A stretch of 25,893 nucleotides of DNA from a virus. The position numbers and the translations under genes were made by a program. Positions 1 to 25,893 of the stretch are shown here, one piece after another. Location of the stretch: IMG/VR virus record IMGVR_UViG_3300031974_005110, positions 1-25,893 of that record, one strand, 5' to 3'. Position 1 is the stretch's first letter, and every line of letters begins with the position of its first letter. The notes beneath the pieces are model-generated. The model ran no database searches and had not been told where the DNA came from. It saw only the letters and a list, made by a program, of their open reading frames with translations.

Positions 1-42
1 AATAAAAATCTCTATTTTGGTGTAGAATAAAATATAAAAAAT

Positions 43-306
43 ATGGCTTCATTACAACAATTAAAAGATAGGTTATCAGGCAAAATTACAGAAGAACCTA
101 TTTCTAAAAAATCTTCTTTATCTAAAACAATTTCTAAACCACAAGAAAAAACTTCATTTCTGGAAATAGAAGAAGCTCGATATTTATTGTCGTTAATTGC
201 TAGAACAGATTTTTCAGGAAAAGATATTCAAATAGTATATAATACTGCTTTAAAACTACAAGAAATTCTCCAGCAAAATCTAAATAAAGAAAACAATAAT
301 GGCTGA
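43..306 (+). CDS. Small helical phage protein, unrecognised
   Basis: An 87-residue protein that I do not recognise. Residues 1-40 are polar and rich in Lys and Ser, so probably disordered. Residues 41-80 (from EIEEARYLLSLIARTDFSGK onward) read as two amphipathic helices split by a short FSGKD turn. The start follows an A-rich stretch without a Shine-Dalgarno sequence, as elsewhere in this window. Its last 8 bases overlap the start of the next gene (ATG at 299), which implies translational coupling and a role linked to that virion protein, perhaps a small assembly factor. That role is inference from position only. That the frame is a real gene is fairly sure from the tight overlap and phage-like codon use. 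Confidence 0.75.
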   Translation: MASLQQLKDRLSGKITEEPISKKSSLSKTISKPQEKTSFLEIEEARYLLSLIARTDFSGKDIQIVYNTALKLQEILQQNLNKENNNG

Positions 307-1591
307 TTTTATAGATAGATTCTCAGGTAACCAAATTAGAGGGGGTAAATTTACTACTCTTTCAGCATCTATAGCTGCCTCTGCAGATGGTGTAGTAGAC
401 GGTATAAAATTTGAATTTTTACCCGAAAAAGCTACAGATATTAGAGGTAGTGCTCTAGCACAACTTCCCTTTAGGGTTAAACAGGGAGATCAAGCTAAAT
501 TTTTTCCTGGATTAAAAGAAGGAACTAGTGATGGAAGAATAGAAACAGGTTCTATTTTTAGAGATGTTACTAGGGGAGTAGTACATATTCCTATTAAAAA
601 GAAAAATTATCAAGAAAATTTAATAGGTGTTAATTCTCACATTTCAACATCTTTTTCTTCAAGTGCTTATCTTCAGTGTAGTGCTGCTTTTGCTGAATTA
701 TACTCTGGGGTATCTGGTGATACTATATTCACATATGCTGTGAAAGAATTTTATTCATCTCCTAGTGCTAGTAAAGCAGCAGCTTTTGCAGGAACAGTAA
801 CAGCCTCTTTTAATATATTTGAAAGTGGTTCAACTTCAGAATCTTTTTCTGCTGTTCATTCAGCAAGTTTAAATCGTGATTTTGCATTTGATTTTCCTAG
901 TGGAAATTATATAACCCATTGGGCTCTTAGATTTGATAATACTTCAAAACCTAGTATTTTTTATAGTGCATCTGTAAACTTTGGGTATGCTTTTGCTAGA
1001 TTTGAAGGAAAAGAAAATACCCAAAACGAAACAGGTTCATTTAACCTTACTAATAATCAATTTATTGAACCTGGATCAGGTTCTTTAATAGGTCACGGTG
1101 TTAGTCATAACATAAATGGAACTAATACAAGTGATGGTAGTTTTACCCATTATACTTTTAAATCTAGAGTAGCAGGTGATGCCGATTCAGGTAGTTTATA
1201 TGATATTGCTACTCAATTTCCTGGAGTAGGTCAAATTATAATTTATCGTAAAACTATAGTCGATAATTTTAATAGTGGTAGTTTTTCATATCACCCTACT
1301 TCAAGAAACGCCTCTACAGGTTCAACTGATTATAGAACATTATATTTTTATTCAGGGAGTGGAGGCTCTTCACAAGCAAACTCAGATTTTAAATTTTTTG
1401 TTACTAGCAGTGTAGTAGCAATTGCTAACCCTAATTCAACCCCACTACACACAGATTCTACTTTTAGGCATAACGCAGATATAGGATTTTATAGCCCTTC
1501 AGGATCGTGTACTTCTTCAATTTTAGTACAAACAGCAAGTGGAGTAACTAGTGGTAAAGGACCTGTATTTGCACAACAATATCAAGCATAA
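299..1591 (+). CDS. Putative virion structural / tail fibre-like protein
   Basis: A 430-residue protein, Ser/Gly/Phe-rich, with no recognisable enzymatic motif. The N-terminal ~105 residues are less repetitive, contain charged stretches (FEFLPEKATDIRG, DQAKFFPGLKEG) and may be a conserved attachment domain. The remainder is predicted beta-rich, with many SGS, SAS and GSF turns like those of the fibre genes downstream. There is no signal peptide or membrane segment. It overlaps the preceding small gene by 8 bases and is followed after 33 bases by the first MANWKK fibre gene. I infer a structural protein of the tail or baseplate periphery; the exact function is unknown. Confidence 0.75.
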   Translation: MADFIDRFSGNQIRGGKFTTLSASIAASADGVVDGIKFEFLPEKATDIRGSALAQLPFRVKQGDQAKFFPGLKEGTSDGRIETGSIFRDVTRGVVHIPIKKKNYQENLIGVNSHISTSFSSSAYLQCSAAFAELYSGVSGDTIFTYAVKEFYSSPSASKAAAFAGTVTASFNIFESGSTSESFSAVHSASLNRDFAFDFPSGNYITHWALRFDNTSKPSIFYSASVNFGYAFARFEGKENTQNETGSFNLTNNQFIEPGSGSLIGHGVSHNINGTNTSDGSFTHYTFKSRVAGDADSGSLYDIATQFPGVGQIIIYRKTIVDNFNSGSFSYHPTSRNASTGSTDYRTLYFYSGSGGSSQANSDFKFFVTSSVVAIANPNSTPLHTDSTFRHNADIGFYSPSGSCTSSILVQTASGVTSGKGPVFAQQYQA

Positions 1592-1614
1592 TTTAATATA
1601 ACAACAACACACAA
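1592..1614 (+). promoter_or_regulatory. A-rich leader with CAACACA motif before first fibre gene
   Basis: The 33-base gap upstream of the ATG at 1625 holds a TTTAATATA stretch followed by AACAACACACAA. It is a looser copy of the element seen upstream of the sheath, tube and 102-residue genes (TATTTATA then AAAACAACACAA). It may be a promoter plus initially transcribed leader. In such A+T-rich DNA the TTTAATATA part alone is weak evidence; the CAACACA part is the informative one. Confidence 0.3.
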
Positions 1615-1624
1615 TACATAAGAT

Positions 1625-3628
1625 ATGGCGAATTGGAAAAAAGTATTAGTATCAGGCTCAGAAATAAGTGTAGCCGGAATAACATCATCACAAGTACCTA
1701 GTGGTACATCTGACGATGATGTAGTAGTATTAGGTGCTAATGGGGAATTTAAAAAAGTACTCCAAACATCTATACAGGGGGTAACAACCGCAACCTTTAA
1801 AATCAGCGGTAGTACAGGTAACGATACATTTGATGCAACAGGAGATACCTTAATCTTTACAGGTAGCCACGGTGCATCAACCTCTATATCCGAACCTTCA
1901 GCTGGTAACACATTAGTTACTGTTAAACTTCCTACAAACACCGTTACTGGATCTCAACAGATTAATATTGCAGATACTATTGGTTATACTAGTTTTAGTT
2001 CCTCATTCGCCGCTAGTATAACTACTAACGAAACAAATATTAGTACTAATGATGCTGATATTACTACCCTACAAGGTAGAATCGAAGGATTAGCAGCATC
2101 TTCTTCCCAATTAACAGCTGCTTCTACTTCCTTTAGCACAGATTTAGCTACTGCTAATAATAATCTAACTAGTATACAAAATAGTATTACCGCCATACAA
2201 AATTTTACTGGTTCTGTTGTTACTAATAACGAAACAGGTAGTTTCTTATTGTCCGAATCTATTGTTGGGACTGCAAATGAAATAACAGTTACTGGTGACG
2301 GTGCCGGGGAAGTAACAGTTGGTCTTCCTGAAAATGTTACTATTGGAGGTAGATTAGAAGCAGGTAAACTTGTAATTCAAGGTGAAACCGTTTCAGATAC
2401 TGCTGCCGCTGTTATATCAGGTAGCACTATTCAAGGTAATGCAACTACTGATATTCATAGATTTACAGGTTCTTTACAAATTACAGGTGCTTTTGAAATC
2501 GACAATGGTTCTAATGATATTAAAATTAATAATATAAGTACAAACGATCAAGCTACTGTTGATGATATTCTTGTTCGTGCAAACGCTACAGGAATAATTA
2601 GCAGAGCTGGTAGTAATATAAAATTAGCAATTTCTGGTGCTTTTGATGAAGTATCCGCTTCTATAGCCGCGGATATTGCTGCTTTAGAAACAACCACAAC
2701 TACTAATAATTCAACTGCAATAGATGCTTTAGAAATAACATCTGGATCATTAGAAGCTAGTGCATCCGCAGGTATTTATTTTAGTGCTAGTGAAGGAGGT
2801 AGTAGCGTAGGATTAGGCCAAAGCTCATCTTTTGTAGCTTCAGGTGATGGTTTAACAGTAGCATACGAAGCTAACGGTAATAATGGTATAATAACATACA
2901 CAGTTGATCCCGCAGCATTAGGTGGTGCTATAGGTGCTTATTCATCCTCAGCCCAATTACAAACAGTATTAGACGATATTTATGTCCCATATACTGATGT
3001 TCCTATTAGTGGTGCTGTACAACTCCAAACACTAGGTTTTATTACATCTAGTACGTTTGATAACTTAACTGGGGTTCCAGTAGGATTAATTTCAGGTGCT
3101 GCAGATGGAGATATTGGAACACAAGCCCAAATTAAAATTAATGATAATGTTATCAACATATCTGGGTTAAGTACAACCGATAGCCCTACATTTAATAACT
3201 TAACAGTTACTAATAACCTTGTAGTAACTCAAGGTACTACTACTATATCAACAGAACAGTTAAATATTGAAGACCAGTTTATATTAATTAACAGTGGTGC
3301 TAGCGGTGGTGATAACGATCCTGAAATGGATGGTGGTGTAATTGTAGATTCGGGTAATGGTAAGGGCTCCTTATTAATGTATAAAAAGGGATATGGAGCT
3401 TGGGCAATTAAAGGTGCTACTGATCCTGCAAACGGTGTTGATTTTGATGAAGCCTCTACAGGTGATTTCCCAGTAGTTCCTGATGTTATAGTAGCAACTG
3501 TAAGTAACGGCACTAATGGTGCTGTTGGTCCTACAGCTGCCCCCTCTTATGGAGCTGCTGGCAGTGACTATCAGAAAGGGCAAATGCATATTAACACTTC
3601 TGATAATACAATCTGGATTTACGTTTAA
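1625..3628 (+). CDS. Large modular tail fibre-like protein (MANWKK family)
   Basis: A 667-residue protein of tail fibre type. The N-terminus MANWKKVLVSGSEISVAGIT is shared with the genes at 3670 and 6618, so it is probably a common virion-anchoring leader. Residues about 118-200 contain heptad-like Asn/Thr/Ile/Leu repeats (TTNETNISTNDADITTLQGR) that look like a trimeric coiled coil. The middle is built from short beta repeats (GSLQITGAFEI, SGAFDEVSASI). From residue 523 the C-terminal module (FNNLTVTNNLVVTQGTTT, then DQFILIN and DGGVIVDSG) is homologous to the C-terminus of the 874-residue neighbour, and the same kind of module is common in marine phage structural proteins. No catalytic motif is visible. 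Whether it is a long fibre, a short fibre or a decoration is not decided by the sequence. Confidence 0.85.
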   Translation: MANWKKVLVSGSEISVAGITSSQVPSGTSDDDVVVLGANGEFKKVLQTSIQGVTTATFKISGSTGNDTFDATGDTLIFTGSHGASTSISEPSAGNTLVTVKLPTNTVTGSQQINIADTIGYTSFSSSFAASITTNETNISTNDADITTLQGRIEGLAASSSQLTAASTSFSTDLATANNNLTSIQNSITAIQNFTGSVVTNNETGSFLLSESIVGTANEITVTGDGAGEVTVGLPENVTIGGRLEAGKLVIQGETVSDTAAAVISGSTIQGNATTDIHRFTGSLQITGAFEIDNGSNDIKINNISTNDQATVDDILVRANATGIISRAGSNIKLAISGAFDEVSASIAADIAALETTTTTNNSTAIDALEITSGSLEASASAGIYFSASEGGSSVGLGQSSSFVASGDGLTVAYEANGNNGIITYTVDPAALGGAIGAYSSSAQLQTVLDDIYVPYTDVPISGAVQLQTLGFITSSTFDNLTGVPVGLISGAADGDIGTQAQIKINDNVINISGLSTTDSPTFNNLTVTNNLVVTQGTTTISTEQLNIEDQFILINSGASGGDNDPEMDGGVIVDSGNGKGSLLMYKKGYGAWAIKGATDPANGVDFDEASTGDFPVVPDVIVATVSNGTNGAVGPTAAPSYGAAGSDYQKGQMHINTSDNTIWIYV

Positions 3629-3645
3629 AAATCAATCTTTACCTT

Positions 3646-3657
3646 AAAACAACACAA
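3646..3657 (+). promoter_or_regulatory. AAAACAACACAA leader motif
   Basis: An exact copy of AAAACAACACAA lies 12 bases before the ATG at 3670. The same 12-mer occurs just upstream of the tail tube (18204-18215) and 102-residue (21691-21702) genes, with a one-base variant before the sheath. Here no clear TATTTATA precedes it (the upstream bases are ATCTTTACCTT), so it may act as a translation-enhancing leader rather than a promoter. Confidence 0.4.
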
Positions 3658-3669
3658 AATATATAGGAT

Positions 3670-6294
3670 ATGGCGAATTGGAAAAAAATATTATTTGAGG
3701 GAGCAGATATACATGTAACTTCAATTACAGCAAGTAACTTACCTACAACTTCTTCAAATGATTCCACCCTTAAAGTCTTAACTATAGATTCATCTGGTAA
3801 GATTCGTTTCCGACAACAAGGTCAACTTAACCAACAAATAGGTGAGATCACTGGTTCAATAAGTGGTAGTGATGGTACTTTAGTTAATGATTTTGACTTT
3901 AGTGCTCATACCCTTAAGTTTGCTGTATCTAATGAAAATATTTTTGAAATTTCAGCCTCGGGGCAAACAAATACAACTACGGTTAATTTTAGGCCTTTAG
4001 TAGGATACGTTACAAGCTCAGGAGACTTAAACATTATTAGTGCAAGTTCTCTTAACCCCACGCTTGCATCGGGTGATGTTGTTCTCGGGCCATTGGGATT
4101 AGGAGTTGGGGGGCTGGGAGCCGGTTTAGCACCTAACGCTCTTTTAAATAGTTTAGGGGGCGATTATACTACAGCAATTCTTCCTCTTTTACAAAGACAT
4201 TTTGATAATACAACTAATATTAGTAACAATACTAACCAAGTTGATCCAGATTCTCCTACACAAATTACTCAACCACTCTTTGGTAATGTTAATATACCCT
4301 CGTGGAGAGTTGCAAGTAACTTATGGTTAAACCGTGTTTCAACAATTCCCAACGCTAGCGGAGATCTTGGTGACCTTAGCCCAAATGCTGAAACTGTAGG
4401 ACAACACAGTATCTATTGGTTATCAGCAAGTTTAGTAGGTGGATTTCCTAATGGTACTCCATCACTTTCAGCATCGTTCTTTACTTCACCTGGTGGGTTC
4501 TCTTCTAGTATTGATACACTTACAGGTTCTATAGGAACTCTTCTTTTAAGCCAATCTGAATTTAATACTGCTACAGGCAGTATGTTACAAGATCAATTTA
4601 CTTCAAGTTTTGCTTTAGAAAGTAAACTTATATCTAATACTATAAATTCAATTGAAGCAGGTAACATAGATGTAGACCAAGTAGGCTTTGTAAATACTGA
4701 CGAATTAGGAAATACCCTAAACCAGGGTAAAAGAATAAGATTAGGTACCCCAACTAATGACCCTGATATACAAGCTTTCGATAATACTCTTAGAGATTTA
4801 ACTATTGATGGCACATTTACAGCAGATGAACTTGACTTACCTGAATTTGTATTTAATGAAATACAAATTTCTAAAATTAATGGTGGTGTAACTTTTGGTA
4901 CTAGTAGTTTACACACACACAAATATTTAGGTCATTCTTTTGTAACAGGTGGTGGAGTAGAAGTAACTGGTTCTTTTAAAATTGATGATGCACCTGCGGT
5001 TGAAAATAGTGTAGTCACCATGTTAGTAGCAGGCCAAGATGGTATGTCTATTAAAAGACAAACAGTAGGTTTTGACGCTGTTAACCCCCTCCTTTCAAGT
5101 ATGGCAAGCTCTTCTCAAGGAGTATCACAATCATTTGCCACTAGAATTAACGATATACAGAGTCAAATAACTACTGATGGAAACGAAACCACAATTATAG
5201 GCCATTTAACAGCAAGTTATAATGCTTTAACAAGTTCTTATAACCGTGGCATATTATTTGCTACTGCTTCGAATTTATCTAACGCTCAAAGTGATAATAT
5301 TGTAGGTAGTAAAATTGGTCTTAAAAATACTGCTTCTTTTGAGATAGGTCAATTAACATCTCAAACAGGATTAACAAATAAAATTTTAACTGCATCATTT
5401 AATGCCGCTAGAACTGAAATAAAATACCACTTAAATACAAGAGCATTTGCAGACGTTACAGGTATTTATACAGGTTCCGGAACCGCAAATACAGCTGATA
5501 TCATAAGTGATGTTAACAGTTTAAATAGATACGGTAAACGCTCAGAATTAATATTAACGCAAAGTAATACTGCCGCTAATAGAGACTACATAGCCGAATT
5601 AGCTAAGTTCGGTAATGGTCCGGGTCCCGATCTTGGTGGATCTGATGCAAATACTCGTTTTTTAACGGGTTCAGGTGATTTCTCCGATTTAAGTTATCCT
5701 GATGGTACATTTGTAAACGATGCAAATGATAGTACTACCCAAGGTGTTGTAAAGTTTGGTTTAGATCCTGATGGTGATGGATCTGGTGTTAGTGTAATTA
5801 AGTTTGGTGCTACAGGTAGTGAGATGGGTATTGATGGTAATCCCTCATTTGCAGGATTAACATTAACTGGTCAGTTAACAGTTAATGGTACTTTAACACA
5901 AATCCAAACAACCAACTTAAACGTTAGAGACCAGTTTATACTAGTTAATGATGGTGCTACAGTAGATGGTGGAGGTACAAGCGATAATGATAAAGACGGT
6001 GGTATTTTAGTAGACGCAGGTGGTGGATCAGGATCGTTATTTATGTATGACTTTACGGCTAGGGCATGGGGAATTAGAGGTGCCGGTACTGCTAACCATA
6101 CATCGTTTAATGCTTCTTCACAATTATCCCAACCTGTAGTTCCAGACACATATGTTAGAACAATTATTTACGATGAAGGATTCCCACCAATATCGTCTGC
6201 GTCTTTATATGGTAGCTCAAATGGAGATACTAATTTAGGCCAAATGTATGTAGATACTACTACAGATGCAGAGAATGTATACATTTACGCTTAA
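3670..6294 (+). CDS. Very large modular tail fibre-like protein (MANWKK family)
   Basis: An 874-residue fibre-type protein, the largest in the window. It begins MANWKKILFEGADIHVTSIT, paralogous to the 667- and 208-residue proteins, and its first 18 nucleotides are identical to those of the 667-residue gene. The central part (about residues 120-250) is Leu/Gly/Asn-rich, without obvious repeats. Residues about 475-620 contain polar heptad-like helices (SQSFATRINDIQSQITTDGN). From residue 727 the C-terminal module (FAGLTLTGQLTVNGTLTQ, DQFILVNDGA, DGGILVDAGG, ending VYIYA) parallels the end of the upstream gene, which ends IWIYV. A rho-independent terminator follows 24 bases after the stop. This suggests a tandem duplication with divergence of the central part. 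Confidence 0.85.
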   Translation: MANWKKILFEGADIHVTSITASNLPTTSSNDSTLKVLTIDSSGKIRFRQQGQLNQQIGEITGSISGSDGTLVNDFDFSAHTLKFAVSNENIFEISASGQTNTTTVNFRPLVGYVTSSGDLNIISASSLNPTLASGDVVLGPLGLGVGGLGAGLAPNALLNSLGGDYTTAILPLLQRHFDNTTNISNNTNQVDPDSPTQITQPLFGNVNIPSWRVASNLWLNRVSTIPNASGDLGDLSPNAETVGQHSIYWLSASLVGGFPNGTPSLSASFFTSPGGFSSSIDTLTGSIGTLLLSQSEFNTATGSMLQDQFTSSFALESKLISNTINSIEAGNIDVDQVGFVNTDELGNTLNQGKRIRLGTPTNDPDIQAFDNTLRDLTIDGTFTADELDLPEFVFNEIQISKINGGVTFGTSSLHTHKYLGHSFVTGGGVEVTGSFKIDDAPAVENSVVTMLVAGQDGMSIKRQTVGFDAVNPLLSSMASSSQGVSQSFATRINDIQSQITTDGNETTIIGHLTASYNALTSSYNRGILFATASNLSNAQSDNIVGSKIGLKNTASFEIGQLTSQTGLTNKILTASFNAARTEIKYHLNTRAFADVTGIYTGSGTANTADIISDVNSLNRYGKRSELILTQSNTAANRDYIAELAKFGNGPGPDLGGSDANTRFLTGSGDFSDLSYPDGTFVNDANDSTTQGVVKFGLDPDGDGSGVSVIKFGATGSEMGIDGNPSFAGLTLTGQLTVNGTLTQIQTTNLNVRDQFILVNDGATVDGGGTSDNDKDGGILVDAGGGSGSLFMYDFTARAWGIRGAGTANHTSFNASSQLSQPVVPDTYVRTIIYDEGFPPISSASLYGSSNGDTNLGQMYVDTTTDAENVYIYA

Positions 6295-6318
6295 TAAAAA
6301 TATTAAATAAAATTAAAA

Positions 6319-6343
6319 ACACCCCACGTGGGTGTTTTTTTTT
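6319..6343 (+). terminator. Rho-independent terminator after 874-residue fibre gene
   Basis: Stem ACACCC (6319-6324) pairs with GGGTGT (6330-6335) around a 5-base loop, flanked by an A run upstream and nine Ts ending at 6343. It closes the two-gene MANWKK cluster. Confidence 0.85.
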
Positions 6344-6346
6344 GTA

Positions 6347-6356
6347 TATGTATATA
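6347..6356 (+). promoter_or_regulatory. TATGTATATA motif, possible promoter
   Basis: TATGTATATA lies directly after a terminator and 24 bases before the ATG at 6381. Near-identical 10-mers occur before the genes at 10749 (10734-10743), 15687 (15661-15670, TACGTATATA) and 18789 (18757-18766). The position after terminators suggests transcription restarts here. The motif is low-complexity and no start site is known, so this is tentative. Confidence 0.35.
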
Positions 6357-6380
6357 CGATAAAATTATAAATAATTAGTT

Positions 6381-6536
6381 ATGTTAAATGTTAAATTAAA
6401 TCCACACGAAGTTCAATTAACAATTGCTGCTATACACAACATTCAAATAGCTGGTAAAGACGCACACATGGTATCAGATTTATTAAAAAAATATGAAGAT
6501 GCATTAACAAAAATCCAACCAGTTAAGAAAGGTTAA
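6381..6536 (+). CDS. Small 51-residue helical protein
   Basis: An ATG-initiated frame of 51 codons ending in TAA, reading MLNVKLNPHEVQLTIAAIHN and continuing with a second helix DAHMVSDLLKKYEDALTKIQ. It looks like a compact two-helix protein with a short basic tail. It stands alone between a terminator (6319-6343) and the leader of the next fibre gene, with its own TATGTATATA motif 24 bases upstream, and its codon use matches its neighbours. I do not recognise the family. A small regulatory, accessory or chaperone role would fit, but nothing in the sequence proves one. Confidence 0.65.
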   Translation: MLNVKLNPHEVQLTIAAIHNIQIAGKDAHMVSDLLKKYEDALTKIQPVKKG

Positions 6537-6556
6537 TATTTATAGGTAACCCTATT
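6537..6556 (+). promoter_or_regulatory. TATTTATA motif with ATAGG/CCTAT hairpin
   Basis: TATTTATA at 6537-6544 runs into a hairpin ATAGG-TAAC-CCTAT just after the stop of the 51-residue gene. The same arrangement, TATTTATA followed by ATAGG...CCTAT, occurs before the tape measure gene at 19771-19797. It could be a late promoter with an initially transcribed hairpin, or an mRNA processing or stabilising hairpin. Confidence 0.4.
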
Positions 6557-6617
6557 ATTGGCCCTAAAGGGAAGTAGGCAGCAACGTTGCTGTATCTAAC
6601 CGTAATAGAAATATATC
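6557..6617 (+). promoter_or_regulatory. Structured 5' leader with 14-base palindrome
   Basis: The region between the 51-residue gene and the ATG at 6618 holds CCCTAAAGGG (possible 3-bp stem with 4-base loop) and the perfect palindrome CAGCAACGTTGCTG. It is more G+C-rich than the surroundings and codes for nothing recognisable. No T run follows, so it is not a classic terminator. A structured leader or a protein-binding site are both possible. Confidence 0.35.
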
Positions 6618-7244
6618 ATGCCAAACTGGAAAAAAGTCATTGTATCCGGCAGTAACGCCGTGTTAAATCACGTAACAGCTAGTGGTCACATGTCCGTATT
6701 AGACGGAGGTTTAACTGTAAATACACACACATCTACTACAGAATTAGAAGTTGTAGGAAATATAAGCGCTTCTAGTGGAAATATAACAGGTAATAACATT
6801 ACAGCTGCTAATCAATTAGATACTAAATATAGAAGACTTGACATTACTAATAGTTCTTTAATAGATGATTATAATGGTGATGTAGTGTTTTTTGGTGGTG
6901 AAGGAACAAGTTTTACTCAAGGTTGTATCCATGGATATGACGGTACCAATTGGAATAGAGTAGCTAGCAATGGGAGTAGTGCAGCAGGAACTAATTTTTT
7001 AGCTATAGCACTAGGAAGTAATGCTTCAGATGGGATGTTAATTAGGGGTTTTTATACTAGAGACTTAGTCTTAGGCGCTGGAGGAAGCTCCTTATATTTA
7101 GGCTTAAATGGGACTTTTAACGATGCGCCCCCAACTGGAAATGGTGATTATTCAAGAATTGTAGGACATTTACTTCAACAAGTCGGATCTAATGCTCTAA
7201 TTTATTTTAACCCAAGCCCAGATTGGATCGAAATTGAAGTGTAA
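6618..7244 (+). CDS. Short fibre-like protein (MPNWKK family) with C-terminal module B
   Basis: A 208-residue protein beginning MPNWKKVIVSGSNAVLNHVT, a short member of the same N-terminal family as the 667- and 874-residue proteins. Residues about 45-70 contain the beta repeat VVGNISASSGNITGNNIT. Residues about 84-208 form a domain (NGDVVFFGGEGTSFTQGCIH ... IYFNPSPDWIEIEV) homologous to the C-terminus of the 767-residue protein, which ends IYFNPESSWIELT. The protein is therefore an anchoring leader joined to a receptor-type or trimerising C-terminal head with little shaft. Its stop overlaps the next ATG (TAATG). A minor fibre or tip protein is likely. Confidence 0.8.
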   Translation: MPNWKKVIVSGSNAVLNHVTASGHMSVLDGGLTVNTHTSTTELEVVGNISASSGNITGNNITAANQLDTKYRRLDITNSSLIDDYNGDVVFFGGEGTSFTQGCIHGYDGTNWNRVASNGSSAAGTNFLAIALGSNASDGMLIRGFYTRDLVLGAGGSSLYLGLNGTFNDAPPTGNGDYSRIVGHLLQQVGSNALIYFNPSPDWIEIEV

Positions 7245-8185
7245 TGGCACCAATAGGAAAATTTAGTGGGGTTAATAAAACCAGTTTTGGTAAAATAGAT
7301 AATATTTTAGCTGTTAATATTGCGGGTATAGATAATACTAGTTTAGCACTAGATCCTGGTGTTACTGTTTTAAAAAGATATACATTTGAAAACGAAACCA
7401 CAAATTCTGGAAATGGCGAAGCTAATGGTTGGGTCCCAACTGCTGAATCACCTTTAGGGATACCTGGTCTTGACTATGCTTGGTATAATACCCTTTTAAA
7501 TGGGAGTAATGATAATTACACAACAGATTATGCTTTTGGTGGGGCTGTTGGAACTAAAAAATTTATAAAATGGAACTGTAACAGTGGTCAAACTCCTTCG
7601 TCCTACACCGGACCCAACACAGGTGGAGCTAATAATACCCTACTCCCCACCCAAGAAGCTGATCAACAAACACTTACTCAACAAGCAGATTCAAAATATC
7701 TTTATGCTGAAACTAGTAATTCTAATGTCACAGATAAAGCATTTTTTTGTTATTTGTTATTTGGGGATATTACAAGCCAAATGTCTAATACTAATAATGA
7801 CCTCAAATTAGAATTTTACATTCACGCAGCTTCCTCCACAGCCACGGCTAATGGTAATAGGATTGGTACTTTATATCTTCGTGGAAGATCTATGGATCTT
7901 GTTGATTTTGCTGGTTTTGTAGGTTCCCCCACAAGTAATACTACTTTTAACATTGCTGGATTTCCTGGCACTTATTTAAATAGTTTTTTCCCTAATAGTA
8001 CTAATACTGGAGATGGTACTGATCCATGGTACCGTATCACGATAGATATAAATGATTTTAAAGAAGCAGAGCTAGCCGATGGTTCAGTCTCTTATCATGC
8101 AATTTATTTTATTTATACTTATGCAAATTTGTATTATGGTGATTTATGCATAGATAATGTTTCTTTATTAGAAGTTCCCGTATGA
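7244..8185 (+). CDS. Putative adhesin with carbohydrate-binding-like beta-sandwich
   Basis: A 313-residue protein. The first ~40 residues (GKFSGVNKTSFGKIDNILAV) carry a repeat of the form GV-x3-4-I-xx-I that resembles the C-terminal tail of the 235-residue protein at 13600. The rest looks like a jelly-roll of the carbohydrate-binding-module type: it opens with an FENETTNSGNGEANGW segment, has alternating beta strands (LKLEFYIHAASS, GTLYLRGRSM, YRITIDINDF) and ends GDLCIDNVSLLEV, the typical final strand of such modules. Binding of host surface glycans is inferred. It is coupled to both neighbours (TAATG upstream, ATGA downstream). The fold assignment is moderate and no active-site motif is present. 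Confidence 0.7.
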   Translation: MAPIGKFSGVNKTSFGKIDNILAVNIAGIDNTSLALDPGVTVLKRYTFENETTNSGNGEANGWVPTAESPLGIPGLDYAWYNTLLNGSNDNYTTDYAFGGAVGTKKFIKWNCNSGQTPSSYTGPNTGGANNTLLPTQEADQQTLTQQADSKYLYAETSNSNVTDKAFFCYLLFGDITSQMSNTNNDLKLEFYIHAASSTATANGNRIGTLYLRGRSMDLVDFAGFVGSPTSNTTFNIAGFPGTYLNSFFPNSTNTGDGTDPWYRITIDINDFKEAELADGSVSYHAIYFIYTYANLYYGDLCIDNVSLLEVPV

Positions 8186-8988
8186 GTATAATTAAAAAAA
8201 TATCAATACCCGGGTTTTTACCACCTGCTACCTCATTTGGTGATAATGAAATTATTATTAATACAATTGATGGAAAATTATATATAAAAAATACCCAAAA
8301 CAATACTTTAAGAGTAATTAACCAAGATTCTGATAAAAATACTTTTTTAGATGGTGATGTTCTTATTAATAAAAAAATAGAATTTAAATTAACTAAAGAT
8401 TCTAATAGTATTTTATTTATTAGTTCATCAGGTGGTAGTGGTTCAAGGGTAGGTATTGGAACAACTGATCCTAAATCAACTATTGACTTTAAAAGCGTAG
8501 ATAATTCCTCTATAGGTACTGAATTAATTTTAAGAAGCGCTCGTTCTTCTATTACTGGGGCTTTGTCAGGTGACGAAGGAGGTAGTATTAATTTTACTAT
8601 TGATAGTGGTTCTTTTACTGATTTAAAAACTTCGGGTTCTTTAGCAAAAATTAAAACTATAGTTAGCTCTGTAGGTGCAGGGGGTGCAGAAGGCACTTTA
8701 GCTTTTACTATATCAAAAGGAGTAGGAGCTGAAGGGCGTGATGTTTTTAAATATGGGTATGCTATAGGTGGTGAAGGTGCTACTTTTGCCCAACTTCAAA
8801 CAGGTTCTTTAATCATTACCGATTTTGGGGCATTAGCTCCCTCAAAAATTAAAATGATAGATTATGATGGTACTATCAATTTTCAAGCTTTTGAAGGTGA
8901 TATCACTGCTTCTGGCGACATAAGTGCTAGTGGAACTATACATGGGGTTACTGGGTCATTTTTATTAATTGATGGAGGAACATTCTAA
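8182..8988 (+). CDS. Tail fibre-like protein with ITASG repeat
   Basis: A 268-residue beta-rich protein. The N-terminal ~30 residues (ISIPGFLPPATSFGDNEI) and the segment DGKLYIKNTQNN look like the start of a fibre shaft, followed by SRVGIGTTDPKSTIDFKS, a motif widespread in phage tail fibres. The C-terminus has ITASGDISASGTIH (residues 241-254) and ends LLIDGGTF. The same 14-residue motif occurs in the 270-residue protein at 9918, which ends TIDGGKF. The ATGA overlap with the upstream adhesin and TAATG overlap with the downstream gene place it in one coupled unit. Structural fibre component; no catalytic features. Confidence 0.75.
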   Translation: MSIIKKISIPGFLPPATSFGDNEIIINTIDGKLYIKNTQNNTLRVINQDSDKNTFLDGDVLINKKIEFKLTKDSNSILFISSSGGSGSRVGIGTTDPKSTIDFKSVDNSSIGTELILRSARSSITGALSGDEGGSINFTIDSGSFTDLKTSGSLAKIKTIVSSVGAGGAEGTLAFTISKGVGAEGRDVFKYGYAIGGEGATFAQLQTGSLIITDFGALAPSKIKMIDYDGTINFQAFEGDITASGDISASGTIHGVTGSFLLIDGGTF

Positions 8989-9335
8989 TGGCAGTAAGAA
9001 CACCTATAAAATGGAATAATGCTAATTTTAAATGGAATGTAGGATCTACTTTTCCCAACCAAAGTAGTACCCCATTTACATGGGATGATGTAGCTCTAAT
9101 TGTAGAAATCGCTGAAGTAGCTAGGATGTATGCAGATACTGACTTACAAGACGATGCTATACAAGATTTTATTAAAGATGATCCTGAAAAAAAGAAAAAA
9201 TTAATTAAGCTAATTTGTAAAGTTCAAGGAAAAACATATAAAGAAACAAAAGAAATAGATAAAGTTAAAATAAATATTAAAGACGTTAAACTCCTTATAA
9301 AAGAGGCACTAGGTATTAACGTAACAATACTTTAA
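8988..9335 (+). CDS. Small basic protein in fibre cluster, unrecognised
   Basis: A 115-residue protein. Residues 1-35 are aromatic and beta-like (TPIKWNNANFKWNVGSTFPN). Residues 36-60 form an acidic helix (WDDVALIVEIAEVARMYADT). Residues 60-115 are strongly basic and helical (DDPEKKKKLIKLICKVQGK), ending with KINIKDVKLLIKEALGIN. It starts within the stop of the upstream fibre gene (TAATG) and is 3 bases from the next gene. It is unlike the Ser/Gly-rich fibres around it. A fibre-assembly factor, adaptor or small virion protein would be consistent; no known family is recognised. Confidence 0.7.
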   Translation: MAVRTPIKWNNANFKWNVGSTFPNQSSTPFTWDDVALIVEIAEVARMYADTDLQDDAIQDFIKDDPEKKKKLIKLICKVQGKTYKETKEIDKVKINIKDVKLLIKEALGINVTIL

Positions 9336-9338
9336 GGC

Positions 9339-9911
9339 ATGTACAAATTATACACAGACAAACAAGAAATCTTTGAGTGTGACATTCAACTCGAAGGAGC
9401 ATCATTAAATAATTCAAACGCTCGTTTAATTATTGAAACTGAAGATATATCATTACTTTTTAAAGGTAACATAAATAGCCAGGGAAAATGTAAAATCCCT
9501 GTAAAACGCCTTAAAGGACTTTTAGGCGAAGATATTAAAGGAACTATTAAACTTGAAGTTATAGCAGAAGACACTTATTTTATTCCATGGGAATCAGCAT
9601 TTGTAGTTGAAGCATCAAAGAAAATACAAGTTGAAGTAAAGTCCCAAAACCAAAGTGAAGTAATCACTGAATCTAAACCGTCTGTAAAAGTTAAAAATGT
9701 TAAAAAAGAAGTTACTATTAAAGAAAAAAATCACGTTTTAAATATTCTTAAGCTTTTAATTAAAGAAGACATCAGTTTAAAAAATGTTAACTTTAGAAAA
9801 AATAAATTAAATCATATAGTTGCTACTTATTTGGATAAACATCCAATTAATGAATCTCAAAAAGATCAAATTGTTAATGGAGTAATAAGTGGCCTATCAA
9901 AACTAAAATAA
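9339..9911 (+). CDS. Two-domain protein: beta N-terminus and basic helical C-terminus, unrecognised
   Basis: A 190-residue protein. Residues 1-95 are a beta-rich domain (YKLYTDKQEIFECDIQLEGA, then LLFKGNINSQGKCKIPVKRL) ending in WESAFVVEASK. Residues 96-130 are a Lys/Val/Glu-rich linker. Residues 130-190 are helical (VLNILKLLIKEDISLKN, KDQIVNGVISGLSKLK). It lies between the small basic protein and another fibre gene with gaps of only 3 and 6 bases, so it is part of the same transcript. There is no signal peptide or transmembrane segment. A structural adaptor or chaperone for the adjacent fibres is a guess from position; the sequence itself does not settle it. Confidence 0.7.
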   Translation: MYKLYTDKQEIFECDIQLEGASLNNSNARLIIETEDISLLFKGNINSQGKCKIPVKRLKGLLGEDIKGTIKLEVIAEDTYFIPWESAFVVEASKKIQVEVKSQNQSEVITESKPSVKVKNVKKEVTIKEKNHVLNILKLLIKEDISLKNVNFRKNKLNHIVATYLDKHPINESQKDQIVNGVISGLSKLK

Positions 9912-9917
9912 TAAGTT

Positions 9918-10730
9918 ATGGCTGGACCACTTAATTTTACTGGTCAAAATATAGAAGACACTTACCAAAGGATAGTTCAAGTTTCTGGTAGTGGTTTTTG
10001 TGATGGAACAGGTTCTGCTGTTACTATAGGATCAACTCAAATTAGACTAAATAGTGATGCTGTTAGCAATACTAATTATGAATTAGTTTTTGGTGAATTA
10101 CCTTTAGGAGGAGGAAATAGCGAATTAACCGCAGACGGAAACCCCAGTACGGGAAATCGTTTAACTTTTAACCCTTCTACAAAAACCTTAACTACTTCTA
10201 ATTTAGAAGTTAAAACTAATATTTTAACTCCAAACATAACAGCTTCCGGTAACATAAGTGCCAGTGGAACCATACATGCTGGGTTATCTACAGGCACTAG
10301 TAATACAGTTGTTATTTCAGACAATGGGGAATTAAAAACCGATAACGTTGACTCTAAAATATTTGGCAATAATTTAGTAGATTATACTGCTACTCTTTCT
10401 CCTGTTACTCCTGCTTCTAGACAATTAGCTATTTGGAGTTCGGCGGGAACTATACGTGGCTATGATGGTCTTACTGCCAGTCCTAATGGAGTTATAACAG
10501 CTACTGCTATATCTGCAAGTTTAAATGCTGCTAATATATCCTATATAGGTTTCTTAGATGTATCTAAATTAAGAATTAATGGAGTATTAGTAGGACAATA
10601 TATAAGTAATAATACTGTGTTAGGTAACCCAGCTGATACTAAAACTATCATAGAATCCCCTAAACTTGAGGTAACTGATTTGGATGTTTTAGGAGACATA
10701 TCAGGTACTATTGACGGAGGTAAATTTTAA
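9918..10730 (+). CDS. Tail fibre-like structural protein
   Basis: A 270-residue protein beginning MAGPLNFTGQNIEDTYQRIV followed by QVSGSGFCDGTGS, an N-terminal pattern I associate with marine phage structural proteins, probably the virion attachment part. The middle contains NITASGNISASGTIH (the 14-residue repeat is residues 107-120), shared with the 268- and 767-residue proteins. The segment DYTATLSPVTPASRQLAIW suggests a beta domain around residues 150-190. The C-terminus is KLEVTDLDVLGDISGTIDGGKF-like, close to the end of the 268-residue protein. It is a structural, beta-helical or fibrous component; no enzymatic motif. Confidence 0.75.
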   Translation: MAGPLNFTGQNIEDTYQRIVQVSGSGFCDGTGSAVTIGSTQIRLNSDAVSNTNYELVFGELPLGGGNSELTADGNPSTGNRLTFNPSTKTLTTSNLEVKTNILTPNITASGNISASGTIHAGLSTGTSNTVVISDNGELKTDNVDSKIFGNNLVDYTATLSPVTPASRQLAIWSSAGTIRGYDGLTASPNGVITATAISASLNAANISYIGFLDVSKLRINGVLVGQYISNNTVLGNPADTKTIIESPKLEVTDLDVLGDISGTIDGGKF

Positions 10731-10733
10731 ACA

Positions 10734-10743
10734 TATGTATATA
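10734..10743 (+). promoter_or_regulatory. TATGTATATA motif before 767-residue fibre gene
   Basis: TATGTATATA sits in the 18-base gap between two fibre genes, only 5 bases from the ATG at 10749. Similar copies are at 6347-6356, 15661-15670 and 18757-18766. If it were a -10 element the transcript would be almost leaderless, so a binding site or coincidence remains possible. Confidence 0.25.
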
Positions 10744-10748
10744 CAACA

Positions 10749-13052
10749 ATGGCTAGTACAATAATAACAAAAAATGGAACCGGATCAGCATCTCCCTCTT
10801 CATTACAACAGGGAGAATTAGCTATTAATGTTGATAATGGTAAAATATTTTATGGGGCTAAAGGTGGGACTGCTGTTTCAAGTAGTTTTACTTTTGACGA
10901 ATTAAAAGTAGAAGGTAATCTTACCGCCCAGCAATATATAATATCATCTTCAGTTACATATGTTACACAATCATTTAGTAGTGGCTCGACAATTTTTGGA
11001 GATACACAAGACGATACTCATCAATTTACTGGTAGTGTTGATATAACAGGTAGTATAATAGCTACTAACTTAAGTGGCACAAATACTGGTGACCAAGATT
11101 TATCTTCTTATGCTTTAATAGCAAATATTTCTGGTGCTTTTGCAGCCGATAGTGCCTCATTTAGTACTAGAATAACTGCAAATGAAGCTGTAACCTCTAA
11201 AACCTTAATTTCTTCATCAGCACAAGTTGATCATGATCAAACAACCAACTTTAGCGCAGATGAACACTTTACCCAAGCTAACATTACAACTGTTGGTACA
11301 GTAACTTCAGGTGATATAAGCGCAATTTTACCAACAGGTACTGTTTCCGGATCTTCTCAAATCGACCTAGGCTCAGCATCAGGTACCATAGATATTTCAG
11401 ACCAAACCAACTTAGCAGGAGGTACTAATATTACTCTTAGTGATGATACTATAAATCTTGACGCTAATATTAGTTTAACTAGTGTAACTGCTTCAAGCAA
11501 CATAAGTGCAAGTGGTGATATATTTTCTAACAATGCTACTATAACTACTCAATTAACGGCAGCAGGTATAGCATACCCAACAGCAGATGGCGATAATGGA
11601 GACGTGTTAATAACAGATGGCGCTGGTAATTTATCATTTAATAGAACCACAGTATATGCTAATGTAAAAAATGTCCATGGTAGTGAACTAGTAAAAGGCA
11701 TACCTGTCCACGTTACTGGTGCCGTTGGTAATACTAGTGAAGTTGTAGCAGCATCTGCTTCAAATGCTGCTACAATGCCCGCTCACTTTATCCTAAATGA
11801 AACCTTAGCAGATGATGCTGAAGGTTTAGCAATTGCTATAGGTTATATAAATGGAGTTAACACTTCTGGATTTAGTGAAGGTGATACTGTTTATGTAGGA
11901 GCGAATGGTGGTTATACAAATGCTAAACCAACAGGATCTAATTTAATCCAAAACTTAGGTATTGTAGATAAAGTAGATGCTTCAAATGGATCAGGGTTTG
12001 TTTTAGGTGCAGGTAGATCAAACGATGTACCAAATATTTCTCCTGGTTATGCTTGGGTCGGTAATAGTGATAGTGTTGCTACAGCAGTTGCTACCTCATC
12101 ATTTATTCCAGCTGGCACAGTTTCAAGTTCTGCACAAATAGCATCTGATATAAGTGGATCGTTTACGGAAGCATCTGGAGGATTTAGTTCTAGAATAACC
12201 ACTATCGAAGGTGCTGGATATACTACAAATACGGGTACAGTAACTTCAGTAGGTGGAACAGGAACCGTTAGTGGCCTTTCACTTTCAGGTACCGTAACTA
12301 CTTCAGGCAACCTTACTTTAGGTGGTACTATATCAATATCCTCAACCAATATTACAGACGTAGATGCCTTCTCACAAACAGGCACTTATGCTTCATTAAG
12401 AGCCCAGGGTACTACAAAAGGAGATGTTGGCTTAGGTAATGTTGAAAATACAGCATTATCTACTTACACAGGTAACGGAGGTGCTTTAGATAATCAATAT
12501 ATTGCTAATGGTGCTGGTTATTTAACTACAGTTGATATCTCAGACGATACTAATTTAGCAGGAGGCACTAATCTTACCCTGTCAGGAGATACTATAAACC
12601 TTGATGCTAATATTAATTTAACTAGTGTAACTTCTTCAGTTATATTAACAGATACTAGACACCTTCCTAACACTGATGGTTCAGATCAATACTATGGGGA
12701 TGTAGTAAAATTTGGTGGTGGTGGTACCTTAACCCAAGGCAGCATCTATTACCTAAATAGTAGCCAAAACTGGGCCTTAGCGGATGCTAGTGCCGCTTCT
12801 ACTGCTAAAGGTATGTTAGGCATAGCAACTTCTACAGGTATTGAACTTTTAGTTAAGGGTATAGCCAGACATGGAGGATGGGCAGGATTAGGCCACGGTT
12901 CAGTTCTCTATCTATCAGAGACAGCAGGTGAATTAACAACTACTGCCCCTACAACCTCAGGAGCAGTTGTAAGAGTAATAGGGTATTGTACTAATACTAC
13001 TGTTAGAGAAATTTATTTTAACCCAGAAAGTAGCTGGATTGAATTGACATAA
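10749..13052 (+). CDS. Large modular tail fibre protein
   Basis: A 767-residue tail fibre-type protein. The N-terminus MASTIITKNGTGSASPSSLQ followed by QGELAINVDNGKIFYG is a common fibre start. A 36-residue repeat occurs at residues 214-249 and 595-630 (30 of 36 positions identical by eye). A domain at about 300-430 (KNVHGSELVKGIPVHVTGAV, GFSEGDTVYVGANGGY) resembles a head or knob module of marine phage fibres. Residues about 550-570 have TKGDVGLGNVENTALSTYTG, the classic phage tail-fibre repeat. The C-terminal ~130 residues (GDVVKFGGGGTLTQGS ... YFNPESSWIELT) are homologous to the 208-residue protein at 6618. It is coupled by TAATG to the methyltransferase. Host recognition is inferred. Confidence 0.85.
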   Translation: MASTIITKNGTGSASPSSLQQGELAINVDNGKIFYGAKGGTAVSSSFTFDELKVEGNLTAQQYIISSSVTYVTQSFSSGSTIFGDTQDDTHQFTGSVDITGSIIATNLSGTNTGDQDLSSYALIANISGAFAADSASFSTRITANEAVTSKTLISSSAQVDHDQTTNFSADEHFTQANITTVGTVTSGDISAILPTGTVSGSSQIDLGSASGTIDISDQTNLAGGTNITLSDDTINLDANISLTSVTASSNISASGDIFSNNATITTQLTAAGIAYPTADGDNGDVLITDGAGNLSFNRTTVYANVKNVHGSELVKGIPVHVTGAVGNTSEVVAASASNAATMPAHFILNETLADDAEGLAIAIGYINGVNTSGFSEGDTVYVGANGGYTNAKPTGSNLIQNLGIVDKVDASNGSGFVLGAGRSNDVPNISPGYAWVGNSDSVATAVATSSFIPAGTVSSSAQIASDISGSFTEASGGFSSRITTIEGAGYTTNTGTVTSVGGTGTVSGLSLSGTVTTSGNLTLGGTISISSTNITDVDAFSQTGTYASLRAQGTTKGDVGLGNVENTALSTYTGNGGALDNQYIANGAGYLTTVDISDDTNLAGGTNLTLSGDTINLDANINLTSVTSSVILTDTRHLPNTDGSDQYYGDVVKFGGGGTLTQGSIYYLNSSQNWALADASAASTAKGMLGIATSTGIELLVKGIARHGGWAGLGHGSVLYLSETAGELTTTAPTTSGAVVRVIGYCTNTTVREIYFNPESSWIELT
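11388..11495 (+). repeat. Internal 36-codon repeat, copy 1
   Basis: Encodes IDISDQTNLAGGTNITLS and 18 further residues. It matches the copy at 12531-12638 at 30 of 36 amino acids with no length difference. Probably a duplicated fibre shaft or linker segment. Confidence 0.7.
12531..12638 (+). repeat. Internal 36-codon repeat, copy 2
   Basis: Encodes VDISDDTNLAGGTNLTLS and 18 further residues, the second copy of the repeat at 11388-11495 in the same fibre gene. It lies immediately before the C-terminal module shared with the 208-residue protein. Confidence 0.7.
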
Positions 13053-13612
13053 TGAGTTATTTAGATCAAACATTAACATTTACTGATAACAAAATTTGTT
13101 ATGTAGATGGCGATACTGAACTTCAAGTAATGATGGATTGGGAAGATTCTATTATGTCAGCTTCGGCAGCTTATGTATGCCAAAATGGAGGTGATATATT
13201 AGAAATTGGGTTTGGTATGGGTATATCGGCTGGATATATTCAATCACATTCAATTAATTCGCACACCATTATAGAAAATCATCCAGATGTGATTTCTAAA
13301 GCACAAACATGGGCCCAAGGAAAATCAAATATAACTATAGTAACTGGAAGTTGGTACGATGTAAAAAACGATCTAGCAACTTACGATGGGGTATTTTATG
13401 ATACTTGGGGCGATGATAATATGAATCAATTTAGTTCTTCATTATCATCATTAATGAAAGCAGGGGGAGTAGCTACGTGGTGGAACAACGAACCTACAGC
13501 TACTAACTATTATAATATACCTAATATTACTTATGATTCTTATAATGTAGCACCCCCCGAAAATTGTTATTTTAACCATACAACTTACTACTTACCAAAA
13601 TGCCAACGTTAA
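13052..13612 (+). CDS. SAM-dependent methyltransferase, GAMT/RMT2-like
   Basis: A 186-residue class I methyltransferase. Motif I is DILEIGFGMGISAGYIQ (residues 48-64). A strand ending in an acidic residue, HTIIENHPDV (E75), should bind the SAM ribose. The post-motif strand is YDGVFYDTW (D117), followed by the helix SSLMKAGGVATWW. GFGM rather than the usual GxGxG, the upstream MDWED (E31) and YDT are the hallmarks of guanidinoacetate N-methyltransferase and of arginine delta-N-methyltransferase RMT2. In GAMT the Glu of WE and the Asp of YDT contact the guanidinium group, and both appear conserved here. It is shorter than GAMT (about 236 residues), lacking the N-terminal arm and part of the C-terminal half. 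It lies between fibre genes, coupled by TAATG upstream and a 13-base overlap downstream. Substrate unknown; arginine in a virion protein or a guanidino metabolite is inference. Confidence 0.85.
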   Translation: MSYLDQTLTFTDNKICYVDGDTELQVMMDWEDSIMSASAAYVCQNGGDILEIGFGMGISAGYIQSHSINSHTIIENHPDVISKAQTWAQGKSNITIVTGSWYDVKNDLATYDGVFYDTWGDDNMNQFSSSLSSLMKAGGVATWWNNEPTATNYYNIPNITYDSYNVAPPENCYFNHTTYYLPKCQR

Positions 13613-14307
13613 ATCCAAGTAAATGGGGTGAGGTTAGAAAAGTCAGCCAAACTACTCACACAGGTGCCAGAGATGCATCTACAGGTTTTGGAGCTGCCCA
13701 ACCTACATCAGATGACACTTCGGGCGGCGAAGGAATTCAGTATAAGGCACAATCAGGTAGAGGGGGCCTATCATATAACATTTACAGATCATTTTTCTAT
13801 TTTGATACAAGTGGAAACACCGGAACTATATCAAATGTAACTCTTAATTTGATAGGTGTATCGGCAGCATCCGCAGATGTTATAGTAGTAAAAAGTACTG
13901 CTTTTGGGGGTAACGGTGTAAGTGCAATTGATAATGATGATTTTGCTAACGTAACCTTTGCAACACCTTATAGTTCAGAATTTACTAGCTGGACTACTAC
14001 CACAGCTAATATTGCTATTCCTTTGAACTCTACCGCAGCAACAGATATTCAAAATAACAATTATTTTATCTGTGCTGTAATAGAACATGATCATGATTAC
14101 AGTGATAGTGACCCGGGTACAGCAACTACAAAAGCTTCTGGCGTACGATGGTCATCCGCCGGCGCATCCTTTACATTGAGTTTTGATGAAACAGTAGCAT
14201 CCGGCCCCGCCAATGTATCAACATTTAAAGGAGTTGCTAAAGCTAATATTTCATCTGTTAAAGGTGTTTCTTTTGCAAATATTGCTAACATAAATGGTGT
14301 TTCTTAA
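13600..14307 (+). CDS. Putative adhesin / tail fibre protein with beta-sandwich and GV-NI tail repeats
   Basis: A 235-residue protein. The start overlaps the last 13 bases of the methyltransferase gene. Residues about 60-200 form a beta-sandwich-like domain (RSFFYFDTSGNTGTISNVTL, SADVIVVKSTAF, ANIAIPLNSTAATDI), a pattern seen in surface adhesion domains. The last ~30 residues (VSTFKGVAKANISSVKGVSF, then ANIANINGVS) are a repeat of the GV-x3-NI-xx-I type found in phage structural proteins, related to the N-terminal segment of the 313-residue protein. It may attach this adhesin to a partner or to the virion. No catalytic motif is seen. It is probably made by translational coupling with the methyltransferase. 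Confidence 0.75.
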   Translation: MPTLNPSKWGEVRKVSQTTHTGARDASTGFGAAQPTSDDTSGGEGIQYKAQSGRGGLSYNIYRSFFYFDTSGNTGTISNVTLNLIGVSAASADVIVVKSTAFGGNGVSAIDNDDFANVTFATPYSSEFTSWTTTTANIAIPLNSTAATDIQNNNYFICAVIEHDHDYSDSDPGTATTKASGVRWSSAGASFTLSFDETVASGPANVSTFKGVAKANISSVKGVSFANIANINGVS

Positions 14308-14321
14308 AATCATAACATAAA

Positions 14322-15641
14322 ATGCCTACTTTTAATACAGATTGGATACTATACAGCTCTGTTTATACCCCATCCACTAATCTTACTAGTGGACAAATAA
14401 ATGCTATAAATAATGCCCCTGGGGGAACTCCGGCTAGTATAGGAGGTATTGGACACCTTTCATCCTTTGCTCTTCAATACACAACGAGTAATTTAGGAAT
14501 TCCTCTAGATGCTACAATATTAGGGTTTGATATAAAAATTAGAAACAGGCTTACTATTGGTGCTACAAATCCCTTATCAAATAATTTTTACACTAATACA
14601 ATAGCTCCTGACGGTACAAATAGCCCCTTTGGTAATAGCCAAGGACGCATTGAACAAGTTCTTTCTTCTACAACTACAAATACTTATGATTTAGGATATT
14701 CTTTTACGGGAGAAACTGGTTTACGCCCGGATAATGCTCAAACAGTCCCTCTTATTGATTTAATAGCAAACGATAATTTATGTTTATTGTTTCTATGTTT
14801 AGGAGATGAGACTTCTTTTCAAGGAATCTTGTTTAATGATATTGCTCCTAGTATAGCAATAAGAATTCATTATAAAACCCTTGATCCTATAAAAATTAAA
14901 CTTGGTTCAGGTCCTTCAACTTCTGTTTCTATACCGTATGAAGGGGCAAGCCTTATTTCATCTGTAGGTTTTCTAGGTTCTAGTCAGAACAGCGAAGGTT
15001 TATCGCCAGGAAATACCAGTGGTGTAGCATATTTTGATAAAGCTATACACGAAGCTACTGACTATTATCAATTATCTAATTTTGGATTTAATATCCCAGA
15101 GGACGCTGTTATCGAACAAGTTAAATTACAAATAGGAGTTGACAGAGAAAATCTCAGTTTTGGATCAAGTAATTTTCAATTAATGTTTTGGTTTGGCACC
15201 ACAGGTCCAGAATTTCTTAAAAGAAACAGTATCACATATACTTCAACAGAAAACCATGCTGTTAGAGAATATACTTATATTAATAGCCAAAACAATAATT
15301 TTTTTACCCCTAATATTATAAATAATTTACGCCTTCGTATATATTGGCCGGTTAACGTTTTTGGAAACCCCTTCGATACAGATATTTTTAGAGATACAAT
15401 AACAGGTACTAACCCCAGTACTCCTACCTTTTCAACATCTTTTGGTAGTGTTTATATCGGGGGCACTCCTGGCTCTAATACAGGTCAAAGCCCTAGCGGC
15501 ACCAACCACCCACAAATTTCAGTAACTTATAGTTTTCCTCAATATAAATTTAAACTCCAAGACTCAGGAATTATCCAAACATTTACTAGTGATGGAGATC
15601 CTATATACTACAGATCAAAAGCAAAAATTCAATCAATATAA
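14322..15641 (+). CDS. Putative adhesin with two tandem beta domains
   Basis: A 439-residue protein made of two similar halves. The first has ALQYTTSNLGIPLDATILGF then DIKIRNRL, and ends SIAIRIHYKTL (about residue 188). The second has YQLSNFGFNIPEDAVIEQVK then LQIGVDREN, and ends QISVTYSFPQYKFK (about residue 415). The shared pattern SN-x-G-(F/I)-x-IP-x-(D/E)-A is followed in each half by long beta stretches, so it looks like an ancient internal duplication of a beta-sandwich adhesin domain. A polar C-terminal ~25 residues ends the protein. It is the last gene of the fibre/adhesin chain, 14 bases after the previous gene and 45 bases before the coiled-coil gene. Receptor binding is inferred. 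Confidence 0.75.
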   Translation: MPTFNTDWILYSSVYTPSTNLTSGQINAINNAPGGTPASIGGIGHLSSFALQYTTSNLGIPLDATILGFDIKIRNRLTIGATNPLSNNFYTNTIAPDGTNSPFGNSQGRIEQVLSSTTTNTYDLGYSFTGETGLRPDNAQTVPLIDLIANDNLCLLFLCLGDETSFQGILFNDIAPSIAIRIHYKTLDPIKIKLGSGPSTSVSIPYEGASLISSVGFLGSSQNSEGLSPGNTSGVAYFDKAIHEATDYYQLSNFGFNIPEDAVIEQVKLQIGVDRENLSFGSSNFQLMFWFGTTGPEFLKRNSITYTSTENHAVREYTYINSQNNNFFTPNIINNLRLRIYWPVNVFGNPFDTDIFRDTITGTNPSTPTFSTSFGSVYIGGTPGSNTGQSPSGTNHPQISVTYSFPQYKFKLQDSGIIQTFTSDGDPIYYRSKAKIQSI

Positions 15642-15660
15642 TTTTCTTAAAATTAACTAA

Positions 15661-15670
15661 TACGTATATA
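15661..15670 (+). promoter_or_regulatory. TACGTATATA motif before coiled-coil gene
   Basis: TACGTATATA followed by AAAAAACAAACAAG lies 26 to 4 bases before the ATG at 15687. It is one base different from the TATGTATATA copies before other genes and has an A-rich CAA-containing leader like the sheath and tube genes. Tentative promoter/leader. Confidence 0.3.
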
Positions 15671-15686
15671 AAAAAACAAACAAGTT

Positions 15687-15956
15687 ATGGCTATAAAAAA
15701 CAATGAAAGTGTTAACTTAACACAAGAAGAAATCCAACAATTAAATGATCTTCGTACTAAAACAAGTGAACTTACCTTTTTAAGAGGACAAATTGGTATC
15801 GCTGAAGATAATATTAAACGTCAATTAAACGAACTTGCAGAACAATTTAATGATTTATATAAGACAGAAAGTGAATTATCGTCTACTATGTTCGAAAAGT
15901 ATGGTAAAGGACAAGTAGACCTTGAAAAAGGTACTTTTATTAAATCTGAAGATTAA
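15687..15956 (+). CDS. Small coiled-coil protein
   Basis: An 89-residue protein, almost entirely helical. Residues 12-66 form long heptads (TQEEIQQLNDLRTKTSEL, then IKRQLNELAEQFNDLYKTES) and the C-terminus is FEKYGKGQVDLEKGTFIKSED. The ending YGKGQVDLEKG is a pattern I have seen in small phage proteins next to tail genes, but I cannot name the family. The gene stands between a TACGTATATA motif and a strong terminator (15985-16013), so it may be its own transcription unit. A dimeric structural or assembly protein is likely. Confidence 0.7.
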   Translation: MAIKNNESVNLTQEEIQQLNDLRTKTSELTFLRGQIGIAEDNIKRQLNELAEQFNDLYKTESELSSTMFEKYGKGQVDLEKGTFIKSED

Positions 15957-15984
15957 TTTTTTTAAAATATTTTCGATATTTATT

Positions 15985-16013
15985 GCCAGCAAGAAACTGC
16001 TGGCATTTTTTTT
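15985..16013 (+). terminator. Rho-independent terminator upstream of sheath gene
   Basis: Perfect 7-bp stem GCCAGCA (15985-15991) and TGCTGGC (15998-16004) with a 6-base loop, followed by one A and eight Ts. It separates the fibre/coiled-coil region from the sheath transcript. Confidence 0.9.
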
Positions 16014-16016
16014 CTA

Positions 16017-16041
16017 TATTTATTACAAATAAACAACACAA
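16017..16041 (+). promoter_or_regulatory. Candidate late promoter and leader of sheath gene
   Basis: TATTTATT (16017-16024) is followed by TAAACAACACAA (16030-16041) and the ATG at 16045, directly after a terminator. The same order, TATTTATA then AAAACAACACAA, precedes the tube gene and the gene at 21705. As the first copy after a terminator it is the best positional candidate for a real late promoter. Confidence 0.5.
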
Positions 16042-16044
16042 GAT

Positions 16045-18177
16045 ATGGCCGAACAAATAGTATCTCCGGGAGTATTTCAAAGAGAAACCGATCAATCATT
16101 CATAACACCTGCCCCAGTAGAAGTAGGTGCAGCAATTGTTGGCCCAACAGTAAAAGGACCTATCGAACGTCCTACTGTTGTGACTTCCTTTGCTGACTAT
16201 AAAAATAAATTCGGAACAACATTTATTTCTGCTTCCGAAAATTTAGAATTTATGACTTCTATTGCAGTACAAAAGTATTTTGCTAATGGAGGTAATAGTA
16301 TGTTAGTTACTCGAGTAGTATCGGGATCAGGAGATTCTTGGAATCCTGCAACTAGTACTAATATTAATAACAATCTCACAACAGGACTAACTTTTGGTAG
16401 TGGATCTGTAGATGCAACTACGATTGGTGAATCAACAACAGTTAAAATAACAGTAGGTTCAACTGTTGTTAATTTTATAGGACAATCAAACCCTAATACA
16501 GACTCTTCTGACGATTCGGTTAGATTCTTTGATAGAGGATCAACAACAACTCAGTTTGCTAATAACTTTGCAACTGAATTTAACTTAGTTTCAAGTTTAA
16601 GTGGGTTTGTAGCATCAAATAATGGAGCAACAATGATAATATCGGGTGCCGCTGCAGGTACCGCAGGTAACGGATTAGTATTTGCAACAGGTTCTGGTGG
16701 TGACTTTTCAACCCAATTTACTACTGAAGGAGGTACTAATACTACAAACGCTACAAAAGTATTTACCTTAAAAACTATAGGTGAAGGTACAATACTTAAT
16801 GGTACCACAGGTTTAACTGATCAGGGTGAACAATTTTCAGACGGAGGGTTAAAAACTGGTTCAAAAGATAACTTAAGATGGGAAATTAGTGGTGTTAATA
16901 ATGATGCAGGTACATTTAATCTTTCTATAAGAAGAGGTGATGATAATACTAAAAATAAAATCATTTTAGAAACTTTTATAGGATGTAGTTTAGATCCTAA
17001 ATCAGACAATTATATTTCTAAAGTAGTAGGTGATCAGTATACAGATACTTTTGATGCTGAAGGTCAAACATTTATTAGAGTCCAAGGTGAATACCCCAAT
17101 AGATCTAAATATGTATATGTTCATGAAGTAAACACCCCTACTCCTGATTATTTATTAAATGATGGTACTATAGGAACAGATTCAACAGGAACCTCATACT
17201 CAGAAAGCCTACCAGCAGCAAGCAGTGGTTCATTTGCAGGTGCTACTGGTACTAACCTCCCAAATTATGCTGGTGGTTTAAATGCCTTTAAAGATATTAA
17301 TAATACTAATAGCCAAGGATTGGTAGGAACAGATTATACTACAGCACTTAATATTCTTAAAAATACTGACGAATATAGATTTGCTACCCTTACAATTCCT
17401 GGAATGTACCAAGAAGGAAGTAATCACGCAACTGCTGTAGCATCTGCAATTGAATTATGTGAAGGTAGAGGTGATGCATTTTTTATTGCTGATTTAGTAC
17501 CCTATAATTCTACTTTATCAACTGTAACAACAGAAGCAGGTGACCTAAATACTAATTTCGCTGGTACTTATTGGCCATGGGTTCAAGTCCCCTCTTCTGA
17601 ATTAGGTAAAAACGTATGGTGCCCAGCTTCAGTAGTAATGCAAGGAGTTTATGCCGCAAACGATAGAGTTGCTGCTCCATGGTTTGCACCCGCTGGTTTA
17701 AACAGAGGTGGTGTTCCAGTAGTAAGAACAGAATTTAAACTTAACCAAAAGTTAAGAGACACATTATATGATAATAGAGTTAACCCAATTGCAACCTTCC
17801 CAAGAGTAGGTCCAGTTGCTTATGGTCAAAAAACACTTCAAAAGAAAGCAAGTGCCCTTGACCGTATCAATGTAAGAAGATTGCTCATTTCACTTAAGAA
17901 CTTTATAGGTGATACTTCTAAAAACTTAGTGTTCGAACAAAATACTACAGTTACTAGAAATAAGTTCTTAAACGCTGTTAATCCATTCTTAGAATCAGTT
18001 CAACAAAGACAAGGTTTATACGCGTTTAGAGTTGTAATGGATGAATCAAATAACACAGCTGAAGCTATTGACAGAAACCAGTTAGTAGGTCAGATATTCA
18101 TCCAACCAACTAAAACAGCTGAATTTATAATCTTAGATTACACCATTCAGCCAACAGGTGCAACATTTAACGACTAA
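16045..18177 (+). CDS. gp18: Tail sheath protein (T4 gp18-like)
   Basis: A 710-residue contractile tail sheath; T4 gp18 is about 659 residues. The N-terminus SPGVFQRETDQSFITPAPVE, followed by GAAIVGPTVKGPIERP and TSFADYKNKFG, is the diagnostic sheath start. The C-terminal ~130 residues (INVRRLLISLKNFIGDTSKN, FLNAVNPFLESVQQRQGLYA, then IDRNQLVGQIFIQPTKTAEF) are the conserved sheath core domain that makes the inter-subunit handshake. The middle (about residues 100-330) is a variable surface insertion, Thr/Ser/Gly-rich. The gene follows a terminator and a candidate late promoter, and precedes the tail tube gene, the usual order. High confidence. Confidence 0.95.
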   Translation: MAEQIVSPGVFQRETDQSFITPAPVEVGAAIVGPTVKGPIERPTVVTSFADYKNKFGTTFISASENLEFMTSIAVQKYFANGGNSMLVTRVVSGSGDSWNPATSTNINNNLTTGLTFGSGSVDATTIGESTTVKITVGSTVVNFIGQSNPNTDSSDDSVRFFDRGSTTTQFANNFATEFNLVSSLSGFVASNNGATMIISGAAAGTAGNGLVFATGSGGDFSTQFTTEGGTNTTNATKVFTLKTIGEGTILNGTTGLTDQGEQFSDGGLKTGSKDNLRWEISGVNNDAGTFNLSIRRGDDNTKNKIILETFIGCSLDPKSDNYISKVVGDQYTDTFDAEGQTFIRVQGEYPNRSKYVYVHEVNTPTPDYLLNDGTIGTDSTGTSYSESLPAASSGSFAGATGTNLPNYAGGLNAFKDINNTNSQGLVGTDYTTALNILKNTDEYRFATLTIPGMYQEGSNHATAVASAIELCEGRGDAFFIADLVPYNSTLSTVTTEAGDLNTNFAGTYWPWVQVPSSELGKNVWCPASVVMQGVYAANDRVAAPWFAPAGLNRGGVPVVRTEFKLNQKLRDTLYDNRVNPIATFPRVGPVAYGQKTLQKKASALDRINVRRLLISLKNFIGDTSKNLVFEQNTTVTRNKFLNAVNPFLESVQQRQGLYAFRVVMDESNNTAEAIDRNQLVGQIFIQPTKTAEFIILDYTIQPTGATFND

Positions 18178-18193
18178 AAATTTAGGTTTAACA

Positions 18194-18215
18194 TATTTAT
18201 AACAAAACAACACAA
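18194..18215 (+). promoter_or_regulatory. Candidate late promoter and leader of tail tube gene
   Basis: TATTTATA (18194-18201), two bases, then AAAACAACACAA (18204-18215), with the ATG at 18218. Spacing and sequence match the copy at 21681-21702 exactly, which is unlikely by chance even in A+T-rich DNA. The tube is needed in many copies, so a dedicated promoter would be sensible. Confidence 0.5.
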
Positions 18216-18217
18216 CA

Positions 18218-18703
18218 ATGGCGATATTAAGTTCAAATGATATGTTCTATACAGCTTACGAACCTAAGCTGCAAAATAGATTTATATTTTATATAGACGG
18301 TATTCCTGCTTATTTGATTAAATCAGCAGATAAACCAAAATATACTGCTGAAGAAGTAGTTCTCGATCATATTAACGTGAAAAGAAAAGTTAAGGGTAAA
18401 TCTGATTGGTCACCTATTAGCTGTACATTATATGATCCTGTAACCCCTTCAGGAGCCCAAGCAGTGATGGAATGGGTTCGTTTACATCACGAATCAGTAA
18501 CAGGTAGAGACGGTTATTCTGATTTCTATAAAAAAGATATTAGATTTAATACTTTAGGACCAGTTGGTGATGTTGTTGAAGAATGGATTTGTAAAGGAGC
18601 ATATGTTACTAATGCTGAATTTGGATCAGGTGATTGGACTTCATCTACACCAATGGAAATTAGTTTAACTATCGCTATGGATTATGCAATTTTGGACTAC
18701 TAA
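18218..18703 (+). CDS. gp19: Tail tube protein (T4 gp19-like)
   Basis: A 161-residue protein, almost the length of T4 gp19 (163). The N-terminus FYTAYEPKLQNRFIFYIDGI and the sequence PAYLIKSADKPKYTAEEV, then KSDWSPISCTLYDPV and MEWVRLHHESVTGRDGY, match the gp19-type tube family. The C-terminus EISLTIAMDYAILDY is the usual final strand. It stacks as hexameric rings inside the sheath and is the conduit for DNA. It lies 40 bases after the sheath gene with its own candidate promoter, and a terminator follows within about 23 bases of the stop. Confidence 0.95.
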   Translation: MAILSSNDMFYTAYEPKLQNRFIFYIDGIPAYLIKSADKPKYTAEEVVLDHINVKRKVKGKSDWSPISCTLYDPVTPSGAQAVMEWVRLHHESVTGRDGYSDFYKKDIRFNTLGPVGDVVEEWICKGAYVTNAEFGSGDWTSSTPMEISLTIAMDYAILDY

Positions 18704-18725
18704 TATCTTTAATATAAAATAAATT

Positions 18726-18753
18726 AAGAGGTGCGCAAGCACCTCTTTTTTTT
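18726..18753 (+). terminator. Rho-independent terminator after tail tube gene
   Basis: A 9-bp stem AAGAGGTGC (18726-18734) and GCACCTCTT (18739-18747) closes a GCAA tetraloop, overlapping a run of eight Ts to 18753. A strong stop after the highly expressed sheath and tube genes. Confidence 0.9.
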
Positions 18754-18756
18754 ACA

Positions 18757-18766
18757 TATGTATATG
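18757..18766 (+). promoter_or_regulatory. TATGTATATG motif after terminator
   Basis: TATGTATATG, one base different from the copies at 6347-6356 and 10734-10743, lies immediately after a terminator and 22 bases before the ATG of the gp26-like gene. Candidate promoter restarting transcription; tentative. Confidence 0.35.
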
Positions 18767-18788
18767 CAAACATATAATAAGTTACAAT

Positions 18789-19535
18789 ATGGCAGAAAAT
18801 AAACCAATGTTTCCCACTGAAGAGGTAACATTACCCTCAAAAGGCTTAATTTATCCTCAAAATAACCCTTTAGCTAAAGGTGTACTTGAAATGAAGTACA
18901 TGACTGCTAAAGAAGAAGATATCTTAACTAACGAAAGTTATATTAAAAATGGTACTGTAATCGATAAATTATTACAGGCTCTTATAGTGACACCGATTGA
19001 CTATAATGATTTAATTGTAGGCGATAAAAACGCAATTATGATCGCAGCACGTGTATTAGGGTATGGTAAAGACTATACATTTGAATTAGACGGAGAAGAA
19101 CACACAGTAGATCTTACAGAAATTAATGATAAGTTAATGAAAGAAGAACACCTGTTTGAAAAAGGTAAAAATGAATTTGAATTTACTCTTCCTACTACTA
19201 AAAAAACTATTACATTTAAAATTTTAACCCACGCTGATGAGCAAAAAATAGATTCTGAAATTAAGGGTCTTAAAAAAATCAATAAAAACAACTCCTCAGA
19301 ATACACAACTCGTTTAAAACATACTATTCTATCTGTTGAAGGCGATTATGAACGTAAAACAGTTAGACAATTTGTAGAAAACAGCTTATTAGCAAGAGAT
19401 GCAAGAGCATTAAGGGAATATATCAAAGAAATACAGCCTGATGTAGACTTAACTTATGATCTTGAAACTGCAGCTGGAGACGTGAAAGGCGTTAGGATCC
19501 CAATTGGGATCACGTTTTTTTGGCCTGACTCCTGA
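18789..19535 (+). CDS. gp26: gp26-like baseplate hub / tail assembly protein
   Basis: A 248-residue protein of the T4 baseplate family (gp26 type). The N-terminus FPTEEVTLPSKGLIYPQNNP is followed by GVLEMKYMTAKEEDILTNES, IKNGTVIDKLLQALIV and KNAIMIAARVLGYGKDY, all typical of this family. The C-terminus VRIPIGITFFWPDS is its usual FFWPD ending. By gene order (tube, this gene, overlapping small frame, tape measure) it occupies the place of the tail assembly chaperone of other tailed phages. The stop lies 12 bases after a T7 run (19515-19521), and the next frame is open across it. This suggests a fraction of ribosomes shift and make a longer protein. The family call is sure; the chaperone role is inference. 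Confidence 0.85.
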   Translation: MAENKPMFPTEEVTLPSKGLIYPQNNPLAKGVLEMKYMTAKEEDILTNESYIKNGTVIDKLLQALIVTPIDYNDLIVGDKNAIMIAARVLGYGKDYTFELDGEEHTVDLTEINDKLMKEEHLFEKGKNEFEFTLPTTKKTITFKILTHADEQKIDSEIKGLKKINKNNSSEYTTRLKHTILSVEGDYERKTVRQFVENSLLARDARALREYIKEIQPDVDLTYDLETAAGDVKGVRIPIGITFFWPDS

Positions 19536-19770
19536 GTATAAATTTACTGTATATAATGAAGTACACGACCTAGTTTACTGGGGTAATGGAGGGTTTCTAT
19601 ATTCTGAAGTATATAATATGCCTATACACCTTAGAAGGTATCATATTAGGAAAATAAATGAATATCATGAACAACAAAACGAAGAACATGAAAAAGCTAT
19701 GAGACAATCTGCTCAAGTAGCTAATAGCATACCTAAAACACCTAATATACCAAAAAACTTAAGACGTTAA
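19504..19770 (+). CDS. Overlapping frame, probably a frameshifted C-terminal extension of the gp26-like protein
   Basis: An 88-codon frame whose only initiation codon before its conserved-looking part is TTG at 19504; its first ATG is codon 39. It overlaps the gp26-like gene by 32 bases in the +1 (or -2) frame, across a T7 run. Both frames read FF at the overlap, then diverge to WPDS-stop or GLTPEYKFTVYNEVHDLVYW. The protein continues GNGGFLYSEVYNMPIHLRRY with a basic/acidic helix (EYHEQQNEEHEKAMRQ), a pattern known downstream of tail assembly chaperones. No independent ribosome binding site is visible. Most likely it is joined to the upstream protein by programmed frameshifting, so the start given here is only nominal. 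A separate TTG-initiated or coupled protein is the alternative. Confidence 0.7.
   Translation: MGSRFFGLTPEYKFTVYNEVHDLVYWGNGGFLYSEVYNMPIHLRRYHIRKINEYHEQQNEEHEKAMRQSAQVANSIPKTPNIPKNLRR
19515..19521 (+). other. Candidate frameshift site (T7 run)
   Basis: Codons ACG TTT TTT TGG of the gp26-like frame contain seven consecutive Ts, 12 bases before its TGA stop. A +1 or -2 slip there enters the open 88-codon frame. No obvious stem-loop stimulator was found by eye directly downstream. Confidence 0.5.
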
Positions 19771-19797
19771 TATTTATATAGGACAACCCCTATTATA
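19771..19797 (+). promoter_or_regulatory. TATTTATA and ATAGG/CCTAT hairpin leader of the tape measure gene
   Basis: TATTTATA (19771-19778) begins right after the stop of the 88-codon frame and overlaps the hairpin ATAGG-ACAACC-CCTAT, ending 3 bases before the ATG at 19800. The arrangement is homologous to 6537-6556. It may be a promoter plus a leader hairpin near the start codon. Confidence 0.4.
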
Positions 19798-19799
19798 AA

Positions 19800-21680
19800 A
19801 TGGCTAAAAAAGATAATTTAGATTCTATGAATAACACAGCAAAAGAGTTAAAAGCTCTATTTGCTGAATTAGGGGGTTTAGTAGCAGAACTAAACTCTAG
19901 ATTAGAAAGTACGGCGGATGCTACAGGTAGAATAGCTAAAAATACATCTAGAACTAAAGCAAACCAAAAAGATTCAGGTTCCTTAAGTAAAGAATTTGTA
20001 AACAGTGAAAAAAATCGTGAAGCTCTCCAAAAGAAAGTTTTAAGTATGAACGGTGATCAGCTTAAATTTTTAAGAGAATCACTAAAAACTGGTAAAGGGT
20101 TAAGTAAAGAAAAACTAAAAGAATTAGGATTAAACCAACATTTAGGTAATGTTTGGAATGCTTCTGCTAGAACTCAATTAGAATATTTAGGAATATCTAG
20201 ACAATTAATATTCTTAAAAGAAACAGAAATTAAATTACAAAAAACGGCTAATAGGTTAGTTGATGGTTTAATTCAAGGATTTATGAAAGCAGATGAAGAA
20301 ACTGCTAAAATGGGTAGAAATCTAAACCTATCTAGATCAGAAGCAGCTTCCTTAAAAATGGAATTTGCTCAAGTTGCGTTAGCATCTGGGGATGTAGCTA
20401 TTAATTCTACTAGATTAGCAGAAGCTAATGCTGATCTTAATTCTCAGTTAGGAACAGCTGTTGTGTTTAGTGGTGAAATGTTAAAAACAACCTCTAAATT
20501 AACTAAATTAGTTGGTTTATCAGCAGAAGCTGCTGGTAGTTTAGCATTCCAAGCTCAACGTTCTGGTCAATCTGTAAGAGAGGTAGAAGAAAACGCTTTA
20601 GCAGCATCATATGAATTACAACAAGGAGCAGGAGTTGCTCTTAACTTAAAAGATGTATTAGAAGCTTCTGGTAAAGTTTCAGGTCAATTAAGAGCCCAAT
20701 TAGGAGCAAATCCTGAAGAGATAGCTAAAGCAGTTACAAAAGCTAAATTATTAGGAGCAGAATTAGAAGATTTAGCAGCAGCAGGTAAACAATTACTTGA
20801 TTTTGAATCAAGTATTGAATCAGAACTAGAGGCTGAATTATTAACAGGTAAACAACTCAACCTTGAAAGAGCAAGGGCCGCAGCCTTAGCAGGTGACCAA
20901 GCAACTTTAGCTGATGAATTAGCTAAAAATATGGGTACATTTAGTGATTTTACTAAAATGAACACCCTACAACAAGATGCCTTAGCTAAATCAATGGGTA
21001 TGAGTTCTGATCAATTATCTGACATGCTCTTTAAACAAGAAACTATGGGTATGAACGCCCAACAGTTAAGAGCCCAAGGTAAAGATGAATTAGCAGATAA
21101 GTTAGAACAAGTAAGTGCCCAGGAAAAAATGAACCTTTTAGCCGAAAAGTTCCAAGGCATTATGGGTGATTTAGCAACAGCATTTACTCCTCTCCTTGAT
21201 ACAGTTGCAGGTATAGCTACTTATTTTGCTTCAATGCCCGGAGTTATAGGAGCTATAGTATCAGTTATGGCAACTTTATTAGTAATGCAAAAAGCATTAG
21301 CTATCAGATCACTTATTGTTGCTACTGCTAAAATTTTTGGTGAAAACGCTAAATTTGGCCCTGGTGGTATTGCAATAGCGTTAGGAACAATAGCAGCTAT
21401 GGGTGCTGCTGTAGGAGCCGCTAGAGCAACAAACATGGCACAGGGTGGTATAGTGAAACCTAAAGCCGGAGGTACAATAGCACGTATTGGTGAGGCAGGT
21501 CAACCTGAAGCAGTAATCCCATTAAATAAAGCAAAGCAAATGGGATTTGGTGGCGGTGGAGGAACACCACAACCCATAATAATTAATAACACGTTTGATG
21601 CTTTTGCTGCTTCAAATGGCAATGGTAGAAAAGGACTTGGAGGAGCTCAAGAAATGCAGGCAAGTCCTACATTTGCTTAA
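19800..21680 (+). CDS. Tail tape measure protein
   Basis: A 626-residue tape measure protein. It is mostly helical, with long Ala/Leu/Lys/Glu-rich stretches (about residues 1-450). A hydrophobic region at about 462-543 (FTPLLDTVAGIATYF, VIGAIVSVMATLLVMQ, then GGIAIALGTIAAMGAA) is typical of the membrane-active part. The C-terminal motif AQGGIVKPKAGG then IGEAGQPEAVIPLNKAKQMG (residues 547-582) is the hallmark of tape measure proteins (GEAG-EAVIPL). A Gly-rich and Ala-rich tail closes the protein. It follows the gp26-like gene and its extension in the usual order. It should set tail length and assist DNA entry, functionally equivalent to T4 gp29. Length of about 600 residues predicts a tail near or under 100 nm (rule of about 0.15 nm per residue). 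Confidence 0.92.
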   Translation: MAKKDNLDSMNNTAKELKALFAELGGLVAELNSRLESTADATGRIAKNTSRTKANQKDSGSLSKEFVNSEKNREALQKKVLSMNGDQLKFLRESLKTGKGLSKEKLKELGLNQHLGNVWNASARTQLEYLGISRQLIFLKETEIKLQKTANRLVDGLIQGFMKADEETAKMGRNLNLSRSEAASLKMEFAQVALASGDVAINSTRLAEANADLNSQLGTAVVFSGEMLKTTSKLTKLVGLSAEAAGSLAFQAQRSGQSVREVEENALAASYELQQGAGVALNLKDVLEASGKVSGQLRAQLGANPEEIAKAVTKAKLLGAELEDLAAAGKQLLDFESSIESELEAELLTGKQLNLERARAAALAGDQATLADELAKNMGTFSDFTKMNTLQQDALAKSMGMSSDQLSDMLFKQETMGMNAQQLRAQGKDELADKLEQVSAQEKMNLLAEKFQGIMGDLATAFTPLLDTVAGIATYFASMPGVIGAIVSVMATLLVMQKALAIRSLIVATAKIFGENAKFGPGGIAIALGTIAAMGAAVGAARATNMAQGGIVKPKAGGTIARIGEAGQPEAVIPLNKAKQMGFGGGGGTPQPIIINNTFDAFAASNGNGRKGLGGAQEMQASPTFA

Positions 21681-21702
21681 TATTTATAATAAAACAACAC
21701 AA
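21681..21702 (+). promoter_or_regulatory. Candidate late promoter and leader before 102-residue gene
   Basis: TATTTATA (21681-21688) begins immediately after the tape measure stop codon, followed by two bases and AAAACAACACAA (21691-21702), with ATG at 21705. It is a copy of 18194-18215 with the same spacing. Confidence 0.5.
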
Positions 21703-21704
21703 TT

Positions 21705-22013
21705 ATGGCACTTAAAGACTTAAAATCAATCCACGACTTAGTACAAGGTGATGGTCCTGTAGGAGAAATGGCCAACCAATCTGGTCCTAATTTCCCAATA
21801 ACAGGTCCCGATGTAACTAAAGGAGCATACCCATTTAGTGTTCCTAATGGTTCACAACTTCATGGTGGTCCTTTAGAAGACCAAGCAGGAAGATCATTAG
21901 TAGGCCCCGCTTATCAATATGCTTATGGTAGTGCAGCCGCATCTGTAAATCCATCTACTATGGATTTAGATGGTATTACCCCAAACAAGTATACAGATAA
22001 CCTTCCTGATTAA
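21705..22013 (+). CDS. Small Gly/Pro-rich protein of baseplate operon, unrecognised
   Basis: A 102-residue protein. It has a short helical start (LKDLKSIHDLVQGDGPVGEM), then a Gly/Pro/Asn/Ser-rich chain (SGPNFPITGPDVTKGAYPFS, QLHGGPLEDQAGRSLVGPAY) with little predicted regular structure. It is coded 6 bases ahead of the 614-residue baseplate gene and has its own candidate promoter/leader. It could be a flexible virion component threaded along a baseplate partner. I cannot name a family. Confidence 0.7.
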   Translation: MALKDLKSIHDLVQGDGPVGEMANQSGPNFPITGPDVTKGAYPFSVPNGSQLHGGPLEDQAGRSLVGPAYQYAYGSAAASVNPSTMDLDGITPNKYTDNLPD

Positions 22014-22019
22014 TGATTT

Positions 22020-23864
22020 ATGGCGATATCGTTAAAAAATCTTTTATTAATCGCCGAAGATACTGGCACAAACCCTGATGGTTCAAATTTTGACCAACGT
22101 TCATTAGGGTATGGAGATAATGAACCTTTAGTAATTAAAGACTTACCCGCAGTAGAAAAAGAAACTAACGGTGCTTTAGGTTTAGTAGGAGAAGTAACAG
22201 ATAATTTTGTAAGAGGAGGAGCGGTAGCATTAGGAATTTCTGTTGTAGATGATTTAAAAAGATTAGGTAAATTATTAATACAACCTAATGGGTTAGCTTG
22301 GGCGGGTGCGCAAGTAGCCTTAGCAGCAACAAATCCTTTAGGTCCTATTTTACCTAAAGTTGGTGGAGGTGAAGAAGACCCAGACCAAGGTTTTATAGGA
22401 AATGCAATAGATACAATAAAAGAAGCTCTACCTCCACGAAACAGATTAACACTACCACTTAGTATACTAGCAACCGCGGGTACAGGCGCCGCAGGTGTTA
22501 GATTTAGAAAAGATGGTTTAATTGACACTGAATTTGAAAGTGGGTTTAATTATGATTCTTTACAAGGTGGTCCTAAGTATGAATCTAGTTTACTAGAGGT
22601 AATTAATAATGGTTTAGAAGGTAGCTCTGACCACACCCTCAGAGGTCAATACTTTAATATATTTGAAGATAGTTCAAATGACCCCCGAACAGTTATTAAA
22701 TCATATAATGGGGGTCCACATTCTACATTTGGTATAGGAGAAACTACAATAAAAAGGTATAAAAGTAATCCTTATAACCCCGCACTTAAAACTTTAGGAC
22801 AAGTAGAACAAGCAGGGTATTTACCATTATTTAATCAAGAATTATTTGAACTTAGACAAGGTCCTAATGCTACTAAAGCTAACTCAGGTACCCCTACAGA
22901 TGGTTATACAGATTACAGAAACAAAACTAATAGAAGGCAAGAGGTTAAACAAACTAGAATAGGATTATATAAGTTAGGAGACCCAGGTATTAAAATGGAA
23001 TCTACTGAAGAAGATTCTTATAATGTTTATAATGTATCTACTGTAGATAAAATATCCGCAGCTAATATATTTAAAAGAGAAAATTTTGCAGATTATAGTA
23101 GTGAATTTGAAGATTATATTAAATTTAGAATTGCTGTAGTTGATACTGAAAATCCCCTAAACGATAATGTAATGGTTTTTAGGGCTTATTTAGATAGTTT
23201 AAGTGATGATTATAGTGGTGATTGGAGTAGTCACAAGTATAATGGTAGAGCCGAAAACTTTTACACATATTCAGGGTTTGATAGAAAAATTAGTTTTTCA
23301 TTTAAAATTCATACCCAAACTAGATGGGAACAAAAACCTCTTTGGAGAAAATTAAATTATCTAGTATCCCAAACTGCCCCCGAATATAAAAACAGAAGAA
23401 TGAGAGGTGTTTTCTCTCGTTTAACTATAGGAGATTGGATGAATGAAGTCCCAGGTTTCTTTACCTCTGTAGGTTTAAGTTGGGCTACAGCATATCCTTG
23501 GGAAACTCGATATGATAAAGATGGAGCAGATAGAGACTTAAATGAATACCCCCACATCTTAGATGTACAATGTGCATTTACTCCAGTACACAACTTTGCT
23601 CCTTCAAATAGCCCTACTACACCATTTATATTACCTGAAATTGGAGTCAATGAAAGTAGAAAATATGCTAGACAAAGTAATGATGAAAATCGTGACCAAT
23701 TTGGAGCTGATGGTGTAGCTGCTAATACTGAAACATCTACCCCACCAACACCACCTCCAGTTCCAACACCCCCACCAGCTCCGGCTAATGATTTAATTGA
23801 TACACCATCAAACCCAATTGAAAACCAACAACTGCTCCGTGCAGCTCAATTAGGACTTATATGA
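22020..23864 (+). CDS. Baseplate structural protein, probable hub-associated
   Basis: A 614-residue protein. Residues 1-190 are mixed, with Gly/Ala-rich helices (LAWAGAQVALAATNPLGPIL). The conserved core is about residues 387-500: FRAYLDSLSDDYSGDWSSHK, RAENFYTYSGFDRKISFSFK, WEQKPLWRKLNYLVSQTAPE then FFTSVGLSWATAYPWE. I associate this core with baseplate or tail-tip proteins that sit beside a LysM-type adaptor. A Pro-rich linker (TPPTPPPVPTPPPAPAN, about 574-590) precedes a short C-terminal helix. It joins the next gene by an ATGA overlap. It probably belongs to the inner baseplate between tube/tape measure and hub; which T4 counterpart it corresponds to is uncertain. Confidence 0.8.
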   Translation: MAISLKNLLLIAEDTGTNPDGSNFDQRSLGYGDNEPLVIKDLPAVEKETNGALGLVGEVTDNFVRGGAVALGISVVDDLKRLGKLLIQPNGLAWAGAQVALAATNPLGPILPKVGGGEEDPDQGFIGNAIDTIKEALPPRNRLTLPLSILATAGTGAAGVRFRKDGLIDTEFESGFNYDSLQGGPKYESSLLEVINNGLEGSSDHTLRGQYFNIFEDSSNDPRTVIKSYNGGPHSTFGIGETTIKRYKSNPYNPALKTLGQVEQAGYLPLFNQELFELRQGPNATKANSGTPTDGYTDYRNKTNRRQEVKQTRIGLYKLGDPGIKMESTEEDSYNVYNVSTVDKISAANIFKRENFADYSSEFEDYIKFRIAVVDTENPLNDNVMVFRAYLDSLSDDYSGDWSSHKYNGRAENFYTYSGFDRKISFSFKIHTQTRWEQKPLWRKLNYLVSQTAPEYKNRRMRGVFSRLTIGDWMNEVPGFFTSVGLSWATAYPWETRYDKDGADRDLNEYPHILDVQCAFTPVHNFAPSNSPTTPFILPEIGVNESRKYARQSNDENRDQFGADGVAANTETSTPPTPPPVPTPPPAPANDLIDTPSNPIENQQLLRAAQLGLI

Positions 23865-24172
23865 AACGTTTTACAGATATAAAGAATTTAATTTCTGCCC
23901 GTGGTAAAAGGTACTATTTAAATACTATATTACCTGAAATCCCTTTAAGCAGAGAAGACATATATATTATTACCCAAGACGGTGATAGATTAGATAACTT
24001 AAGTTATGAGTTTTACAATGATACCCAATATTGGTGGATAATACTGGCTGCTAATCCTAATAAATTACGTAAAGATAGTTATTACGTTGCTTTAGGTGAA
24101 CAAATCAGAATACCTGCTAACCCTTCTCAATATGTAAACTCATTTATTAATTTTAATAATAATAATAGATGA
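23861..24172 (+). CDS. LysM-like baseplate adaptor (gp53-type)
   Basis: A 103-residue protein. After a helical N-terminus (RFTDIKNLISARGKRYYLNT) comes a LysM-like core: DIYIITQDGDRLDNLSYEFY, DTQYWWIILAANPNKLRKDS and GEQIRIPANPSQYV. The pattern D(R)LdnLSyEFY...YWWiIlaaNp...iRIP is that of phage LysM/gp53 baseplate wedge proteins, which join the sheath end and hub. T4 gp53 is longer (196 residues), so this is a minimal version. It overlaps both neighbours by ATGA, meaning coupled translation of a baseplate set. Confidence 0.85.
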   Translation: MKRFTDIKNLISARGKRYYLNTILPEIPLSREDIYIITQDGDRLDNLSYEFYNDTQYWWIILAANPNKLRKDSYYVALGEQIRIPANPSQYVNSFINFNNNNR

Positions 24173-25893
24173 GCATTTTTAAAGATACTTTTAGACCATA
24201 TGTAAGAAAGCAATTATCTCTCCGAGAAGAGTTAATTGCTATAGGAAATACTAATGATCAGGGAATCAGAACTAACCGTGACTCTAAACAACCTGTAACA
24301 TTACAAACAGGTGATAAAATTGAGTTACATGGTGGAGCTTATTATAATTATACTTTAAATAAACAGTGTATAATTAGAATGACCTCTATGGTAGATTATG
24401 TTGAAAATGTTGGCCTTGAAATTGGTGGATTAGAAGGTGAACAAAGTTTTAATGCTTTAAGAGGAGCATCATTATCTCAAAATTTTATTTTAGAAGGAGG
24501 TGTGTTAAGTGATTTCGCTAGAACTAGAAATGGAAAAAGAGAAGTCAGAAGAGCAACTACTCCTAGAGATTCTTTCCCAAGACAAGGACAAAGAACTAAT
24601 TTAGGTTATGGTGATTTAGCTATAGGAGCAGAAGCATCAAGTGATGGGTATGGAATAGTTCCTATGCCTGGTATCACAGATGCTAATATTAGAACTAAAT
24701 CTGCATATGGTTCGTTAAGAGAAGCTAAAGTTAACTTTGTGTGTCATAACAGAAGGCAATTAGAGGTGCTAGAAATGCTTTATATGAGGCCAGGTTATAT
24801 GGTTACCCTAGAATGGGGGTGGAATCCTTATATTAATAATAGAGGTGAATTAGTTACTGAAACCCGGTTATTAGAAGACATGTTTTTAGTTGAAGGAGGA
24901 AAATCTTTACTTTATACTAATTCAATAACCCAACAAGACGTATTTAATGCTGTCAATAAGCTAAAAGAATACCATTGTGGTAACTATGATGGAATGCTAG
25001 GTTTTGTAAAAAACTTTGGATTCCAAGCTCGAGAAGATGGTGGATTTGATTGTTACACAGAATTAACCTCTATAGGTGAAGTAATTGAAAGCTTAAAAAT
25101 ACCTAACTTAGCTATTGTTAACCCAGTAACAAGTTTATCAACTACGTCTGAAGACGTAAATGGACAACAATCTAATATTACGGTTTCGAGTAATTTTGGT
25201 TCTGGTAAAGTAGGCAGAGTTGATGAAGCAGCATTTAACACTGCTTTAGAACAAGGTATTTTCCCTAGATATAATGGTTTACTGGGTTTAGTTAAGTCTT
25301 TATATAACTATAGTATATTTAATGAATTCGAAGTTGATGGTCAAAAATTGAGCACCAGTAATACAGAGGGCCAAAATGATATAATTAACGAAATATTTCC
25401 TGACTATTCAAAAGAAACCTATAATGCTGCGGATGATGACAGACAAAAAGAACTTGATGAGATAAAAGACTCAGCCCAAACCACTGCTGAGGCCTCTGGA
25501 TATAGTGACCAAAAAGGACGGTTTAATCAATATTTAAAAGACTTAGTTAGATATCAAGCAACTAGTTTAGGCCAGTATTTAGTAAATACATTACAATTAC
25601 AAGATCCTGGAGATATTGTTAATTATATAATTCCTGTAGGGGGTAAAAACAATCAATCTTTTATAAGGTGGGATGCTTTTTGTACATTAATAAATGAAAA
25701 TTTAATTACTAAAGATGAAAAAGCTAATACCCCAGTATTCATAACATCTGATAGAGTATATGATTTAGGAGATAACACAGCAAAATTAGATCCCCTATTA
25801 TTTACTGCCATAAGTGACTACACAGATTCTAATCAAAATAACTTAATTGATTATTCTTGTGATGTTAATGTTTGTATTTTACCATTACAATTT
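24169..25893 (+). CDS. Baseplate hub-like protein, 3'-truncated by window end
   Basis: An open frame of 575 codons beginning at the ATGA overlap and running to the window edge without a stop, so the C-terminus is missing. The start is MSIFKDTFRPYVRKQLSLRE. Residues about 200-300 contain LEMLYMRPGYMVTLEWGWNP, then NYDGMLGFVKNFGFQAREDG and GFDCYTELTSIGEVIESLK. The YDG...G-V-NF...DGG-(Y/F)-D-C...S-GEVIESLK pattern is one I associate with baseplate hub/tube-like domains of myoviruses. The part after residue ~310 is mixed polar and low in regular motifs. The gene order LysM adaptor then hub is the usual one in contractile tails. The exact T4 counterpart (gp27-like) is likely but not proven. Confidence 0.82.
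   Translation, partial: MSIFKDTFRPYVRKQLSLREELIAIGNTNDQGIRTNRDSKQPVTLQTGDKIELHGGAYYNYTLNKQCIIRMTSMVDYVENVGLEIGGLEGEQSFNALRGASLSQNFILEGGVLSDFARTRNGKREVRRATTPRDSFPRQGQRTNLGYGDLAIGAEASSDGYGIVPMPGITDANIRTKSAYGSLREAKVNFVCHNRRQLEVLEMLYMRPGYMVTLEWGWNPYINNRGELVTETRLLEDMFLVEGGKSLLYTNSITQQDVFNAVNKLKEYHCGNYDGMLGFVKNFGFQAREDGGFDCYTELTSIGEVIESLKIPNLAIVNPVTSLSTTSEDVNGQQSNITVSSNFGSGKVGRVDEAAFNTALEQGIFPRYNGLLGLVKSLYNYSIFNEFEVDGQKLSTSNTEGQNDIINEIFPDYSKETYNAADDDRQKELDEIKDSAQTTAEASGYSDQKGRFNQYLKDLVRYQATSLGQYLVNTLQLQDPGDIVNYIIPVGGKNNQSFIRWDAFCTLINENLITKDEKANTPVFITSDRVYDLGDNTAKLDPLLFTAISDYTDSNQNNLIDYSCDVNVCILPLQF

Follow-up and report, generated by a model that had tools for sequence, protein, structure and literature searches.

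A GAMT-family methyltransferase gene in the receptor-binding operon of uncultured phages

What might a phage modify with a methyltransferase whose gene is embedded between a tail-fibre gene and that of a putative adhesin? Most of what is known of the guanidinoacetate methyltransferase (GAMT) family concerns creatine synthesis in animals and the modification of a ribosomal protein by RMT2. The gene discussed here lies on a viral sequence of 25,893 nucleotides (IMG/VR record IMGVR_UViG_3300031974_005110), the whole of which we call the window. The following features of the window bear on the question:

10749..13052, plus strand: tail-fibre-type protein (767 residues, open reading frame); its C-terminal ~135 residues (about 630–767) are a shared fibre-tip domain ending in VRVIGY..IYFNP.
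13052..13612, plus strand: GAMT-family class I SAM-dependent methyltransferase (186 residues), assigned by sequence match, AlphaFold2 model, Foldseek and residue conservation.
13600..14307, plus strand: CBM-like beta-sandwich protein (235 residues), a putative receptor- or polysaccharide-binding partner and candidate substrate, with C-terminal repeats of the GVAxANIxKVNGV type.
13756..13767, plus strand: codons G53-R54-G55-G56 of this downstream protein, the highly conserved GRGG turn of a predicted beta-hairpin and a speculative acceptor site.
6618..7244, plus strand: 208-residue open reading frame in which the fibre-tip domain occurs a second time; it has no adjoining methyltransferase and serves as an internal control.

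The fibre stop codon TAA (13050–13052) and the methyltransferase ATG (13052–13054) have one nucleotide in common, and the methyltransferase stop (13610–13612) lies 13 nucleotides inside the 235-residue reading frame, which opens with an ATG at 13600. These overlaps bear out the first-pass annotation, which had placed the start of the methyltransferase in the fibre stop and its end across the downstream start. The sequence elements on which that annotation relied (LEIGFGMG, IIE and YDGVFYDT) are all present in the 186-residue protein, and its numbering of E31 and D117 is correct. The second fibre-tip reading frame, which has no methyltransferase next to it, suggests that several fibres share a common tip.

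Family and fold of the methyltransferase

Among PDB chains, a single-sequence phmmer search with the 186-residue protein found four GAMT sequences at E values of 7e-16 to 5e-15, with 3orh as the best match (7.4e-16), and the next unrelated chain followed at 5e-3. A 13-row profile matched GAMT at 5.6e-21 and the next chain at 2e-4. An AlphaFold2 model based on 49 aligned window and locus proteins (pLDDT 94.9, pTM 0.91) retrieved GAMT chains as its top five Foldseek matches (TMq 0.73–0.84, E 3.5e-14 to 3.5e-13), after which came spermidine synthases at 1e-7. Searches of Pfam, NCBIfam and PHROGs with the same protein gave generic sub-threshold methyltransferase matches or none. A tree separates the TrmB-type enzymes, at 100/100 support, from a group that joins the phage proteins to animal GAMT and the GAMT-like proteins of bacteria. 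Profile and structure searches thus favour the GAMT family proposed at first reading over an unrelated class of methyltransferase. A defence role was dropped, as the PADLOC match to mad2 (E 1.3e-6) is confined to the generic Rossmann region and falls far short of the matches to GAMT.

The GFGM motif had been taken as a mark of GAMT. It holds as part of a combined signature (VM..WE, GFGM[AG]I and DG(I/V/L).(Y/F)D) and fails on its own, since tRNA m7G methyltransferases of the TrmB type also carry ILEIGFGMG. An alignment with rat GAMT (1xcj) places E31 opposite E45 and D117 opposite the catalytic D134. E45 of GAMT takes part in guanidinium binding. Asp134 acts as the proton acceptor (PMC12842229; PMC12471008). 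All 72 distinct phage homologues keep E31, D117 and the SAM-binding motif GFGMGI unchanged, which argues for an active enzyme. The suggestion that E31 and D117 are counterparts of the guanidinium-contacting residues of GAMT is supported at the level of alignment, from which their placement in the acceptor pocket was judged. We infer that the phage protein is an active methyltransferase with a guanidinium group as acceptor.

GAMT (3orh, 1xcj, 1khh) is the closest relative in both sequence and fold. The two proteins have in common the WE glutamate, GFGM[AG]I, the catalytic Asp of YD(T) and a C-terminal PP..C/N.Y...P motif, which in the phage protein reads PP.N.YFN...YLP and corresponds to PPADCRYYAFPQMITP of GAMT. 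Identity in the structural alignment is only 25–27%, and the operon context of the phage gene is also unlike that of GAMT. The phage protein is shorter (186 versus 236 residues) and carries its WE at residues 30–31 instead of 44–45, so that the N-terminal lid, which in GAMT comprises residues 1–42 (PMC12842229), is about 14–15 residues shorter. Where GAMT has YDTYP, most phage members have YDT[WFY]G(D/E), and the window protein has YDTWGDD. The C-terminal helical segment of GAMT, about 30 residues after the TWWN strand, is absent. An orthologue of the creatine-synthesis enzyme would be expected to carry YDTYP, the helical segment and a lid of ~42 residues; as the phage protein lacks all three, we file it as a divergent GAMT-family guanidino-N-methyltransferase and not as GAMT itself, an assignment that draws on sequence and predicted structure. 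The shorter lid and the loss of the C-terminal segment probably leave a more open pocket, which would suit a protein substrate.

Gene linkage and distribution

Relatives of the methyltransferase are encoded on at least 362 stretches among the 2.9 million contigs of IMG/VR, whereas a single record among 50,697 annotated phage records has the enzyme, that of a metagenomic phage of 634 kb which is itself unannotated. The carriers are many uncultured, mostly marine phages. The tail sheath encoded in the window is closest to that of the Immutovirus phages of Flavobacterium (52.6%), and one methyltransferase homologue lies on a contig of a Flavobacteriales MAG; the host is therefore probably a member of the Bacteroidota. 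Several relatives carry two tail-sheath genes in tandem (L001, 4341–8160; L007, 3330–6865; L008, 2767–6729), and the window has one.

Linkage was counted in the 86 loci left after removal of duplicates of the same contig. Directly upstream of the methyltransferase, 67 of the 81 readable loci have a reading frame that ends in the shared fibre-tip domain, and the downstream reading frame belongs to one CBM-like family in 83 of 85. The linkage to two virion genes seen in the window thus extends to its relatives. The downstream partner is present even where the upstream gene is different (L033, L045, L048, L052, L053, L064, L083 and L087), and the downstream linkage is therefore the tighter one. 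Two distant members are without this partner, L012 and L013. The first (L012, 9968–10582) has genes of the baseplate-hub region on one side and the next tail gene on the other, with no fibre-tip gene nearby. In the second (L013, 9667–12555), which is a 634-kb metagenomic phage (LR745206.1), a 46% identical enzyme directly follows a fibre-like reading frame of 762 residues.

The AlphaFold2 model of the downstream protein is a beta-sandwich (pLDDT 88.9), and the PDB entries that it matches best in Foldseek are CBMs that bind chondroitin sulfate or alginate (E 1e-4, TM 0.4–0.6). These matches make "adhesin", the earlier label for this reading frame, a reasonable description that is now better supported, though still an inferred one, and the predicted fold suggests a surface-binding partner. 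In the model, strands E46–53 and E56–69 flank the GRGG turn. The end of the protein (window positions 14200–14304, and the same place in relatives) consists of GVAxANIxKVNGV-type repeats, which in some loci are replaced by SGKYKIxSGKIKI tails.

A scan that started from the downstream gene alone, without the enzyme as a query, gave 73 informative loci; the enzyme adjoins the downstream gene in 52 of these and is absent from 21. Homologues were found with a narrower alignment (A4), because the diverse one (A3) has too few conserved stretches, and the GRGGG-based pattern biases which of them were found. When all loci are pooled, including those first found through the enzyme, the enzyme lies directly upstream of 96 of 117 distinct downstream genes, and the other 21 follow the fibre directly. 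No copy of the enzyme was found elsewhere in the 19 enzyme-less records searched, all of which are fragments. The tree requires at least six independent changes between presence and absence. Immutovirus has a tail fibre with the same tip and neither the enzyme nor the downstream gene. The methyltransferase is an optional cassette in a receptor-binding operon. An optional gene beside otherwise matching partners provides a ready natural comparison for the function of the enzyme. What this large uncultured phage group carries in its receptor-binding operon is a real, conserved GAMT-family enzyme with intact catalytic residues.

Candidate substrates and alternative functions

We favour the view that the enzyme modifies an arginine of a co-encoded virion protein, the CBM-like protein being likelier than the fibre, and give this tentative proposal slightly less than an even chance. 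A minimal, catalytically intact GAMT-family enzyme would be translated together with a tail fibre and with a virion protein that resembles carbohydrate-binding ones. Its Rossmann core would bind SAM, and E31 and D117 would hold and deprotonate the guanidinium group as E45 and D134 do in GAMT. Given the probably more open pocket, the acceptor would most likely be the side chain of an arginine in either of the virion proteins encoded alongside. A methyl group on an arginine that contacts the ligand would take away one hydrogen-bond donor and add bulk, and could in this way tune or protect receptor binding. Virion arginine methylation is our best hypothesis rather than a result.

As a test of substrates, arginines were compared between loci that carry the enzyme and loci that lack it. 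In the fibre tip, R742 never varies in either set (58/58 with and 21/21 without), and position 703, an R or K, is conserved equally in relatives that have no enzyme. In the downstream protein, R54 is found in 70 of 71 loci with the enzyme and R63 in 71 of 71; each is present in all 17 loci without it. R742 was accordingly dropped as an enzyme-linked signature, as was the presence of R54 and R63. Since the candidate arginines are kept equally well without the enzyme, linkage alone names no target, and none of the residues simply follows the enzyme. The first-pass annotation had proposed modification of Arg side chains in the fibre or adhesin, or of a guanidino compound; for this part of its claim, no specific substrate is supported. 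Distance matrices showed no clear co-evolving partner: the correlations of the enzyme with the downstream protein (rho 0.34) and with the fibre tip (0.21) were only modest, and no better than that with the tail tube, which a small subset of loci has.

Where the enzyme is present, the span from R54 of the GRGG turn to F68 measures 15–17 residues (95 of 96 loci); where it is absent, the span is 12–14 residues (17 of 21 loci). With independent lineages as the unit, three of the six that have no enzyme show the shorter hairpin (sign test, p 0.25), an underpowered comparison that was spotted post hoc. We regard the suggestive difference in hairpin length as a lead and not as evidence of a site, and the choice of R54 as methylation site is speculative. 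The full scenario, in which a GAMT-derived enzyme dedicated to virion arginine methylation acts on the hairpin arginine of the CBM-like protein and forms a switchable cassette that was repeatedly lost, with the hairpin remodelled afterwards in some lineages, seems to us quite improbable.

Two further points count against methylation of a virion arginine: the substrate of GAMT, the characterised close relative, is a small molecule, and the residues that follow D117-T differ from the YP of GAMT. The first point speaks for an auxiliary metabolic gene that methylates a small guanidino compound of the host (arginine, agmatine, guanidinoacetate or similar) and owes its place in the fibre operon to late expression or to history. 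Some bacterial relatives are also encoded near small-molecule enzymes, with a SAM decarboxylase gene beside L096 and PLP enzymes near L097. However, a metabolic gene would be expected to relocate, whereas the phage gene stays very tightly linked to one set of virion proteins in loci that have diverged greatly, and only L012 and L013 are apart from the downstream partner; nor was an amidinotransferase or kinase partner recognised within the window. We consider this explanation unlikely. The second point, together with the divergence of the phage members from cellular GAMT-like proteins in the C-terminal part and the spermidine synthases as next structural neighbours, would fit an active methyltransferase whose acceptor has shifted from guanidinium to a different side chain (in a protein of the virion or of the host) or to a sugar or lipid of the host surface. 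To this we assign a similarly low probability, given the strict conservation of the two acidic residues that contact guanidinium and of most of the C-terminal PPxN.YFN...YLP, the equivalent of PPADC.YY in GAMT. A mainly structural or assembly role for a protein that merely kept its methyltransferase fold, by analogy with gp38 of phage T4, the gene of which sits after fibre gene 37, seems less likely still: the position directly after a fibre may recall gp38, and the protein is short and nearly always encoded in a virion operon, but one would expect a scaffold to have lost some of the residues E31, D117 and GFGMGI that are invariant in 72/72, and the fibre tip occurs without the enzyme in Immutovirus and in 21 distinct loci.

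Comparison with known methyltransferases

A candidate model for how the phage enzyme might work is RMT2, a protein arginine delta-N-methyltransferase of fungi and plants with a GAMT-like catalytic core that acts on an internal protein arginine. RMT2 carries an N-terminal extension, and the phage protein of 186 residues has no extra N-terminal domain. Canonical PRMTs (types I–III), which add a beta-barrel to the Rossmann domain and have double-E and THW loops, were rejected, as the phage protein is a single Rossmann domain without a beta-barrel and matches no PRMT family in Pfam or the PDB. TrmB was rejected as well: the window protein lacks the FPDPWxKxRHxKRR motif. The L099-type sequences have it and branch as a clade of their own; on the strength of this motif, we take them to be TrmB. 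The genome-scan matches from L099 onward were set aside as unrelated, TrmB-like GFGM proteins.

Bacterial GAMT-like proteins of unassigned function (loci L094–L098) share the motifs VM..WE, GFGM(G/A)IS, DGILFDT and PP.DC.YW with the phage proteins at 30–37% identity. Unlike the phage proteins, they keep the C-terminal helix and, with the exception of L097, the DTYP that follows the DG motif in all other aligned cellular members. Their recognised gene neighbours are metabolic or signalling genes, and their hosts are Actinomycetota, Bacteroidota, Pseudomonadota and candidate phyla. The L096 protein, next to the SAM decarboxylase gene, has a fused membrane-like N-terminal region.

One UniProt entry, "Putative guanidinoacetate methyltransferase [uncultured marine phage]" (A0A8D9CBY1), belongs to the same phage family (41% identity, TM 0.90), so that a GAMT annotation for this family already exists, as a database annotation only; our literature searches found no study of the phage methyltransferase family or of this entry. 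Methylation of Lys and Arg in virion proteins, including R23 and R580 of a tail fibre, has been reported for Cellulophaga phages (PMC13288928), and modification of this kind therefore exists in marine Bacteroidota phages. In that report the methylation is attributed to host enzymes (PMC13288928); by contrast, a GAMT-family enzyme inside the receptor-binding operon of a large, nearly uncultured phage family would stand as a clear example of an enzyme that likely methylates the virion and is encoded by the phage.

Follow-up and report, generated by a model that had tools for sequence, protein, structure and literature searches.

The window, by which we mean the whole stretch of DNA analysed, is a 25,893-base metagenomic virus fragment from a marine phage (IMG/VR record IMGVR_UViG_3300031974_005110). 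After its tail sheath and tail tube genes comes an ORF resembling gp26 of T4-like phages, which overlaps a second open frame and is followed directly by a putative tape measure gene (Table 1). Annotated tape measure genes occupy the same position in phages immuto, SP-15 and LIS04, and the order tail tube, TAC-N, TAC-C, tape measure is common to annotated relatives. In a family profile comparison the putative tape measure ORF gave no family match, its name resting on position and synteny. Homology and position together suggest that the locus encodes a tail assembly chaperone (TAC), and we refer to its 0-frame product as TAC-N, to the extension in the second frame as TAC-C and to the predicted fusion of the two as TAC-NC.

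Table 1 Features of the chaperone locus and its neighbours (window positions).
Feature	Position	Strand	Basis
Tail sheath gene	16045–18177		
Tail tube protein gene, upstream of TAC-N	18218–18703	+	PHROG 4542, E 2e-25
TAC-N, gp26-like tail assembly chaperone, predicted 0-frame short product, 248 aa	18789–19535	+	PHROG 150 match; profile chain to T4 gp26; position between tail tube and putative tape measure genes
TAC-NC, predicted 326-aa fusion via one +1 shift (protein P0001)	18789–19770	+	
Last codons before the slip codons, with strong synonymous bias across relatives (non-T preceding base, GAG-rich and GGG elements)	19479–19514	+	Codon-column analysis
Frameshift site TTT TTT TGG (0-frame codons)	19515–19523	+	Direct reading; codon conservation in 114 non-redundant relatives
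TAC-C, +1-frame extension GLTPEYKF...NLRR, 82 aa after the slip, predicted to be translated only as a fusion	19522–19770	+	+1-frame conservation; dN/dS; profile chain to T4 gp51 C-terminus
0-frame stop TGA terminating TAC-N	19533–19535	+	
Putative tape measure gene	19800–21680	+	Position; synteny with annotated tape measure genes of immuto, SP-15 and LIS04

Several further features of the window were noted. A strong terminator-like hairpin with a T run lies between the tail tube and TAC-N genes (18726–18747), and a sigma-70-like match follows it at 18751–18778; a search for the late-promoter motif TATAAATA found no enrichment. Elsewhere, a methyltransferase-like protein (13052–13612; PF13649, under the curated cut-off) is encoded within a cluster of tail-fibre-like genes, and the ORFs at 1625–3628, 3670–6294 and 6618–7244 have a common N-terminal motif, M(A/P)NWKK(V/I), and are likely to be paralogous fibre-type structural genes.

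The gp26-like ORF ends in GITFFWPDS, and the 0-frame codons at the junction read GGG ATC ACG TTT TTT TGG CCT GAC TCC TGA. The original prediction held that this gene overlaps an open +1 (equivalently −2) frame across a T7 run 12 bases before the stop. Direct reading of the window bore out the overlap, with the second frame open from 19487 to a stop at 19768–19770, and the distance was essentially right, T7 (19515–19521) being followed by 11 bases and then by TGA. A one-base skip within the T run produces a single 326-aa protein, ...GITFF-GLTPEYKFTVYNEVHDLVYWGNGG.... Since about 0.8 occurrences of TTTTTTTGG are expected in the window by chance, the motif alone means little, and it is its conservation that counts.

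In a first scan comprising 80 relatives at 62–91% identity, TTTTTTTGGCCTGAC or TTTCTTTGGCCTGAC was present in all 79 that had a readable junction; later scans covered 218 loci, partly overlapping these relatives. Alignment of the overlap, a check put forward with the original prediction, showed TTT-TTT-T or TTT-CTT-T followed by GGCC in nearly all IMG/VR relatives. Codons were counted in 114 non-redundant representatives of all window-type +1 relatives, which are not independent and correspond to about 58 effective sequences after clustering at 75% identity. The first slip codon is TTT in 108 representatives and TTC in six, the second TTT in 100 and CTT in 14, and the A-site codon that follows them TGG in 109, TTC in three and TAC in two. 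At the second position Phe is always written TTT and Leu always CTT (14/14), a codon used for 20% of Leu in the rest of the gene, while the A-site TGG of 109/114 representatives compares with a total of nine Trp codons elsewhere across all 114 TAC-N genes. In every representative the second codon, TTT or CTT, is followed by T (TTT T in the window), which makes +1 re-pairing of the P-site tRNA possible. At loci L140, L145, L155, L111 and L166, A-site TGG has changed to TTC or TAC and the +1 frame is still open.

The +1 ORF is open across the whole extension in every window-group relative with a long enough contig, and the isolates Flavobacterium immuto, Microcystis Mel-JY01, Bacillus SP-15, Listeria LIS04 and Streptococcus GXN1 share its overlap with the gp26-like ORF, as do most A2 and L085-type relatives. 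Among same-length pairs, the median dN/dS of the extension was 0.33 in its own frame, against 1.10 and 1.31 when read in the wrong frames; over all its aligned pairs the extension gave 0.55, and TAC-N gave 0.27. On these substitution patterns selection acts on both frames, and the +1 ORF evolves under purifying selection. Conservation extends to both the end of the 0 frame, WPD, and the start of the +1 frame, GLT. We considered whether the invariance of TGGCCTGAC marks a separate RNA signal and set this aside as unneeded, since the overlapping WPD and GLT codons fix most of its bases, so that invariance alone is no evidence of a further signal.

As for the identity of the two parts, TAC-N matched PHROG 150 (‘baseplate hub’) at E 6e-10. 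PF12322, which matches SP-15, P-SSM2 and T4 gp51, gave no match to the window TAC-N at E≤0.01. A chain of profile comparisons linked N1 (window TAC-N family) to N2 (SP-15 type) at 100%, N2 to N3 (cyanophage gp26) at 98.5% and N3 to T4 gp26 at 97.7%; for TAC-C, the chain ran from T1 to T2 (SP-15 type) at 96%, from T2 to T3 (cyanophage gp51-like ORFs) at 89% and from T3 to the gp51 C-terminus at 87%. Direct profile comparison of the window family with T4 gp26, gp51 and gp28 gave no match (gp26/gp51 probability <1%), nor did that of the extension with the T4 gp51 C-terminus (0.4%), and homology to the T4 proteins rests on the intermediates. On this basis TAC-N is placed in the gp26/T4_baseplate family, with TAC-C probably related, less directly and through intermediates, to the C-terminus of T4 gp51; the annotation of KVP40.0327 records a similarity to this C-terminus. 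PF12322 spans only residues 1–201 of T4 gp51, leaving its C-terminal part over as an extension, and the matches of cyanophage gp51-like ORFs fall in the last part of PHROG 150. On this evidence T4 gp51 resembles an in-frame TAC-NC, and T4 gp26 resembles TAC-N. The match of the fusion protein P0001 to PHROG 150 stops at the junction. A search of the PDB for sequence relatives with a solved structure found none.

For each of 236 codon columns, the choice of codon for the encoded amino acid was set against the background of the gene itself, and the eight most anomalous synonymous columns all lie at most 13 codons upstream of the slip. T stands directly before the two slip codons in only 3/114 representatives, and Asn at this position is encoded by AAC in 42 of 43 cases, against a background of 26%. 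SD-like purine motifs (GGAGG and similar) occur upstream in 64/114 of the +1 relatives compared to 7% of control windows, most of them ending 22–27 nt before the first slip codon, whereas the SD of prfB acts at 3-nt spacing; it is uncertain whether the hosts use SD pairing. A check for stimulatory elements returned a near-invariant UGG in the A site, an SD-like motif at an unusual distance and no 3′ structure, as the search for a conserved 3′ RNA stem or pseudoknot found none (window z = 0.49; no pairs by alifold, which does not model pseudoknots).

Given the slip site of the relatives, the selection and the overlap, a programmed frameshift in the chaperone gene before the tape measure, as originally predicted, is the best-supported reading, now refined to +1. 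Very probably, +1 ribosomal frameshifting at P-site UUU (or CUU) before UGG yields a minor TAC-NC, giving a two-form tail assembly chaperone. The majority of ribosomes would finish TAC-N at the stop at 19533–19535, and a minority would slip one base forward while tRNA-Phe occupies UUU 19518–19520 in the P site with UGG waiting in the A site. The tRNA-Phe would re-pair on UUU 19519–19521 and reading would go on as GGC CUG ACU CCU..., producing TAC-NC, that is, TAC-N with a TAC-C domain. The analogous lambda gpG/gpGT system suggests that TAC-N would form a coat on the tape measure protein and that TAC-C would bring in tail tube subunits. That slippage occurs, its efficiency, its direction, +1 rather than −2, and the chaperone role are what we infer. 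The family can do without frameshifting, as T4 has gp26 and gp51 in two separate genes.

A −2 shift would reach the same final frame with one additional Phe, and the T7 run of the window allows −2 re-pairing equally well; moreover, a −2 TAC frameshift is known in Mu, reportedly described by Xu et al. in 2004. Under +1 the predicted junction peptide would have two Phe (ITFFGLTPEYK), the window protein reading ...GITFFGLTPEYK, and under −2 it would have three (ITFFFGLTPEYK), with the protein reading ...GITFFFGLTPEYK. What separates the two directions is the variation among relatives: TTC TTT TGG (L292–L306), TTC TTT CGT (L084 GXN1, L179, L181, L189 and L192) and AAC TTT CTA (L085) re-pair well only after +1 and would mispair after −2, which argues for +1 and leaves the −2 reading unlikely.

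We also considered whether TAC-C is started independently, at TTG 19504, at the CTG in GGCCTGAC or by termination-reinitiation, which we judge very unlikely. TTG 19504, the mechanical start of the 88-codon ORF named in the original prediction, is shared by the window and its close relatives, but 26 of the 114 non-redundant relatives contain no ATG, GTG or TTG between the preceding stop in the +1 frame and the twelfth codon of the ORF. The near-invariant CTG is explained by the overlapping WPD and GLT codons, and it is replaced by CTA in Mel-JY01 and CAG in L148 and absent in SP-15/GXN1. The claim that the second frame has no ATG ahead of its conserved part held, the first ATG of the window being post-slip codon 33, inside the conserved core. 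A separate second-frame gene with its own ATG, named in advance as the observation that would speak against frameshifting, was seen in L302 and L307, where a separate TAC-C ORF begins at a real ATG a few bases past the TAC-N stop (L302:2203–2234; L307:2194–2225), but only in this one nested lineage, whose slip site is degraded too (TTC TTG TAT; TTC CTT TGG CCA). The TAC-N tree places the two inside the +1 clade, next to the +1 member L156 and well supported, and frameshifting appears to have been lost there with both parts kept; the separate TAC-C ORF parallels the separate genes 26 and 51 of T4.

RNA polymerase slippage on T7, giving mixed mRNAs that are translated normally, would fit the T7 run of most relatives; however, relatives with TTTCTTT (14/114) or TTCTTTT (6/114), including the isolate immuto, have the same +1 ORF with no run longer than four T, and the Leu codon of the TTTCTTT relatives is always CTT, a prfB-type slippery codon, which makes this explanation highly improbable. 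It is scarcely plausible that the hairpin GATCCC-AATT-GGGATC (19496–19511), which a terminator scan detects, forms an intrinsic terminator with T7 and that the overlap is a by-product, because the stem is restricted to close relatives, is missing in L055, L058, L100 and further relatives in which the slip site is retained, and shows no conserved pairing by alifold. A homopolymer sequencing or assembly error splitting one gene, conceivable for a T run in a metagenomic fragment, has a negligible probability and is already refuted by the relatives: well over 150 contigs, along with complete isolate genomes, show the same arrangement, and the WPD at the end of the 0 frame is itself conserved.

With +1 frameshifting as the preferred reading for the window clade, the predicted direction of the shift differs across relatives. 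In a cyanophage-like group, all 80 of 80 sites read T TTT TTC and the extension lies in the −1 frame, whereas in the window a G precedes the T7 run and the extension is +1; the T before the site is found in 80/80 of that group and in 3/114 window-type relatives. In the cyanophage-like loci L212–L291, an SD-like motif ends 10–11 nt before TTT TTC in 70 of the 81 sequences tested, a spacing that is usual for stimulated −1 shifting, and KVP40, PA5oct, Atu_ph07 and LR756511 are also −1. The A2 relatives L186, L187, L191, L195–L198, L200, L201 and L205 have a +1 extension with the usual site replaced (by TTA TTY AAT CCC A, or others), and the L195–L205 types possibly slip at CCC A. A quick TAC-N tree required at least four changes among +1, −1 and separate genes, its deep branches being long and its root unsure. 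With moderate confidence, we propose that the same chaperone gene has switched frameshift direction: cyanophage-like lineages would use −1 (site T_TTT_TTC, SD-like motif 10 nt upstream), the window clade and the relatives among Bacillus and Streptococcus phages +1 (non-T, TTT TTT or TTT CTT, then T/C), and one nested lineage a separate ORF in place of frameshifting. Under this proposal the preceding base may help to choose the direction, and the upstream purine element may tune +1.

Chaperones made by frameshifting are already known from genes ahead of the tape measure, and Xu, Hendrix and Duda are said to have described the tail assembly chaperone frameshift of lambda gpG/gpGT and its analogues in 2004. 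For T4-like phages, the 2022 study of Vladimirov and colleagues reportedly assigned gp26 and gp51 and described frameshifting in several groups. The expectation that a gp26-type case would notably extend the rule holds only in part, as TAC genes had already been identified in T4-like phages by Vladimirov, Gautam & Davidson (2022, Virology 566:9), a study cited in PMC10885494 and PMC12846349. The latter cites it for −1 signals of the polyT kind in the TAC-N genes of T4-like phages, the opposite of the +1 direction proposed for the window. Apparently new are the +1 shift in a broad group, the contrast in the base that precedes the slip site, the upstream synonymous constraint and the nested lineage with a separate gene. 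The records of immuto, SP-15, LIS04 and Mel-JY01 give ‘baseplate hub’ with a truncated hypothetical protein or nothing, and none annotates a frameshift; recognising the +1 site would correct these annotations and show a two-part chaperone retained despite changes of mechanism between −1, +1 and separate genes. The locus also offers a compact natural system for what sets frameshift direction on near-identical Phe-Phe codons.

Compared to lambda gpG/gpGT, the locus shares a small gene before the tape measure, short and extended forms (predicted for the window), an out-of-frame extension and a conserved slippery site, but lambda-type sites are mostly −1 (−2 in Mu), whereas the window site would be +1 and its TAC-N is of the gp26/T4_baseplate family. 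With T4-like gp26 and gp51 it shares the relation of TAC-N to gp26 and, probably, that of TAC-C to the C-terminal part of gp51; T4, however, has separate genes and the cyanophage and KVP40 relatives −1 sites, in contrast to the +1 of the window clade. The +1 site of influenza A PA-X, UUU CGU, a motif that appears in PMC4317690 and other papers, is the same codon pair as in GXN1-type relatives, although the window gene is unrelated, would be read by a bacterial ribosome and has UUU UGG. With the CUU U site of prfB (RF2), also +1, the locus shares a slip codon followed by U, and the 14 TTT CTT TGG relatives would use the identical CUU-U re-pairing; prfB, however, has a stop codon in the A site, whereas the window has the sense codon UGG and no SD at 3-nt spacing.
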